This document shows, piece after piece, positions 1 to 64,000 of a DNA stretch of 64,000 nt. This DNA comes from Agrobacterium rubi TR3 = NBRC 13261 (lineage in GTDB: Bacteria > Pseudomonadota > Alphaproteobacteria > Rhizobiales > Rhizobiaceae), in the NCBI RefSeq assembly GCF_000739935.1, contig NZ_BBJU01000017.1, positions 62,001-126,000 of the forward strand, written 5' to 3'. Position numbers and translations under genes: made by a program. Each line of letters opens with the position of its first letter. The first letter of the stretch is position 1. The notes under the pieces were generated by a model. It was not told the origin of the DNA. It was given only the letters and a program-made list of their open reading frames with translations, and made no database searches.

Positions 1-1
1 G

Positions 2-1036
2 TTTCCATACCTTGTCGAGATCGAACTTCCAAGCGGCAAGCGTGTCGGCTTTTCGCTGGCAACCAGCCATCGCGGCGACGGCTTTGCCCGCGCAGGCGTT
101 ATCAAGGATGCAGGCGACGACCCTGATGTGACCCATGGCGCGCTGTTGGAAAGCACCGTGCGCCCCGGCAGACAGGGCACGGGCATCACCTTTAAGGCAG
201 GCGTGGGTGTCGGCACCGTCACCCGTCCGGGTTTACCGCTGGCAGTCGGCGAGCCTGCCATCAACCCCGTGCCGCGCAAGATGATCGAAAAGGCCATCCA
301 CGAAGTTGCTGGAGAAAATGCCGATTTCGAGGTGGAGATATCGGTGGAGGATGGCGAGAAGATCGCAGAGAAGACGCTGAATGGCAGGCTGGGCATTCTC
401 GGTGGCATTTCGATCCTCGGCACCACTGGCATCGTCATTCCCTTCTCCTGTTCCGCCTGGATTCACTCCATCTGGCGCGGCATAGACGTGGCCCGCGCCG
501 AAGGGCTGACCCACATTCTCGGTGCCACCGGCAATGCCTCTGAAAAGGCGGGACAGGCCCTGCATGGCCTGCCGGAAACGGCGCTGATCGACATGGGCGA
601 CTTCATCGGCGGCATGCTGAAATATCTGCGAACTCACCCGGTCGAAAAACTGACCATTGCCGGTGGCGTTGCCAAGATGACGAAGCTGGCCCAGGGCATG
701 CTGGACGTCCACTCCAAGCGGGGGCTTGCCGATCTGCATGCGCTGGCGAAGCTTGCCATGGAGGCGGGCGGCGATGACGGGCTAGCCGATGCCATCCGCC
801 ACGCCAACACCGTGTCCCATGCCTTTACGATGTCTGAAGCCGCAGGCATCGACCTTGGCGCAACGGTTGCCGCCAATGCGTGGAAAACAGCTGCCGACGC
901 GCTGAATACGCCCGGCATGTCGCTAGAAATTCTGGTCTTCGACCGGGATGGCGTGCTGAAAGGGCGATCAGGCTTTGCGCCGTCAGCGCATCACGTCTCG
1001 GCTTTTCCTTCCGGCGAGCGGAATCGGCGAACATAA
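2..1036 (+). CDS. cbiD: Cobalt-precorrin-5B C1-methyltransferase CbiD, 5' partial
   Basis: The reading frame is open from base 2, so the start lies upstream of the window; an internal ATG at 128 is not the true start. The protein contains the CbiD features [29 protein letters not shown] and a long helical C-terminal half. CbiD methylates C1 of the corrin ring and releases the two-carbon fragment during ring contraction in the cobalt-early pathway. Here it sits in a cluster whose other enzymes (CobG, CobN) are of the oxygen-dependent type, and no cobF is visible. It presumably replaces CobF, as known for other rhizobia. The last 46 bases overlap the 3' end of convergent cobM. Confidence 0.93.
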
Positions 1037-1764
1037 TCCGTGCTGTAAAGCGCGCTTTCGCGGAAGTCCTGCGAGGCCAAGCCCTTGCCCACGAAAATCA
1101 GTGCCGTGCGTTCCACAGGTTCTTCCGCAAGCTTGGCCTCGATGTCGCCAAGGGTGCCGATGATCACGCGCTCTTCCGGCCACGAAGCACGGACCACGAT
1201 AACAACCGGGCAATCCGCGCCGTAAAGCGGCGTCAGTTCCTCGACCACCTGCGCAATGGCGTGGATGGCGAGGTGAATGGCGAGCGTGGCGCCTGTCGCC
1301 CCGAAAGCCCTCAGATTTTCCCCCTCCGGCATTTTCGATGCGCGACCGGAAATGCGGGTCAGGATGAGGCTTTGCGCCACTTCCGGCACCGTCAGTTCTT
1401 TTCTCAAACTGGCGGCGGCGGCGGCAAAGGAGGGAACGCCGGGTGTGACGGTGTAATCCAGCCCCAGCCGCTCCAGTCTGCGGATTTGCTCACCCATCGC
1501 GCTCCAGACGGAGAGGTCGCCGGAATGAAGCCGGGCAACATCCTTGCCGTCACGGGCGGCCGCGACAAATTCGGCCTCGATCTCATCCAGCGAAAGCGCT
1601 GCGGTATCGATGATGCGTGCACCGGGTGGGCAATAGTCGATCAGGGCTTTCGGCACCAGCGAACCCGCATAGAGGCAGACGGGGCAAGCGGCGATGAGAT
1701 CGCGCCCGCGCACGGTGATCAGGTCTGCGGCACCGGGGCCAGCACCGATAAAATGAACCGTCAT
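991..1764 (-). CDS. cobM: Precorrin-4 C11-methyltransferase
   Basis: A 257-residue SAM-dependent tetrapyrrole methylase. The N-terminus carries the [18 protein letters not shown] motif, and the downstream [10 protein letters not shown] and [12 protein letters not shown] segments are diagnostic of CobM/CbiF. It methylates C11 of precorrin-4 to give precorrin-5. It is the last gene of the cobL-cobE-cobM run: its ATG overlaps the cobE stop codon by four bases (ATGA), which suggests translational coupling. Its 3' end overlaps convergent cbiD by 46 bases. The length is normal for the family and no defect is visible. Confidence 0.95.
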
Positions 1765-2138
1765 GGTTGGTCTCCTGACACGGCAATCGCAATGGTAATA
1801 TCGCCCAGCACAGAACGCGGCGCGATGAGCTTTGAATTCGGGCCACAGGCGGCAAGCGCCGACGCTTCGCTGAGACTTGGGGAGCCGGAATGCTTCAGGC
1901 TTGTTTCCGAGCGCGTGACCGTGCGTTCGCCCGCAGCTTCAAAATCCGCCTGCGCCACCACGACGAGGGCCATGCCTAAGCGTGTTGCTGCCTCCAGCAG
2001 ACCCGGTTCATCGCCCTTGATCGGCGCTGTCGCGATGAAGTCGATCTTCACGTGATGAGCAAGGGCAACCTCGTGCAACGCGGCCATGATGGCGTGTGCG
2101 CCAACGCCCTTGCGACATCCGATACCGGCGACGATCAT
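1761..2138 (-). CDS. cobE: Cobalamin biosynthesis protein CobE (CbiG C-terminal domain)
   Basis: A small protein of about 125 residues starting [17 protein letters not shown], the glycine-rich start of the CobE/CbiG C-terminal family. CobE is needed for cobalamin synthesis in Pseudomonas denitrificans, but its exact step is less well defined than those of its neighbours. I chose the ATG at 2138 because it overlaps the cobL stop codon as ATGA, the coupling used throughout this cluster. An alternative ATG at 2156 would add six residues. The 3' end overlaps cobM by four bases. A second conserved stretch, [15 protein letters not shown], is typical of the family. Confidence 0.9.
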
Positions 2139-3391
2139 GGCTTGACCCACGACCATTGCGTAACCGGCATCGATGGCCGCCAGCCCTGCATGGTGCCGAC
2201 AGGCGACGCACGTGCCACGTCTAGCCGGATCAGCGAACCACCAAGCCGGGCTTGTGCGGCAAGCAGAACCGCTTCCATTTCGAGCGTTACCGCATTGGCG
2301 ACCAACCGGCCACCGGATTTGAGCGCGGCAATGGCACCGTCCAGCACGCCGTCTTCACTGCCTCCACCGCCGATGAAAATCGCATCCGGTGCTGGCAGGC
2401 CTTCAAAAGCATCCGGCGCTGTCCCGATTACCACCTCTAGACCCGGCACGCCGAAAGTCTCGGCATTGCGGCTGGCCCGTTCGGCGCGCTCCGGGTGTTG
2501 CTCGATGGCGATGGCGCGAAGGGAAGGGTGCGCTAGCATCCATTCGATGCCGATCGAGCCCGATCCGGCACCGATGTCCCACAGCAATTCGCCATGGCGT
2601 GGCGACAGGGATGACAGCGTCACAGCGCGGATTTCCCGCTTGGTGATCTGGCCGTCATGTTCGAAAAGCGCGTCGTCCAGCCCCTGCGCATAGCTGAGCA
2701 CGCGTGATGTCTCGTCGGCGGCGACCTCGATGGCCACGACATTGAGCGGGTCGATAGTGTCGAAGGCGAAGCCCCTTGCCTCTGCGTTGCGCACCCGCTG
2801 ATGCGGACCACCCAAGGCCTCCAGCAGTGTGAAGCGTGAGCCCCCGAAACCTGCCTCCGACACGAGCGCTGCCAGCAGGGCAGGGGCGTTTTCATCCGAC
2901 GTCAGCGCGATGAGCTTTGCGCCAGGGTGCAGATGCGGGCGGATGAGATCGATGGAGCGGCCATGCAACGATACGCATTCCACATCCTGCAACGCCCAGC
3001 CCAGCCGTGATGCTGCGAGCGAAAAGGCCGAGGGAGCAGGGTAAGACACGGTTTCTTCCGCCGCAACTTGCCGCAACAGGGTAACGCCGACGCCGTAGTG
3101 GAAAGGGTCGCCGGAGGCGAGCACGCAGACGTTTCGATTTCGCAGCGCCACCACATCGCTCATGGCGACGTCGAACGGCGCAGGCCATGGCCGTGCTTCT
3201 CCGCGAATAGCGTCTGCCGCCAGCGCCAGATGCCGCCTGCCGCCAAAGACGAACTCGGCATTCTTGATGGCTGCGCGCGCTGCACTCCCTAGGCCCAACA
3301 AGCCGTCTTCGCCGATTCCGACGATAGAAAGCCAGGGCGCTACAGTCTTTTCGGTGGATGAAGCACTCAATCCCGCATATTCAGAGACCAT
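2135..3391 (-). CDS. cobL: Precorrin-6Y C5,15-methyltransferase (decarboxylating)
   Basis: A two-domain protein of about 418 residues. The N-terminal half is a CbiE-like methylase (LSIVGIGEDGLLGLG, LASGDPFHYGVGVTL). The C-terminal half is a CbiT-like Rossmann methyltransferase and decarboxylase (LLWDIGAGSGSIGIEWML, DAIFIGGGGSEDGV). It methylates C5 and C15 and decarboxylates the C12 side chain. I place the start at MVSEYAG (3391), which has a GGAG Shine-Dalgarno sequence about eight bases upstream; in-frame ATGs further upstream would run into cobK. This start shares CATG with the divergent cobK start, so there is no intergenic DNA between the two genes. Confidence 0.93.
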   Translation of the reverse strand: MVSEYAGLSASSTEKTVAPWLSIVGIGEDGLLGLGSAARAAIKNAEFVFGGRRHLALAADAIRGEARPWPAPFDVAMSDVVALRNRNVCVLASGDPFHYGVGVTLLRQVAAEETVSYPAPSAFSLAASRLGWALQDVECVSLHGRSIDLIRPHLHPGAKLIALTSDENAPALLAALVSEAGFGGSRFTLLEALGGPHQRVRNAEARGFAFDTIDPLNVVAIEVAADETSRVLSYAQGLDDALFEHDGQITKREIRAVTLSSLSPRHGELLWDIGAGSGSIGIEWMLAHPSLRAIAIEQHPERAERASRNAETFGVPGLEVVIGTAPDAFEGLPAPDAIFIGGGGSEDGVLDGAIAALKSGGRLVANAVTLEMEAVLLAAQARLGGSLIRLDVARASPVGTMQGWRPSMPVTQWSWVKP

Positions 3392-4157
3392 GACACGCTC
3401 CATACTCATTCTTGGTGGCACGGCGGATGCCCGTATCCTGGCTGGCAGACTGGCCGGCGAATCCGGCTATCGTCTTCTGTTGTCCATGGCTGGTCGCACC
3501 CGTGATCCCGTTGCGCAACCGGTGCCTATGCGCAGCGGTGGCTTTGGTGGCGCGAGCGGGCTGGCGCGTTTCATCGAGGACAACGCCTTCGATCTGCTGG
3601 TCGATGCCACCCATCCCTATGCCGCGCGCATATCGGCCAATGCGGTCGAGGCGGCAGGCATAGCTGAAGTGCCGCTGGTGGCCCTGGAGCGTCCGGCGTG
3701 GGTGAGGACGCCGGGAGGCGATTGGCGCGAGGTGCCCGACGTCGACAGTGCCGTCACCGCTCTCGGGCAGGAAAGCTGCACCGCGTTTCTGGCCCTTGGC
3801 CGTCAGGAACTGCTGCCCTTTGAGGCCGCACCACAGCACCACTATCTCATTCGCAGCGTCGATCCCGTCGAGCCGCCGCTTGTCGTGCCCCAAGCGCGCT
3901 ACATCACGGCCCGTGGACCCTTTGCTCTCGCCGATGAAATCGCCATGTTGCGCGAAAATGGCATTGAGGCGGTGGTCTGCAAAAACTCCGGCGGGGCGGC
4001 GGCCTACGGCAAGATCGAGGCGGCGCGGCAGCTGGGCATTCCCGTCATCATGATCGCACGTCCCGCGCATCCCTGTGGTGACACGGTCTCCGATATCGAC
4101 ACTGCGCTCAGCGCCATCCGCCATCAGCTTTCCCTTTTGGACGAGCGCGGCGAATAG
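3390..4157 (+). CDS. cobK: Precorrin-6A reductase
   Basis: A 255-residue protein starting MTRSILILGGTADARILAG, the nucleotide-binding start of CobK/CbiJ. Further motifs are DATHPYAARIS and VCKNSGGAAAYGKI. It reduces precorrin-6A to precorrin-6B with NADPH. The reading frame extends 76 codons upstream, but that part is antisense to cobL and has no family similarity, so the ATG at 3390 is preferred. The start overlaps the cobL start (CATG) and the 3' end overlaps convergent cobJ by 34 bases. cobK is therefore enclosed on both sides by opposite-strand genes, and its promoter must lie inside cobL. Confidence 0.94.
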   Translation: MTRSILILGGTADARILAGRLAGESGYRLLLSMAGRTRDPVAQPVPMRSGGFGGASGLARFIEDNAFDLLVDATHPYAARISANAVEAAGIAEVPLVALERPAWVRTPGGDWREVPDVDSAVTALGQESCTAFLALGRQELLPFEAAPQHHYLIRSVDPVEPPLVVPQARYITARGPFALADEIAMLRENGIEAVVCKNSGGAAAYGKIEAARQLGIPVIMIARPAHPCGDTVSDIDTALSAIRHQLSLLDERGE

Positions 4158-4885
4158 ACGATCGGCGCTTGTCCATCACGCTCGATCAACCGTGTTTCGA
4201 CGGAGCCGACGATGATGCAGGTGGCCATATCAGCCATGTCGCTTGCGGCTTGTCCCAGCGGCACCACGCGCATGCGCTCATCCGCACGGCCTGCTGCGCG
4301 CCCGAAAATGACGGGCACGGTTTCAGGCAGATGGGCGCGCAACACATCGAACGCCGTCGCAAGCTGGTGAGGTCGGGCCTTGCTGACGGGATTGTAGAAG
4401 GCCATGACAAACCCGGCCTCAGCCGCAGCAATCAGTCTTTTTTCGATCAGCGACCATGGCTTGAGATTGTCCGACAGCGAAATAGCACAAAAATCATGCC
4501 CTAGAGGCGCACCCGCACGCGCCGCCACCGCCAGCATGGCCGTGACGCCGGGAACGACGTGGAAGTCGATATCGCGCCATTCGACGGGGCCGTTCTCGAT
4601 GGCCTCGCAGACGGCAGCGGCCATGGCGAACACACCGGGATCACCGCCCGAAACGACGCAAACTTTACCACCGGCAGCAGCGATGGTCAGCGCGGCCTGC
4701 GCCCGGGAAAGCTCTTCGCGATTGTCCGAGGCATGACGGCGTTGATGGGGCCCAAGCGCCAGACGGTCGAGATAGGGAATATAGCCGAAGAAATCGTCCG
4801 CCTCACGCACGGCGGCGTGTGCTTCCGGCGTGATCTGGTCCGGGCTACCGGGCCCAAGCCCGACAACCGTCAACCGCCCGCTCAT
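4124..4885 (-). CDS. cobJ: Precorrin-3B C17-methyltransferase
   Basis: A 253-residue tetrapyrrole methylase with an N-terminal VVGLGPGSPDQITPEA motif and the CobJ/CbiH segments FFGYIPYLDRL, VSGGDPGVFAMA and VVPGVTAMLA. It methylates C17 and drives ring contraction of precorrin-3B to precorrin-4. It is the last gene of the riboswitch-led operon (DUF1636-cobWNGHIJ). Its start overlaps the cobI stop by four bases and its 3' end overlaps cobK by 34 bases. It has normal length and no missing motif. Confidence 0.95.
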   Translation of the reverse strand: MSGRLTVVGLGPGSPDQITPEAHAAVREADDFFGYIPYLDRLALGPHQRRHASDNREELSRAQAALTIAAAGGKVCVVSGGDPGVFAMAAAVCEAIENGPVEWRDIDFHVVPGVTAMLAVAARAGAPLGHDFCAISLSDNLKPWSLIEKRLIAAAEAGFVMAFYNPVSKARPHQLATAFDVLRAHLPETVPVIFGRAAGRADERMRVVPLGQAASDMADMATCIIVGSVETRLIERDGQAPIVYSPRSSKRES

Positions 4886-5661
4886 GCCGTTTCACCGACA
4901 GGGCGATCTTTCCAGCCGGGAACGAGAACCAGCGAGAAATAGGGCGCGGGCGATGCATCGCGTTCGATGAGCCTCATGGCATGGCCATTTTCCATCGTGC
5001 CGCGTTCGACATAAAGCGCGCTGTGCAGCTTGCCTGCTTTTTCGAGCGCCCGGCAAATTTTCGGCAGGTTGCGCCCGACCTTCATGATCACGGCGCCATC
5101 GGTGCCGGACAGGCGTTCGGTCAATGTTTCCTCGCCCAGCGTCCCCGGCAACACGCTCAAGATATCGTCGCCCTGCACAAGCGGCAGACCCGCCATGGAC
5201 CAGCAACCGGACATGGCCGTGATACCGGCGACAACTTCCGCAGGGTAGGCCGGGGCCAGCCGCAGATGCAAGTGCATGTAGGAGCCGTAAAACAGCGGAT
5301 CACCTTCCGACAGCACCGCGACGCTGCGACCGGCATCCAGATGAACGGCGATATCGCGCGCCGACTGATCAAAGAAGGCCGCGATGGCGCCTCTGTAGTC
5401 GTCTCCATTCTTGTCACTCTCGACCGTGACGGGGTAGACCAGTGGCATTTCCAGCGTGCCGGGGCGGATGAAGCTTTCGACGATACCGCGTCCATTGCCC
5501 TTGCTACCCTTCTTGCAGAAGAAGGCGACGACATCGGCATTCTCGATAGCACGCACCGCTTTCAGCGTCAAAAGCTCGGGATCACCGGGGCCTGTGCCGA
5601 CACCGATCAGCTTGCCCTTCAGCACCGGCTGCGCCGCCGGATCGAACAAGGCCGCACTCAT
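4882..5661 (-). CDS. cobI: Precorrin-2 C20-methyltransferase
   Basis: A 259-residue methylase with GKLIGVGTGPGDPELLTLK near the N-terminus, followed by LSEGDPLFYGSYMHL and VVAGITAMSGC, as in CobI/CbiL. It adds the C20 methyl group to precorrin-2, the first dedicated step of the pathway present in this window. It lies between cobH and cobJ with four-base ATGA overlaps on both sides, so it is almost certainly cotranscribed and translationally coupled. The first 15 residues before the motif are normal for rhizobial forms. Confidence 0.95.
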   Translation of the reverse strand: MSAALFDPAAQPVLKGKLIGVGTGPGDPELLTLKAVRAIENADVVAFFCKKGSKGNGRGIVESFIRPGTLEMPLVYPVTVESDKNGDDYRGAIAAFFDQSARDIAVHLDAGRSVAVLSEGDPLFYGSYMHLHLRLAPAYPAEVVAGITAMSGCWSMAGLPLVQGDDILSVLPGTLGEETLTERLSGTDGAVIMKVGRNLPKICRALEKAGKLHSALYVERGTMENGHAMRLIERDASPAPYFSLVLVPGWKDRPVGETA

Positions 5662-6290
5662 AGCCCGGCCCTCGCAATGGCGTTGATGGCAGCCGCTGTC
5701 ATGGCAGAGCCACCCAGGCGGCCCTTGACGATGGCATAGGGTATGCCGAGCGGACTCTCCTCAAGCGCATCCTTGGATTCCGCCGCACCGACGAAACCGA
5801 CAGGCATGCCAATAATGGCGGCGGGGCGGGGAGCGCCTCGCTCCAGCATTTCCAGCAGATAAAAAAGCGCGGTGGGCGCGTTGCCTATGGCAACCAGCGC
5901 ACCTTCCATCTGGTCGACCCAGAGATCGAGCGCGGCTGCAGACCGGGTATTGCCGATCTGCTTGGCAAGGTCGGGCGTGCGCAGATCGCGCAGCGTGCAG
6001 ATTACCGGATTGCCAGCGGGCAACCGCGCATGTGTAACCCCATGCGCCACCATATTGGCATCGCACAGGATCGGCTTGCCAGCCAGAAGCGCGCCACGTG
6101 CGGCATCCACGAAGTCAGGCGAAAAACGGAAGTGCTGCGCGGCTTCCACCTGCCCGCAGGCGTGGATCATCCTGATAGCGATATCGGCCTGATCCGGCGT
6201 AAAAGCCGTCAGGTCCGCCTCTTCGCGGATCATCGCAAAGGAGCGCTCATAGATCGCGTTGCCATCGCGGATATAGTCGTATTCAGTCAT
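5658..6290 (-). CDS. cobH: Precorrin-8X methylmutase
   Basis: A 210-residue protein starting MTEYDYIRDGNAIYERSF, the typical CobH/CbiC start. His43 in MIHACGQVEAA matches the catalytic histidine that moves the methyl group from C11 to C12, giving hydrogenobyrinic acid. Other family segments are ILCDANMVAHGVT and IIGMPVGFVGAAESK. It lies between cobG and cobI, with four-base overlaps at both ends. Length and motifs are complete. Confidence 0.95.
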   Translation of the reverse strand: MTEYDYIRDGNAIYERSFAMIREEADLTAFTPDQADIAIRMIHACGQVEAAQHFRFSPDFVDAARGALLAGKPILCDANMVAHGVTHARLPAGNPVICTLRDLRTPDLAKQIGNTRSAAALDLWVDQMEGALVAIGNAPTALFYLLEMLERGAPRPAAIIGMPVGFVGAAESKDALEESPLGIPYAIVKGRLGGSAMTAAAINAIARAGL

Positions 6291-7690
6291 CTCGTATCCT
6301 GTCGGAGCGCCGCTACGATCCGCTCCTTGCCGAGACGGGCAAGCAGGGTGCGGGCATTTTCTCCGGGCTTATGTTCTTTTTCATATAATCGGGCAAGCCG
6401 CGAAAGTGCCGCCTTGCGGTCAGCGAGCGGCAAAACCGCCTGCGGTGTGTCGGAAACGCGACCTGAAAAGGTAAGGGCCAGCCCTTCGGACGAGCCCGCA
6501 AAGGCCAGTGTGGCAGGCGTTGGGTGCGCGCAACCCTTACCGCAGCCCGAAAGATGCAGCGTAAACGAGCCATCCAGCAAGGACGCACAGTCCGTCGCCG
6601 CATGTTCGGCTAGGTCTCGCGTGGAGATAACCCCCGAAGCGCAGGCCGGTTTTCCAGCGCAGACGGCGATGGAAGAGCGCGGATCATCGGCACCGGTCAC
6701 AAAACCGGCGTCCCGCGCATGATCGAGAAGGGCCCGGCATGCCTCATGGCTGCCGGTGAAAAACATGGCATGCGCTGGCCCGGGCCGCAAACGCTGTAGT
6801 CCCAGTGTCGAAGCATGGTGGCAAAGGGCAGCGAGCATGTCTGCGCCGATTTGCCCGAAGGCGGGCGCAACAACTGCTGCAAACACATCGTTCGAAAGGC
6901 GCATAATACCGTAGGGACGTGCGTTGTTACAACGGGCGACGGTAGTGGCATACGGAGCGTTGGCCCCCTTATCCGACCTTTCAGGCAAACGCCTCACGTC
7001 GACCAATCGACCCGCACATACGGCCCGTACCTGTTCAATATCCAGGTCACGACCGCGCGTATCAGAACCCCGTTCGGCAAGACACATCAGAAGATCAATC
7101 ACGCTATCGGCAACATGTTCCGTCCGCAGCAAACCCGCCTGCAACGCCTTATCTTCGGCGCCACCCAGCATGAGTTGCCAAAACACGTGATCGCTGACAC
7201 GAGTGGCCTTGAGCCTGATATCCGCAAGCAGATCACCCATGTCCACAAGACCACCGCCATCGACGATGACGGACAACTTCGCAGCCAGCTTTTCATGCAG
7301 TTGAAGCGCATCCGCTCGCGCGCATATCCGGCTTACGATATCGCGCGTATCGGCAATTTCCGTTTGGTCGATCCCGGTGAGGGGCGATGTTTCCACCGTC
7401 AATCCCTGCCGCAATGGCAGATCAAGAGCGAGAACATCGCGTTCCAGAGCCTCGGCGCTCTCAGCCGTCAGGCCACGAAATTGCAGCCCGCCCCGCGCGG
7501 TGATGTCCATCAGCCCGTTGCCGTGCTGGATTGCGAGGGCGCACAGCGCCTCCAGATCAGAGGGCGAGATAGGATCCGTGAAGGCGATGCGCGATAAAAG
7601 TCCGTCCCCCGTCTGCATCGGAGCCGACAGGGCCGGGCAAACGCCGCGACGCGTGAAAGGCTGGACATCCACAGGGCCGAAAGCACTCAT
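6287..7690 (-). CDS. cobG: Precorrin-3B synthase
   Basis: A 467-residue member of the nitrite/sulfite reductase fold. The first part has the ferredoxin-like repeat (RRGVCPALSAPMQTGDGLL). The C-terminal half carries four cysteines, two in VCAGKPACASG and two in LSGCGKGCAHP, the arrangement that binds the Fe-S cluster. CobG uses oxygen to hydroxylate C20 and form the gamma-lactone of precorrin-3B, so its presence marks the aerobic route. Its electron donor is not well defined in the family; the Cys-rich DUF1636 gene at the head of this operon is a candidate. It overlaps cobN and cobH by four bases each. Confidence 0.94.
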   Translation of the reverse strand: MSAFGPVDVQPFTRRGVCPALSAPMQTGDGLLSRIAFTDPISPSDLEALCALAIQHGNGLMDITARGGLQFRGLTAESAEALERDVLALDLPLRQGLTVETSPLTGIDQTEIADTRDIVSRICARADALQLHEKLAAKLSVIVDGGGLVDMGDLLADIRLKATRVSDHVFWQLMLGGAEDKALQAGLLRTEHVADSVIDLLMCLAERGSDTRGRDLDIEQVRAVCAGRLVDVRRLPERSDKGANAPYATTVARCNNARPYGIMRLSNDVFAAVVAPAFGQIGADMLAALCHHASTLGLQRLRPGPAHAMFFTGSHEACRALLDHARDAGFVTGADDPRSSIAVCAGKPACASGVISTRDLAEHAATDCASLLDGSFTLHLSGCGKGCAHPTPATLAFAGSSEGLALTFSGRVSDTPQAVLPLADRKAALSRLARLYEKEHKPGENARTLLARLGKERIVAALRQDTR

Positions 7691-10600
7691 GCCTCTACCC
7701 TCGCCGATTTCGGCGCAACGAGCATTTCCAGCTCTGCATCCACGGCATTGCGGCGGCTGTGCCAGAGGCCGCGGCGGCGGGCAGAGAGAAAACGCTGCGC
7801 CATCACCTCTGCCGCCTGCGGGTTTTCCCGTAGAATGAAATCTCTGATATCCTCATTGCCGAAATAGGCGTCGTAGACCGCTTCTATCAATGAGGACGAC
7901 ACCGCGTGAGTGGTCTCGGCAAAGCCGATCAGCCTGTCGACCGTCTCGGCAAATTCCGCAGCACCGCGCGGCCCGTGCCGCATCTGCCCGGCAATGAAGC
8001 GCGGATTGATGGCGCGGGCGCGCACCACGCGGGTAATGGCCTGCGCAATGGAACGGGCGCGGGGACGCGCGGGATCGGTCGTATCGAGCGCCACGACATC
8101 GGCGGATTGCCCAAGGGCCGCCTTGGCTGCCGCAAAGCCACCGATAAAGGCGACGTCGGACGAACCATCGAGCAGATCACGGCCCGGATCGTCGCCCGTA
8201 TGAACCAGAAGATCGGCCTTTTCCACTTGGCCTGCAAAGCTGGCATCGGCAAACACACCAAGCCCGTTCGCCCCGCCAAAAGCATGGCTTGCGGCGTCCA
8301 GATAGATCTGGCCCAGCTCTTCGCGCGCATCCCAGCGCCCGTTTGCCAGCTTTTCCTCGATGCCAGCACCGTAGGTGCCGGGTGCCGAACCGAAAATGCG
8401 GGCAGGGATACGGCCGAGGCTGGCGGCCTCTTCTCCCAAGGGGTTATCACCCGGTGATTCTTCACGGCGCGCAATGGCTTTTGCGGCAGCATCCAGCAGG
8501 GCAATCAGCGCCGGAAACATATCGCGGAACAGGCCGGAAATGCGGAATGTCACATCTACGCGGGGCCTTCCCAAAGCCGCTGGCGGCAGCACTTCGATGC
8601 CCGTGACGCGGCCCGTGCCTTGATCATAGATCGGTCGTGCGCCCATCAGGTGCAGCGCCTGGCCGACATCTTCGCCGCCATTGCGCAGAGAGGCCGAGCC
8701 CCAGAGATCGAAGACGATATTCCTCGGCCAATCGCCATGGCTTTGCAGATGGTGCCGCAAGACTTCTTCACCCGCCATGCGGCCCAGCTCGAAAGCGGTC
8801 GGGGTCGGCATGGTGCGCGGGTCGGCAGCGTAAAGATTACGCCCCGTCGGCAACACATCCAGCCGTCCGCGCGCTGGCGCACCAGATGGGCCGGGCGTAA
8901 TGTGCCGTCCGTTGAGAGCAGCCAACAAAGACACTTTTTCCGCTATCGCACTATTACGCCTGAAGACATCCGGCTCATCATCCGCGCAGCGACCGAACAC
9001 ATGCTGGCCGTCCTTGATCGCGAAATCCTTGAGATCGCAGAGAAACGCATCGATGCGTGACAGTGCGGTATCGGCATCATCCTGCGTGTCGATACCGGCA
9101 TCGGCTGCTAATCCCGTTTCCTGCGCCTTTTCGAAGATCAGTTTGGCCAACCGGTCGCGGCGGCGACGGTCCAAACCATCGGCCTGGGCATATTCGTCGA
9201 CAAGCTGTTCCAACGCCATCTGCTCCGACGAAAGCCCGGCATCGACCAAGACGGGCGGAATATGCCCGATGGTCACAGCCGCGATGCGCCGCTTCGCAAC
9301 CGCCGCTTCCCCCGGATTGGAGACGATGAAGGGATAGATCACGGGCAGTGAGCCGGTGACGATTTCAGGGAAACAGGCTTGCGATAGCGCAACGGTCTTA
9401 CCTGGCAGCCATTCAAGCGTCCCATGGGCGCCGACGTGAATGACGGCATGCGCCTCGAGGCTTTTCCGCATCCAGGCCCCGAAGGCGACCAGCGCATGCC
9501 GAGGGGGCAGGGCCGGGTCGTGATAATCCACCCGCCGGTTTTCGTTCCGACCACGATCAGGCGCAAGAGCAACTGTTACGGAGCCGAATCGAGCCGCGCG
9601 GAAATGGAAGACACCATCTTTAACGGCCTCATCGTTTTCTGCATGGCCCCACGTCTCATCCAAAGCCAGATTGGCAGTTTGGGGCAGGGCGCTGCGAAAC
9701 GCTGAATACTCGGCCAGCCCAAAAGCAGCCGTCTCGCTTTCAACGCGGTCGAGCAAAGCCCGAGGCGTTTCGGGAATATCGCCCACCGCATAACCGGCAT
9801 CGCGCAGATCGCGCAACATCTCCAGAACACTCTGCGGCACGTCCAGACCCACCGCATAACCGGTGCGCCCCGGTGCGGCGCCGGGATAATCCGGTATCAA
9901 AATAACAATCCGCCGCTCTGATGGAGCCGCGTTTTTCAGCCGCAGAAATGAAGAAATGCGTTCAGCGACCTGTTCGACACGATCAGACTCCGGGCAATGC
10001 ACCAGCCCGCGCCCACCTTCTGGATCGGGCTGCTTGAAAGAGATCGCCCCGGCGAGAATGCGTCCATCCAGCTCCGGCAACACCACATGCATGGCCAGAT
10101 CGGACGGATTGAGGCCGCGCATGTTGTCCGCCCAGCCGTCCCGCCGGGTGGTGGCCATGATGACCTGAAAGGTCGCGACACCCAGCCGGTCAAACAGGCT
10201 TCTGCCATCGTCGTCCGAATGGCTGGCAAAGGCCGTGGCCGCAATCATCGCCGCTGGCTTCAAAGTGACAAGAGTGTCTTCCAGAAACCGGATCGCATCT
10301 GAGTCCTTCAAACCGCTGACGAAGATCGGCAGCGGCGAAAATCCGCGTGAGTTCAACGCTTCATAAAGCGCATCGATGGGGGCGACGTCTGCCGCCATCA
10401 GCATGGAACGGTAAAACAGGATAGGAACAAGCGCCATGCCGTCTTCACGGCCATCCAGCGCTGCCGGAAGGTCAACCACGCCTTCACCAGGCCGGTAGAA
10501 CCCGCATTTGGGCAAAGGTTCAGCGACGACATCCGGCCAGGCGCCTTCTCGCGCAAACGCAGCAAGCAATCTCGCAACCCGGTCCATATTCTCCGGCCCG

Positions 10601-11037
10601 CCCTCGCGGAAGAACGATAGAATTCTGGACTGCGTCGGTAGATCGACGGTGGAGGCAACCTCAAGCTTTTCATCGCGCTCGCTGCATTCGCCGGGCAGAA
10701 GTACGAGCCTGATACCACGCCGACGCGCCATTCTCGACAGCTCGTCCACGCCGTATCGCCAGCGATCGGCACCACCGAGAATCCGGATAAGGATCAGCTT
10801 GGCGTGTTCCGCCGTCTTTTCGATCCACAGATCGACCGACATGGGATGGCGAAGTTCGGAGAGGTTGGCGGACACGAAGGACACCGAACCATCCGTGCTA
10901 CGCTGCCATCCGCGCTTCAGCCCCCCGAGGTCGCTGGCCGAAAAAGACAGCACCACCACATCCGCCTGACCCTGGTTGAGATCAACCGGCTCGATCAGGT
11001 CGTCCAGAGACGAGGATGTGGTGGCGAGGATGTGCAT
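7687..11037 (-). CDS. cobN: Cobaltochelatase subunit CobN
   Basis: A 1116-residue large subunit of the ATP-dependent cobaltochelatase that inserts cobalt into hydrogenobyrinic acid a,c-diamide together with CobS and CobT, which are not in this window. Family segments include VIHVGAHGTLEWLPGK, PVIYPFIVSNPGEA and GSAPGTYGAGIEE. The protein is somewhat shorter than the roughly 1270 residues of the classical Pseudomonas denitrificans form. The reading frame is continuous, however, and both the start (MHILATTSSSLDDLI) and the CobN C-terminal half are present, so I do not call it broken. It starts three bases after the cobW stop and overlaps cobG by four. Confidence 0.95.
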   Translation of the reverse strand: MHILATTSSSLDDLIEPVDLNQGQADVVVLSFSASDLGGLKRGWQRSTDGSVSFVSANLSELRHPMSVDLWIEKTAEHAKLILIRILGGADRWRYGVDELSRMARRRGIRLVLLPGECSERDEKLEVASTVDLPTQSRILSFFREGGPENMDRVARLLAAFAREGAWPDVVAEPLPKCGFYRPGEGVVDLPAALDGREDGMALVPILFYRSMLMAADVAPIDALYEALNSRGFSPLPIFVSGLKDSDAIRFLEDTLVTLKPAAMIAATAFASHSDDDGRSLFDRLGVATFQVIMATTRRDGWADNMRGLNPSDLAMHVVLPELDGRILAGAISFKQPDPEGGRGLVHCPESDRVEQVAERISSFLRLKNAAPSERRIVILIPDYPGAAPGRTGYAVGLDVPQSVLEMLRDLRDAGYAVGDIPETPRALLDRVESETAAFGLAEYSAFRSALPQTANLALDETWGHAENDEAVKDGVFHFRAARFGSVTVALAPDRGRNENRRVDYHDPALPPRHALVAFGAWMRKSLEAHAVIHVGAHGTLEWLPGKTVALSQACFPEIVTGSLPVIYPFIVSNPGEAAVAKRRIAAVTIGHIPPVLVDAGLSSEQMALEQLVDEYAQADGLDRRRRDRLAKLIFEKAQETGLAADAGIDTQDDADTALSRIDAFLCDLKDFAIKDGQHVFGRCADDEPDVFRRNSAIAEKVSLLAALNGRHITPGPSGAPARGRLDVLPTGRNLYAADPRTMPTPTAFELGRMAGEEVLRHHLQSHGDWPRNIVFDLWGSASLRNGGEDVGQALHLMGARPIYDQGTGRVTGIEVLPPAALGRPRVDVTFRISGLFRDMFPALIALLDAAAKAIARREESPGDNPLGEEAASLGRIPARIFGSAPGTYGAGIEEKLANGRWDAREELGQIYLDAASHAFGGANGLGVFADASFAGQVEKADLLVHTGDDPGRDLLDGSSDVAFIGGFAAAKAALGQSADVVALDTTDPARPRARSIAQAITRVVRARAINPRFIAGQMRHGPRGAAEFAETVDRLIGFAETTHAVSSSLIEAVYDAYFGNEDIRDFILRENPQAAEVMAQRFLSARRRGLWHSRRNAVDAELEMLVAPKSARVEA

Positions 11038-11040
11038 GGA

Positions 11041-12075
11041 TCAGGCAGCCAGCATCCGCTCGATTTTCGCGCGGTCGAGACCCTTTTCACCGATCACCAC
11101 CAGATGGCTGCGGCGCACCTCGCCTGCTGCCCATGGACGGTCGAAATAATGGTTGACGCGCGAGCCGACCGCCTGGACCTGCAACCGCATCGGCTTGGCG
11201 GACACTTCGACAAAACCCTTGATGCGCAGCACGTTTTCAGATGCTGCCGTTTCCGAGATACGCGCAGCCAAAGCCTCGGCGTCGGTGACGGCATCCAGTT
11301 CCACGACGAAGCTGTCGAACTCGTCGTGATCGTGGTCTTCTTCCTCATCGTGATGGGTGTGGCGGTTTTCGATATCCTCTTCCACCGCAAGGCCAAGGCC
11401 GATCAGAACGGCAGGATCAACCACGCCATTGGAGGCCACGACGATCTTCGCAGCCTTCGGCAGATGCGCGTTGATATGGGCCTTTGCGCGTTCAAGACCC
11501 GCTGCATCCAGCAAATCGCCTTTTGTGAGAACGATGAGGTCTGCGCAGGCAATCTGGTCTTCGAAGACCTCTTCGACCGGATCATCGTGATCCAGCGCCT
11601 CGTCGTTTTGGCGCTGAGCGGCCAGCGCTTCCAGATCATGCGACACCATGCCATCGGCCAGGGCGACACCATCGGCCACGGCCACCACCGCATCCACCGT
11701 CACTCGGCTTTTGATCGCGGGCCACTGGAAGGCCTGTACGAGTGGCTTCGGCAGAGCGAGGCCCGATGTTTCGATCAGAATATGCTCGACGCGTGGCTCG
11801 CGGCTCAGAATCTGCTCGATGGCGGGCTGGAAATCATCCGCCACCGTGCAGCAGATGCAGCCATTGGCCAATTCCACGATGTTTTCTTCCGGGCAGCTTT
11901 CGATGCCGCAGCCTTTCAGGATATCGCCATCAATGCCGACATCGCCAAACTCGTTGACGATGATGGCCAGCCGCTTGCCCTCGAGCTTTTCCAGAAGGCC
12001 GCGCAGAAGCGTGGTTTTGCCCGCGCCCAGAAAGCCGGTGATGATGGTGCAGGGAACGCGGTTGAGCGTGGTCAT
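11041..12075 (-). CDS. cobW: CobW, G3E-family GTPase and metallochaperone
   Basis: A 344-residue P-loop GTPase with Walker A GFLGAGKTTLL near residue 15, the metal-binding NGCICCTV (CxCC) motif near residue 70, and a His/Asp-rich stretch HTHHDEEEDHDHDEFD around residue 250. CobW proteins are thought to deliver cobalt to the aerobic cobaltochelatase. The start at 12075 has a GAGGAG ribosome site. The frame continues 72 codons upstream, but that part overlaps the DUF1636 gene in another frame. The ATG shares one base with the DUF1636 stop (TAATG). cobN follows after three bases, in line with a shared role in cobalt insertion. Confidence 0.95.
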   Translation of the reverse strand: MTTLNRVPCTIITGFLGAGKTTLLRGLLEKLEGKRLAIIVNEFGDVGIDGDILKGCGIESCPEENIVELANGCICCTVADDFQPAIEQILSREPRVEHILIETSGLALPKPLVQAFQWPAIKSRVTVDAVVAVADGVALADGMVSHDLEALAAQRQNDEALDHDDPVEEVFEDQIACADLIVLTKGDLLDAAGLERAKAHINAHLPKAAKIVVASNGVVDPAVLIGLGLAVEEDIENRHTHHDEEEDHDHDEFDSFVVELDAVTDAEALAARISETAASENVLRIKGFVEVSAKPMRLQVQAVGSRVNHYFDRPWAAGEVRRSHLVVIGEKGLDRAKIERMLAA

Positions 12076-12491
12076 TATGTCTCCTCGGTAAAATTCAAAG
12101 GGGGAATGCGGGCAACAAGGCCACGCTTTAAACTGTCGGGCCGTCCGCGCCATGGCATCAGGCCATCGGGTGCTGAAGACAACAGGCGCGCGCCGACCAG
12201 CAAGTCGGCAGCGTCGTCTTCGCTCAACGATCCGAACATGTAGGACCAGCCATCGGCGCTGCGCACCGCGGCACTCAAGCCACGCTTGCAATTGGCAAGG
12301 CAGTTGACGCTGCGTACATCGACACCTTCAGCCTGACCGAGTGCAACAGCAGCCTGCGCAAGGGTCGCACCGGTGCGAGGGTCCGCGTTCGGATCGGCTT
12401 CCGACCGGCAACTGCGGCAAACGTAAACCACGACGCCGGGCGCGGTGTCACGGTCCGTCTTTTCATTCAGGCTTGATGATGTCGATGTCAT
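12075..12491 (-). CDS. DUF1636 protein, probable thioredoxin-fold ferredoxin, first gene after the B12 riboswitch
   Basis: About 138 residues. Four cysteines are arranged C-x2-C-x35-C-x3-C (VCRSCRSE, then VNCLANCKRG), which resembles thioredoxin-like [2Fe-2S] ferredoxins; the DUF1636 assignment is from memory of the family. The C-terminal region contains YMFGSLSEDDAADLL. The start is uncertain. I use MTSTSSSLNEK (12491), but ATG at 12554 and GTG at 12602 are in frame and the ribosome site at 12491 is weak. It is the first gene downstream of the cobalamin riboswitch and overlaps cobW by one base. A redox or metal-handling role in cobalamin synthesis is inferred from this position. Confidence 0.8.
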   Translation of the reverse strand: MTSTSSSLNEKTDRDTAPGVVVYVCRSCRSEADPNADPRTGATLAQAAVALGQAEGVDVRSVNCLANCKRGLSAAVRSADGWSYMFGSLSEDDAADLLVGARLLSSAPDGLMPWRGRPDSLKRGLVARIPPLNFTEET

Positions 12492-12630
12492 ATCCAAGGG
12501 TATGGTTTCCGCGCCTTTGCAATGGTCTCGGGGTGCGGATATCGAAAACGGCATGCGGATCAACGCAACGCCATCGTTCGAACAACCGACTGACCGGAGC
12601 ACCCCGCCCGGCAGACGTTTTTCCTGAAAC

Positions 12631-12805
12631 GGCAGGTCTCCTGGCTTGCGGCTTCGACACCCTTGCGCCGCCTTCCCGGACTCATTCGTCCAGTGGCTTT
12701 CGGCGCGGGCTCACCGCTTACAGTTGCGGGGGCAGCCACGGGTTGGTTCGCACACGCGAATGGCACCGTGTTCCCTCTTAGCTTTTCCCGTTGCCGGAAA
12801 AAGAC
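12631..12805 (-). ncRNA. Cobalamin (AdoCbl-type) riboswitch
   Basis: Read on the minus strand, the conserved elements come in the right order: GGGAACACGGTGCC, GGCTGCCCCCGCAACTGTAA, GCCACTGG, CCGGGAAGGCGG and finally the B12 box AGCCAGGAGACCTGCC (ending at 12631). This is a near-textbook match to the cobalamin riboswitch. It lies upstream of DUF1636-cobWNGHIJ and should repress that operon when adenosylcobalamin is plentiful. About 140 bases separate the B12 box from the chosen DUF1636 start, enough for an expression platform. I did not fold that region, so the mechanism (terminator or sequestered ribosome site) is open. Confidence 0.95.
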
Positions 12806-12820
12806 CGTCAGTCCTTAACC

Positions 12821-12848
12821 CTTATGCCCTGCGGTGCTTTTGTGTCAA
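12821..12848 (-). promoter_or_regulatory. Predicted sigma-70 promoter of the riboswitch-cob operon
   Basis: On the minus strand a perfect TTGACA (12848-12843) is followed after 16 bases by CATAAG (12826-12821). This places transcription start about 10 bases before the first riboswitch element. Position and -35 box fit well; the -10 box is weak. Confidence 0.5.
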
Positions 12849-12861
12849 TGCCGCCGTGTCA

Positions 12862-12889
12862 TTGCCGTGGAACACGTTTTGGCTATAGT
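12862..12889 (+). promoter_or_regulatory. Predicted sigma-70 promoter of cobO-cobQ
   Basis: TTGCCG (12862-12867), a 16-base spacer and TATAGT (12884-12889) lie about 40 bases before the cobO start. The promoter is back to back with that of the riboswitch operon, and no B12 box is visible on this side. The call rests on sequence match only. Confidence 0.4.
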
Positions 12890-12931
12890 CGCCGCTTTGA
12901 AAAAGCATGAGACCCGGAAGGATGAGCCACT

Positions 12932-13549
12932 ATGACCCGTGACATAAGCGATAGCGAGGCCGAACGTCACCGCGCCAAGATGGTCAACCGCAAGGCGGTG
13001 CAGGATGCCGAAGTCTCGGAAAAGACCATCGAAAAAGGTCTGCTGATGATCAACACCGGCCCCGGCAAAGGCAAATCCACTGCTGCCTTCGGCTTGGCGC
13101 TGCGCATGCTGGGCACCGGCAGGCGTGTCGGCATCGTCCAGTTCATCAAGGGGGCTTGGTCGACCGGCGAGCAGGGGGCGTTGGCCCTGTTTGGCGACCG
13201 TGTCGAATGGCGTACCATGGGCGAAGGTTTCACGTGGGACACTCAGGATCTGAAGCGAGACGTCGCTGCTGCCACCAAGGCGTGGGAAGAGGCAAAGACG
13301 CTGATGGCCGATGAAACCATCGGTCTTGTGGTGCTTGATGAGCTCAACATCGCGCTGCGCTATGATTATCTGTCGTTGGAAGAGGTGGTCGAAACCCTGC
13401 AGAACCGCCGCGATGGCTTGCACGTCATCGTCACCGGTCGCAACGCCAAACAGCTGCTGATCGACGCCGCCGACATGGTGACGGAGATGACGCTGGTGAA
13501 ACACCACTTCAAGGCGGGCGTCAAAGCGCAGTCGGGCATCGAGTATTAA
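12932..13549 (+). CDS. cobO: Cob(I)yrinic acid a,c-diamide adenosyltransferase
   Basis: A 205-residue CobO/BtuR/CobA-type adenosyltransferase. Walker A is NTGPGKGKST at residues 41-50, followed by VQFIKGAWSTGEQGAL and LVVLDELNIALRYDYL. It transfers the 5'-deoxyadenosyl group of ATP to reduced cobalt. A good ribosome site (GGAAGGA) precedes the ATG. cobQ begins three bases after the stop, so the two are an operon. It is divergent from the riboswitch operon, with about 125 bases between them holding both promoters. Confidence 0.96.
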   Translation: MTRDISDSEAERHRAKMVNRKAVQDAEVSEKTIEKGLLMINTGPGKGKSTAAFGLALRMLGTGRRVGIVQFIKGAWSTGEQGALALFGDRVEWRTMGEGFTWDTQDLKRDVAAATKAWEEAKTLMADETIGLVVLDELNIALRYDYLSLEEVVETLQNRRDGLHVIVTGRNAKQLLIDAADMVTEMTLVKHHFKAGVKAQSGIEY

Positions 13550-13552
13550 TCC

Positions 13553-15010
13553 ATGACAGCGCGCGTTCTCATGTTTCAAGGCACCGGCTCCGATGTCGGC
13601 AAGTCGCTGATGGTGGCGGGGCTGGCGCGCGCTTTCGTGCGACGTGGCTTGTCCGTCATGCCGTTCAAGCCGCAAAACATGTCCAACAATGCCGCCGTCA
13701 CCGCCGATGGTGGGGAGATTGGCCGGGCGCAGGCATTGCAGGCGCGGGCGGCGGGCGTACCGCTTTCCGTCCACATGAACCCGGTGCTGCTCAAACCCCA
13801 GAGCGAGACGGGCGCGCAGGTGGTGGTGCAGGGCAAGGTCATCGGCAACGCCAAGGCCGCTGACTACCAGCACATGAAAGCCGGGTTGATGCCGCGCGTG
13901 CTGGAAAGTTTCGATCATCTCAAAACCATGGCTGATCTCGTATTGGTGGAAGGTGCGGGCAGTGCTTCGGAAGTCAATCTTCGTGCCAATGACATCGCCA
14001 ATATGGGCTTTGCCCGCGCAGCCAATGCCCCCGTGATCCTGATCGGCGATATCGACAGAGGCGGTGTGATTGCCAGTCTCGTCGGCACGAAGACGGTTCT
14101 GGATAGGGCGGACGCGGCGATGATCGAAGGCTTCATCGTCAATCGTTTCAGAGGCGATCCAAGTCTGTTCGATGAGGGCATGCGGATCATTTCGGAGAAG
14201 ACCGGCTGGAACCCGATTGGCCTCTTGCCGCATTTTGCCGATGCCAGCCGCCTGCCCGCTGAGGATGCTTTAGGGTTGAGTGGAGCTGGCGAAAGAAAGC
14301 CTGACGCGAAAATTCGGATCGCGGTTCCTATCCTGCCGCATATCTCCAACTTCGATGACCTTGATCCCTTGGAGGCCGAGCCGGACGTCGAGCTTGTCCG
14401 CGTACGCCAGGGAGACGTCATTCCGACAGATTGTACGCTGGTGCTGCTGTGCGGTTCCAAATCCACCATCGCCGATCTGACGGCGCTGAAACATGCTGGT
14501 CTCGACGTGGATATCAAAGCGCATGTGCGGCGTGGAGGCTATGTGCTTGGCGTGTGCGGCGGCTATCAGATGCTCGGGAAAACCGTGGCTGATCCAGAGG
14601 GCATCGAAGGCGCTCCCACCGCGATCGAAGGGCTTGGCTTGCTCGACGTGGACACCGTGCTGACGGGTGACAAACGGCTCGTTTCGGTAACCGGCCAGAG
14701 CTTTGATCAAATCTCCTTCTCCGGCTATGAAATGCATGTGGGCGTCACCGCCGGACCGGATGATATTCGCCCGTTCTCCACCATCGGCAACCACATCGAA
14801 GGCGCTATGTCCCCGAATGGACGCGTGTTTGGCACCTATATTCATGGCCTGTTTGCCGATGACCGCCAACGCAGCGCATGGTTAAAACGGCTGGGTGGGG
14901 AAAACTCGACGCTCCATTACGAGGAACAGGTGGATGCGGTTCTCGACCGGCTGGCCGACCATATGGAGCGTCATCTCGATCTCGATGCTCTCTTGGCTAT
15001 AGCACGATAG
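13553..15010 (+). CDS. cobQ: Cobyric acid synthase
   Basis: A 485-residue glutamine-dependent amidotransferase. The N-terminal domain is dethiobiotin-synthetase-like ([31 protein letters not shown]). The C-terminal domain is a class I glutaminase with the nucleophile in [13 protein letters not shown] near residue 340 and the catalytic His in TYIHGLF near residue 430. It amidates side chains b, d, e and g of adenosylcobyrinic diamide. It is cotranscribed with cobO. The last 14 bases overlap convergent cobD. Confidence 0.96.
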
Positions 15011-15962
15011 CTAAGGCCAATATCCCGAACAATGCAATCAACATGGCGTCTGCAATGCGTGTGAGCTTCAGGGCCCGGCGAATATCGGCAGCGTTCAAAT
15101 CCCGCCGCCCACCTTCACCCATGAACCGCGCTTCGATCATCTGCCTGCCATAAGAGCGTGGACCGGCCAGCGCAAAACCCAGAGCACCTGCCATTGCGGC
15201 TTCCGGCCATCCGGCATTGGGCGAACGGTGATGGCGCGCATCACGGAAAATCGCCTGCAAGCCCTGACGAGGCGAGGCACCTTTTACAAAAAACGCGGCC
15301 AGAACGAACAAGAGGGCGGTGAGACGGGAGGCGGGAAGATTGACCAGATCATCTAGCCGTGCGGAGGCCCAGCCGAAGGCTTCATGGCGTGGAGAGCGAT
15401 GGCCGATCATGCTGTCCGCCGTGTTGATCGCCTTGTAACCGGTGCCACCGGGCAGCCCAAGAAGCCCGAGCCAAAGCGAGGGTGCGACAATGCCATCGGA
15501 GAAATTTTCTGCCAGACTTTCAATCGCCGCCCGGCAGACAGCGGCTTCATCCAGCGTTTCGGGATCACGGCCGACGATCATCGACACCGCCTTGCGGCCA
15601 CCCTCAATACCGTCACGTTCCAAAGCCACCGCCACCGCCTGGACATGCTGCTCCAGACTTTTCTGCGCTGGAAGCGAAGCGCCAAGCACTGCAACGAGGA
15701 TCAGACCGAGCGGAAGCCAAAGAAGGGCCGACTGCAATAAAGAGGCAATCAATACCGTCGACCCCAGAAAAACAGCGAGAGCTATGACGCCGAAGCCCTT
15801 GCTACGCGAAAATGAATCGTGTTCTCGGTTCCATTTTCTGTCGAGGAAGGCGATAAGCGAACCGATCCAGGTCACGGGGTGGCCGATGCGTTTGAACAGC
15901 CAGTCGGGATATCCGACAAGGCGTTCGATCAGCAGGGACAGGAAAGCGAGAGCGAAGAACAT
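14997..15962 (-). CDS. cobD: Adenosylcobinamide-phosphate synthase (CbiB/CobD)
   Basis: A 321-residue integral membrane protein with several hydrophobic segments ([16 protein letters not shown] at the start, [32 protein letters not shown]) and the family motifs [18 protein letters not shown] and [20 protein letters not shown]. It joins the aminopropanol arm to cobyric acid. The start at MFFALAF fits homologues, but I see no good ribosome site; a TTG seven codons upstream is possible. The ATG overlaps the divergent cobC ATG (shared CATG) and the 3' end overlaps cobQ. Confidence 0.93.
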
Positions 15963-16989
15963 GGGCGAGAGGGTACCAGACAAAGCGCAACCGGCGATCC
16001 GCCATGGGGGCAATCTGGGACGGGCGCGCCAGCTTTTTCCTAGGGCACCTGAACCGTGGATCGACCTTTCCACCGGGATCAATCCGCACTCCTACCCCCA
16101 TTCGCCCATTCCCGCCAGCGCCTTTGCCCGCCTGCCAGAACCGGGTGCCGTGGAAACGCTGAAAGATATCGCAGCAGCGGCCTTTGGCGCACCTTCGGAG
16201 GCGCACATCGTGGCGGCGCCGGGAACGCAAATGCTGATGCCACTTCTTGCGCAGATGGCGGTTGGACGTGGCGCAGAACGCTGTGGTGTCCTGTCGCCCG
16301 CCTATGCGGAACATGCTCGCACTGCACGAATGGCGGGACTATCGGTCAGCGAAGTCGATGATTTTGCCGATCTCGCTGCCTTCGACTACGCCGTCGTCAT
16401 CAACCCAAACAATCCCGATGGACGCGTGTTGGAACGCTTGGAACTGCTGTCCCTAGCTGATGCCATGCGCAAAAAAGGCGGACTACTGGTGGTGGACGAG
16501 GCCTTCATTGAAACAGGCTATGCCGAAAGCATTGCCGACGCGACGACCTCACACAACCTTGTTGTCCTGCGCTCCTTCGGCAAGTTCTATGGCATGGCAG
16601 GCGTGCGCCTCGGCTTCGCCGTGGCCCATCCCGATACCGCCGGAGACATCGAATCAAGGCTGGGACCGTGGGCGGTCTCCGGTCCTGCGCTGCATATCGC
16701 AATCGAAGCGCTGGCAGACGATACGTGGCGTCATAACATGAGAACCCGGCTAAGAGAGGATTCGAGACGGCTGAATGATCGCTTGAGCGCAGCCGGTCTT
16801 TCGCGTTTCGGGGGAACGTCCCTTTTCACTCTGGTCAGAGATGAACGAGCACCTACTTTATTCACCCACTTGATGGAAAACGGTATTCTCACGCGCAGTT
16901 TCGATGAAAGGCCAGCCGATCTCCGCTTTGGCCTGCCGGGCGAAGACGCGGAATGGGCAAGACTGGAAGCGGCCTTGGCCAGCTTTTGA
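15961..16989 (+). CDS. cobC: Threonine-phosphate decarboxylase-like aminotransferase
   Basis: A 342-residue PLP enzyme of aminotransferase class I/II fold. It shows WIDLSTGINPHSYP near the start, NPNNPDGRVLERL, and the PLP lysine in LRSFGKFYGMAGVRLGFA. CobC/CobD-type decarboxylases make aminopropanol phosphate from threonine phosphate for the B12 lower-ligand arm. The frame is open far upstream, but the ATG at 15961 follows AGGAAAGCGAG and gives the expected length. Its start overlaps divergent cobD (CATG), so it has no private upstream region. Confidence 0.93.
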   Translation: MGERVPDKAQPAIRHGGNLGRARQLFPRAPEPWIDLSTGINPHSYPHSPIPASAFARLPEPGAVETLKDIAAAAFGAPSEAHIVAAPGTQMLMPLLAQMAVGRGAERCGVLSPAYAEHARTARMAGLSVSEVDDFADLAAFDYAVVINPNNPDGRVLERLELLSLADAMRKKGGLLVVDEAFIETGYAESIADATTSHNLVVLRSFGKFYGMAGVRLGFAVAHPDTAGDIESRLGPWAVSGPALHIAIEALADDTWRHNMRTRLREDSRRLNDRLSAAGLSRFGGTSLFTLVRDERAPTLFTHLMENGILTRSFDERPADLRFGLPGEDAEWARLEAALASF

Positions 16990-17010
16990 AGCCCGATCTC
17001 AGTCAACTTT

Positions 17011-17094
17011 CGTCATCCTCGGGCCTGTCCCGAGGATCTAACGAACCCCAACATCAAACGTGGTCAGATCCTCGCCACAAGGGCGAGGATGACG
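17011..17094. repeat. Palindromic intergenic repeat (RIME/REP-like) between convergent genes
   Basis: An 84-base inverted repeat. The left arm (17011-17039) starts CGTCATCCTCGGGC and the right arm (17066-17094) ends GGGCGAGGATGACG. Each arm is also a small hairpin in itself (CCTCGGG/CCCGAGG on the left, CCTCGCC/GGGCGAGG on the right). It fills the gap between convergent cobC and the fuconate dehydratase gene and may terminate both. Dispersed elements of this kind are known in rhizobia; copy number elsewhere cannot be judged here. Confidence 0.75.
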
Positions 17095-17119
17095 ACGGAG
17101 AGGGCTGTGGTTATTGGGG

Positions 17120-18403
17120 CTACCCCTTAAACGTATAGGCCTCGATCGTTTCAGGCTTCATCTCGATCGAAAAACCCGACATGGTCGGCGGCATGTAAGC
17201 GGCATCCCTGATGTCGCAAGGCTCGATGAAATGTTCATGCAGGTGATCAACATATTCGATCACGCGGCCCTCCTTCGTGCCAGAAACCACCAGATAATCG
17301 ATCATCGACAGGTGCTGCACGTATTCACAAAGCCCCACGCCACCAGCATGAGGCCAGACGGGCAGACCATATTTCGCGGCGATCAGCAGCACGGCCAGAA
17401 CTTCGTTCAGTCCACCCATGCGGCAGCTATCGATCTGCACCACGTCGATGGCACCTTCCGCGATGAACTGTTTGAACATGATGCGGTTCTGGCACATCTC
17501 GCCGGTGGCCACCTTCACCGAACCGATGGCCTGGCGGATTTTGCGATGGCCTGCCACGTCGTCTGGGCTCGTCGGCTCTTCGATGAAGAAGGGCTTGGCG
17601 AAGGCGAGCTTATTGACCCACTCGATAGCCTGATCGACTTCCCATACCTGGTTGGCATCGATCATCAGATAGCGGTCAGGACCGATCACCTCACGCGCGA
17701 TGGTCAGGCGACGAATATCGTCTTCGAGATCACGCCCCACCTTCATCTTCACATGGTTGAAACCGGCATCGATGGCTTCCTGGCAGAGGCGACGCAGCTT
17801 CTCGTCACTGTAACCCAGCCAGCCGGCTGACGTGGTATAGCAGGCGTAGCCTTCGCTCTTGAGGGTTTCGATCCGTTCCGCCTTGCCGCTCTCGGCCTTT
17901 TTCAGGATTGCGAGCGCATCATCGCGGGTCAACACATCGGTCAGGTATCGGTAATCGACGATATCGGCGATGTGCTCCGGGCTCATATCGGCTACCAGCT
18001 GCCAGACTGGTTTGCCCGCCTGCTTTGCCAGCAAATCCCACACCGCATTGACGACAGCGCCGGTGGCCAGATGCATCGCGCCCTTGTCCGGGCCGATCCA
18101 GCGCAACTGGCTGTCGCCTGTCAGATGCCGCCAATAGACGCCGGGATTTTCCGAGACGGTGGAAAGATCGGTGCCGACAACCAGATGCCGCATCGCCTCG
18201 ATCGCCATGCAGCAGATCTCATTGCCGCGACCGATGGTGAAGGTCAGGCCGTGGCCCTTAAGGTTCGGATCGTCAGTATCGAGAATGACATAGGCTGCAG
18301 AATAATCCGGGTCGGGGTTCATTGCATCCGAGCCATCGAGGCTGAGGGATGTGGGAAAGCGCAGATCGAAAACGCGCAGATCGGTAATCTTGGTCATAGC
18401 CAT
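17120..18403 (-). CDS. L-fuconate dehydratase-like enolase superfamily enzyme
   Basis: A 427-residue mandelate racemase/enolase superfamily protein. The barrel shows the catalytic lysine motif HVKMKVG, metal ligands in LMIDANQVW, FIEEPTSPDD and VATGEMCQNR, and the catalytic His in WPHAGGVGL. The N-terminal segment LTFTIGRGNEICC and the overall length match the L-fuconate dehydratase branch (FucD, human ENOSF1). The predicted reaction is dehydration of L-fuconate to 2-keto-3-deoxy-L-fuconate. No other fucose gene is adjacent. An FAH-family hydrolase at 45.7 kb could act later in such a pathway, but the link is speculative. A start at the second ATG (MTKI) is also possible. Confidence 0.82.
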   Translation of the reverse strand: MAMTKITDLRVFDLRFPTSLSLDGSDAMNPDPDYSAAYVILDTDDPNLKGHGLTFTIGRGNEICCMAIEAMRHLVVGTDLSTVSENPGVYWRHLTGDSQLRWIGPDKGAMHLATGAVVNAVWDLLAKQAGKPVWQLVADMSPEHIADIVDYRYLTDVLTRDDALAILKKAESGKAERIETLKSEGYACYTTSAGWLGYSDEKLRRLCQEAIDAGFNHVKMKVGRDLEDDIRRLTIAREVIGPDRYLMIDANQVWEVDQAIEWVNKLAFAKPFFIEEPTSPDDVAGHRKIRQAIGSVKVATGEMCQNRIMFKQFIAEGAIDVVQIDSCRMGGLNEVLAVLLIAAKYGLPVWPHAGGVGLCEYVQHLSMIDYLVVSGTKEGRVIEYVDHLHEHFIEPCDIRDAAYMPPTMSGFSIEMKPETIEAYTFKG

Positions 18404-18651
18404 TCACTCGCAGTCAAGGATCACAAAATGGGTGATGCTGGAAAGGTCTATAACGGCGCGTCGGCGCAAGCGCCCGGCATTCAGCGCATCCACTATCATT
18501 GTCTCACTCCTCCCAGCGTCGCTGCGCGGTTGCGCCTGCGACGATGAAAACAAGCACAGATGAACGGCAAACACCAGCAATCAAAGCGGGCGAAAGGCGA
18601 GACGATCTTGTCAGGGGAGGTGGCGGCTGACGCCATGTCGATACGCGTCGG

Positions 18652-18682
18652 TGAAAAGCCCGGACACGCTCCGGGCTTTTCA
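18652..18682 (-). terminator. Rho-independent terminator after purH
   Basis: TGAAAAGCCCGG and CCGGGCTTTTCA form a near-perfect stem with a short loop, 11 bases beyond the purH stop. The 290-base gap between the fuconate dehydratase start and purH otherwise holds only the upstream region of the former and no recognisable gene. Confidence 0.85.
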
Positions 18683-18693
18683 CGGATCGTCGC

Positions 18694-20310
18694 TTAGTGG
18701 CGGAAGTGGCGCATGCCGGTAAAGACCATCGCCACATTGTGCTCGTTGGCCGCATCGATCACGTCCTGATCACGCATGGAGCCACCCGGCTGGATCACCG
18801 CGGTCGCACCTGCAGCGATGGCCGCCAGCAATCCGTCTGCAAACGGATAGAAGGCTTCGGACGCCACGGCGGAACCCTTGGTCAAAGGCTCGGACAGGCC
18901 CATGGCTTTTGCCGCATCTTCCGCCTTCTGGGCAGCGATACGGGCCGAATCGATACGGCTCATCTGGCCGGCGCCAATACCGGCGGTCTGGCCATCCTTG
19001 GCGTAAATCACCGCATTGGATTTCACATGCTTGGCGATCTTGAAGGCGAACTTCATGTCTTCCAGTTCCTGCGGCGTTGGCGCCCGCTTGGTCACGACCT
19101 TCAAATCGAGGTCTTCCACCATCCCATTGTCACGGCTTTGGACCAGAAGACCGCCGGAAACGGTTTTCGCGGTGATGCCAGGCGCACGTGCATCCGGCAG
19201 ACCACCGGCCGACAGCAGCCGCAGATTGGGCTTGCGGGCAACGATCTGCTTTGCTTCCTCGGTCACGTCAGGCGCGATGATGACTTCGGTAAAGAGCTGT
19301 ATGATCTCTTCTGCCGTTTCGGCGTCCAGCGTGCGGTTAAGCGCAATCACACCACCGAATGCAGAGACGGGATCGCAGGCCAGCGCACGCTTGTAGGCAT
19401 CCAACAAGGTTGCGCCGGTTGCCACGCCGCAGGGGTTGGCATGCTTGATGATGGCAACAGCCGGTGCCGTTTCCGGCAGGAATTCTGACACGAGCTCATA
19501 GGCCGCATCCGTGTCGTTGATGTTGTTGTAGGACAGCTGCTTGCCCTGCAACAGCGTGGCTGTGGCAACGCCGGGGCGCTTGTCGCCGGTGAGGTAAAAG
19601 CCAGCGCTCTGATGCGGGTTTTCGCCGTAGCGCATCTTTTCCTTCAGCACCCCGCCAATGGCACGGTAATGCGGCGCTTCAATCGACAACGCCTCCGCAA
19701 ACCAGTTGGAAATCACCGCATCATAAGCCGCCGTGCGGGCATAGGCCTTTGCCGCGAAGCGCTGGCGCAGTGCATAGCTCGTGTGGCCATCATCAGCCTG
19801 CAAGGCTTCCAACAATTCAGGGTAATCGCTCGGGTCGGTCAACACCGTCACATAGGCGTGGTTCTTGGCAGATGCGCGGATCATCGCAGGGCCACCGATA
19901 TCGATATTCTCGACCGTTGTTGGATAATCGCCGCCCTTGGCGCGCACGTCTTCGAACGGGTAGAGGTTGATCACGGACAGATCGATCGCCGCAATGCCAT
20001 GCGCGCGCATCGCCTCCACGTGGTCGGCATCGTCACGAATGGCCAAAAGACCGCCATGGACGTTGGGATGCAAGGTCTTGACGCGGCCATCCATGATTTC
20101 GGGAAAATGGGTGATATCGGAAACATCGGTCACCGGAAGGCCCGCGTCCGCGATAGCCTTGGATGTTCCGCCAGTCGAGAGCAGCTTGACGCCCATATTG
20201 ACGAGCGCGCCTGCCAGCTCGACGATATCAGTCTTGTCGGAGACAGACAGAAGGGCGGTGCGGATCTTGACCTTGTCAGGAGCGGGGATTTTCTTGGAAA
20301 CGACAGCCAT
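18694..20310 (-). CDS. purH: Bifunctional AICAR transformylase / IMP cyclohydrolase
   Basis: A 538-residue protein, the normal PurH length. The N-terminal IMP cyclohydrolase domain begins [17 protein letters not shown] and includes [15 protein letters not shown]. The C-terminal transformylase domain has [14 protein letters not shown] and the catalytic [12 protein letters not shown]. It catalyses the last two steps of IMP synthesis. The frame extends 40 codons upstream, but [13 protein letters not shown] at 20310, preceded by GGAG, gives the usual start. It lies in the order htpX-rsmB-heparinase-purH, all on the minus strand, and ends in its own terminator. I found no ZTP riboswitch upstream. 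Confidence 0.97.
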
Positions 20311-20463
20311 CGGGAGAACTCCGTGATGCGTGGAGGACAGGCCGGAGAGCAATCCATCCGGCGGTTGCCGCCGCGTTAGCACAGCTTTGCGCATTAATAA
20401 ACACAGCCAAGCCTCGCCGCGCGTCGCCAAAGGCTGTTTTACGCAACTGAAACACCGGCAGCG

Positions 20464-22233
20464 CTAGAGTTTCTTCTCGATGATCCAGCGTATCTCCGTC
20501 ATCTGAGGCAGTTGAAACGGAATTTCGATCTGCTGCGATGGCCGGATGCCGGAGGCATCCGCCATGAACACGTCATCGGCAATCGTCACCGTCTGTCCGG
20601 GTGCAGAAAACACCCAGCTCGTGCCATCGCCCGCACGCATCATCACGGATTCATCATCCAGCCGCACAAGTTCGATGGACGGATGAATATGGAAGCGGGA
20701 GACGGCATCAGCAGCAACAGGCTGACGCTTGCTGTCCTGCTCGGGCTGGACGCTGTCACGTCCCTTGATCTTGCTGCCGGCGGCGTTCAGCTCCAGCTCG
20801 CGCTCATAAAAGTAACCGAACTCTTTTTGATAGCCATCGTGCGATGCCCGCAGCACATCGGCACCTTTCTGATCCGTCTCCCGCTCGACGGCGACCTCGG
20901 TAATACCCGGAACCATGATAGAGCCGAGCAAACGCGACCGTGAGAGGCGTGATGACGAGGTATCGTTGATGGTGACGGTGGAATGGGCAGCCGTGGAGCG
21001 GCTTGCGCGCTTGAAGGCGTCGACGGCAAAGGGTGGAAAGCCCGAATTGACGATGAAACGGTTTCTGGAGGACGACATCTCGAACGACAGGCAACCGCAA
21101 TGCGCGCCTCTGGACAGTTCCATGGATTGCGGAATGCCGGTATCGACGATCACCACCGTATCTGCCGCAGACAGCCGCTGATAGGCGATATCGGGCAGAG
21201 CACGCGACGGGCGACCGGAGGTTTCATCATAGCGCAGCACCGAGGCCAGCTCATTGGCAAGCGTCACCGTCGCACCGTTGAACAGCGCCAAATCGCCATC
21301 CTGATGGCGAAAGAAGCGTATGGCGGGAAACATGCGGTCGATAGCCGGCACGAGCCCCGGCGGCACGTCATGGCCGAGGTTTATATAGCTCTGGCGCAGC
21401 GGCAGAAGGTCGAGCATCAAATCCAATATCACCCGCGGGTTTCGCGAGATATGACCGCCATCCGGCAGAATCTGGCGTTCGAGTTCACGGTCCAGCTTGA
21501 CCCCATGACGCGCAATTTTCGCAACCCGGTTGGGCAATGAAATCGATGCGATGGCCAATGCGATGCGGATTTTGAGACGTGTTTCGCCGTCTGGCGCATG
21601 TTTCGCGATCAGATTGAGATAGCGCACATGATAGCCGAGGCTTTTCAGAAAACGCCGATAAAAACCGGCATCGGCGTTCTGCAATACGACAGGCGAGTGC
21701 GACAGCCACGCGATCAACCGCTGGGCTGCGGTTTCCGGCGCCCAGGCAGCACCGCCGATCTTGCGCCCATGCATCGATATCCAGTCGGACACCAGAATAC
21801 GAGCACGAGCACAGGCTTCATCGGATTTGCTGGCCCGAACATGCCGCAGCCAACGAAACGCGTGCAGCCTCTCTTGAAAGGCCGGTGAGGGCATGTCCAG
21901 CAGAAACGGTGAGACGCCTCCGGTCTCCAGAATACGGCCCGTCAGCGCAATACGGCCAAAGACCAGTTCCTGCGCAACATAGGGATCGACCGCGCGCAGA
22001 TCCGTCGGCGCTGCCACCAGCCCGTTCGGCACACGATCCGCAACGCGCAGGAACTGCAGGCGCAAAGGCGCGATACCGATCATGCATCGGTCCCACAGGG
22101 TCCGTAAAAACAGCCCCGTCACGCCCAAGCTGCTGTTCAGGGATCCTACCAAACGCGTATTTCCCGCCTGCGCGAAGATATCTTGTGTTGCAAAAAATAA
22201 GTGGTTTTCGGTTGTAGCTGGAAGATCATTCAA
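20464..22233 (-). CDS. Heparinase II/III family protein
   Basis: A 589-residue protein with an alpha-helical first half (LHAFRWLRHVRASKSDEAC, AWAPETAAQRLIAWL) and a beta-rich second half from about residue 320 (LSFEMSSSRNRFIVNSGFP, FHIHPSIELVRLDDESVMM). This is the layout of the heparinase II/III polysaccharide lyase family. The N-terminus shows no clear signal peptide, which is odd for a lyase of extracellular glycans. Activity and substrate are unknown. The neighbours are purH and rsmB, a combination I recall as conserved in Rhizobiales. A 168-base AT-rich gap separates it from rsmB. Confidence 0.8.
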   Translation of the reverse strand: MNDLPATTENHLFFATQDIFAQAGNTRLVGSLNSSLGVTGLFLRTLWDRCMIGIAPLRLQFLRVADRVPNGLVAAPTDLRAVDPYVAQELVFGRIALTGRILETGGVSPFLLDMPSPAFQERLHAFRWLRHVRASKSDEACARARILVSDWISMHGRKIGGAAWAPETAAQRLIAWLSHSPVVLQNADAGFYRRFLKSLGYHVRYLNLIAKHAPDGETRLKIRIALAIASISLPNRVAKIARHGVKLDRELERQILPDGGHISRNPRVILDLMLDLLPLRQSYINLGHDVPPGLVPAIDRMFPAIRFFRHQDGDLALFNGATVTLANELASVLRYDETSGRPSRALPDIAYQRLSAADTVVIVDTGIPQSMELSRGAHCGCLSFEMSSSRNRFIVNSGFPPFAVDAFKRASRSTAAHSTVTINDTSSSRLSRSRLLGSIMVPGITEVAVERETDQKGADVLRASHDGYQKEFGYFYERELELNAAGSKIKGRDSVQPEQDSKRQPVAADAVSRFHIHPSIELVRLDDESVMMRAGDGTSWVFSAPGQTVTIADDVFMADASGIRPSQQIEIPFQLPQMTEIRWIIEKKL

Positions 22234-22401
22234 ATTTTCACGAAATACTTCATATTGTGTAAACGAAAGGCCATTTTGAAAAACGGTCCCATGCCGAACA
22301 CCGCATTCAGTTACGGTATCCGATCGTTAACCTATTGTTTAAGAAAGATATTGTGCCGCGAAAACGGCACGCTAGCGTGTCGATCAGTTATAAAACAAGC
22401 T

Positions 22402-23787
22402 TTATGGTTTTACCCGCAGCATCGCCGCGTAGAATCCATCCACTCCGCCAAACATATCAGGCGTCGTGCGCAGCTCACCCTTTTCATTGATGGCAGCGTC
22501 CATTCCCGGACAATCCAAAGCAGAGGCAGGAACACGCTCCAGCCGCACGTCACTTGCCAGAACACGCGCAACCATTTCCTCTCCCTCGGAAGGATCGAGG
22601 GAACAATTGGAAAACACCACAAGACCGCCCGGCTTGACCAGGGTCACAGCGTGGCGCAACATCTGTTCCTGCAAGGTGGCGAGCTTGGCAATATCGCTCT
22701 TATCCTTCGTCCAGCACACATCGGGATGCTTGCGCAATGTGCCGGTGGAAGAGCAGGGAGCATCGAGAAGAACGGCATCGAACAGTTCGCCTGTCTGGTA
22801 CTTCAACATATTGCTTTCGATCGTCGTCGCCTTCAGCTTAAGACGATCCAGATTTTCGCGAAGCCGTTTCAGGCGGTTGCCGGATTGGTCGAGCGCTGTG
22901 ACATCGGCACCCGCAAGCACCAGCTGTGCGGTCTTGCCGCCCGGTGCCGCACACAGATCGGCGACGCGCTTTCCGGTCAGATCACCCATCAGCCTCACGG
23001 GCATGCTGGCAGAGAAATCCTGCACCCACCACTCGCCAAGTTCGAAACCATCGAGCGCCGAAACCGAACCTTCGAAGGATGCCAGTCGCACGCTGCCATT
23101 GGGCATCACAGTGCCATTCAATTTCTGCGCCCAGTGGTCAGGGTCAGACTTCACCGTGACATCGATAACCGAGGGAATGAGCTGCGCATCTGCCATTCGG
23201 ATAGCAGCGTCTTTACCGTAAACGGTCTTCAAACGTGCAAAGAACCAGTCCGGCAGCACTGGAACGGTGCTGATGGCCTCCATCATCCCATCTTTTTCAC
23301 GCCCCAACCGACGCAATACGGCATTGACGAGTTTCACGAAACGCCGGTTGCGTGGGTCGCGATGCGCCTGTTCGACGGCCAGATCGACCGCCGAATGGTC
23401 CGGTACATCGAGATAGATCATTTGCGTTACGCCAACCACCAAGACATGGTGCAGCGAGCGGGCGCCCTGGGGAAGGGGTCCATCCAGCAGTATGGAAAGG
23501 GCAGCCTCGATGCGCGGCAGATGCCGCAGGGCCGTATTGACGATGGCCCGCACCAAAGCACGGTCGGCGAGGTTCAGCGCACGATAGGCCGGGTTGCCGT
23601 TTTCGGCGTCCAGCATGCCGTCGAGCGAGGTCTTCTTGTCCAGCACCGCCGACAGAATTTTGACCGCAGCCGTGCGTGCTGCAAGGCCGGGTTTCCAATC
23701 CTCATTGCCGGAGTGTTCGTCGTTCCTTCCACCGGACGGCTTTCGTGTGTGATGTTTTGCCGGTTTGGCGGAAGAATTCGATGTCAA
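22402..23787 (-). CDS. rsmB: 16S rRNA m5C967 methyltransferase-like protein RsmB
   Basis: A 461-residue protein with an N-terminal NusB-like domain ([34 protein letters not shown]) and a C-terminal SAM methyltransferase domain ([16 protein letters not shown]). The two cysteines of m5C methyltransferases are in [12 protein letters not shown] and [14 protein letters not shown]. It methylates C967 of 16S rRNA in the Escherichia coli model. The start overlaps the htpX stop by four bases, so the two genes form an operon. A long open frame on the opposite strand is a shadow. Confidence 0.93.
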
Positions 23788-24743
23788 GACCAGGGACCTT
23801 TGCGCTCATTCTGTCGGCCGCTTGCCGAGCCTGTGTTCGGCACGGAGCGTGATTTGCGCACCGCCTTATCACTTGTCGGCTGGTAGGTCGATGCTTTCGC
23901 AAAGTCCTGCGTCATGCCATGAAGAGCCGCGATGCGGTTGTCGGTGTTAGGATGGGTGGAAAACAGATTGTCCATCCGCTCTCCAGACAACGGATTGATG
24001 ATGAACATGTGCGCGGTCGCAGGGTTGCGTTCGGCGTCGGGATTGTGAATTTGCTGGGCAGCACCTGCGATCTTTTGCAAGGCGGAGGCCAGCCATAAAG
24101 GGTTGCCGCAGATTTCCGCACCGCGTCTGTCGGCGGAATATTCCCGCGTGCGGCTGATCGCCATTTGCACCAGCATGGCCGCCAAAGGGGCCACGATCAT
24201 CGCTGCGAGAACGCCGATAAAGCCCAGCGGATTGTTGTTCTCGCGGTTGCCGCCAAAGAAGAATGCGAAATTACCCAGCATGGAGATGGCACCGGCAAGT
24301 GTCGCTGTGATCGTCATGATCAGTGTGTCACGGTTCTGGATATGCGCCAGCTCATGCGCCATGACGCCCGCCACCTCCTCCGGTGTCAGGCGCTCCATCA
24401 ACCCCGTCGATGCCGCAACCGCGGCATTTTGCGGATTGCGACCCGTCGCAAACGCGTTCGGCTGCGGGCTGTCATAAACATAGACCTTCGGCATGGGTAG
24501 ACCGGCATTGTGGGAGAGATCACGGATCATCGCAAAGAAGTCCGGCGCGTTGTGCTCATCCACTTCCTGCGCATTATAGGCCCGCAAGACCATCTTGTCG
24601 GAGTTCCAGTAAGAAAAGAAGTTCATGCCAACCGCAAACAGGAAGGCAATCATCATGCCTCCGGTGCCGCCAATCAGGAATCCGATGCCCATGAACAACG
24701 CGGTCATGAACGCCAACAACATGGCCGTACGCATTATGTTCAT
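23784..24743 (-). CDS. htpX: Zinc metalloprotease HtpX
   Basis: A 319-residue M48 membrane protease. Two hydrophobic segments lie near the N-terminus ([35 protein letters not shown]). The zinc motif is [13 protein letters not shown] with a distal Glu in [11 protein letters not shown], and two more hydrophobic stretches follow the motif. It degrades damaged membrane proteins. ATG at 24743 has GGAG upstream; a TTG six codons earlier is less likely. It is the first gene of an operon with rsmB and is divergent from the small gene at 24853. Confidence 0.94.
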
Positions 24744-24852
24744 CCGAAAATCTCCGTTCAAAGGTGGAAATGGCTTATCAAGTCCATCTAACTTCTATAA
24801 TCTGGTTATAAGAAAAGGCTTTTCAATATCCCGTCATAAGGGCTTGAGAACG

Positions 24853-25053
24853 ATGCAGAACCCAGACAACGACAATAATGGCGATACCGTCCGAAAACTT
24901 TCACCCGCAGCCCAGCGCGCGCTGAAGGAAGCGGAAGAGCGTCGACGCCAAGCCAAGGCCATGGAGCTGCCCCCGGAGATCGGGGGGCGCGAGGGGCCGG
25001 AGGCCGTTCGTTTCGGGGACTATGAAATCAAGGGACGCGCCATCGATTTTTGA
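24853..25053 (+). CDS. DUF1674 protein, SDHAF4-like assembly factor
   Basis: A 66-residue protein with a charged first half and the conserved C-terminal block GGREGPEAVRFGDYEIKG followed by RAIDF. This matches DUF1674, the family of succinate dehydrogenase assembly factor 4. Such proteins help mature flavinylated SdhA. I chose MQNPDNDNNG because the longer frame upstream is low-complexity and overlaps the htpX promoter region. It is divergent from htpX across about 110 bases that include a TATAAT (24796-24801). It is convergent with parB. Confidence 0.8.
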   Translation: MQNPDNDNNGDTVRKLSPAAQRALKEAEERRRQAKAMELPPEIGGREGPEAVRFGDYEIKGRAIDF

Positions 25054-25105
25054 GCAAGGCCCAAAGGGCCTCGCTTCTCATCGACCAGATTTTTAATTAA
25101 AAATC
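25054..25105. terminator. Hairpin and AT palindrome between convergent genes
   Basis: GCAAGGCCCAAAGGGCCTCGC can fold into a stem, and a perfect 18-base palindrome GATTTTTAATTAAAAATC follows at 25088-25105. It lies between the SDHAF4-like gene and convergent parB and probably terminates one or both. The T-run after the GC stem is poor. Confidence 0.5.
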
Positions 25106-25116
25106 AAACAGTTAGT

Positions 25117-26001
25117 TTATTTCTGTTCGAGAAGACGACAAACGCCTTCCAGCTGCTCGAGCGTCCGGTAATTGATCCGGATATGACCACCGGTTCCCCT
25201 ATGGTTGATTTTTACATCCAGGCCAAGGGCGTCAGAGAGGGTGCGTTCCAGCGCGACCGTGTCGGAATCTTTCTCGTGTTCTTCCTTGCGCGGCAGCATC
25301 GGATTGAGCTGCATATGAATATCGGCCTGCGCCATCCGCTCCGCATCGCGAACGGAAAGACCTTTGGCCACGATGGACTTGGCAAGATAGGTGGGATCGG
25401 AGGTCGACACCAATGCACGGGCATGGCCTGCCGACAGCGAACCATCCGACAACATATCACGAACCGCTTCCGGTAGTTTCAGAAGCCGCAGACTGTTGGC
25501 GACATGGCTGCGGCTCTTGCCAATGATTTCGCCGAGATCATTTTGCGTATAACCATGTTCGGCAATCAGCTGATCGTAGCCCATGGCCTCTTCCAGCGGA
25601 TTGAGGTCCGAACGCTGCACGTTTTCGACAATGGCCAGCTCTAACGCGGTGCGATCATCCACATCGCGAACGATAACGGGCACGTCCGTAAAGCCAGCCA
25701 GCTGTGCTGCGCGCCAGCGGCGTTCACCAGCGATGATTTCGTAGCGGTTTTCGCCGACCGTTCGCACAACGACAGGCTGCACGATACCATGCTGACGGAT
25801 GGACGAGGCCAAGTCCTGCAATTCGTTCTCGTCGAAGTGCCTGCGTGGATTGCGAGCACTACGAGCTATAAATTCGATCGGTATCGTCCGGTCGGCACTC
25901 ACGGCCTTTTGCGGCTCACCGACAGGAAGAGGCTGGTCCATTTCGCCAATAAGGGCCGCCAGTCCGCGCCCAAGGCGCCGCTTTGAAAGATCATCGCTCA
26001 T
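25117..26001 (-). CDS. parB: Chromosome partitioning protein ParB
   Basis: A 294-residue chromosomal ParB. The N-terminus GRGLAALIGE is the ParA-interacting segment. The CTPase domain shows the ENRYEIIAGERRWRAAQLAG motif, and the helix-turn-helix is around residues 150-190 (YTQNDLGEIIGKSRSHVANS). The C-terminal dimerisation part is present. ParB binds parS, loads as a CTP-dependent clamp and spreads. A perfect parS lies 1.5 kb away in rsmG and further sites flank oriC. It follows parA after 109 bases and has its own GGAG ribosome site. Confidence 0.97.
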   Translation of the reverse strand: MSDDLSKRRLGRGLAALIGEMDQPLPVGEPQKAVSADRTIPIEFIARSARNPRRHFDENELQDLASSIRQHGIVQPVVVRTVGENRYEIIAGERRWRAAQLAGFTDVPVIVRDVDDRTALELAIVENVQRSDLNPLEEAMGYDQLIAEHGYTQNDLGEIIGKSRSHVANSLRLLKLPEAVRDMLSDGSLSAGHARALVSTSDPTYLAKSIVAKGLSVRDAERMAQADIHMQLNPMLPRKEEHEKDSDTVALERTLSDALGLDVKINHRGTGGHIRINYRTLEQLEGVCRLLEQK

Positions 26002-26110
26002 TTTTTAACTCCATAAACCCAATGAGGCGCTGCACGACATCCATTCGTTCGGCGCATGATGGCATTTTACGTCAGCCAAAAGCGCCGTTGAGAAAATTTT
26101 ATTGATGTCG

Positions 26111-26902
26111 TTACGCTGCCTTACGCAAACGTTCACGCTGAATCACTTCAGACGCCAATTGCAAATAAGCCTGGCTGCCGGCGCATTTCAGATCGTAGAG
26201 GATCGCTGGCTTGCCATAGGACGGCGCCTCGGAGACACGGACATTGCGAGGTATCAACGTATGATAGACCTTTTCACCCAGATGGGTGCGTACATCGTTG
26301 ACGACCTGCTGTGCGAGATTGTTACGCGAGTCGAACATGGTCAGCACAATACCTTGAATATCGAGGCCAGGATTGACCGTCACCCGGATTTGATTGACCG
26401 TATCCAGCAACTGACTGAGGCCCTCCAGCGCGAAGAATTCGCATTGCAGGGGAACGAGCACGGAATGTGCAGCCGCCATAGCGTTCATGGTCAGCAAATT
26501 GAAGGAGGGTGGGCAATCCACCAGGATATAGGAGTAAGTGCGCGCCTCGTCGGACTGCAACGCATTTTTCAGCAAAAACACGCGATTCGATGCGTTCGCG
26601 ACTTCCATCTCGAAACCCAGAAGGTCCATGGTTGAAGCGACGATATCAAGATTGGGCACGGCGGTCGGAACGACCACCTCGGATATGGTGTTGGCACCGA
26701 TCAGCAAATCATAGGACGAGAGCTTGCGCGCTCGCCTGTCGATACCCAGACCAGTGCTCGCATTGCCCTGCGGGTCCAGATCGACCACCAAAACGCGTTC
26801 ACCGATCGCTGCCAGCGCAGTAGCGAGGTTGATCGCGGTCGTCGTTTTCCCAACGCCACCCTTTTGGTTCGCTATCGTGATGATCCGGTTTTTATCAAAC
26901 AT
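26111..26902 (-). CDS. parA: Chromosome partitioning ATPase ParA
   Basis: A 263-residue Walker-type ATPase starting MFDKNRIITIANQKGGVG; the deviant Walker A is KGGVGKTT. Motif VVDLDPQGNASTGLG follows near residue 40 and YSYILVDCPPSFNLL near residue 120. It drives origin segregation by forming gradients on the nucleoid together with ParB. I use the ATG at 26902; a TTG seven codons upstream would overlap the rsmG stop. It sits between rsmG and parB in the classic alphaproteobacterial order. Confidence 0.97.
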   Translation of the reverse strand: MFDKNRIITIANQKGGVGKTTTAINLATALAAIGERVLVVDLDPQGNASTGLGIDRRARKLSSYDLLIGANTISEVVVPTAVPNLDIVASTMDLLGFEMEVANASNRVFLLKNALQSDEARTYSYILVDCPPSFNLLTMNAMAAAHSVLVPLQCEFFALEGLSQLLDTVNQIRVTVNPGLDIQGIVLTMFDSRNNLAQQVVNDVRTHLGEKVYHTLIPRNVRVSEAPSYGKPAILYDLKCAGSQAYLQLASEVIQRERLRKAA

Positions 26903-26923
26903 GAGGGTGCACCTGCTGGTCAA

Positions 26924-27541
26924 TCAGCGTTTCGCTGCGAGGTGGCTGATTTCAAGCACAACGGAACTCGCTTCAACGCTGCTTTGATGTATTACCAGAT
27001 CGAACTCCCAACGACCACGCGCTTTTTGAACCTCTGCCTCATAATCCCGCCCTTTATTCAAATAACAGCGTAAAGTTTCGCGCTGTACTGCCCAAGGCTG
27101 GATGTAATCGAGAAGCAAATCAAGGTCCGCGAGCGCACGTGCCGATATTGCGTCACATGGACCGATGGCTTCTGGTGCGGACTCGATGCGAATAGGATGC
27201 ACGGAACCACGAGCTCCGGTTTCCTTGAGCGCAATACGCAAAAATCCCGCTTTCTTTTTGTTGCTTTCAACAAGATTCACCCAGCCCTCCCCCAATTCAG
27301 CGAGAAAAATAGCTGTTATGATGCCAGGAAAACCACCGCCACTGCCGAGGTCAGCCCAGGTGAGCGGCTGCGGCGCCAGCTGGAAGATTTGAGCGCTGTC
27401 AGCTATGTGGCGCGACCACACATCTTGGAGCGTGGAGGGTGCGACAAGGTTTGTCGTGGCGTTCCATTTCTTGAAAAGCTCGACAAAATGCTCTAGCCGA
27501 TCCAATGTTTCACGTGAAACACTCTGGCCGTTTATCTTCAT
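26924..27541 (-). CDS. rsmG: 16S rRNA m7G methyltransferase RsmG (GidB)
   Basis: A 205-residue methyltransferase with the SAM-binding motif [11 protein letters not shown] near residue 67 and [14 protein letters not shown] further on. It methylates G527 of 16S rRNA (E. coli numbering). Codons 7-13 (S-V-S-R-E-T-L) are encoded by DNA containing a perfect parS, so the coding sequence is constrained by a centromere site. The neighbours are mnmG (11 bases between) and parA, probably cotranscribed. Confidence 0.95.
27506..27521. other. parS centromere site, perfect palindrome
   Basis: TGTTTCACGTGAAACA matches the bacterial parS consensus at all 16 positions. It lies inside the N-terminal coding part of rsmG, 1.5 kb from parB and about 6.5 kb from oriC. 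It should be a primary ParB-loading site. Confidence 0.95.
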
Positions 27542-27552
27542 ATTCAGACTCG

Positions 27553-29430
27553 TTATGGCTGTGTGCGCAACTTTGAAGTTTGCGTATAGGAGCCTTTTTT
27601 CACCAATGCAAGAATCAACGACACCGCCGCCGGGGTCATACCGTCGACGCGACCAGCCTGCGCAATGTTCGTGGGCCGGGCCGCCTGAAGCTTCTGCTTA
27701 AGCTCATTGGACAGTCCTGACAGGACAGAGAAGTCAAAGTCGTCGGGAATTTTGAGATCTTCGTCGCGCTTGATGTCGATAATGTCAGCACTCTGTCGCT
27801 GCATGTAGACGGCGTAGGTCGCCTCGATCTCCAGAACTTCTGCCACCTTCATATTGATGTCGGCAAGCTCCGGCCACTCCGGTCGCAGTGTTTGAAGCGT
27901 AATGTCGGGATAGGCGAGCAATTCATAAGCGGTCCGACGTTTTCCGTCATTGTTGAGTTTGATGTCGTGTTTTGCAGCCTGGGTAGGTGTGATGGTGAGC
28001 TCTTGCAGACGCGCGCGTTGCTGATCCAGTGTTTGCAGAAAGTCCCCAAAACGCTTTGCGCGCTTAGTTCCCACAATTCCGGCCTTTATGCCGAGAGGGG
28101 TGAGGCGGAGATCGGCATTGTCCACACGAAGAGAAAGGCGGTACTCAGCGCGCGAGGTGAACATCCGGTAGGGTTCTGTCACACCCTTGGAGGTGAGATC
28201 ATCGATCATCACACCGACGTAAGATTCGGTTCGGCTGAAATGAACCGGCGCACCACCACTGGCATAAATCGATGCGTTGAGACCAGCGACCAGACCTTGC
28301 GCCGCCGCTTCTTCATAGCCCGTCGTACCGTTGATCTGACCAGCCAGAAACAGCCCGGGTACTTTGCGGCACTCGAGAGACGGTTTCAGCTCACGCGGAT
28401 CAACATAGTCGTATTCGATAGCGTAGCCCGGCTGTAAGATATTGACATTCTCCAGCCCGGGGATGGTACGAATGAACATCTCCTGCACAAAAGCCGGCAG
28501 GGATGTCGAGATGCCGTTGGGGTAGATGGTGTCGTCATCCAGACCTTCGGGCTCGAGAAAAATCTGATGGCCGTCGCGCTCACCAAAGCGGACGATTTTA
28601 TCTTCGATCGATGGGCAATAACGGGGCCCAACACCCTCGATCTGGCCCGAATACATGGCGGACAGGTGGATATTGTCCTGAATAATCTTATGACCGGCTG
28701 GCGTCGTCCGGGTGACGCCACATTCAATCTGCGGGTTCGTGATCGCGTCGGTCATGAAAGAGAACGGTACCGGTTCCTCATCCGCACCCTGGCGCTCAAC
28801 AGAATCCCAATCAATTGTCCTGCTGCTGAGGCGCGCAGGGGTTCCAGTCTTGAGGCGACCCATCGCTAGGCCCTTGCGCGCAAGCGTGTCTGACAGACCC
28901 ACAGACGGCTTTTCGCCAACGCGACCAGCAGGAATCTTTTCGGAACCGATATGAATAAGACCACGGAGAAATGTGCCGCTGGTCAGAACAACTGAACGAC
29001 AAGCAATCGTCCGGCCGTCGGCCAGAATAACGGCAACGATGACGTCATTATTCATCTCGATATCATAAGCATCGCCTTCTATAACGGTTATGTTTTCGAT
29101 GGCAGCAATTTCCGCCTGCATCGCTTCGCGATAAAGACGACGATCGGCCTGTGTGCGCGGGCCACGAACGGCGGGTCCCTTTTTGCGATTGAGCATCCGG
29201 AACTGGATTCCACCCGCATCAGCGACACAGCCCATCAAGCCATCCAACGCGTCGATCTCCCTCACAAGGTGACCTTTGCCCAAACCGCCGATGGCAGGGT
29301 TGCAGGACATGACACCGATCGTGTCCTTGTTGTGGGTTAGAAGGGCGGTTTTCGCGCCATGGCGCGCAGCAGCGGCAGCCGCTTCGCTGCCCGCATGACC
29401 ACCGCCAATTACAACGACATCATATGTCAT
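27553..29430 (-). CDS. mnmG: tRNA uridine-5-carboxymethylaminomethyl enzyme MnmG (GidA)
   Basis: A 625-residue FAD protein with [17 protein letters not shown] at the N-terminus and the family signatures [19 protein letters not shown] and [18 protein letters not shown]. With MnmE it modifies U34 of certain tRNAs. The start is ATG at 29430 ([12 protein letters not shown]); ten more in-frame codons upstream are unlikely. It lies between mnmE and rsmG, all on the minus strand. A parS-like site falls in the 54 bases between the mnmE stop and this start. Confidence 0.97.
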
Positions 29431-29471
29431 TATAAATCTCTTTATCCCTGTCGCAGCCAAAAGGCGCGAGA

Positions 29472-29487
29472 TGTTTCACGTGAATCA
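29472..29487 (-). other. parS-like site overlapping a GANTC site and the mnmE stop
   Basis: On the minus strand it reads TGATTCACGTGAAACA, one mismatch from parS. Its first three bases are the mnmE stop codon. GATTC inside it is a CcrM-type methylation sequence. The same 16-mer occurs at 35838 on the plus strand. Confidence 0.75.
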
Positions 29488-30807
29488 TTTGCCGATACAA
29501 AACTCGGAGAATATTACGCCGAGCAAATCTTCTACATCCACACGCCCGGTGATACGTCCCAGCGCCGTTGCGGCAAGCCGCAAATATTCCGATCGGATCG
29601 CGAGATCCATACCGTCAGATGTGAGCGCATCACTAACATAGTTGAGCGTCTCTTCAAGCCGTTTCTTATGTCTGGCACGAACGGGTGCCAATGTCAGTGA
29701 CGATCCGACCCTTTTTTCGATCTCGATCTTGATCGCAGACCGAAGCTGGTCCAGCCCCGCACCTGTCTTAGCAGAAAGAGCGATATCATAGGTACCGCGC
29801 ACCACTTCGTGGGAATCGGACTTTGTCGCAACTCGCAAAGTCCGACCCGTCTCGTGTTCGTTCAATTGTTGCGGTTCCGAATCGAAGTCAGACAAGAGCA
29901 AGATAAGATCGGCAGTCTGGGCTGTTCGCCGCGCACGCCGCATGCCCTCCTGCTCGACGACATCGTTGGTTTCCCGAAGACCTGCCGTATCGAAAAGCGT
30001 CACCATGTAACCACCGATGTTGAGATCAATGCTGAGAACGTCACGTGTCGTGCCGGCTATGTCGGTCACAATCGCAACGTCACGCCCGCTTAAAGCATTT
30101 AGGAGTGTCGACTTTCCGACATTTGGGGCGCCCAGAAGTGCGACTTTAAAACCATCACGAATGATTTCGTTGCCTGACCCCGCGGTTAGGTGCTGATCCA
30201 GTTCCGCACGAAGTGTCGCGACATCCCTCCACACCTGGTCTGCAACGGAATCAGGAACATCTTCCTCGTCGGAAAAGTCGAGCTCAGCCTCAATCAAGGC
30301 GCGGCAGCGGGTCAGGCGGTGCGCCCATCCATCGTAAAGCTCCGAAAGCCTGCCGCTTGTCTGCTCGACGGCCAGGCGGCGCTGCATTTCGGTTTCGGCC
30401 TTGAGAAGATCGGCGAGCCCTTCGACCTCAAGCAGATCCATCTTACCATTGTCATAGGCGCGCTTGGAAAACTCACCGGCATCAGCGGGACGAACCGCGG
30501 GGATGGCGTTCAGCTCCGTGAACACCGCATCCACCACGGCGCGGCTGCCATGGACGTGGATTTCCACGCAGTCTTCTCCCGTAAACGAATACGGAGTTGG
30601 GAAAAAGAGAACGAGCCCCTGGTCGACCACCTCATCGTTGCGGTTCCGAATCGTTTTTAACGCCGCCATACGAGGCGCTGGCAGGGCACTTCGCGTCAGT
30701 GTCTCAAGCGCCTGACGTGCCAAAGGACCGCTGATGCGCAAGATCGCCACGCCAGCTGGCAGTGAGCCGCTGGAGAGGGCGTAAATCGTATCTGTAGACG
30801 GCGACAT
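29485..30807 (-). CDS. mnmE: tRNA modification GTPase MnmE (TrmE)
   Basis: A 440-residue protein with an N-terminal formyl-THF-binding domain (TIYALSSGSLPAGVAILRIS), a central helical domain and an inserted G domain: GAPNVGKSTLLNALSG, then DIAGTTRDV and DTAGLRE. It ends in FCIGK, which contains the catalytic cysteine of the C-(I/L)-G-K motif. It works with MnmG on tRNA wobble uridines. Upstream is a 144-base gap to rho that holds the rho terminator. The stop codon lies in a parS-like site. Confidence 0.97.
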   Translation of the reverse strand: MSPSTDTIYALSSGSLPAGVAILRISGPLARQALETLTRSALPAPRMAALKTIRNRNDEVVDQGLVLFFPTPYSFTGEDCVEIHVHGSRAVVDAVFTELNAIPAVRPADAGEFSKRAYDNGKMDLLEVEGLADLLKAETEMQRRLAVEQTSGRLSELYDGWAHRLTRCRALIEAELDFSDEEDVPDSVADQVWRDVATLRAELDQHLTAGSGNEIIRDGFKVALLGAPNVGKSTLLNALSGRDVAIVTDIAGTTRDVLSIDLNIGGYMVTLFDTAGLRETNDVVEQEGMRRARRTAQTADLILLLSDFDSEPQQLNEHETGRTLRVATKSDSHEVVRGTYDIALSAKTGAGLDQLRSAIKIEIEKRVGSSLTLAPVRARHKKRLEETLNYVSDALTSDGMDLAIRSEYLRLAATALGRITGRVDVEDLLGVIFSEFCIGK

Positions 30808-30895
30808 CGGGCTTCGGCTCCATCAAGTGTTGGCGAGCGTTGGGATCACCGCTGGTCGCTAGCACGAACACCAACGGTGTGCTCTCAAAAGAATT

Positions 30896-30923
30896 GGCCG
30901 CGTCCGTTTTTGCGGACGCGGCC
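30896..30923 (-). terminator. Rho-independent terminator downstream of rho
   Basis: GGCCGCGTCCG and CGGACGCGGCC form an 11-bp perfect GC-rich stem with a short A/T loop, 28 bases after the rho stop. On the minus strand it is followed by AATTCTTTT. It separates rho from mnmE. Confidence 0.85.
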
Positions 30924-30951
30924 TTATGACATAATGAGAGAATGCGGATGA

Positions 30952-32217
30952 TTACGTGTTCATCGAATCGAAGAAATCGCCGTTGTTCTTTGTCTGCTTC
31001 AGCTTGTCGATCAGGAACTCAATAGCGTCCGTCGTGCCCATCGGTGCGAGGATGCGGCGCAGAACGAAGATTTTCTGGAGATCCTGACGCGGAACGAGAA
31101 GGTCTTCCTTACGCGTACCGGATTTCAGAATATCCATCGACGGGAAGATGCGCTTGTCGGCGACCTTGCGATCCAGCACAATTTCCGAGTTGCCGGTGCC
31201 CTTGAATTCTTCGAAGATGACTTCGTCCATACGGCTGCCGGTATCGATCAGGGCAGTAGCAATGATCGTCAGCGATCCACCTTCTTCGATATTACGGGCA
31301 GCCCCGAAGAAGCGCTTGGGGCGCTGCAAGGCGTTGGCGTCCACACCACCGGTCAGAACCTTGCCGGAAGAGGGAACGACGGTGTTGTAGGCGCGGCCAA
31401 GGCGTGTGATCGAATCAAGCAGGATGACGACATCACGACCGTGTTCGACAAGGCGCTTGGCTTTCTCGATCACCATTTCGGCGACCTGAACGTGGCGCAC
31501 GGCGGGTTCATCGAAGGTGGACGATACGACTTCACCCTTCACCGAACGCTGCATATCGGTCACTTCTTCCGGCCGCTCGTCGATCAGAAGAACGATCAGG
31601 TAGCATTCCGGATGATTGGCAGTGATCGAATGGGCGATGTTCTGGAGAAGAACCGTCTTACCGGTGCGCGGTGGCGCGACGATCAAACCGCGCTGGCCCT
31701 TGCCGAGCGGGGCAACCAGATCCATCACGCGGGCGGACAAATCCTTGGATGTCGGTATCTCGAGTTCCAGCTTGAAACGCTCGTTTGGGTAGAGCGGTGT
31801 CAAATTGTCGAAATGCACCTTGTGGCGAATTTTTTCCGGGTCATCGAAGTTGATCGTGTTGACCTTGAGCAGCGCGAAATAACGCTCGCCTTCCTTGGGT
31901 CCACGGATCGGTCCTTCGACGGTATCGCCTGTTTTCAACGAGAACCGGCGGATCTGCGACGGCGAGATGTAAATGTCGTCGGGACCCGGCAGGTAATTGG
32001 CGTTGGCAGAGCGCAGGAAACCGAAGCCATCCTGAAGAACTTCAACGACACCTTCGCCAATGATCTCGACGTCCTGGCTCGCAAGAACCTTGAGGATTGC
32101 AAACATGAGCTCCTGCTTGCGCATCGTGCTCGCATTTTCGACTTCCAGGGATTCGGCAAAAGTCAGCAAATCGGTAGGAGATTTGCTCTTGAGTTCCTGA
32201 AGCTTCATTTCAGCCAT
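30952..32217 (-). CDS. rho: Transcription termination factor Rho
   Basis: A 421-residue hexameric RNA helicase. Its N-terminal cold-shock-like RNA-binding domain contains [19 protein letters not shown]. Walker A is [12 protein letters not shown] and Walker [16 protein letters not shown]. Rho terminates untranslated transcripts. The length is normal and no insertion is present. A 185-base leader separates it from hemJ upstream; autoregulation there is known for Rho in other bacteria but cannot be read from this sequence. Confidence 0.98.
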
Positions 32218-32402
32218 GAAGAGAAAGACCGTCTTTAAAATATGTGTGGGGAGGGGCTTGTTCGCGAATCAGGTACTGTGGGTGGCCCGCAGACGTCTGA
32301 ATAATTCACATGCCATTGAGATGAGTGACCGGAAAATAGCGGTTCAGCCCGCAAGCCGCAAGAGGAAAGCACCAATTCCGAGAAATTTATCGTGAACAGC
32401 CG

Positions 32403-32948
32403 TTATCCAAACGGTTTCACAACCACCAGTATGACTATGGCGATCATCAGAAGCGTCGGAACCTCGTTCATCAACCGCCAGTGACGGGCGGTGCGGATGT
32501 TCTCATCGCGCGCAAACCGCTTGGCACTGCGGCTGAAATAGACATGGGTCACGGTCATCAACACCACCAGCGCGATCTTCGCATGCAGCCAGCCGCCGGA
32601 AAACCCATAGACCGACCAAGCGAGATAAAGCCCAAGCACCCAGGAGATCATCATGGCGGGGTTCATGATGATCCTGATCAGACGCTGTTCCATGATCTTG
32701 AAGGTCTCGGATTTGTCGGAGCCGGGTTCAGCGTCGGTGTGATAAATGAAAAGCCGCGGCAGATAGAACAATCCGGCCATCCACGAGATAACAGCGATGA
32801 TGTGGAGTGCCTTGATCCAGAGATAGGCATCGGCAGGATCGACATGCAGCACCACCGCAATCAGGCCAACGAACACGGCAAGAGCTGCCGCTGCCCGCAA
32901 CCGCGTCTTGCGGCCTGCTTTAGCCGAGGTCGGTTTTTCCTGCGTCAT
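32403..32948 (-). CDS. hemJ: Protoporphyrinogen oxidase HemJ
   Basis: A 181-residue membrane protein of the UPF0093/HemJ family with about five hydrophobic segments. The conserved His lies in [20 protein letters not shown], and other motifs are [11 protein letters not shown] and [12 protein letters not shown]. It oxidises protoporphyrinogen IX in bacteria that lack HemY or HemG. I place the start at [10 protein letters not shown] (32948), overlapping the hemE stop by four bases; the longer frame is antisense-like sequence inside hemE. The pairing with hemE supports a heme role. Confidence 0.93.
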
Positions 32949-33979
32949 GACCTGTCCCCGTAAGAGCGCACCCGCGCCACAAGCCTGGCGACATTCTCTG
33001 GGTCGGCCTGGGGTGTGATGCCGTGGCCAAGATTGAAAATCAGGGGGCCATTCCCGAGACAATCGAGGATCGCGTCTATGCCGTCTTCAAGCGCCTTGCC
33101 ACCAGCCACCATGCGCATGGGATCGAGATTTCCCTGAACGGGACCGTCTTTTTGAAGATCACGGGCAAAGGACAGCGGCACACTCCAGTCGAGACCGATC
33201 GCATCGGCCTTGGTCTTCTGGCGGTAATCCTTCAGCAGAATGCCCGCACCCTTAGCAAAGGCGATGATCTTGGCATCAGGGCGACGGGCCCGAACGGATT
33301 CGATGATGCGAGCTACGGGCTTGACGGCATACTCCTCGAATTCTTTCTCTCCGAGCACGCCCGCCCAGGAATCGAAAATCTGGACAGCATCGGCACCTGC
33401 ATCCAGCTGTGCCACCAGATAATCGGCCGAGGCCTCGGCGAGAAAGGCCAGCAGCGCTTCCATTGCCTGTGGATGCTGATAGCCGAACAGGCGGGCAGGG
33501 GCCTGGTCCGGTGTTCCATGGCCGGCAATCATGTAGGTCGCGACGGTCCAGGGCGCTCCACAGAAACCAAGCAGCGTGGTTTTCTCTGGCAGTTCACGGC
33601 GCAGGCGTCTGACCGCTTCAAACACCGGAGCAAGATGGGGCAAAACATTGTCTGCCGTCAGCGCTGAAATCTCATCCGCACTGATCGGGTCCATCGCTGG
33701 TCCCTTGCCTTCCGTGAAGGTGACATTGCGATGAAGCGCGTCAGGAATGACCAGAATATCGGAAAACAGAATCGCAGCATCGAGATCGAAACGACGGATC
33801 GGCTGAAGCGTGACCTCCGTTGCCAGTTCAGGATTGTAGCAAAGATCAAGGAAACTTCCTGCGACTTTGCGCGTTTCTCGATACTCGGGAAGGTATCTCC
33901 CTGCCTGTCTCATAAGCCAGATGGGAGGAGGGCTGAGTGCCTCTCCATTCAAAACCTTCAAAACGCTACGTTCAGACAT
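32945..33979 (-). CDS. hemE: Uroporphyrinogen decarboxylase
   Basis: A 344-residue HemE with the signature [18 protein letters not shown] near residue 18 and [13 protein letters not shown] near residue 140. It decarboxylates uroporphyrinogen III to coproporphyrinogen III. It is the gene left of oriC and is transcribed away from the origin, as in Caulobacter and many other alphaproteobacteria. Its promoter therefore lies inside or at the edge of the origin region. It overlaps hemJ by four bases. Confidence 0.97.
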
Positions 33980-34205
33980 CGGCGCATCTTTTCTAAAAAA
34001 ATAATAAAAGAGATTCTTAGAGATTTTCTATTTCTTAGAGTCTGTGAGTAGCAAGGATTAAATCTTATCCGGCCGATATGCCGCATCGGTGCCAAGAAGA
34101 CGATTGCGATAAAAACGTTTATGCCAGAGCAATGAAACATCGGGGATAATGCGAAACAAGGTATTATTTTCAGTGCCTTATGAGAAAGAGGCATAGCCAG
34201 CTTCC

Positions 34206-34214
34206 TGTGGATAA
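34206..34214 (-). promoter_or_regulatory. DnaA box 1 in oriC
   Basis: TTATCCACA on the minus strand, a perfect match to the strong DnaA-box consensus. Confidence 0.85.
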
Positions 34215-34293
34215 AGGCGGGGTGGTTTTGAAGAACGTTTCATTGTCCTCACAATTCACAAGATGCCTTTTGCTTGCTACACAAAAACCCGAT

Positions 34294-34302
34294 TGTGGAT
34301 AA
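34294..34302 (-). promoter_or_regulatory. DnaA box 2 in oriC
   Basis: TTATCCACA on the minus strand, perfect consensus, 88 bases from box 1 and in the same orientation. Confidence 0.85.
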
Positions 34303-34361
34303 AACGGCAGTTTTACACCGTGCGGGAGCAGGACCGGGCAAAGGCGACAGCTTGTCCAGTG

Positions 34362-34370
34362 TTATCAACA
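34362..34370 (+). promoter_or_regulatory. DnaA box 3 in oriC (one mismatch)
   Basis: TTATCAACA on the plus strand, one base from consensus, in the opposite orientation to boxes 1 and 2 and just before the start of the PPDK regulator gene. Confidence 0.65.
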
Positions 34371-34386
34371 GGGAGCCGAGAACAGC

Positions 34387-35208
34387 GTGGAGAACACAAA
34401 AAGCTTCTTCCATCTTCACCTGATTTCTGACTCAACCGGTGAGACTCTGATGTCGGCGGGCCGGGCGGTGTCGGCGCAGTTTCACGCGGCCATGCCGTTG
34501 GAACATGTATATCCGATGGTGAGAAATCAAAAACAGCTGCAACAGGTGATCGATAGCATCGATAAGGAACCCGGCATCGTGCTTTATACGATCGTCGATG
34601 AGCAACTGGCGCAGTTCCTCGATCTTCAATGCCATGCCATCGGCGTTCCCTGCGTCAATGTCCTGGAACCTGTCATTGGAATCTTCCAAACCTATCTCGG
34701 CGCCACATCAAGACGACGGGTTGGTGCCCAGCACGCCTTGAACGCCGATTATTTTGCGCGCATCGAAGCGTTGAACTTCGCGATGGATCACGATGATGGG
34801 CAGATGCCGGAAAGTTACGATGAGGCGGATGTCGTCATCATCGGTATCAGCCGCACGTCCAAGACACCCACCAGCATCTATCTGGCCAATCGCGGCGTCA
34901 AAACCGCCAATATTCCCGTCGTGCCGGACGTGCCTTTGCCAGACAGTCTTTATAAGGCCAAGAAGCCGCTGATCGTCGGGCTCGTAGCGACATCCGACAG
35001 AATATCGCAGGTTCGGGAACATCGAGAGCTGGGTGCGACCGGCGGCTTTGACCGTCGCCAATACATCGACCGTGCCACGATTATGGAAGAGTTGAAATAC
35101 GCCCGTGCGCTGTGCGCGCGCAATGACTGGCCATTGATCGATGTTACACGCCGGTCGATCGAAGAGACAGCTGCCGCCATTCTTGCTCTTCGGCAAAGGA
35201 CGCGTTAA
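34387..35208 (+). CDS. Pyruvate, phosphate dikinase regulatory protein (DUF299)
   Basis: A 273-residue kinase/pyrophosphorylase with [18 protein letters not shown] at the start and the P-loop-like [18 protein letters not shown] near residue 155. The family phosphorylates and dephosphorylates pyruvate phosphate dikinase or PEP synthetase. The start is GTG at 34387 with GGGAG upstream. It is the first gene right of oriC, equivalent to the RP001-type gene next to oriC in Caulobacter and Rickettsia. It is transcribed away from the origin. Confidence 0.93.
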
Positions 35209-35240
35209 TCCGTCGCTTCCTTCTTCGGAGACCATGGTTG

Positions 35241-35840
35241 ATGAAACCAGACCTTATCCTTGCATCCACAAGTGCGTCGCGACAAATGCTAATGCGCAAT
35301 GCCGGCCTCACCTTTACCGCGCAACCAGCCGATATCGACGAGCGCGCCATCGATGCGCAGCTGGTGAAAAATGGCGCGACACCTGACCGGGTTGCCGTGG
35401 AACTCGCCAGGGCAAAAGCGCTTTCCGTCAGTGCCGAAAAACCTGGCGCCGTGGTTCTCGGCTGTGATCAGACCATGTCGCTCGGAACCCGGATTTATCA
35501 TAAACCGAAAGATATGGCTGAGGCCCATGCCAACCTGATGTCTTTATCGGGTCAGACGCACCACCTAAATTGCGGTGCGGCGCTTGCCTTTGGAGGTAAG
35601 ATTATATGGGACGTCGTGACCTTCGCCGACCTGACAGTGCGCGACTTGACCGATGATTTCATAGAGCGACATCTAGAGCGGGTCGGTCCAAAAGTATTGT
35701 CCAGTGTCGGTGCCTACCATTTGGAAGGCGAGGGCATTCAGCTTTTCAGCGCCATAGAGGGTGACTACTTCACGATCCTTGGCCTGCCGCTTTTACCTCT
35801 CTTAACAAAACTTCGAGACTTGGACCTGATCGATGGTTGA
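35241..35840 (+). CDS. maf: Maf-family nucleoside triphosphate pyrophosphatase
   Basis: A 199-residue Maf protein with [19 protein letters not shown] at the N-terminus and the catalytic-type Asp in [11 protein letters not shown]. Maf enzymes hydrolyse non-canonical or pyrimidine nucleoside triphosphates. I use ATG at 35241, since the in-frame TTG one codon upstream adds nothing and GGAG lies about 11 bases before it. The stop codon TGA forms the first three bases of a parS-like site, and the 3' end overlaps aroE by eight bases. Confidence 0.92.
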
Positions 35841-36696
35841 TTCACGTGAAACATTAACCATCAAGGCCTTCGTCACCGGCTATCCAATCAAGCATTCGCG
35901 CTCTCCACTGATTCACGGCCACTGGTTGAAGACGTTTGATGTGACCGGCTCCTATGAGGCCATCGCCGTCGCGCCTGACAAATTCGAGGGTTTTATCACC
36001 ACATTGAAATCGGGTGAGATGGGTGGTTTTGTCGGTGGCAACGTGACGATCCCGCACAAGGAATCCGCCTACCGATTGGCCGACAAACCGGATGAGGTGG
36101 TTGAAGAGCTTGGTGCTGCCAACACATTGTGGCTTGAGGACGGACAGCTGTGCGCGACCAACACCGACGGTTATGGCTTTCTATCCAATCTCGATGCGCG
36201 CCATCCCGGTTGGGATAAGGCCGACAGGGCCGTCGTTCTGGGCGCCGGAGGTGCAAGCCGCTCTGTCGTTCAGGCACTGCGCAATCGCGGCATCGGTGAA
36301 ATCAATGTCGTCAACCGCACGATTGGCCGCGCCAAGGAATTGCGCAGCCGGTTTGGGGGATGCGTCTTTGCTCACCCGATGGAGGCACTGCCGGAGGTTT
36401 TGGGCGGCGCAGGCTTGTTCGTCAACACGACCTCGCTGGGTATGGATGGGCGCGATGCCCCGCATATCGATTTCTCCACGCTGCGTTCGGAGGCGGTCGT
36501 GACAGATGTGGTCTATGTGCCGCTCAAAACACCGATCCTTCAATCTGCCGAGGAGCAGGGTTTTGCCATTGTCGATGGCTTGGGCATGCTTCTACATCAG
36601 GCCACGCCCGGCTTTGAAAAGTGGTTTGGCAAAACACCTGAAGTAAACGAGCCGCTGCGGGCACTCATCATCGCTGATATGGATAAGCACGGATGA
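35833..36696 (+). CDS. aroE: Shikimate dehydrogenase
   Basis: A 287-residue AroE with the substrate-site lysine in [12 protein letters not shown] and the NADP-binding loop [16 protein letters not shown]. It reduces 3-dehydroshikimate in the aromatic amino acid pathway. The start ATG lies inside maf (eight-base overlap). Codons 3-8 (D-S-R-E-T-L) are written by a parS-like site, parallel to S-R-E-T-L in rsmG. It overlaps coaE by four bases. Confidence 0.96.
35838..35853 (+). other. parS-like site overlapping GANTC, at the maf stop and aroE start
   Basis: TGATTCACGTGAAACA, one mismatch to parS. It contains GATTC (35839-35843). It is identical to the 29472 site but on the opposite strand, on the other side of oriC. 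It encodes part of the AroE N-terminus. Confidence 0.75.
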
Positions 36697-37292
36697 TCAC
36701 TATTGGCTTGACCGGCTCCATCGGCATGGGAAAATCGACAACCGCCAAGCTGTTTGCGGACGAGGCGGTCGCCGTCTGCGATTCCGATGCGCTTGTGCAT
36801 GACCTCTACGGAAACGAAGCGGTACCTCTGATCGAGGGCGCATTTCCCGGCACCACCACAGACGGACGCGTGGATCGTGAAAAGCTGAGCGAACACCTGC
36901 GACAGAATCCGGCTCACTTTAAGATGCTTGAAGCAATCGTGCATCCCTTGGTACAGCAGAAACAAAGGCAGGTTCTTGAAATGCAGCGTTCTCGTGGTGC
37001 TGAATTTGCGCTTCTGGATATTCCCTTGTTGTTCGAAACCGGTGCGGAGACACGGGTCGACTCGGTTGTCGTCGTCAGTTGCGCACCCGATATCCAAAGG
37101 CAACGCGTCCTGTCACGGCCGGGGATGACGGAGGAAAAGTTTCAGATGATCCTTGCGCGACAGCTGCCGGACGCGGAAAAGAAAAGGCGCGCAAACTTCG
37201 TCATCGATACCGGCCAAGGCTTGGATGGTGCCAGATCGCAGGTACGGGCAGTGCTTGCCGGTTTGCGGGCAGAGAAACACGGGAAGAGATAG
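36693..37292 (+). CDS. coaE: Dephospho-CoA kinase
   Basis: A 199-residue P-loop kinase with [19 protein letters not shown] at the start and [13 protein letters not shown] near residue 110. It performs the last step of coenzyme A synthesis. It lies between aroE (four-base overlap) and dnaQ (two bases between) in the conserved origin-side order, which suggests one maf-aroE-coaE-dnaQ transcript. Confidence 0.96.
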
Positions 37293-37294
37293 TC

Positions 37295-37996
37295 ATGCGC
37301 GAGATCATATTCGATACGGAAACGACGGGTCTGGAATCAAAGGCCGACCGCATCATCGAAATCGGCGGCATCGAACTGTTCAATCATTTTCCGACCGGCC
37401 GTACACTGCACCTCTACATCAATCCCGGCGACCGCAAGGTTCATCCCGATGCCTTAGCCGTCCATGGCATCACCGACGAGTTCCTGCAGGACAAACCGAA
37501 ATTCGAAGAGGTCGTTCAGGAAATCCGTGATTTTTTCGAAGGCGCGCGGTGGGTGGCCCACAATGCCACCTTTGATATGGGCTTTATCAATGCCGAGTTT
37601 GCCCGGATCGGCATTGAAGCCGTGTCGCCGGAGGTCGTGACCGATACATTGTCCATGGCGCGGCGCAAACATCCCATGGGTCCGAACTCCCTGGATGCGC
37701 TGTGCCGTCGCTATGGCATCGACAATTCGCATCGTACCAAGCACGGCGCATTGCTCGACTCCGAACTTCTGGCCGAAGTGTATATCGAGATGATCGGCGG
37801 ACGTCAGACGGCGCTGGGTTTCGGCAGTTCCGCCAAGACGCGTTCAACGAGCCTGGTGGAAGACGTTCCCATTGAAGTCCTGACGCGCGAAAAGCCCCTG
37901 CCATCGAGACTGAACCCAGATGTCGCTGCTGCGCATGGAAAATTGGTTCTATCGATGGGTGACAAGGCGATCTGGAACAAATACCAGCAGAATTAG
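37295..37996 (+). CDS. dnaQ: DNA polymerase III epsilon subunit (proofreading exonuclease)
   Basis: A 233-residue DEDDh exonuclease: ExoI REIIFDTETTGLE at the start, ExoII HNATFDMGFINAE near residue 90, and ExoIII RTKHGALLDSELLAEVY near residue 147. The C-terminal tail would bind the alpha subunit. ATG at 37295 is chosen because the motif begins two residues later; the longer frame upstream lies over coaE. It is the last gene before a strong bidirectional terminator. The gap after it also holds an imperfect inverted repeat at 37997-38022. Confidence 0.97.
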   Translation: MREIIFDTETTGLESKADRIIEIGGIELFNHFPTGRTLHLYINPGDRKVHPDALAVHGITDEFLQDKPKFEEVVQEIRDFFEGARWVAHNATFDMGFINAEFARIGIEAVSPEVVTDTLSMARRKHPMGPNSLDALCRRYGIDNSHRTKHGALLDSELLAEVYIEMIGGRQTALGFGSSAKTRSTSLVEDVPIEVLTREKPLPSRLNPDVAAAHGKLVLSMGDKAIWNKYQQN

Positions 37997-38054
37997 AGCG
38001 TTCCTTGTTAAATGGAAACGCTTAGGCGTTGTCCTTATGTCGGCAGAAATCGTC

Positions 38055-38093
38055 CAACAAAAAACCCGGGCTTGCGACCCGGGTTTTTTGTTG
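38055..38093. terminator. Bidirectional terminator between dnaQ and secB
   Basis: CAACAAAAAACCCGGG and CCCGGGTTTTTTGTTG form a perfect stem around a short loop, with A and T runs on either side. It serves both convergent genes. Confidence 0.93.
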
Positions 38094-38108
38094 TCGGAAG
38101 TTCAAAGA

Positions 38109-38591
38109 TCAGTTCGGAACGGCCTGGACCTTGGCGCGAGCCTGTTCTTCGGCAACGCGCTGCGCAAACATCTGCGAGAAATCGATCGGGTCGATCATCA
38201 GTGGCGGGAAGCCACCATTGCGGGTGACGTCGGCAATGATCTGGCGTGCGAAGGGGAAGAGAAGGCGCGGGCACTCGATGAAGAGCACCGGCAGCATGTG
38301 TTCCTGCGGAAAACCGGTGATGCGGAACACGCCGCCATAGACCAGCTCGGCCACGAACAAAACCTTGTCGCCATCCTTGGCTTCGGCGTTCAGCGTCAGC
38401 ACGACGTCGAAATCGGAACCCGAGATCGGATTGGCATTGACGTTGACATTGATGTTGATCGCCGGTGCACCGTCACGGGCCTGGAGCGAGCGGGGCGCGC
38501 CCGGATTTTCGAACGACAGGTCCTTGGTGTATTGGGTCAGAATGTTGAGGGATGGGTTTGCACCGTCCTGCACACCGTTTTCAGTGGTCAT
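38109..38591 (-). CDS. secB: Protein-export chaperone SecB
   Basis: A 160-residue SecB with the family segments [34 protein letters not shown] and [15 protein letters not shown]. It keeps preproteins unfolded for SecA. Length and motifs are complete. It is convergent with dnaQ over a terminator. It and fxsA (84 bases upstream) are the exceptions to the outward transcription of core genes right of oriC. Confidence 0.96.
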
Positions 38592-38675
38592 AATATGTCC
38601 TCGCGGATTGAATTCTTGGAAGCCCGTCTATCATCTAGACCAAGGCCTTACAACCCTTCGATATGAAGGGTGGCG

Positions 38676-39188
38676 TCAGGATTTCGGCAGGTCGCGGTCA
38701 CCCTTATTCGACGACCATGGAGACTGTCTTGGGCCATCCCGGTGGAAATCGTCTTCGTCCAGATCGACCACTTTCGACGACGGTTCGCCTTGAGGGCCGG
38801 CATGGAAACCCCGGCTCTTGAACGAACTGGCCACGACGATGCGCGGGCCGAAGGATGTCCAGATCAGCGATCGGAAGCTGGGGATCAGCAAGAGAAGGCC
38901 GATCGTATCGGTGATGAAGCCCGGCAGAAACAAGAGAATGCCCGCAATCACCCGCATGCCACCACTGACGATGGCTTTCGCCGGTTCGCCGCCGGTACGG
39001 CTTGCATTTTGAAGATCGCGCATCATGCCCAGTCCGCCCGATCTCAAAATGACGAGGCCGAGAAACGAGGTGAGCAGAATGAGCGCCAAGGTCAGCCAGA
39101 CGCCCAAGGCCTTGCCCACGACGATGAAGCCGGCAATTTCCAGGATCGGCATCAACAGGACGACGATGGGTAACAAAGAGAAACGCAT
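38676..39188 (-). CDS. fxsA: FxsA family membrane protein
   Basis: A 170-residue protein with hydrophobic segments at the start (LLPIVVLLMPILEIAGFIVVG), near residue 30 (LTLALILLTSFLGLVILRSGG) and near residue 85 (AGILLFLPGFITDTIGLLLLIP), and a polar C-terminal tail. This is the FxsA layout; FxsA affects phage exclusion in E. coli when overproduced, but its normal role is unclear. The start MRFSLLP (39188) is chosen over a long antisense-like extension. It is divergent from timA across a 250-base region. Confidence 0.85.
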   Translation of the reverse strand: MRFSLLPIVVLLMPILEIAGFIVVGKALGVWLTLALILLTSFLGLVILRSGGLGMMRDLQNASRTGGEPAKAIVSGGMRVIAGILLFLPGFITDTIGLLLLIPSFRSLIWTSFGPRIVVASSFKSRGFHAGPQGEPSSKVVDLDEDDFHRDGPRQSPWSSNKGDRDLPKS

Positions 39189-39438
39189 ATTCCGAGCCTT
39201 GCGTGTTGTCGAAACCCGTGCGCCTAGTGCAGGCGCTTGAGATGTCCCGACGGACTGAACCGACGCACCGGACGAAATGAAAAGCAGTTTCTGGCTCATC
39301 CGATGCTTGAACAGAAACCATATCGCCAATTTGCCCGTCTTGGGAGACCGGCGTTCGAATCTGCATATTTGAATGATGAACAGATGCAGACTATATGATG
39401 TGTAGAAAATTGAATTTAAATGGTGGTGTCGGTAAAAG

Positions 39439-40137
39439 ATGAACTCAAGCGACTTAATAACATTGTTTTTTCTTGTGGCTGCTGTGCTGGTTTTCTTCCA
39501 GCTTCGCAGTGTCCTTGGTCGTCGGACCGGCAATGAAAAGCCGCCTGTGGATCCCTATACCCCGCGCGATGCCGTCAAATCTCCCGCCACAGACGATAAC
39601 AAGGTCGTGACCTTGCCGAAGCGTGGCGAAGAGGATGAGGAAAATCGTTTTGCCGAGATCGACGCCATCGCACCGGCGGGCTCTGCATTGAACGATTCGC
39701 TTCGGGAGCTGAACAAGACCGATCCGACATTCCGCCCGAAGGAATTTTTGAACGGTGCACGCATGGCCTACGAGATGATCGTCATGGCATTTGCCGAAGG
39801 CGATAGAAAAATCCTCAAGGATCTCCTGTCCAAGGAAGTTTACGAGGGCTTTGACGCCGCCATTACCGAGCGGGAAAGTCGCGGCGAAGTGGTCAAATCG
39901 ACCTTTGTCGGCACCGAAAAGATCGATATCACCCAGGCGAGCATCCGCGATTCTGAAGAGCAGATCACCCTGCGGATCAAGAGCCAGCTGATTTCCGCCA
40001 CCTATGACAAGGATGGCAAGCTGATCGATGGTGATCCGGAAAGCGTATCCGATGTCGACGACATCTGGACCTTCTCGCGGGATATCCGCTCGCGCGATCC
40101 GAACTGGAAGCTGATCGCGACCGAATCCGAACAATGA
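39439..40137 (+). CDS. timA: Tim44/TimA family protein
   Basis: A 232-residue protein with one N-terminal membrane segment (LITLFFLVAAVLVFFQLRSVLG), a charged linker with the proline motif PPVDPYTPRDAV, and a C-terminal Tim44-like domain (FLNGARMAYEMIVMAFAEGD, DIWTFSRDI). Bacterial TimA relatives of mitochondrial Tim44 sit at the inner membrane; their function is not settled. The stop overlaps the mltA start by four bases, and smrA and an HTH gene follow, so all four form one operon. Confidence 0.88.
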   Translation: MNSSDLITLFFLVAAVLVFFQLRSVLGRRTGNEKPPVDPYTPRDAVKSPATDDNKVVTLPKRGEEDEENRFAEIDAIAPAGSALNDSLRELNKTDPTFRPKEFLNGARMAYEMIVMAFAEGDRKILKDLLSKEVYEGFDAAITERESRGEVVKSTFVGTEKIDITQASIRDSEEQITLRIKSQLISATYDKDGKLIDGDPESVSDVDDIWTFSRDIRSRDPNWKLIATESEQ

Positions 40138-41252
40138 GCAGCCTTGGCCGCGATTTCGCGTTAGAAGAGGTATCGTTCGAGCAATTGCCCGGTTGGCAGA
40201 CGGACGATCCCTCTTCGCTGCTTCCGGCCATGCAATCCGTCCGCTCGCACCTGAGTCAATCAAAACCCTATCGCGCCGGGGCGCTCGGGCTGAGTGCGGA
40301 AGAGCTTTCGGCCCTGCTGGAAAAGGCCGACGAAGCCAGCTTTGAACATGCCAGCACCGCACGGCGGTTTTTCGAAGACCATTGCGTTCCCTTCAAGATA
40401 TCACCGTCCCAGGGCAAAAGTGGCTTCGTGACCGCTTTCTATGAGCCTGAGCTCGACGTATCGGAAAAGCCCGATGCGACCTTCAAATATCCGATCTATC
40501 GTCGTCCACCCGATCTGATCGATCTGGATGATGCCAACAGGCCGTCGGATATCGATCCCTATTATGCCTTCGGCTTGCAGCGCGATGGAGAGATTTCGAC
40601 CTATCCTGATCGCGGTGAGATCGACCGTGGATATCTGGAGGGTCGAAGCCTGGAGATTGCCTGGGCCAAGTCCAAAGTGGATCTGTTCTTCGTGCATGTC
40701 CAGGGCGCCGCACGTCTTCGCTATGCCGATGGCACGATCAGGCGTATCACCTATGCCGCCAAGGCTGGCCATATGTTTTCACCCATCGGTCGCCTGCTGC
40801 TGGACAGGGGCGAGCTCGATCCCGCCACCATCTCGATGCAGACAATCCGGCAATGGCTGAATGATCATCCCGAAGAGGTGGACGAGGTGCTGTGGCACAA
40901 CCGCTCCTACATCTTCTTCCGCGAGGCGGATGTGGAAGGGCTTGAACTCGGACCGATCGCGGCTGCCAAGGTGCCGTTGATCGCGGGCAGGGCGCTGGCG
41001 GTGGATCGCCTCATCCACACATTCGGCTTTCCGTTTTATATCAGCTCGCAAAGCCTGACCCATCTGGATCAAGGGCGTCCCTTCGGTCGGCTGATGCTGG
41101 CGCTCGATACAGGCTCGGCCATCGTCGGGCCTGCACGGGGCGATATCTTCACCGGCTCTGGCGATGAGGCAGGCGAGTTGGCAGGCACCGTGCGCAACGC
41201 GGCAGATTTCTATATCCTCATTCCGCGTGGGGCGGCGGAGAGGTATCGGTAA
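40134..41252 (+). CDS. mltA: MltA-type lytic murein transglycosylase
   Basis: A 372-residue protein with the MltA domain (SGFVTAFYEPELDVS, YPIYRRPPDLIDLDD) and a C-terminal 3D domain holding the catalytic Asp (LALDTGSAIVGPARGDIF). MltA cleaves glycan strands of peptidoglycan to 1,6-anhydro products. Oddly, the N-terminus (MSSLGRDFALEEVSFEQL) has neither a signal peptide nor a lipobox, and no better start lies upstream. It is coupled to timA (four-base overlap) and smrA (one-base overlap). Export route and location are therefore unclear. Confidence 0.9.
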   Translation: MSSLGRDFALEEVSFEQLPGWQTDDPSSLLPAMQSVRSHLSQSKPYRAGALGLSAEELSALLEKADEASFEHASTARRFFEDHCVPFKISPSQGKSGFVTAFYEPELDVSEKPDATFKYPIYRRPPDLIDLDDANRPSDIDPYYAFGLQRDGEISTYPDRGEIDRGYLEGRSLEIAWAKSKVDLFFVHVQGAARLRYADGTIRRITYAAKAGHMFSPIGRLLLDRGELDPATISMQTIRQWLNDHPEEVDEVLWHNRSYIFFREADVEGLELGPIAAAKVPLIAGRALAVDRLIHTFGFPFYISSQSLTHLDQGRPFGRLMLALDTGSAIVGPARGDIFTGSGDEAGELAGTVRNAADFYILIPRGAAERYR

Positions 41253-41830
41253 TGAAGGGCGGTCGCAAACTCGGCAGAGACGAGCGCATCTTATGGGGCA
41301 AGGTTGCCAAGACGACCCGGCTGATTTCCGGCAGCGTCGAGGACTTGATGGCCTTTGAAGCGCTGGAAGCCGAGATCGAGCCCGTGCCTCCACCTCCACC
41401 CGCAAAAAAGCCCATTCCGCCTTTCCCGAAAATGATCATCGAGACGATACCGCAATCGGCATCGCCGGACCCGGACCGAAAGCGCATCCACAGCCCGCTG
41501 GAAAAGCCCGTCAAACGCAAGCTGACCCGCGGGCGGTTGCCGCTGGAAGCACGCATCGATCTGCACGGCATGTTTCAGAGCGAAGCGCATGCGGTGCTTC
41601 TCGATTTCCTCGTGCGTGCTCATGAGCGCGGCTTACGCCACGTTCTGGTCATCACAGGTAAGGGTCGCTCGATGGGCAGCGATGGCGCCTTGAAACGTGC
41701 GGTGCCGATGTGGTTTTCCAAATCGGAATACCGTCACCTCATCTCGTCCTACGAGGATGCCTCGATGAACCACGGTGGGGATGGTGCGCTCTATGTGCGT
41801 CTGGCCCGCCGACGCGGAGACACGTCATGA
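41252..41830 (+). CDS. Smr domain protein
   Basis: A 192-residue protein. The N-terminal half is basic, then proline-rich (EPVPPPPPAKKPIPPFPK). The C-terminal Smr domain has IDLHGMFQSEAHAVLLDFL and VITGKGRSMGSDGALK. Smr domains act in nucleic-acid cleavage, for example at collided ribosomes; the role here is unknown. The start shares a base with the mltA stop (TAATG) and the stop overlaps the HTH gene as ATGA. Confidence 0.88.
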   Translation: MKGGRKLGRDERILWGKVAKTTRLISGSVEDLMAFEALEAEIEPVPPPPPAKKPIPPFPKMIIETIPQSASPDPDRKRIHSPLEKPVKRKLTRGRLPLEARIDLHGMFQSEAHAVLLDFLVRAHERGLRHVLVITGKGRSMGSDGALKRAVPMWFSKSEYRHLISSYEDASMNHGGDGALYVRLARRRGDTS

Positions 41831-42192
41831 CGCCGTTTGCGGAAGCGGTGCGTGTTCTGCGCGACAAGAAGGGCGTAACGCAAAAGCAGATGGCGCTGGC
41901 GATCGGTGTGTCGCCCGCCTATCTCTCGGCACTGGAACATGGCAAGCGCGGCAAGCCGAGCTTCGATCTGCTCCAGCGCATCGCCGGTTATTTCAACATC
42001 ATCTGGGATGAGGCCGATGAACTCTTCTCGCTCGCAGGCACATCCGACCCCCGCGTGGTCATCGATACCGCCGGTTTGCCGCAGGAATATACCGCTTTCG
42101 CCAACGGATTGGCGCGGAATATTCGCAAGCTGGCGCCAACTGTGATAGAGGAATTGGCAGAGGTGCTGCAAAAAAGCCGTTCTTACGATTGA
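41827..42192 (+). CDS. XRE-family HTH transcriptional regulator
   Basis: A 121-residue protein with a helix-turn-helix of Cro/C1 type at residues 5-60 (LRDKKGVTQKQMALAIGVS, YLSALEHGKRGKPSFDLL). A helical C-terminal part follows (ANGLARNIRKLAPTVIEEL). It ends the timA-mltA-smrA operon and is followed after 158 bases by gyrB. Its targets are unknown; the operon promoter and the gyrB upstream region are the first candidates. Confidence 0.88.
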   Translation: MTPFAEAVRVLRDKKGVTQKQMALAIGVSPAYLSALEHGKRGKPSFDLLQRIAGYFNIIWDEADELFSLAGTSDPRVVIDTAGLPQEYTAFANGLARNIRKLAPTVIEELAEVLQKSRSYD

Positions 42193-42284
42193 AACCCGCG
42201 CTATCCCCCGCTTTATGCAGGGTTTTGACGCTCGTGGACTTTGGATATCGAGGCGGAATTTCTATAGTCACACGTCAGATTTAA

Positions 42285-44786
<2,502 letters not shown>

Positions 44787-44810
44787 TTTTAGGTGGATTG
44801 TCGCGTCAGA

Positions 44811-44826
44811 CGATTCACGTGAAACG
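44811..44826 (+). other. Degenerate parS-like site with GANTC downstream of gyrB
   Basis: CGATTCACGTGAAACG keeps the TTCACGTGAA core but has three mismatches to parS. It contains GATTC (44812-44816). It is intergenic, between the gyrB stop and its terminator. Confidence 0.5.
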
Positions 44827-44833
44827 CATTTTT

Positions 44834-44874
44834 AACAAAAGGCCCGAGGGATATTCTTCCTCGGGCCTTTTGTT
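44834..44874. terminator. Bidirectional terminator after gyrB
   Basis: AACAAAAGGCCCGAGG and CCTCGGGCCTTTTGTT form a strong stem with A and T runs. It serves gyrB and the convergent nitroreductase gene. Confidence 0.93.
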
Positions 44875-44899
44875 TGATCTAATGCCGATGAAACAGGGT

Positions 44900-45502
44900 T
44901 TATTCGGCCTTGCCGGTAAACTTGCCCTCGAAGGCGACGTCGGAGAGCGGCACTCTGTCGCTCGGCACTTCCCGCTCTGCAAGCTCTGGCGATAGGGTGG
45001 ACTTGTCAGCCATTGTCCCGATCGCGACGGCGGCCTCGACGACGAACCCGGCTGGGATGTCCAGTGTCTCGACGATCTTGTCCTTGAAGATCCCCGCCAT
45101 GCCGTGGGCGTGGTAGCCGAGCATATGGGATTGCAAGGCAAGCGACAGCCAGGCAGCACCCGCATCGAAAGAATGGGTCGTTGCCGGTTTCTTCTCGCCG
45201 TCGCGGGAAATCGTAAAGTCGCGGGAAATGATGAAAAGCAGCACGGCGGCGTTTTTCGCCCAGACCTGATTGCCTTCCATCAACAGGCTGACAAAGGTCT
45301 CCCATTGCTCGGTGCCCTTATGGGCAAAGACAAAGCGCCATGGCTGCTGGTTGGATGAAGACGGCGCCCAATGCGCAGCGTCGAGGATCGTCAGCAGATG
45401 TTCTCTCGGCATTCCTGTCCCGTCAAACGCACGTGGCGACCAACGATCCAGAAATATGGGATCGACCGGATACTCGGACTGGCGTGAATTGGCGTAGGTC
45501 AT
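44900..45502 (-). CDS. Nitroreductase family protein
   Basis: A 200-residue FMN-dependent oxidoreductase with RWSPRAFDGTGMPREHLL at the start, AAHWAPSSSNQQPWRFVFA near residue 40, and LALQSHMLGYHAHGMAG, as in the nitroreductase superfamily. The substrate is unknown. ATG at 45502 follows GAGGAGA. It is divergent from the FAH-family gene with about 195 bases between them, and convergent with gyrB. Confidence 0.88.
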   Translation of the reverse strand: MTYANSRQSEYPVDPIFLDRWSPRAFDGTGMPREHLLTILDAAHWAPSSSNQQPWRFVFAHKGTEQWETFVSLLMEGNQVWAKNAAVLLFIISRDFTISRDGEKKPATTHSFDAGAAWLSLALQSHMLGYHAHGMAGIFKDKIVETLDIPAGFVVEAAVAIGTMADKSTLSPELAEREVPSDRVPLSDVAFEGKFTGKAE

Positions 45503-45696
45503 ATCATCTCCTCGACACTGTTTGACGTCATGATGCATAGGCGCACCGTGAGGCCCTCAGGAAATGTCATACACCCCCGCTGAGGAAAATGCCTCCTACA
45601 ATCCGAAGAGCGATGTTTTGAATTGCTAGCAGGGGTGACACGGATAAATAGTTCGTTCATATATGCAGAAACATGTCGGACAACGGGAGAAATGTC

Positions 45697-46539
45697 ATGA
45701 AATTGTTACGCGTCGGCCAACCGGGTCACGAAAAGCCAGCTATCCTCGATGCTGATGGAAAGGTGCGCGATTTGTCCGCGCATGTGAAAGACATCGGTGG
45801 CGATGCCATTTCTCCCGAAGGTCTCAAGAAGATCGCAGCCATCGATCTGGCTTCGCTTCCGGTTCTGAGCGACGACCGTATCGGCGCTTGCGTCTCCGGC
45901 ACCGGCAAATTCATTTGTATCGGTCTCAATTTCTCCGATCACGCAGCTGAAACAGGCGCCACTGTGCCACCGGAGCCGGTGATTTTCATGAAGGCCACAT
46001 CGGCTATCGTCGGACCGAACGACGATGTCGTTATCCCGCGCGGTTCAGAAAAGACGGACTGGGAAGTCGAACTCGGCGTGGTCATCGGCAAAACGGCGAA
46101 ATATGTCTCCGAAGCCGATGCTCTGGATTACGTCGCCGGCTATTGCGTTTCGCATGATGTGTCAGAGCGTGCCTTCCAGTCCGAGCGTCAGGGACAATGG
46201 ACCAAGGGCAAGTCCTGCGATACCTTCGGTCCGGTCGGCCCATGGCTCGTCACCAAGGACGAAGTCGCCGATCCGCAAAACCTCGGCATGTGGCTGAAGG
46301 TCAATGGCGAGACGATGCAGAACGGCTCCAGCAAGACCATGGTCTATGGCGTTGCCCATGTCGTCTCCTACCTCAGCCAGTTCATGTCCCTGCATCCCGG
46401 CGACATCATCTCCACCGGCACCCCTCCCGGCGTCGGCCTCGGCATGAAGCCACAACGCTTCTTGAAGGCAGGCGACGTGGTCGAGCTCGGCATCGAAGGT
46501 CTCGGCACGCAGAAGCAGACATTCGTGGCCGACGTCTGA
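45697..46539 (+). CDS. Fumarylacetoacetate hydrolase (FAH) family protein
   Basis: A 280-residue enzyme with the FAH metal-binding acidic residues in KTDWEVELGVVIGK, the motif FICIGLNFSDHAAETG, and the C-terminal STGTPPGVGLGMKP. FAH-family enzymes cleave C-C bonds or hydrolyse dioxo acids. Rhizobial homologues are often named ureidoglycolate lyase, and one branch hydrolyses 2,4-diketo-3-deoxy-L-fuconate. The latter would fit the fuconate dehydratase gene at 17-18 kb, but this is speculation. ATG at 45697 has GGGAGA upstream. A terminator follows directly. Confidence 0.88.
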   Translation: MKLLRVGQPGHEKPAILDADGKVRDLSAHVKDIGGDAISPEGLKKIAAIDLASLPVLSDDRIGACVSGTGKFICIGLNFSDHAAETGATVPPEPVIFMKATSAIVGPNDDVVIPRGSEKTDWEVELGVVIGKTAKYVSEADALDYVAGYCVSHDVSERAFQSERQGQWTKGKSCDTFGPVGPWLVTKDEVADPQNLGMWLKVNGETMQNGSSKTMVYGVAHVVSYLSQFMSLHPGDIISTGTPPGVGLGMKPQRFLKAGDVVELGIEGLGTQKQTFVADV

Positions 46540-46565
46540 GTCTGTTATTGAACAGTGCGGAATGA

Positions 46566-46592
46566 AAAAGGGCAGGCCTTGGCTTGCCCTTT
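46566..46592 (+). terminator. Rho-independent terminator after the FAH-family gene
   Basis: AAAGGGCAGGCC and GGCTTGCCCTTT form a stem 26 bases after the stop. It falls inside the longer reading of the following small gene, which argues for a downstream start for that gene. Confidence 0.8.
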
Positions 46593-46636
46593 CGCGTCTG
46601 CGTGTGACAAGCTGCTACCTTGCTGCGGGGGTAGTT

Positions 46637-46897
46637 GTGAGAATAATAAAGATATTATTGGCAGTCCTGTGCATCGCAGGCGCTTGTATCATCTTAGGGT
46701 ATTGGCTGGCTTTTCAGGCAGGTTTGAACGGCCTTTACAAATGCGAGGACGTTGCCTGTCCTTGGATTGTTCTCCTGATCACGGGCCCGATGTTTTCATT
46801 AGCTTTGGCAATGATCGCTTCCCTGATCTTCATCGGGCTCAGACTCCGTAAATCCTTTAAAACTAAGCGTCGAGACATCGGCCAACTCCCAAAATAA
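46637..46897 (+). CDS. Small two-span membrane protein of unknown function
   Basis: I do not recognise this protein. From the GTG at 46637 (GGGGGT upstream) it has 86 residues: a first hydrophobic span (IIKILLAVLCIAGACIILGYW), a short loop with two cysteines (KCEDVACPW), a second span (IVLLITGPMFSLALAMIAS and the hydrophobic residues after it) and a basic tail (RKSFKTKRRD). A longer frame opens at 46562 but would run through the terminator of the preceding gene. It is followed by phaZ after 77 bases. It may be lineage-specific. Confidence 0.55.
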   Translation: MRIIKILLAVLCIAGACIILGYWLAFQAGLNGLYKCEDVACPWIVLLITGPMFSLALAMIASLIFIGLRLRKSFKTKRRDIGQLPK

Positions 46898-46974
46898 TGG
46901 CCTTATTTTGTGCATGTGCGAAAAGATGCTATCATGACGAAAAGAAGTCGATAAACGACGGGAGGCGTTCATCC

Positions 46975-48210
46975 ATGTTCTATCAGTTTTATGAAATGAA
47001 CCACGCGGCCATGATGCCGCTGCGGGCCAGCGCCGATATGATGCGGCAGGCCTTCAATAATCCCGTCAATCCTCTGTCCAACACAGCATTCGGAAGAAGC
47101 CTCGACGCTGGCTTTGAAGTATTCGAGCGGCTGACACGTCGCTACTGCAAGCCGCAATTCGATCTCTCGGAGACGGTGATCGGAGGACAATCCGTTGGAG
47201 TGAGTGAAGAGATTGTCTGGTCGCTGCCGTTCTGCAATCTCATCCGTTTCAAACGCGATTTCCCTGTCGGCCAAGCGCCTGACCCGAAAGTCCTGCTGGT
47301 TGCGCCCATGTCCGGCCACTACGCGACCTTGCTGCGCGGCACGGTCGAGGCGCTTTTGCCGTCTGCCGATCTCTACATTACGGACTGGCTGGATGCGCGC
47401 AACGTGGCGCTGACGGATGGCCGTTTCGATCTCGATGATTACATCGATTACCTCATCGATATGATCCACCACATTGGTGAGGGCGTGCATGTCGTGGCAG
47501 TTTGCCAGCCGTCCGTGCCGGTGCTGGCTGCCGTTTCGCTGATGGAAGCCGATGAGGACAAATGCGCACCGGCTTCCATGACGCTGATGGGCGGGCCGAT
47601 CGATACGCGGATCAACCCGACTGCCGTCAACGAAATGGCCAAGGGTAAGCCCATCGAGTGGTTCCGTGACAATGTCATCATGCATGTGCCGTGGCCGCAG
47701 CCTGGTTTTGGTCGCGCGGTTTATCCCGGCTTCCTGCAACTCACCGGCTTCATGTCGATGAACTTGGACAAGCATATGACGGCACACAAGGATTTCTACA
47801 TGAACCTTGTGAAGAACGATGGTGAGACGGCGGAGAAGCACCGCGAGTTCTACGATGAGTATCTGGCGGTGATGGATCTGACGGCAGAATTTTATCTCCA
47901 GACCGTGGAAACCGTGTTCATCGAACATGCGCTTCCCAAGGGAACCATGCTGCATCGGGGCAGGGCGGTAGACCCGTCCGCCGCCAAGCGTACGGCGCTG
48001 TTCACCGTCGAGGGCGAGAACGACGACATTTCCGGCGTCGGCCAGACCAGGGCAGCGCATGATCTCTGCTCGAATATTCCGCCCGAGAAGCGAGAGCATT
48101 ACATGCAGCCGGATGTCGGCCACTACGGCGTTTTCAATGGTTCGCGCTTCCGCCGCGATATCGTCCCACGTATGCTGGACTTCATCCATAAAAACGAACG
48201 TTCCGCATAG
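46975..48210 (+). CDS. phaZ: Intracellular polyhydroxybutyrate depolymerase
   Basis: A 411-residue alpha/beta-hydrolase of the PhaZ intracellular depolymerase type. The nucleophile region is VVAVCQPSVPVLAAVSLM, where a cysteine takes the place of serine, as known for this family. The acidic residue is probably in VEGENDDISG and the His in MQPDVGHYGVFNG. It mobilises stored PHB to hydroxybutyrate units. ATG at 46975 (MFYQFYEMNHA) follows GGGAGG; the longer frame upstream has no family similarity. No other PHB gene is adjacent. Confidence 0.9.
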   Translation: MFYQFYEMNHAAMMPLRASADMMRQAFNNPVNPLSNTAFGRSLDAGFEVFERLTRRYCKPQFDLSETVIGGQSVGVSEEIVWSLPFCNLIRFKRDFPVGQAPDPKVLLVAPMSGHYATLLRGTVEALLPSADLYITDWLDARNVALTDGRFDLDDYIDYLIDMIHHIGEGVHVVAVCQPSVPVLAAVSLMEADEDKCAPASMTLMGGPIDTRINPTAVNEMAKGKPIEWFRDNVIMHVPWPQPGFGRAVYPGFLQLTGFMSMNLDKHMTAHKDFYMNLVKNDGETAEKHREFYDEYLAVMDLTAEFYLQTVETVFIEHALPKGTMLHRGRAVDPSAAKRTALFTVEGENDDISGVGQTRAAHDLCSNIPPEKREHYMQPDVGHYGVFNGSRFRRDIVPRMLDFIHKNERSA

Positions 48211-48255
48211 AGGCAACCGGATAGCTTTTTGCGCCGCGAATCGCTATGAAAGGCG

Positions 48256-49026
48256 ATGTTTTCGCTCCTTCGAAAGTCCCTGAAATCCACTTCGCGCCCC
48301 GCCAAGTCCGTGGCGTCGCAGCGCGTGGTGGATGTCGGTGGCCGCAGCGTTCCCATCACCATCACGGAAAATCAGCGCGCCACCCGCATCACGCTGCGCA
48401 TCGAGCCGGGCGGTAAAGCGCTGAAAATGACCATTCCCTATGGTCTTCACCACCGCGAGGTGGATGATTTTCTCGACCGCCACAATGGCTGGCTGAAAGC
48501 GCGGCTGTCGAAGTTTTCGGAAGGCGGAAGCGTTGCGGATGGCGGCAGCATTTCCATTCGCGGCGTGCCGCATCGCATCGAACACACCGGCACATTGCGC
48601 GGCGTAACGCATCTTGCGACAAACGAAGACGGCGAGGCGGTGCTGCGGGTCAGCGGTCTGCCGGAACATCTTGGCCGTCGTATCTCGACCTTTCTGAAGA
48701 AAGAGGCGAGGGCCGATCTTGAGAGGCTGGTGGCTCACCACGCCAAATCAGTTGGCAGGCCTGCACGGTCCATCTCCATGAAGGACACACGAAGCCGTTG
48801 GGGCTCGTGCTCGCATGAGGGAAACTTGAGCTTTTCCTGGCGCATCGTCATGGCGCCGGAAAGCGTCATCGATTATCTCGCCGCCCATGAGGTCGCCCAT
48901 CTGCGCGAGATGAACCATGGCCCGAAATTCTGGGCGCTGTGTGAGAAACTCTGCCCGACCACGGAAGCCTCTAAAGCCTGGCTCAAACGCAACGGCTCGC
49001 AACTCCATGCCATCGATTTCGAGTGA
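48256..49026 (+). CDS. YgjP-like (DUF45) metallopeptidase domain protein
   Basis: A 256-residue protein with the zinc motif LAAHEVAHLREMNHGPKFW near residue 215 and the preceding TRSRWGSCSHEGNLSFSWR, both typical of DUF45/YgjP, which is related to SprT and M48 peptidases. The N-terminal half is a small beta domain (VDVGGRSVPITITEN). Substrate is unknown. It follows phaZ after 45 bases and may be cotranscribed with it. A parS-like site lies 20 bases after the stop. Confidence 0.88.
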   Translation: MFSLLRKSLKSTSRPAKSVASQRVVDVGGRSVPITITENQRATRITLRIEPGGKALKMTIPYGLHHREVDDFLDRHNGWLKARLSKFSEGGSVADGGSISIRGVPHRIEHTGTLRGVTHLATNEDGEAVLRVSGLPEHLGRRISTFLKKEARADLERLVAHHAKSVGRPARSISMKDTRSRWGSCSHEGNLSFSWRIVMAPESVIDYLAAHEVAHLREMNHGPKFWALCEKLCPTTEASKAWLKRNGSQLHAIDFE

Positions 49027-49045
49027 ATCCTTAAAAAACAATTTT

Positions 49046-49061
49046 GGATTCACGTGAAACA
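49046..49061 (+). other. parS-like site with GANTC upstream of trpF
   Basis: GGATTCACGTGAAACA, two mismatches to parS. It contains GATTC (49047-49051) and lies in the gap between the DUF45 gene and trpF, about 15 kb from oriC. Confidence 0.65.
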
Positions 49062-49129
49062 TCTGCCTGTATTAGGGTTACATTCGATTTGGCTCGACTC
49101 ATCAGCTATTTCATGGCACCTCCCAAGTC

Positions 49130-49786
49130 ATGAAACCGGATATCAAGATTTGCGGATTGAAGTCTGCTGACGCCATCGAACGCGCTGTTCGACGCGGCGC
49201 GAGCCATATCGGCTTCATCTTTTTCGAAAAGAGCCCGCGCAATATCGAGCCCGATATTGCCGGTAAGCTGGCGGATGCCGTGCGTGGCAGCGTCAAGATC
49301 GTGGCCGTTACCGTCGATGCCGACAATGACGAGCTGGACGAGATCATCGATCTGCTGAAACCCGACATGCTGCAGCTTCATGGCAGCGAAAGCCCCGAGC
49401 GGGTTCTGAACGTCAAGGCCGTCTATGGACTGCCCGTCATAAAAGCGTTTTCCATTCGCGATGGCGATGATCTCGCCAAAATTGATGCCTATATAGGGAT
49501 TGCCGATAAATTTCTGTTCGATGCCAAGCCACCCAAGGGCTCTGATCTGCCCGGCGGCAATGGCGTCTCCTTCGACTGGACCTTGCTGCGCTCTCTTGAC
49601 GAGGGTGTGGATTACATGCTTTCCGGGGGATTGAACAAAGACAACATTGCCGAAGCCTTGGACGTGACAGGCGCTTTGGGAATAGATGCATCTTCCGGTG
49701 TGGAAAGCGCACCGGGTGTCAAGGATCTGGCCATGATCGACGCATTCTTCGATGCGATACGGTCTGCCAGAACGCAGGGAGTTTGA
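49130..49786 (+). CDS. trpF: Phosphoribosylanthranilate isomerase
   Basis: A 218-residue TIM-barrel protein with the catalytic cysteine in [13 protein letters not shown] at the start and the barrel motifs [13 protein letters not shown] and [10 protein letters not shown]. It catalyses the third dedicated tryptophan step. It leads the trpF-trpB-trpA-accD-folC run; trpE, trpG, trpD and trpC are elsewhere. I see no leader peptide with Trp codons upstream. trpB starts two bases after the stop. Confidence 0.96.
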
Positions 49787-49788
49787 GA

Positions 49789-51009
49789 GTGAACGAAACG
49801 GTGAAACCCAACTCTTTCCGCGCCGGTCCCGATGAGGACGGCCGTTTTGGTATCTACGGAGGCCGCTTCGTGGCCGAAACGCTGATGCCGCTGATCCTTG
49901 ACCTTCAGGACGAGTGGAACAAGGCAAAGACCGACCCAGGGTTCCAGGCGGAGCTGACCCACCTCAACACCCATTATACAGGCCGTCCAAGCCCACTCTA
50001 TTTCGCAGAGCGATTGACGCAGGAGCTGGGTGGCGCGAAGATTTACTTCAAGCGCGATGAGCTGAACCACACCGGTTCGCACAAGATCAACAATTGCCTT
50101 GGCCAAATCCTGCTCGCCAAGCGCATGGGCAAGACCCGCATTATCGCAGAAACCGGTGCCGGTCAGCATGGCGTTGCATCGGCAACGGTCGCTGCCCGCT
50201 TCGGCATTCCGTGCGTCGTCTATATGGGCGCAACCGATGTGGAGCGTCAGGCACCGAACGTCTTTCGCATGAAGCTTCTCGGCGCAGAAGTCATTCCGGT
50301 AACCTCCGGCCACGGCACGCTGAAAGATGCCATGAACGAGGCATTGCGCGATTGGGTCACCAATGTCGATGACACCTATTATATGATTGGCACCGCAGCC
50401 GGTCCGCATCCTTACCCGGAAATGGTCCGCGACTTCCAGTCGGTCATCGGCCACGAAGTGCGCGAGCAGATGATGGCGGCAGAAGGCCGTCTTCCAGATT
50501 TGCTGGTGGCAGCAGTCGGCGGCGGTTCCAACGCCATCGGCCTGTTCCACCCGTTCCTGGATGACGCCAGCGTCAAGATCGTCGGCGTCGAAGCGGGCGG
50601 CAAGGGCCTTGAGGGCGAAGAACATTGTGCGTCGCTGACAGCAGGTGCGCCGGGCGTTCTCCATGGTAACCGCACCTATCTGTTGCAGGACAGTGATGGC
50701 CAGATCAAAGAAGGTCACTCGGTCTCAGCCGGTCTCGATTATCCTGGCATCGGCCCTGAGCACTCCTGGCTGAAAGATGCCGGTCGCGTCGAATATGTGC
50801 CCATCATGGACACTGAAGCGCTGGATGCCTTCCAGTTGCTGACGCGCACCGAGGGCATCATTCCGGCTCTTGAGCCTGCCCATGCGCTGGCCGAGGTCGT
50901 CAAGCGTGCACCGAAGATGGATAAGGACCAGATCATCGTCATGAACCTGTGCGGCCGTGGCGACAAGGACATCTTTACCGTAGCGAAACTTCTGGAAATG
51001 GGTGCGTAA
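49789..51009 (+). CDS. trpB: Tryptophan synthase beta subunit
   Basis: A 406-residue PLP enzyme. The PLP lysine is in [15 protein letters not shown], and further motifs are [19 protein letters not shown] and [14 protein letters not shown]. It joins indole and serine. I chose GTG at 49789 ([10 protein letters not shown]), which has AGGGAG upstream; a TTG at 49783 overlapping trpF is less likely. It is two bases from trpA, as usual for coupled trpBA. Confidence 0.97.
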
Positions 51010-51011
51010 TC

Positions 51012-51851
51012 ATGACTGCACGTATGGACAAGCGCTTTGCTGATCTGCGCGCTGAAAACCGCCCGGCACTGATCACCTATTTCATGGGTGGCGATCCGGA
51101 TTTCGACACGTCTCTCGGCATCATGAAATCGCTGCCGGAAGCCGGTGCCGATGTCATTGAACTCGGCATGCCGTTTTCCGACCCGATGGCCGACGGCCCG
51201 GCCATCCAGATGGCGGCGCAGCGTGCCCTTAAGGGCGGGCAAACGTTGAAGACGACGCTCGCTCTCTCCCGCGAATTCCGCAAGGGCGACGACACCACCC
51301 CAATCGTGTTGATGGGCTATTACAATCCCATCTACATCTACGGCGTCGAAAAGTTTCTGGATGATGCGCTTGCAGCCGGTATCGATGGATTGATCGTCGT
51401 CGATCTTCCGCCCGAGATGGATGATGAACTTTGCGTTCCTGCGCTGGCCCGCGGCATCAATTTCATTCGTTTGGCAACGCCGACCACGGATGAAAAGCGC
51501 CTGCCCGCAGTTCTGAAAAATACCTCCGGTTTCGTCTATTACGTATCGATGAACGGCATCACCGGTTCGGCCTTGCCGGATCCGTCGACGATCTCCGGCG
51601 CAGTCGGTCGTATCAAATCGCATACCGGTCTACCGGTCTGTGTCGGCTTCGGCGTCAAGACGGCGGATCATGCCCGTGCAATCGGCGCTGTTGCAGATGG
51701 CGTTGTGGTGGGTTCTGCCATCGTTAATCAGATTGCCGGAAGCCTGACCAAGGATGGGAAGGCCACCAACGACACTGTTCCCTCGGTGACAACACTGGTA
51801 AAGGGACTTTCAACAGGTGTGCGCGCATCGCGCCTTGCCGCTGCCGAGTAA
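51012..51851 (+). CDS. trpA: Tryptophan synthase alpha subunit
   Basis: A 279-residue TIM barrel with the catalytic-type motif [19 protein letters not shown] near residue 50, where E and D are the acid-base residues. [13 protein letters not shown] and [11 protein letters not shown] are also present. It releases indole from indole-3-glycerol phosphate for TrpB. accD follows after 37 bases, the order found in many proteobacteria. Confidence 0.97.
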
Positions 51852-51888
51852 GACTTCGGTTCAGCGCAGCTAGTCAGGAGTATTAGAC

Positions 51889-52782
51889 GTGAATTGGATC
51901 ACCAACTACGTACGGCCTCGGATCAACTCCATGCTTGGCCGCCGCGAGACCCCGGAAAACCTCTGGATCAAGTGCCCCGAAACGGGCGAAATGGTCTTCC
52001 ACAAAGACCTCGAAGAAAACAAGTGGGTCATTCCGGCTTCCGGTTTTCACATGAAGATGCCTGCGAAAGCACGTCTTGAAGACCTGTTCGATGGCGGTGT
52101 CTACGAAGCACTGGTCCAGCCGAAAGTGGCTCAGGACCCCCTGAAGTTCCGTGACTCCAAGAAATATTCCGACCGTCTGCGCGACAGCCGCGTGAAGACC
52201 GAGCAGGAAGACACGATTCTGGCCGGTGTCGGCAAGCTTCAGGGCTTGAAGATCGTCGCCATCGTGCATGAATTCCAGTTCATGGGCGGCTCACTCGGCA
52301 TCGCCGCTGGCGAAGCCATCGTCAAGGCCTTCGAGCGCGCCATTTCAGAGCGTTGCCCTGTCGTAATGTTCCCGGCCTCCGGTGGTGCACGCATGCAGGA
52401 AGGTATCCTTTCGCTGATGCAGCTGCCGCGCACCACGGTTGCGGTCAACATGCTGAAAGAAGCGGGTATGCCCTATATCGTCGTGTTGACCAACCCGACA
52501 ACGGGCGGCGTCACGGCGTCCTACGCCATGCTGGGCGATGTGCACATTGCCGAACCCGGTGCCGAGATTTGCTTTGCGGGCAAGCGCGTGATCGAACAGA
52601 CGATCCGCGAAAAGCTGCCTGAGGGCTTCCAGACATCGGAATATCTGCTTGATCACGGCATGGTCGACATGGTCGTGGACCGCCGTGAAATTGCCGATAC
52701 ATTGGCAAGCCTGTTGAAGATCATGACGAAGGCGCCAGCCGAAACGTCATCGGACGTTCTGCCACTGGCAGCTTCCGCCTGA
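51889..52782 (+). CDS. accD: Acetyl-CoA carboxylase carboxyltransferase beta subunit
   Basis: A 297-residue AccD with the carboxyltransferase core motifs [34 protein letters not shown] and [17 protein letters not shown]. The N-terminal zinc finger of the E. coli protein is almost absent: of the four cysteines only one remains (IKCPETGE), and the second pair reads VIPASGFH. I recall similar loss in other rhizobia. The start is GTG at 51889 after CAGGAG. It commits acetyl-CoA to fatty acid synthesis with AccA, AccB and AccC. Confidence 0.96.
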
Positions 52783-52813
52783 CGCCGATTGCGGCTGGGC
52801 TCCGGAGGGGCCG

Positions 52814-54166
52814 ATGACAGATATGACGACGCCCGCACACAGCGAGGCAGAACGGATCATCGAAAAGCTTTTGGGGCTCCACCCCAAGGGCTTTGATCTG
52901 TCGCTCGACAGGATCACCGTTCTCCTGGAAAAGCTCGGCAATCCGCAAGACAAATTGCCGCCGATCATCCATGTCGCCGGCACCAATGGCAAAGGCTCGG
53001 TCACAGCCTTCAGCCGCGCGTTGCTGGAAGCCGCAGGTCTTGGTGTGCACGTCCACACCTCTCCGCATCTCGTCAATTGGTATGAGCGCTACCGCATGGG
53101 CATACGTGGCGAAAAGGGTCGCTATGTCGAAGATGCGGTTCTGGCCGATGCGCTGGAACGTGTCGTTGCCGCCAATGGCGGGCAGATGATCACCGTCTTC
53201 GAAATCCTGACTGCCGTGACCTTCGTTCTGTTTGCCGAACATCCAGCCGATGCTGCGATCATCGAGGTTGGGCTCGGTGGCCGTTTCGATGCCACCAATG
53301 TCATAGCCAGCCCGGCTGTCTCGGTCATCATGCCGATTTCGCTCGATCATCAGGCCTATCTCGGAGATAGCGTCGAGCTGATTGCTGCGGAAAAAGCCGG
53401 GATCATGAAGGCTGGATCGCCCATTGTTATCGGGCATCAGGAATACGATGCGGCGCTCGACGTGCTGGTCCATACTGCAGAACGCCTGAAATGCCCAACG
53501 GCGGTTTATGGACAGGATTACTCTGCCCATGAGGAATTCGGCCGTATGGTCTATCAGGATGAATTCAGCCTCGTGGACGCGCCTCTGCCGCGCCTTCCCG
53601 GTCGCCATCAACTCGCCAATGCCGCTGCCGCCATTCGCGCCGTCAAGGCCGCTGGCTTCGAAGTGACGGACAAGATGATCGAAACGGCCATGGCTTCCGT
53701 CGAATGGCCGGGGCGTTTGCAGCGTATCACCACAGGCAAGCTTGTCGAGATGGCACCGCCCGGTTCGGAAATCTGGATCGACGGCGGCCACAATCCCGGC
53801 GCTGGCGAAGTGATTGCCGAGGCCATGGCGGGCTTTGAGGAAAAGCAGGCGCGGCCGCTGTTTCTCATATCGGGCATGATCAACACCAAGGATCAGGTCG
53901 GATACTTCAAGGCTTTTGCCGATATCGCCCAATACGTCTTCACGGTGCCGATCCAAGGCACGGATGCTGGAATCGATCCGGTGGTGTTGGCCCATGCCGT
54001 ATTCGACGCCGGATTGGTCGCCGCGCCGACGTCTTCGATCGAGGAAGCCTTGGAAGAATTGAAAAAGCGCATCGTACCGGGAAAACCAGCGCCTAGGATT
54101 TTGATTGGCGGATCACTGTATCTGGCGGGCAATGCGCTGGCGTTGAACGGGACTGTTCCGAAGTAA
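52814..54166 (+). CDS. folC: Folylpolyglutamate / dihydrofolate synthase
   Basis: A 450-residue Mur-ligase-type enzyme with FDLSLDRITVLLEKLGNP, the P-loop IHVAGTNGKGSVTAF near residue 55 and EVGLGGRFDATNVI near residue 155. It adds glutamate to dihydropteroate and folates. It follows accD after 31 bases in the conserved trp-accD-folC order and ends at a strong terminator. Confidence 0.96.
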   Translation: MTDMTTPAHSEAERIIEKLLGLHPKGFDLSLDRITVLLEKLGNPQDKLPPIIHVAGTNGKGSVTAFSRALLEAAGLGVHVHTSPHLVNWYERYRMGIRGEKGRYVEDAVLADALERVVAANGGQMITVFEILTAVTFVLFAEHPADAAIIEVGLGGRFDATNVIASPAVSVIMPISLDHQAYLGDSVELIAAEKAGIMKAGSPIVIGHQEYDAALDVLVHTAERLKCPTAVYGQDYSAHEEFGRMVYQDEFSLVDAPLPRLPGRHQLANAAAAIRAVKAAGFEVTDKMIETAMASVEWPGRLQRITTGKLVEMAPPGSEIWIDGGHNPGAGEVIAEAMAGFEEKQARPLFLISGMINTKDQVGYFKAFADIAQYVFTVPIQGTDAGIDPVVLAHAVFDAGLVAAPTSSIEEALEELKKRIVPGKPAPRILIGGSLYLAGNALALNGTVPK

Positions 54167-54189
54167 CTTCCTCCTTCATGCCGGAAAAC

Positions 54190-54221
54190 AAAAAAGCCCC
54201 GGATCGCTCCGAGGCTTTTTT
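54190..54221. terminator. Bidirectional terminator between folC and trxA
   Basis: AAAAAAGCCCCGG and CCGAGGCTTTTTT form a stem with one mismatch and A/T runs on both sides. Confidence 0.88.
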
Positions 54222-54241
54222 CATTTTCTAAGCACATTCAA

Positions 54242-54562
54242 TCAAGCGGCGCTGGAAATCCAGGCAGACAGAGCGGTCTTGGGCGCTGCGCCAACCTTGA
54301 TGTCGGCCACTTCGCCGCCCTTGAACATCGCAAGTGTCGGAATGGAGCGAACGCCAAACTGGGCTGCCAATTCCGGGTTTTCATCGATGTTGAGTTTGAC
54401 GACCTTCACCTTGCCAGCAAGCTCGGTGGAAATTTCTTCGAGGCTTGGGGCGATCATCTTGCACGGGCCGCACCATTCAGCCCAGAAATCAACGACGACG
54501 GGCTCGGCAGAATCAAGCACTTCGGCCTGGAAGTTGGACGTATCGACTTTCACGGTAGCCAT
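54242..54562 (-). CDS. trxA: Thioredoxin
   Basis: A 106-residue thioredoxin with the active site [16 protein letters not shown] (WCGPC) near residue 30 and the cis-proline in [16 protein letters not shown] at 54562 is preceded by AAAGGAGAG. It lies 76 bases downstream of addA, and may be read from that operon or from its own promoter. Length and motifs are normal. Confidence 0.97.
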
Positions 54563-54638
54563 GGATGGCTCTCCTTTCGGTGTCTCTTGGTTGATTAGAA
54601 TGTGATGCCGATGGTCGGCAATTTCAATGTCCGGTATC

Positions 54639-57600
54639 TCACTTTGTCTCGATTGCAGCAAGTGCACCGATAAGCGCTTCGTCGCTGAGCGTCACGAATG
54701 AAGCGTTTTCGGTGTAGACCAAGGCACAGGTAAAATTCTTGCCAGGATAGAGCGGCGCTAGAATGCTTTTGTAGATCGCAAGCTGTGCCTTGTGCGCCAA
54801 GGGTATGTCGGCGTCTTTGACGGGCGGCACACGGTTGGTCTTGTAATCGACGAGAATAACGCGGTCTCCTTCCACCGCCAGCCGGTCGATCCGGCCGGAG
54901 ACGGCGTAGTCCTTCGTGCCCAGCCGCAAGGTCCCCATGATCGAGATTTCCGCGCGACTGTTGGCGGAAAAGGCGGATTGGAGTGCCGGTTCTGACAGAA
55001 CTGCAAGCGTCGAGCGGATGAGACTTTCACGCTCCTTGTCGGGCCAGAACCGGGCGGCACGTTCCGCGTAGCGCCGAGCGGCATCTTCGCGCTGGTCCGG
55101 TGGGTATTCCGGCAGGGTTTGCAGCATCCGGTGCACCAATCGGCCGCGTTGGAGCGCAAGGCCGGATGAGACCTCCTGTTTGGCAAACAGCGGCGAGGTG
55201 ACCAGCAAGTCCTCGGAGCCGTCATCGATGATCGTTCCGGCACCAGACGGGCTCAGCGGGCGTGGCAGAACCGGTGGCGGCGGCAAAGGCTGCATGAGGG
55301 ATGGTGGAAGAACATCCCGAACCAGAAGGGGCGGCGGCTCGGTCTTGGCAATTGCCTTGGCGTCGCGGCTGGTGGAATGCCACAACAATCCATCCCACTC
55401 TTCGCCGCCTGCGGAAAACGCCTGGCGTTTGCAGCGATTTTCATCTGCCGCCAGCGAACGCGCAATCATCGCATGCCAGCAATCAAGATTTTCCCGGGGG
55501 CCACGATAGCCGCAGACGATCAGATGATCGGCCGCACGCGTCATCGCCACGTAGAGAAGGCGGCGATACTCCTGTTCGGCCGAAAGCTTGAGGCGCTCCT
55601 CGTCTTTCGAGACAAGCGCATTGTCAAAACCTTTGCCGGGCAGCCAGATGGGCAACGAGGTATCATGGGTTTCGATGAACCGCAGTTTCGGCAGATGGCT
55701 GTGAATGAAGGCCTTCGAGCCGCCATCCACCAGAAAAACGACCGGCGCTTCCAGACCTTTGGAGGCATGCACGGTCATGATGCGAACTTCACCGCGTTCC
55801 TTGTCCTGCTCGCGCTTGATTTCAGGCGCGTCCGTTTCCATCACGGAAATGAAGGATTGCAGGCCGGGAAGTCCCGTGCGTTCGTGGTCGAGCGCAAAGG
55901 ACAGGAACTCGTCCAAGACGTCGCTGGCTTCATTGCCCAGCCGCCCGAGGAATTTGGCGCGTCCTTCATGTAGGGTCAGAACGGCGGCAAAGAAATCATG
56001 GATTGTTTGCGTCTTCGACAGCGTGATGAAGTGCAGCAGTTGCGAGACCGAGGCGACGAACTGGCGTCCTTCCGGCTGCGCGGAGATCAGCTGTACATAA
56101 TGCCAGACGCTTGTATCGGGCGGGCGTTTTGCGGCCACCTCGAAGATGTCGTCTTCCGAATGATTGAACAGTGGGCTTTTCAGCAGGGCCGACAGCGACA
56201 GATCGTCTTGTGGCAACAGCACGAAGCGGCCGAGCGCCAGCAAATCCTGAATGGCGATGTGGTCGGTCAGGCGCAGGCGGTCGGCACCGGCGACGGGAAT
56301 GTTCTTGCGCTGCTTCAACTCGCGGGTCAGCGCATTGACGAAGGCATGTCGTTTCCTGACCAGAACGAGGATATCACCCGCCTCGATCGTGCGTTCCACG
56401 CCTTTCTCGACCACCGTCTCCTTGCCGATCATCTCGGCAATACGCGCAGCGATGCGGCGTGCGACGATGGCGGGCGGGGCGCTTTCGCGCAGCGCATCGA
56501 AAGGCGCGGTCCAGTCCTCTTCATTTTCCACCGGCTCAGCGGCGATCATGTCCCACAGCTCGACGGTACCCGCCTGTCCGTGGCGGTTCGAGCGGTGTTC
56601 GACGGGTTCTTTTTCGGCGCTCAGGCCTTCCGCATGTTCGGGTAGGGAAAAGACCTGGTCGACAGCGGCAAGAACATCATCCGTGGAACGGAAGGACAGG
56701 GGCAGACGGACGGAATGGAATGTCTGTTCCACGGCGGTAACGCGACGTTGTGTTTCCCGGCTCTCCTGCGAAAACCGTTCGGGTCGCGCGCCTTGAAAGG
56801 AGTAGATCGACTGCTTCTCGTCACCCACCGCAAACACCGTGCGCCGCCCTTCGCGCGCCGTTTCACCATGGAAGAAATCGGCGGCCAGCGACTGGATGAT
56901 GGACCATTGCACGGGGCTCGTATCCTGCGCTTCATCCACCAGAATGTGATCGATGCCCTGATCCAGCTTGTAATGAACCCAGGCGCCTGCCGTATCGCGG
57001 TTGAGCAGCGTCGCGGCGCGTTCGATTAGATCCTCGAAATCCAGCTGGCTGCGCTGCTTCTTCAAATCCTCGAAATCACCGATCAGCCGCTCTGCGAGCG
57101 TCAGCGCATGTTTCGTCGCTTCCAGCATGCGAAGGGTGCGGTAGCGATCCCGGGAGGCAACGACATGGGCACGCGCCGCTGTCAGATCATCCAGTAGGGC
57201 AGGGGCGGATTTCTGCATGGCCTTGTTGATGACGTAAGCGTCGGACTTCGGCGCGCCCTGCGAGGTCAGAAGTGCGGCTTCGATGAACTCCACGCGCTTA
57301 AAAACATCAGTCGTGCGGGCGGCTTCGCGCAGCGCATAGGCGACATCGATCACGCGCGATCCGCCGATTTCGTCGCCCAGGGTGAGATAGGTTTCCATCG
57401 ACAGGCCGGAAAGGCCGGGCAGGGGCCAATAGGCCGCCGCCGCCGTCTCTTCCGTTTCCTGCGGGCCGATGCCAGCCCTGGCCCGGAGCGAGGCATCGAT
57501 GCCGCCGGCCCGACGTGCCTGTTCGAGAAAGCCGCTGATGGCGTTACGGTTTGAAACGATGGCACTGAGCAGGGCTTCCAGCCCGGTCTCGTCGGCGATG

Positions 57601-58196
57601 TCGAGAACATAGGCAAGCGCCTGTGCAAGCGGCTGATCGGCCTCTATGGAGACGGCGGTCAACAGCGTGCGCCGTGCCTCTGCCAGCAGTGTACTTGCGG
57701 CGCGGTCATCCAGCACCGAGAAATGCCCGGCAACATTGGCTTCTAGAGGAAACTGGTGCAGCAGCGCTTCGCAAAAGGCATGGATGGTCTGGATTTTCAG
57801 GCCGCCCGGTGTCTCCAACGCTTTGGCAAACAGCCGCCGTGCTTCCTTTAGCTTGATGAGATCGGGAACACGCCCCTCGATGGCGGTGATGCGATCGCTT
57901 AAGTCGGCATTGGAAAGCGTAGCCCAGTCTGCGAGACGGTCGAACACACGGCTCGACATTTCCGACGCCGCAGCCTTGGTATAGGTAAGACACAGGATGG
58001 CGGAGGGGCGGCACCCAGCCAGCAGCAGGCGGATCACCCGCTGCGTCAGAACATGCGTCTTGCCGGACCCGGCATTGGCCGACACCCAGGCGGAACTGGT
58101 GGGGTCGGAGGCGCGGGTCTGCTGCGCGCTCGTCCAGTCGATCCAGCTTTTGGGATCGTCCTGTGCAGGGCCGTGATCGATGATCTCACTCAGCAT
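54639..58196 (-). CDS. addA: Double-strand break repair helicase-nuclease AddA
   Basis: About 1185 residues. UvrD-type helicase motifs include Walker A in [18 protein letters not shown] near residue 40, [16 protein letters not shown] and [19 protein letters not shown]. The C-terminal RecB-like nuclease has [13 protein letters not shown]. It acts with AddB as the alphaproteobacterial counterpart of RecBCD. ATG at 58196 with GGGAG upstream is chosen; ATG at 58202 is also possible. It overlaps the addB 3' end by 11 bases. Confidence 0.96.
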
Positions 58197-61100
58197 CGCC
58201 ATCTCCCGGTTCTGCCGTCGACCATTCGGACACGCGGGCAAGGTGATCATATTCGCCGCCATAGGCCTGCTGTTCCTCGGGGATCAGCCGTGACACGAAG
58301 CCGTTCTTGCCTTCGCGCAGCGAAATCACGAATTTGGCCAGCTGGTCGATGGAGTCAGTCGCCAGTTCGACGGCCGATTTCGGCGCAACTTTCGCCGTTG
58401 CCTTGGCGTGTTCATTGTTGATCGTATCCGTGCCGAAGCGCTCGCCGGGGCGCAGACGCACATAGATCAAATCCTCCGGCACCGGAGAACCCGTATCGCG
58501 AAACGCACCGCGCATCAGCGCCGCCGCTTCCAGAGCCAATTGCGGGTCGAGCAGAGAACGGGCCTGTTTGACGGATGGTGACAGGCCGGTCTTGTAATCG
58601 ATAATGTCGGCCTTGCCCGTTGTCTTGATGTCGATGCGGTCTGCAACGCCGGTGAGGCGAATGCCCGCTTCCGGAATTTCCTGTCCGGCCCGCGCTTCGA
58701 TATGGCTGCGCTTGACCAGAGCGCGACGGTTTTTTTCCCACTTGAGAAATTCGCTGGCGACCGCCTCGAAGCGCGGGCGCCAGACCACATCGATATGAGG
58801 AGGCAGGTTTTCCGCATCGAAACAGGCATGTAGCACGCGAAACATCGCCTCTTCGGCGGCAGGCGTGCCGGGCACATGGCCCTCGCGGGAATAGGTTTCC
58901 ATGATGCGGTGATAGAGCGTGCCACGATCGGCAGCACCGGGATCGCGGTTGAACTCGTCCAGCGGATCGAGTTTCAGGATACGCCGCGCATAGATGGAAT
59001 AGGGATCGCGCCGCAGCCTGCCCACTTCGCTGAAGGAATAGGATTTCGGCTGCAGCTCCGCAGGCGGCGTCGGTGCCGGACGCTTGGCGGATTGCTGGCT
59101 TTCGCCCTCATCCAGCATGGTCGCCCAATGACGGTAAGCGGTGCCGCGTGCTTTCAGCGTGTCGGCAAACTCCTCGCCACCTAGTGCCAGAAGCCGTTGC
59201 AGCCAGCGTGAGGCAACGGCGGGTGTAGAACCCTGGCGCAGCGCACGCGTGTAGAAAATGTGCCGTGTTCCGTTGGCCATTTCGAAATCATGCGCCAGTT
59301 GCCCGATGCGCCGTTCCGGCGGCTCAAGCCCTATGGCGGTTTTCATGTTGCGCGACAGGAACGGGTTGTTGGCCGTCTGACCCGGCCAGATACCCTCGTT
59401 CAAGCCGCCGATGATGACGGTATCGACGCTCTGAAGACGGGCTTCCAGCGCACCGAAAATGAAGACGCGGGGGTGGCGCATGGCGCGCGGTTTGATCGAT
59501 TCGCCCGCAATCAGCGCCGTCATGATATCGATCCACTGCGGCCCATCGGCCTCCAGCACGCTGCCGCACTCCATGAGTTCGGAGAGAAGACCGGACAGTT
59601 TCTCCCCCGCTTCATGCGACCAGAGATTGGCGAGATCACCTCTCTCATCGATACACATGGTTTCGATCACCCGGCCTGTTCGTTCTGCCCAATCGGATAG
59701 CGTCAGCCGTGCCGTCAACCGGCCGCTGATGGGGTCTTTGCGAATAAAGGCGGCATCCAGCGGTTCGATGGCAGATTTGATGCGACGCGCCAGGTCGGCA
59801 GCGGCAAGATCGGTACCCTCGGTCAGCGATTTGCGCCATTGCGGCGGATGCCGGTCGTCGGTGTGAAGGGTAAGCTGTTGTTGTAGAAGCGCTTCCAGCG
59901 TGTCGAGCGTCGTTTCGGTTCGGCCACCGCGAAGCGCTAGCAATTCCAGACCGGCAACGGCCTGGCCGACATCTGCTTCGCCAAGACCGAAGCGGGCCAG
60001 CGGGTGTTTGAGCAAAGACATCACCGCAACGGGATCGCCGGGTCGCAAAATGGCTTCGAGCGCCAGCATCAACAGACCCGCCTGCGGCGTGGCGGACAAT
60101 GGCGTACCAGCGGAATCGTCGGCCTCGATGCCGAAGCGGGCAAGCTCGGTCGCCACGCGGCGCGCGAGCCCACGATCTGGGGTAATCAGTGCCGCCTGCG
60201 ATTGGCCGCCTATGCCGGGCTTTTCCAGCGCCAGGCGAAGGGCAATGGCGATGGCCGTTGCCTCCTCGCGCTCATTGGCAGCTTCTATGATGGATGCGGT
60301 GGCGAAGGCATCGTTGAAAAAGACATCGCTTTTTTCGGAGCGCCACTCGTTCCACTCGCTGGTGGCCTTGGCCGGGGCAAGGGCCGTGGAAAAGATCGCG
60401 GCGCGGTTTTGCAGGTCAGTATCCAGCACGCCGATCTGTTCGGCGTCATTGCGCGATACGCCCAGCTTTTGCAGCAGAACGAAGAGGCCATATTGCGAAT
60501 GCGTGCGGCTGGACGGGTCGTCGGGGCTTTCGTTGATCGACTGCCATTGGTCCTCGGGTATCTCGATATCGAGACCGGGCAGAACGACAGTGCCCTGGGG
60601 CAGGGATGCGACAGCTGCAATCAGGTCTGCCGCTGCCGGAATGGAGCCGGTGGAGCCTGCAACGATGATCGGATCATCCGATCCGATCTTGGTCAGCCGC
60701 TCGGCTTCCGCCCGCAAAATCGCGTTGCGGTGTCGTCCGGCCGAGGATTTGTTGAGTTCTTCCAGCCGAGCGGGCCAGAAGACGCTGGCGATCTTCAGGA
60801 AATCTGCGGTTAGTTGCCACCATTGCGCATGGTCGGCGGTGTCGAGCTTGGAGAGCGCATCCCAATCCCGGTCTTCCGTGTCCATGGCATCGATGACTTC
60901 GCCTAGCGAGCGTGCCAGCCAGATGGCATCTGCTGGGCTTGCGGGTGCGACGAGCGGCGATTCGGAGTGGACCGCGCGGATGGCATCCGGCAGGCTGTTG
61001 CGCCAGGCAAGGATCAGGCGCGCAAGCTCGACCAGTCTTGCGGTGCTGGAAATCGGCGGTGCCAGATCGATGGTCGCAGGCGTTTCGACATCGAAAAAGC

Positions 61101-61362
61101 CGCTATCGTCATCCGTTTCCCCCAAGGGACGGATGATCGGCAGAATGGCCGACTGGCCTCCCAGAAAATCCACGAATTCCGAGCGCAAAACACGCGCCGA
61201 ACGGCGAGTCGGCACATAGATGGTGACTTTGGCGAGCGACAGCGGATCGGCGGCATCGTAGCGAAAACCGGGTGTCAGCCTGCCATCGCAAAGCGCTGCG
61301 GCCAGCGTTCTGAGGAACGGTGTTCCGGGGGCGATCGTTAGAATACGCTTGGCATGCGCCAA
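58186..61362 (-). CDS. addB: Double-strand break repair protein AddB
   Basis: A 1058-residue alphaproteobacterial AddB. The helicase-like first part contains VAGSTGSIPAAADLIAAVA, and VIIGGLNEGIWPGQTANNP is near residue 660. The C-terminal PD-(D/E)XK nuclease has the motif ADIIDYKTGLSPSVKQ with an upstream GTLYHRIME. No Fe-S cysteine cluster as in Firmicute AddB is evident. It lies 25 bases after murU and overlaps addA. Confidence 0.96.
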   Translation of the reverse strand: MAHAKRILTIAPGTPFLRTLAAALCDGRLTPGFRYDAADPLSLAKVTIYVPTRRSARVLRSEFVDFLGGQSAILPIIRPLGETDDDSGFFDVETPATIDLAPPISSTARLVELARLILAWRNSLPDAIRAVHSESPLVAPASPADAIWLARSLGEVIDAMDTEDRDWDALSKLDTADHAQWWQLTADFLKIASVFWPARLEELNKSSAGRHRNAILRAEAERLTKIGSDDPIIVAGSTGSIPAAADLIAAVASLPQGTVVLPGLDIEIPEDQWQSINESPDDPSSRTHSQYGLFVLLQKLGVSRNDAEQIGVLDTDLQNRAAIFSTALAPAKATSEWNEWRSEKSDVFFNDAFATASIIEAANEREEATAIAIALRLALEKPGIGGQSQAALITPDRGLARRVATELARFGIEADDSAGTPLSATPQAGLLMLALEAILRPGDPVAVMSLLKHPLARFGLGEADVGQAVAGLELLALRGGRTETTLDTLEALLQQQLTLHTDDRHPPQWRKSLTEGTDLAAADLARRIKSAIEPLDAAFIRKDPISGRLTARLTLSDWAERTGRVIETMCIDERGDLANLWSHEAGEKLSGLLSELMECGSVLEADGPQWIDIMTALIAGESIKPRAMRHPRVFIFGALEARLQSVDTVIIGGLNEGIWPGQTANNPFLSRNMKTAIGLEPPERRIGQLAHDFEMANGTRHIFYTRALRQGSTPAVASRWLQRLLALGGEEFADTLKARGTAYRHWATMLDEGESQQSAKRPAPTPPAELQPKSYSFSEVGRLRRDPYSIYARRILKLDPLDEFNRDPGAADRGTLYHRIMETYSREGHVPGTPAAEEAMFRVLHACFDAENLPPHIDVVWRPRFEAVASEFLKWEKNRRALVKRSHIEARAGQEIPEAGIRLTGVADRIDIKTTGKADIIDYKTGLSPSVKQARSLLDPQLALEAAALMRGAFRDTGSPVPEDLIYVRLRPGERFGTDTINNEHAKATAKVAPKSAVELATDSIDQLAKFVISLREGKNGFVSRLIPEEQQAYGGEYDHLARVSEWSTAEPGDGDAE

Positions 61363-61387
61363 TGGGTCATCTCACTTGTCGGTTGCT

Positions 61388-62107
61388 TTAGAGCATTGCG
61401 ATGGTTCGTTCCGCATCTTCTATAGCATCCGGCGTGCCGACGGTAATCCATTGACCTGACAATGACAGACCAAAAAGCCTGTTTTGCGCAATGGCACGGT
61501 CGAAATAGATGTTGAGATTGAAGGCATCCGTGGGCGCATCATCGAGAAGCCGGCTATCCATGGCAATGGCACCGGCATAGACCACCGGGCGCGGCTCGCC
61601 TTCATTGTAGCGCGTCAGCGTGCCGTCATCGGCAAGGTTGAAATCCTTCTTGCCGTTATGGCCGGTCGTGCGGTCCATATCGACGCACAGCAGCGCCATG
61701 TCCATTGTGTCTGAATCGAAGAAACGTGCCAGCTTTTGCAGATTGGTGGCTTCATCAGGCGTTTCGCCAACCCAGAACAGGTCCGCATTCATCACGAGGA
61801 CCGGGCCGGGCTCCAGCAACTTCAATCCCTTGGCAAGACCGCCACCGGAATTCATCAGCTGGTCACGTTCGTCCGAAATCAGAATTTTGACGTCCTGACG
61901 TGTTTCCAGATGAGCGACCATCTGGTCGGCATGGTGGTACACATTGATGGCGATGGTTTCCACGCCTGCCTCGACCAGCACGTCGATCACGTAATCGATC
62001 ATCGGTCGTCCGGCGATCTTCACCAAAGGCTTGGGGATCGTATCGGTGATCGGCCGCATTCGGGTACCCAGACCCGCCGCCAGCACCATCGCTTGTCTGA
62101 TCGTCAT
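61388..62107 (-). CDS. murU: MurU-like nucleotidyltransferase
   Basis: A 239-residue nucleotidyltransferase with MVLAAGLGTRMRPITDTIP at the start and the metal-site motif VLVMNADLFWVGE near residue 105. MurU converts N-acetylmuramate 1-phosphate to UDP-MurNAc in cell-wall recycling. The preceding gene carries an AmgK-type kinase domain, the step just before, which supports this over a generic NTP-transferase call. ATG at 62107 lies ten bases after the tsaE-amgK stop. Confidence 0.88.
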   Translation of the reverse strand: MTIRQAMVLAAGLGTRMRPITDTIPKPLVKIAGRPMIDYVIDVLVEAGVETIAINVYHHADQMVAHLETRQDVKILISDERDQLMNSGGGLAKGLKLLEPGPVLVMNADLFWVGETPDEATNLQKLARFFDSDTMDMALLCVDMDRTTGHNGKKDFNLADDGTLTRYNEGEPRPVVYAGAIAMDSRLLDDAPTDAFNLNIYFDRAIAQNRLFGLSLSGQWITVGTPDAIEDAERTIAML

Positions 62108-62117
62108 GGGGGACACT

Positions 62118-63632
62118 TCACTCTTTGTGGATATCGATGCCCGCGCGCTCGAACCAGTCACGCAGGATGCCAAGATCAGGATGATCGAGCGCTGAGCGCA
62201 GATAGGCGAAGGTACGCGGCATGTGCTTCATATAATGCGGCTTGCCATCGCGCTTCATCAACCGCACCCAGATACCCACCAGCTTGCAATTGCGCTGGGC
62301 GGCCATAATGGCAAAGGCTTTCAGGAATGACGCTTCATCGAAATCAGGGTTTTTGCGCCTGATCTCAAGATAGTGCGCCATCAATCGCGCCTGCATATCC
62401 GGTGAAATTGTGACGCGTGCATCCTGAATGATGGAAGCCAGATCATAAGCCTTCGGCCCGATCATCGCGTCCTGAAAATCGATGATGCCGACTCGGTCGA
62501 TGCCGGTTTTCTCGGCTTGCCAGATGATGTTGGGCGAATGGAAATCGCGCAGCAAAAGACCGTTTTCTGCATCATCGATTTTTTCGATCAGCTGATCCCA
62601 GACGGCAAAGAAGCTCTGTTTCTCGCTGTCATCGATTTCCGCGCCGCGAATATGTGGCAGGTACCAATCCAAGAGCAAGGATGTCTCGATCTTCATCGCA
62701 TCAGGATCGAAGGGCGAGATTTCATAGACCTCACCATTCGCCAAGGCGATGTTACCGGGGGTAGGGGTCTCGTGGAGTGCTGCAAGGCAGGCGACGCTTT
62801 CGAAATAACGCTCTTCGATCGGCGCGCCATCGTCATCCAAAACCCCATCACGACCGATGTCTTCCAGAAGCAGAATGCCGCTTTCCAAATCCTGCGCAAG
62901 GATATGGGGTACGGTAAAACCGTTCTCAGCCAGAAATCCTTGGATCGCGACAAAGGGTTTGACCTCGCGGGCGAGGTGCACGATTTCGGCATAGGTTTTA
63001 CCGTCCTGGATGACAGGCCCCCTCGGCGGTGGCTGCCAGTCCATCAGCAGGGCTTGGCTGTTGTCGTCACTGATCAATTCGTAGGTCCGGTAGGCCGCAT
63101 CGCCGCTGAAATAGCGGCGGGATGCATTTGCCTTGCCGTTCTTTTCAAGGAAATCACGGATGGCCAGTACGCGCTCGAGCCGCGCTCTTTGCGTCGGCGG
63201 CGCATCGATGGTCGCCACGCGTCCATCGCCCTGATGGGTCAGCCGCAGCGTGATGGTGCTGCCTTCCGGCAATTCGCTGGCCGCCATCTCCGGCCACTCG
63301 ATCAGGCAGACGCCGTCTGACAGAATCTCGTCGATGCCGAGCTCATCCAGTTCGGAGACATGGGAGAGCCGGTAGAGATCGAGATGCGCGACGGGAAAGC
63401 GCAGATCGTAGGACTGGACGATGGTGAAGGTCGGGCTTGGAACTTCGAGTTGGTCGTCACCGGCAATGGCGCGGATCAAAGCCCGTGCCAGCGTCGATTT
63501 ACCCGCACCGAGATCGCCGATGAGCGCGATGCAAACACCGGGTTTGACGGTCAGCGCCAGTTCCTCGCCGAGCCGGATGGTCTCGGCTTCATTGGCGAGG
63601 ACAATGGAAAGAGGCGAAATCGTCTCGTTCAT
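62118..63632 (-). CDS. TsaE-AmgK fusion protein
   Basis: A 504-residue two-domain protein. Residues 1 to about 150 are TsaE (P-loop IGDLGAGKSTLARAL near residue 40, then SPTFTIVQSY and HLDLYRLS), the ATPase needed for tRNA t6A modification. Residues from about 165 on are an aminoglycoside-phosphotransferase-like kinase (LLLRDFHSPNIIW, VGIIDFQDAMIGPKAYDL), like AmgK, which phosphorylates N-acetylmuramate and GlcNAc. murU follows, so recycling is the likely role of the second domain. The start overlaps the kinase gene stop by four bases (ATGA). Confidence 0.92.
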   Translation of the reverse strand: MNETISPLSIVLANEAETIRLGEELALTVKPGVCIALIGDLGAGKSTLARALIRAIAGDDQLEVPSPTFTIVQSYDLRFPVAHLDLYRLSHVSELDELGIDEILSDGVCLIEWPEMAASELPEGSTITLRLTHQGDGRVATIDAPPTQRARLERVLAIRDFLEKNGKANASRRYFSGDAAYRTYELISDDNSQALLMDWQPPPRGPVIQDGKTYAEIVHLAREVKPFVAIQGFLAENGFTVPHILAQDLESGILLLEDIGRDGVLDDDGAPIEERYFESVACLAALHETPTPGNIALANGEVYEISPFDPDAMKIETSLLLDWYLPHIRGAEIDDSEKQSFFAVWDQLIEKIDDAENGLLLRDFHSPNIIWQAEKTGIDRVGIIDFQDAMIGPKAYDLASIIQDARVTISPDMQARLMAHYLEIRRKNPDFDEASFLKAFAIMAAQRNCKLVGIWVRLMKRDGKPHYMKHMPRTFAYLRSALDHPDLGILRDWFERAGIDIHKE

Positions 63633-64000
63633 TCGGCGGCGATGGAATGCGGATGCGAGCCGGATGGAATACGGCAGCTGACGACGGTGCCTTCACCGGG
63701 GCGGCTGTCGATGGTGACGTTGCCGTTGTGGAGGCTGACGAAGCTTTCGACGATCGACAGGCCAAGACCGGCGCCGGTGCGACGACCGCCATTGCCGCGT
63801 GTCGAAAAACGATCGAATACCGTTTTCAGCATGTCCTTGGGAATACCCGGTCCGCGGTCGGCAACCGAAAAGACGAAATCACCTTCGCTACGCTGGCAAG
63901 TCAGCGTGATCGCCGAGCCCTCCGGCGCAAAATTGGCCGCATTGGTCAAAAGCTTGATGAGGATTTGCTTCAGCCGCTGATGGTCGGCAACGATGGCACC
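63629..64000 (-). CDS. Sensor histidine kinase, C-terminal part (cut by window end)
   Basis: Only the last 123 residues are in the window and the frame is open to base 64000. The visible part is the HATPase domain: N box ILIKLLTNAANFAPEG, G1 box VADRGPGIPKDML, F box and G2 box GAGLGLSIVESFVSLHNG. The sensor part and phospho-His are outside. The stop overlaps the tsaE-amgK start (ATGA), so it is upstream in the same operon. By position it could be the rhizobial DivL-type PAS kinase, but the sequence here cannot show that. Confidence 0.85.
   Translation of the reverse strand, partial: GAIVADHQRLKQILIKLLTNAANFAPEGSAITLTCQRSEGDFVFSVADRGPGIPKDMLKTVFDRFSTRGNGGRRTGAGLGLSIVESFVSLHNGNVTIDSRPGEGTVVSCRIPSGSHPHSIAAE

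Follow-up and report, generated by a model that had tools for sequence, protein, structure and literature searches.

The DUF1636 protein at the head of a cobalamin-regulated cob operon probably helps, as a redox protein, with the cobalt side of vitamin B12 and is probably not the private electron donor of CobG. Its gene lies in a window of 64,000 nucleotides from Agrobacterium rubi TR3 = NBRC 13261, the whole stretch of DNA analysed here. The evidence is good for membership of the family, for the homology-based fold, for the invariance of the four cysteines and for riboswitch control, the last in the window and in many relatives. Also well supported is that the surroundings of the gene link it to cobW, to corrinoid-type import and to late assembly, not to cobG. 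Passages of PMC4083273 indicate that for many B12 producers it is not settled what reduces cobalt ahead of adenosylation. A B12-controlled ferredoxin-like protein encoded with cobW and corrinoid-type importers is a testable candidate for that reductant, and attention shifts away from CobG, where the first-pass annotation had pointed.

The DUF1636 gene of the window and its product

The gene is an ATG-start ORF of 138 aa on the minus strand (12075-12491). A cobalamin riboswitch (RF00174, 122.8 bits) was found upstream of it on the same strand (12614-12824), in the direction of transcription, which makes DUF1636 a member of the cobalamin-riboswitch regulon and the first gene behind the element, as had been proposed. 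The proposed coupling to cobW was also borne out, one base being common to the DUF1636 stop codon TAA (12077-12075) and the cobW ATG (12075-12073). The operon continues on the minus strand with cobW (11041-12075; Co(II) metallochaperone GTPase, TIGR02475, 548 bits, over the cut-off), cobN (7687-11037; large subunit of the cobaltochelatase), cobG (6287-7690; precorrin-3B synthase, TIGR02435, 277 bits, over the cut-off, in agreement with its earlier assignment to this operon), cobH (5658-6290; precorrin-8X methylmutase) and cobI (4882-5661; precorrin-2 C20-methyltransferase), the last two identified by profile matches. Divergent from the DUF1636 operon, on the plus strand, are cobO (12932-13549; corrinoid adenosyltransferase) and, after it, a cobQ-type cobyric acid synthase gene (13553-15010).

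The protein matched PF07845 (DUF1636) over the whole model (1-117) with 97.2 bits (cut-off 31.6). At an E value of 0.001 this was its only Pfam match, PF01257 being absent from the list, and no NCBIfam model matched it at the same E value; PF01257 touches one cyanobacterial DUF1636 protein weakly (18.5 bits, below the cut-off of 24.8). The C-x2-C-x35-C-x3-C pattern was present exactly as first described, with cysteines 25, 28, 64 and 68. All four were invariant in the 26 aligned DUF1636 members, and the pattern was matched by 165 of 166 family ORFs, a set that includes duplicates because the loci overlap; the remaining one (L030) has four cysteines and a slightly shorter spacer. The start codon of the window ORF is uncertain: the first 20 residues were predicted with low confidence in the structural model, codon 21 is a GTG, and the Pfam domain begins at residue 22, versus residue 6-9 in three annotated relatives. 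The starts of the relatives in the alignment were picked by script and do not settle that of the window gene.

An AF2 model built from 26 aligned relatives (pLDDT 87.4, pTM 0.78) gave as its best fold match the entry 9JN8 of Rhodobacter capsulatus (E 9.1e-13; Z 16.8, 40% identity over 108 residues), which has the title thioredoxin-like ferredoxin and the molecule name ORF378. This entry was also the only clear sequence relative with a known structure (phmmer E 4.7e-22). The next matches were NfnB-type domains, the Aquifex thioredoxin-like ferredoxin (Z 9.3-9.5), Azotobacter FeSI (Z 8.3) and complex-I type domains. The window protein is thus predicted to adopt the thioredoxin-like ferredoxin fold, and the likeness to such ferredoxins seen in the first reading is supported both by the fold search and by a solved relative of that title. 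The same fold was predicted for DUF1636 from an R. capsulatus sequence in 2015, and the atypical cysteine was already remarked on, as passages of that paper indicate (PMC4520260); therefore, the ferredoxin half of the idea is not new. A literature search without most subscription papers returned no paper bearing the code 9JN8 and, among the top-ranked entries of its listings, none on DUF1636 function. By its kinship, DUF1636 may bind a [2Fe-2S] cluster that would be redox-active in the cell.

Gene neighbourhoods and riboswitches of the family

Relatives were collected from a class sample of 172 Alphaproteobacteria genomes and a phylum sample of 200 genomes, which share genomes and include drafts that may miss genes. 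As neighbours were called mostly by tblastn with the window proteins and a few others, weak relatives were missed among them. Among the 40 DUF1636 genes that passed the cut-off in the phylum sample, 23 were beside cobW, six headed an ABC/FecCD operon and four were with cobC/cobD; of the rest, one was with cobU, one with bluB, two were convergent with cbtA, one lay between methyltransferase-like genes and two had no such neighbour found. The 27 class-sample genes were distributed between cobW (11), bluB (1), importer genes (3), cbtA (2) and methyltransferase-like genes (1), and two more were immediately preceded by a riboswitch, of which one adjoined a COG0523 GTPase gene; for the other seven neither a B12 neighbour nor a riboswitch was found.

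The order riboswitch, DUF1636, ABC ATPase and FecCD permease was read in L181 and L184-L188, with a Pfam check in L181, and in the class-sample importer loci (L135, L136 and L142) a TonB-receptor gene was present and DUF1636 was placed elsewhere in the set, with no riboswitch found in L135. In genome G039, which is without CbiC, a riboswitch precedes genes for a TonB receptor, DUF7676, FecCD, an ABC ATPase, DUF1636, cobC, cobQ and cobD. In L111-L114 and L005, cbtA, DUF1636 and cobW follow one another in this order on the same strand, and elsewhere DUF1636 adjoins cbtA, a COG0523 GTPase gene or znuA.

Riboswitches were detected upstream of relatives in L136, L137, L138, L142, L181, L182 and L184-L191, in the seven of seven cobW-type loci asked (L047, L050, L051, L065, L066, L070 and L090) and in four of eight plasmid loci (L220, L222, L224 and L226). 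RF00174 stayed below the threshold in the stretches examined of L135, L139-L141, L143, L144, L146, L147, L149, L219, L221 and L223, of the loci with cobC, cobD or cobU neighbours (L176, L178, L179, L180 and L183) and of L177. Together, the neighbouring genes and the riboswitches, seen across many genomes, support a part in B12 metabolism that involves redox chemistry or cobalt, as the first-pass annotation had offered for testing.

The family extends beyond one class, as observed on plasmids; its cyanobacterial and betaproteobacterial members come from this collection only. Eight regions were read among the 60 records listed out of 81. The betaproteobacterium Methylibium sp. T29 carries cobW, cobN, ATPase and VWA genes, DUF1636, cbiB and later cob genes, and the cyanobacterium Trichormus variabilis has a riboswitch followed by DUF1636, a TonB receptor, a DUF7676-ferredoxin, a binding protein, FecCD and ABC genes. 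Sinorhizobium meliloti 1132 shows a riboswitch, DUF1636, ABC, binding-protein and FecCD genes; in Novosphingobium sp. a riboswitch and DUF1636 are followed by cobC, cobD and cobQ; in Leisingera sp. DUF1636 stands ahead of a riboswitch and cbtB-cbtA; the gene order of Paracoccus yeei is that of the window, including precorrin-3B synthase; and in Azospirillum lipoferum DUF1636 is without a B12 neighbour. In Gloeocapsopsis dulcis (L221), TonB, DUF7676 and DUF1636 genes occur, without a riboswitch, amid folE, hisI, thrS, cysS and copies of COG0523 GTPase genes, a set that presumably resembles a zinc-starvation (Zur) island.

Some further arrangements were observed. In L149 (4929-5950; genome G110), four bases at the DUF1636 start are shared with a bluB gene (TIGR02476, 263 bits), and a gene for a HerA-like helicase comes next, ahead of cobW. 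A divergent DUF1636 subfamily is convergent with cbtA in three genomes (L145, L148 and L182), with cbtA under its own cobalamin riboswitch. A DUF1636 clade in genomes G120 and G081 (L141 and L144) has an amidohydrolase gene beside it and no riboswitch; CobO and CbiC are both missing from G120, so that this branch may no longer take part in B12 metabolism, although both are present in G081. DUF7676 (PF24724) genes occur near TonB receptors and DUF1636 at L136:6248-6823, L137:3046-3630, L220:8642-9514 and L221:4247-5191, with a cobalamin riboswitch in three of these four loci. Two cyanobacterial DUF7676 proteins have a C-terminal thioredoxin-like ferredoxin domain, matched below the cut-off, and no paper mentioning DUF7676 or PF24724 was found in the search without most subscription papers.

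A family tree (73 rows, 129 columns) was used only for the clustering of contexts. The contexts clustered on it with 15 label changes versus 28.1 in shuffles, near-copies aiding the clustering. Importer-first and cbtA-linked copies formed one supported group (99/97), apart from another (100/98) in which copies linked to cobC/cobD, to cobU and to importers were mixed; cobW-linked genes fell into neighbouring clades, with the window gene in a family-level clade. All 44 cobW-linked rows carried Trp82, a position that was Ala in all six importer-first rows, and the four cysteines never varied in the 71 rows compared.

Co-occurrence with CobG

In the class sample, DUF1636 was over the cut-off in 25 genomes, with three more weak matches, and CbiC was present in 55. 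The cobG gene was counted by its position next to CbiC (21 genomes), because some TIGR02435 matches are long frames (about 600 aa) that are not adjacent to CbiC and some real genes fall below the cut-off; TIGR02435 itself was over the cut-off in 18 of 172 genomes. In this count G056 and G105, with frames of about 600 residues elsewhere, were dropped and G070 was kept on a contig-end fragment. Such frames not next to CbiC (G056, G066, G070 and G105) scored 338-403 bits, over the cut-off and above the CobG of the window, and CobG annotation by TIGR02435 alone may mislead.

DUF1636 was present in 15 of the 21 genomes with cobG versus seven of the 34 CbiC genomes without it (Fisher p 2.6e-4, uncorrected for kinship). 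The association is real and favours a link to CobG, and the class-sample DUF1636 genes that adjoin cobW were all in cobG genomes (11/11). The 25 DUF1636 genomes of this sample contained CobO in 24 cases, CobW in 23, CbiC in 22 and CobG in 15; the value for CobO is not specific, because CobO tracks B12 biology generally (59/172). In a scan of named genomes, cobW directly followed DUF1636 in 80 of 80 loci, a linkage that is biased because cobW-type members had gone into the query and the best 80 of 565 relatives were kept. Among these best 80 of 565, cobG was detected by tblastn in 63, and there was room for it between cobN and cobH in 65 of the 68 loci carrying both.

The link breaks in both directions. 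In the phylum sample, DUF1636 was over the cut-off in 31 genomes, all of them Alphaproteobacteria, whereas CobG was found at E 1e-60 or better in 39 genomes, eight of them outside the class. None of these eight had DUF1636 over the cut-off, although cobH was beside the CobG match in all of them (G214 slightly below the CobG cut-off). Inside the class, no DUF1636 was found in nine cobG genomes, six from the class sample (G015, G026, G066, G157, G158 and G165) and three from the phylum sample (G207, G251 and G267); cobG beside cobH was read in the loci for G026, G066, G165, G207, G251 and G267, and for the remaining three its place was taken from coordinates. In the opposite direction, Phaeovulum veldkampii, Luteovulum azotoformans and Rhodobacter aestuarii keep DUF1636-cobW-cobN with a riboswitch ahead, and have no room for cobG between cobN and cobH (L051, L065 and L066). 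Genome-wide, TIGR02435 matched nothing in the first (G357) and gave only matches below the cut-off in the other two (G358 and G359). DUF1636 was also present in two genomes without CbiC that have import operons (G039 and G075). Thus, DUF1636 was neither present wherever CobG is used nor absent where there is no CobG, and the co-occurrence that the first-pass annotation had asked for holds as a statistical association only.

Among the three species without cobG, CobZ was over the cut-off only in R. aestuarii. In P. veldkampii and L. azotoformans cobN abuts cobH, no CobG or CobZ was over the cut-off genome-wide, and precorrin-3B synthase is unaccounted for in these assemblies, which may be incomplete. 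CobZ as a class-wide counterpart in species without cobG was set aside, the TIGR02485 tally being unused because the model also matches presumed tricarballylate-dehydrogenase-like proteins across the class.

Engineered Escherichia coli makes B12 with genes that, as listed in excerpts of PMC7895991 and PMC7689651, include cobG and no DUF1636 gene, and CobG is also used in E. coli strains without a listed DUF1636 gene in passages of PMC10449867. In strains listing cobG, cobR, cobW and cobNST, CobW reportedly obtains the Co(II) that goes into B12 (the same parts of PMC7895991 and PMC7689651). As these lists hold no DUF1636 gene, the protein would be at most a helper there. A dedicated role as the redox partner of CobG, as originally suggested, was rejected on co-occurrence, adjacency and the operons without cobG.

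Candidate roles and known systems

The common theme of the DUF1636 homes is cobalt and corrinoid assimilation, that is, cobalt loading, corrinoid-like import and late assembly on adenosylated corrinoids, and ring contraction, the step of CobG, is absent from several of them. One redox step that occurs in de novo synthesis as well as in salvage is cobalt reduction ahead of adenosylation; therefore, we tentatively favour, at somewhat below an even chance, DUF1636 as a putative electron carrier for cobalt-corrinoid reduction in the steps common to de novo synthesis and salvage. Once cobalt had been inserted (CobW/CobNST) or a corrinoid imported, the cobalt, as Co(III) or Co(II), has to be brought towards Co(I) for CobO to adenosylate it. 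In this scheme a flavin reductase would supply DUF1636 with electrons, which DUF1636 would hand singly to the corrin on CobO or on its carrier, so that a corrinoid would be its target. In the relevant passages of PMC4083273, a one-electron step from Co(II) to Co(I) precedes adenosylation, a direct CobR orthologue is missing in many producers, and the Co2+/1+ midpoint is -450 mV.

Several points speak against such a carrier. For a [2Fe-2S] protein such a midpoint would be low, except with four-coordinate cobalt, and the cbtA, COG0523 GTPase and znuA neighbours fit cobalt or metal handling equally. Seven of the 27 class-sample genes have no B12 context, among them that of G120, a genome without CobO and CbiC, and the riboswitch stayed below the threshold in the loci with cobC, cobD or cobU neighbours and in L135 and L149. 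The window genome has seven flavin-reductase matches (PF01613) that could be alternative reductants. CobR was not distinguishable among the candidates by structure look-ups of three of these seven and of one from G207; one candidate was just under the RutF cut-off in the NCBIfam scan. In addition, E. coli strains supplied with cobR need no DUF1636 gene, to judge from sections of PMC7895991. A broader form of the carrier reading, which we regard as possible but doubtful, holds that DUF1636 is a B12-riboswitch-controlled ferredoxin family given over to the reduction of cobalt-corrinoids, which serves as a general adenosylation electron carrier in alphaproteobacteria and some cyanobacteria and betaproteobacteria, with paralogues split between synthesis (cobW type) and import (BtuFCD-like, as first gene), and that it fills the gap where CobR is missing.

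The main rival, because of the cbtA, COG0523 and ZnuA neighbours, is a cobalt-handling partner of CobW that would bind Co(II), control its passage or shield thiol sites, with the metal passed between importer, CobW and CobNST and electron transfer secondary or absent. The frequent place beside cobW (23/40 phylum-sample and 11/27 class-sample genes, and all of the best 80 of 565 relatives from the biased query) and the cbtA-DUF1636-cobW arrangement fit it, but electron carriers have this fold, the solved relative bears the title of a ferredoxin, and placement before cobC, cobD or cobU and with corrinoid-type importers needs no cobalt ions, so that we consider this role rather unlikely. FhuF-type proteins are [2Fe-2S] siderophore reductases, and by analogy DUF1636, partnered by DUF7676, might use reduction to free or trap a metal chelate or corrinoid after its import. 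Its repeated occurrence inside TonB/FecCD importer operons and the ferredoxin-like domain, matched below the cut-off, of DUF7676 in two cyanobacterial DUF1636 operons would agree with this; nevertheless, the commonest place of DUF1636 is with cobW-cobN in corrin-making genomes, and no DUF7676 gene was noticed, without a dedicated search, in the cob cluster of the window, which makes such a function improbable. Least probable of all, and very unlikely in our judgement, is an electron donor dedicated to CobG, or to precorrin-3B synthases generally: the enrichment in cobG genomes (kinship uncorrected), the room for cobG in most operons and the 11 cobW-adjoining genes all point its way, against which stand the CobG genomes without DUF1636 inside and outside the class, the three species that keep DUF1636-cobW-cobN without cobG (one CobZ match over the cut-off), the CbiC-less genomes with import operons, and CobG at work in E. 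coli without a listed DUF1636 gene (parts of PMC7895991 and PMC10449867).

Compared with known systems, the R. capsulatus protein of 9JN8 is, at 40% identity and Z 16.8, of the same type as the DUF1636 protein of the window, although, according to passages of PMC7242693, its source species uses CobZ and not CobG for precorrin-3B synthesis. The thioredoxin-like [2Fe-2S] ferredoxins (Aquifex 1F37/1M2A, Azotobacter FeSI 5ABR and NuoE-type domains) likewise have a thioredoxin-like fold, four cysteines and a C-x3-C in the second loop. In contrast, the widely spaced first cysteine pair of the canonical ferredoxins is absent from DUF1636, where this pair is C-x2-C; identity to the Aquifex and Azotobacter proteins is 15-18%, and the C-terminal segments G-x3-W-R-x-R-P and A-R-x-P-P of cobW-linked DUF1636 members set them apart from these ferredoxins. 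FhuF-type reductases are also small Fe-S proteins encoded with FecCD-type importers, in an iron context as opposed to the cobalt and corrinoid context of DUF1636. The step proposed for DUF1636, from Co(II) to Co(I) before adenosylation, is the one carried out by the corrin reductase CobR, but CobR, as described in parts of PMC4083273, is an FAD enzyme that uses NADH, whereas DUF1636 is a small cysteine protein that would only carry electrons.
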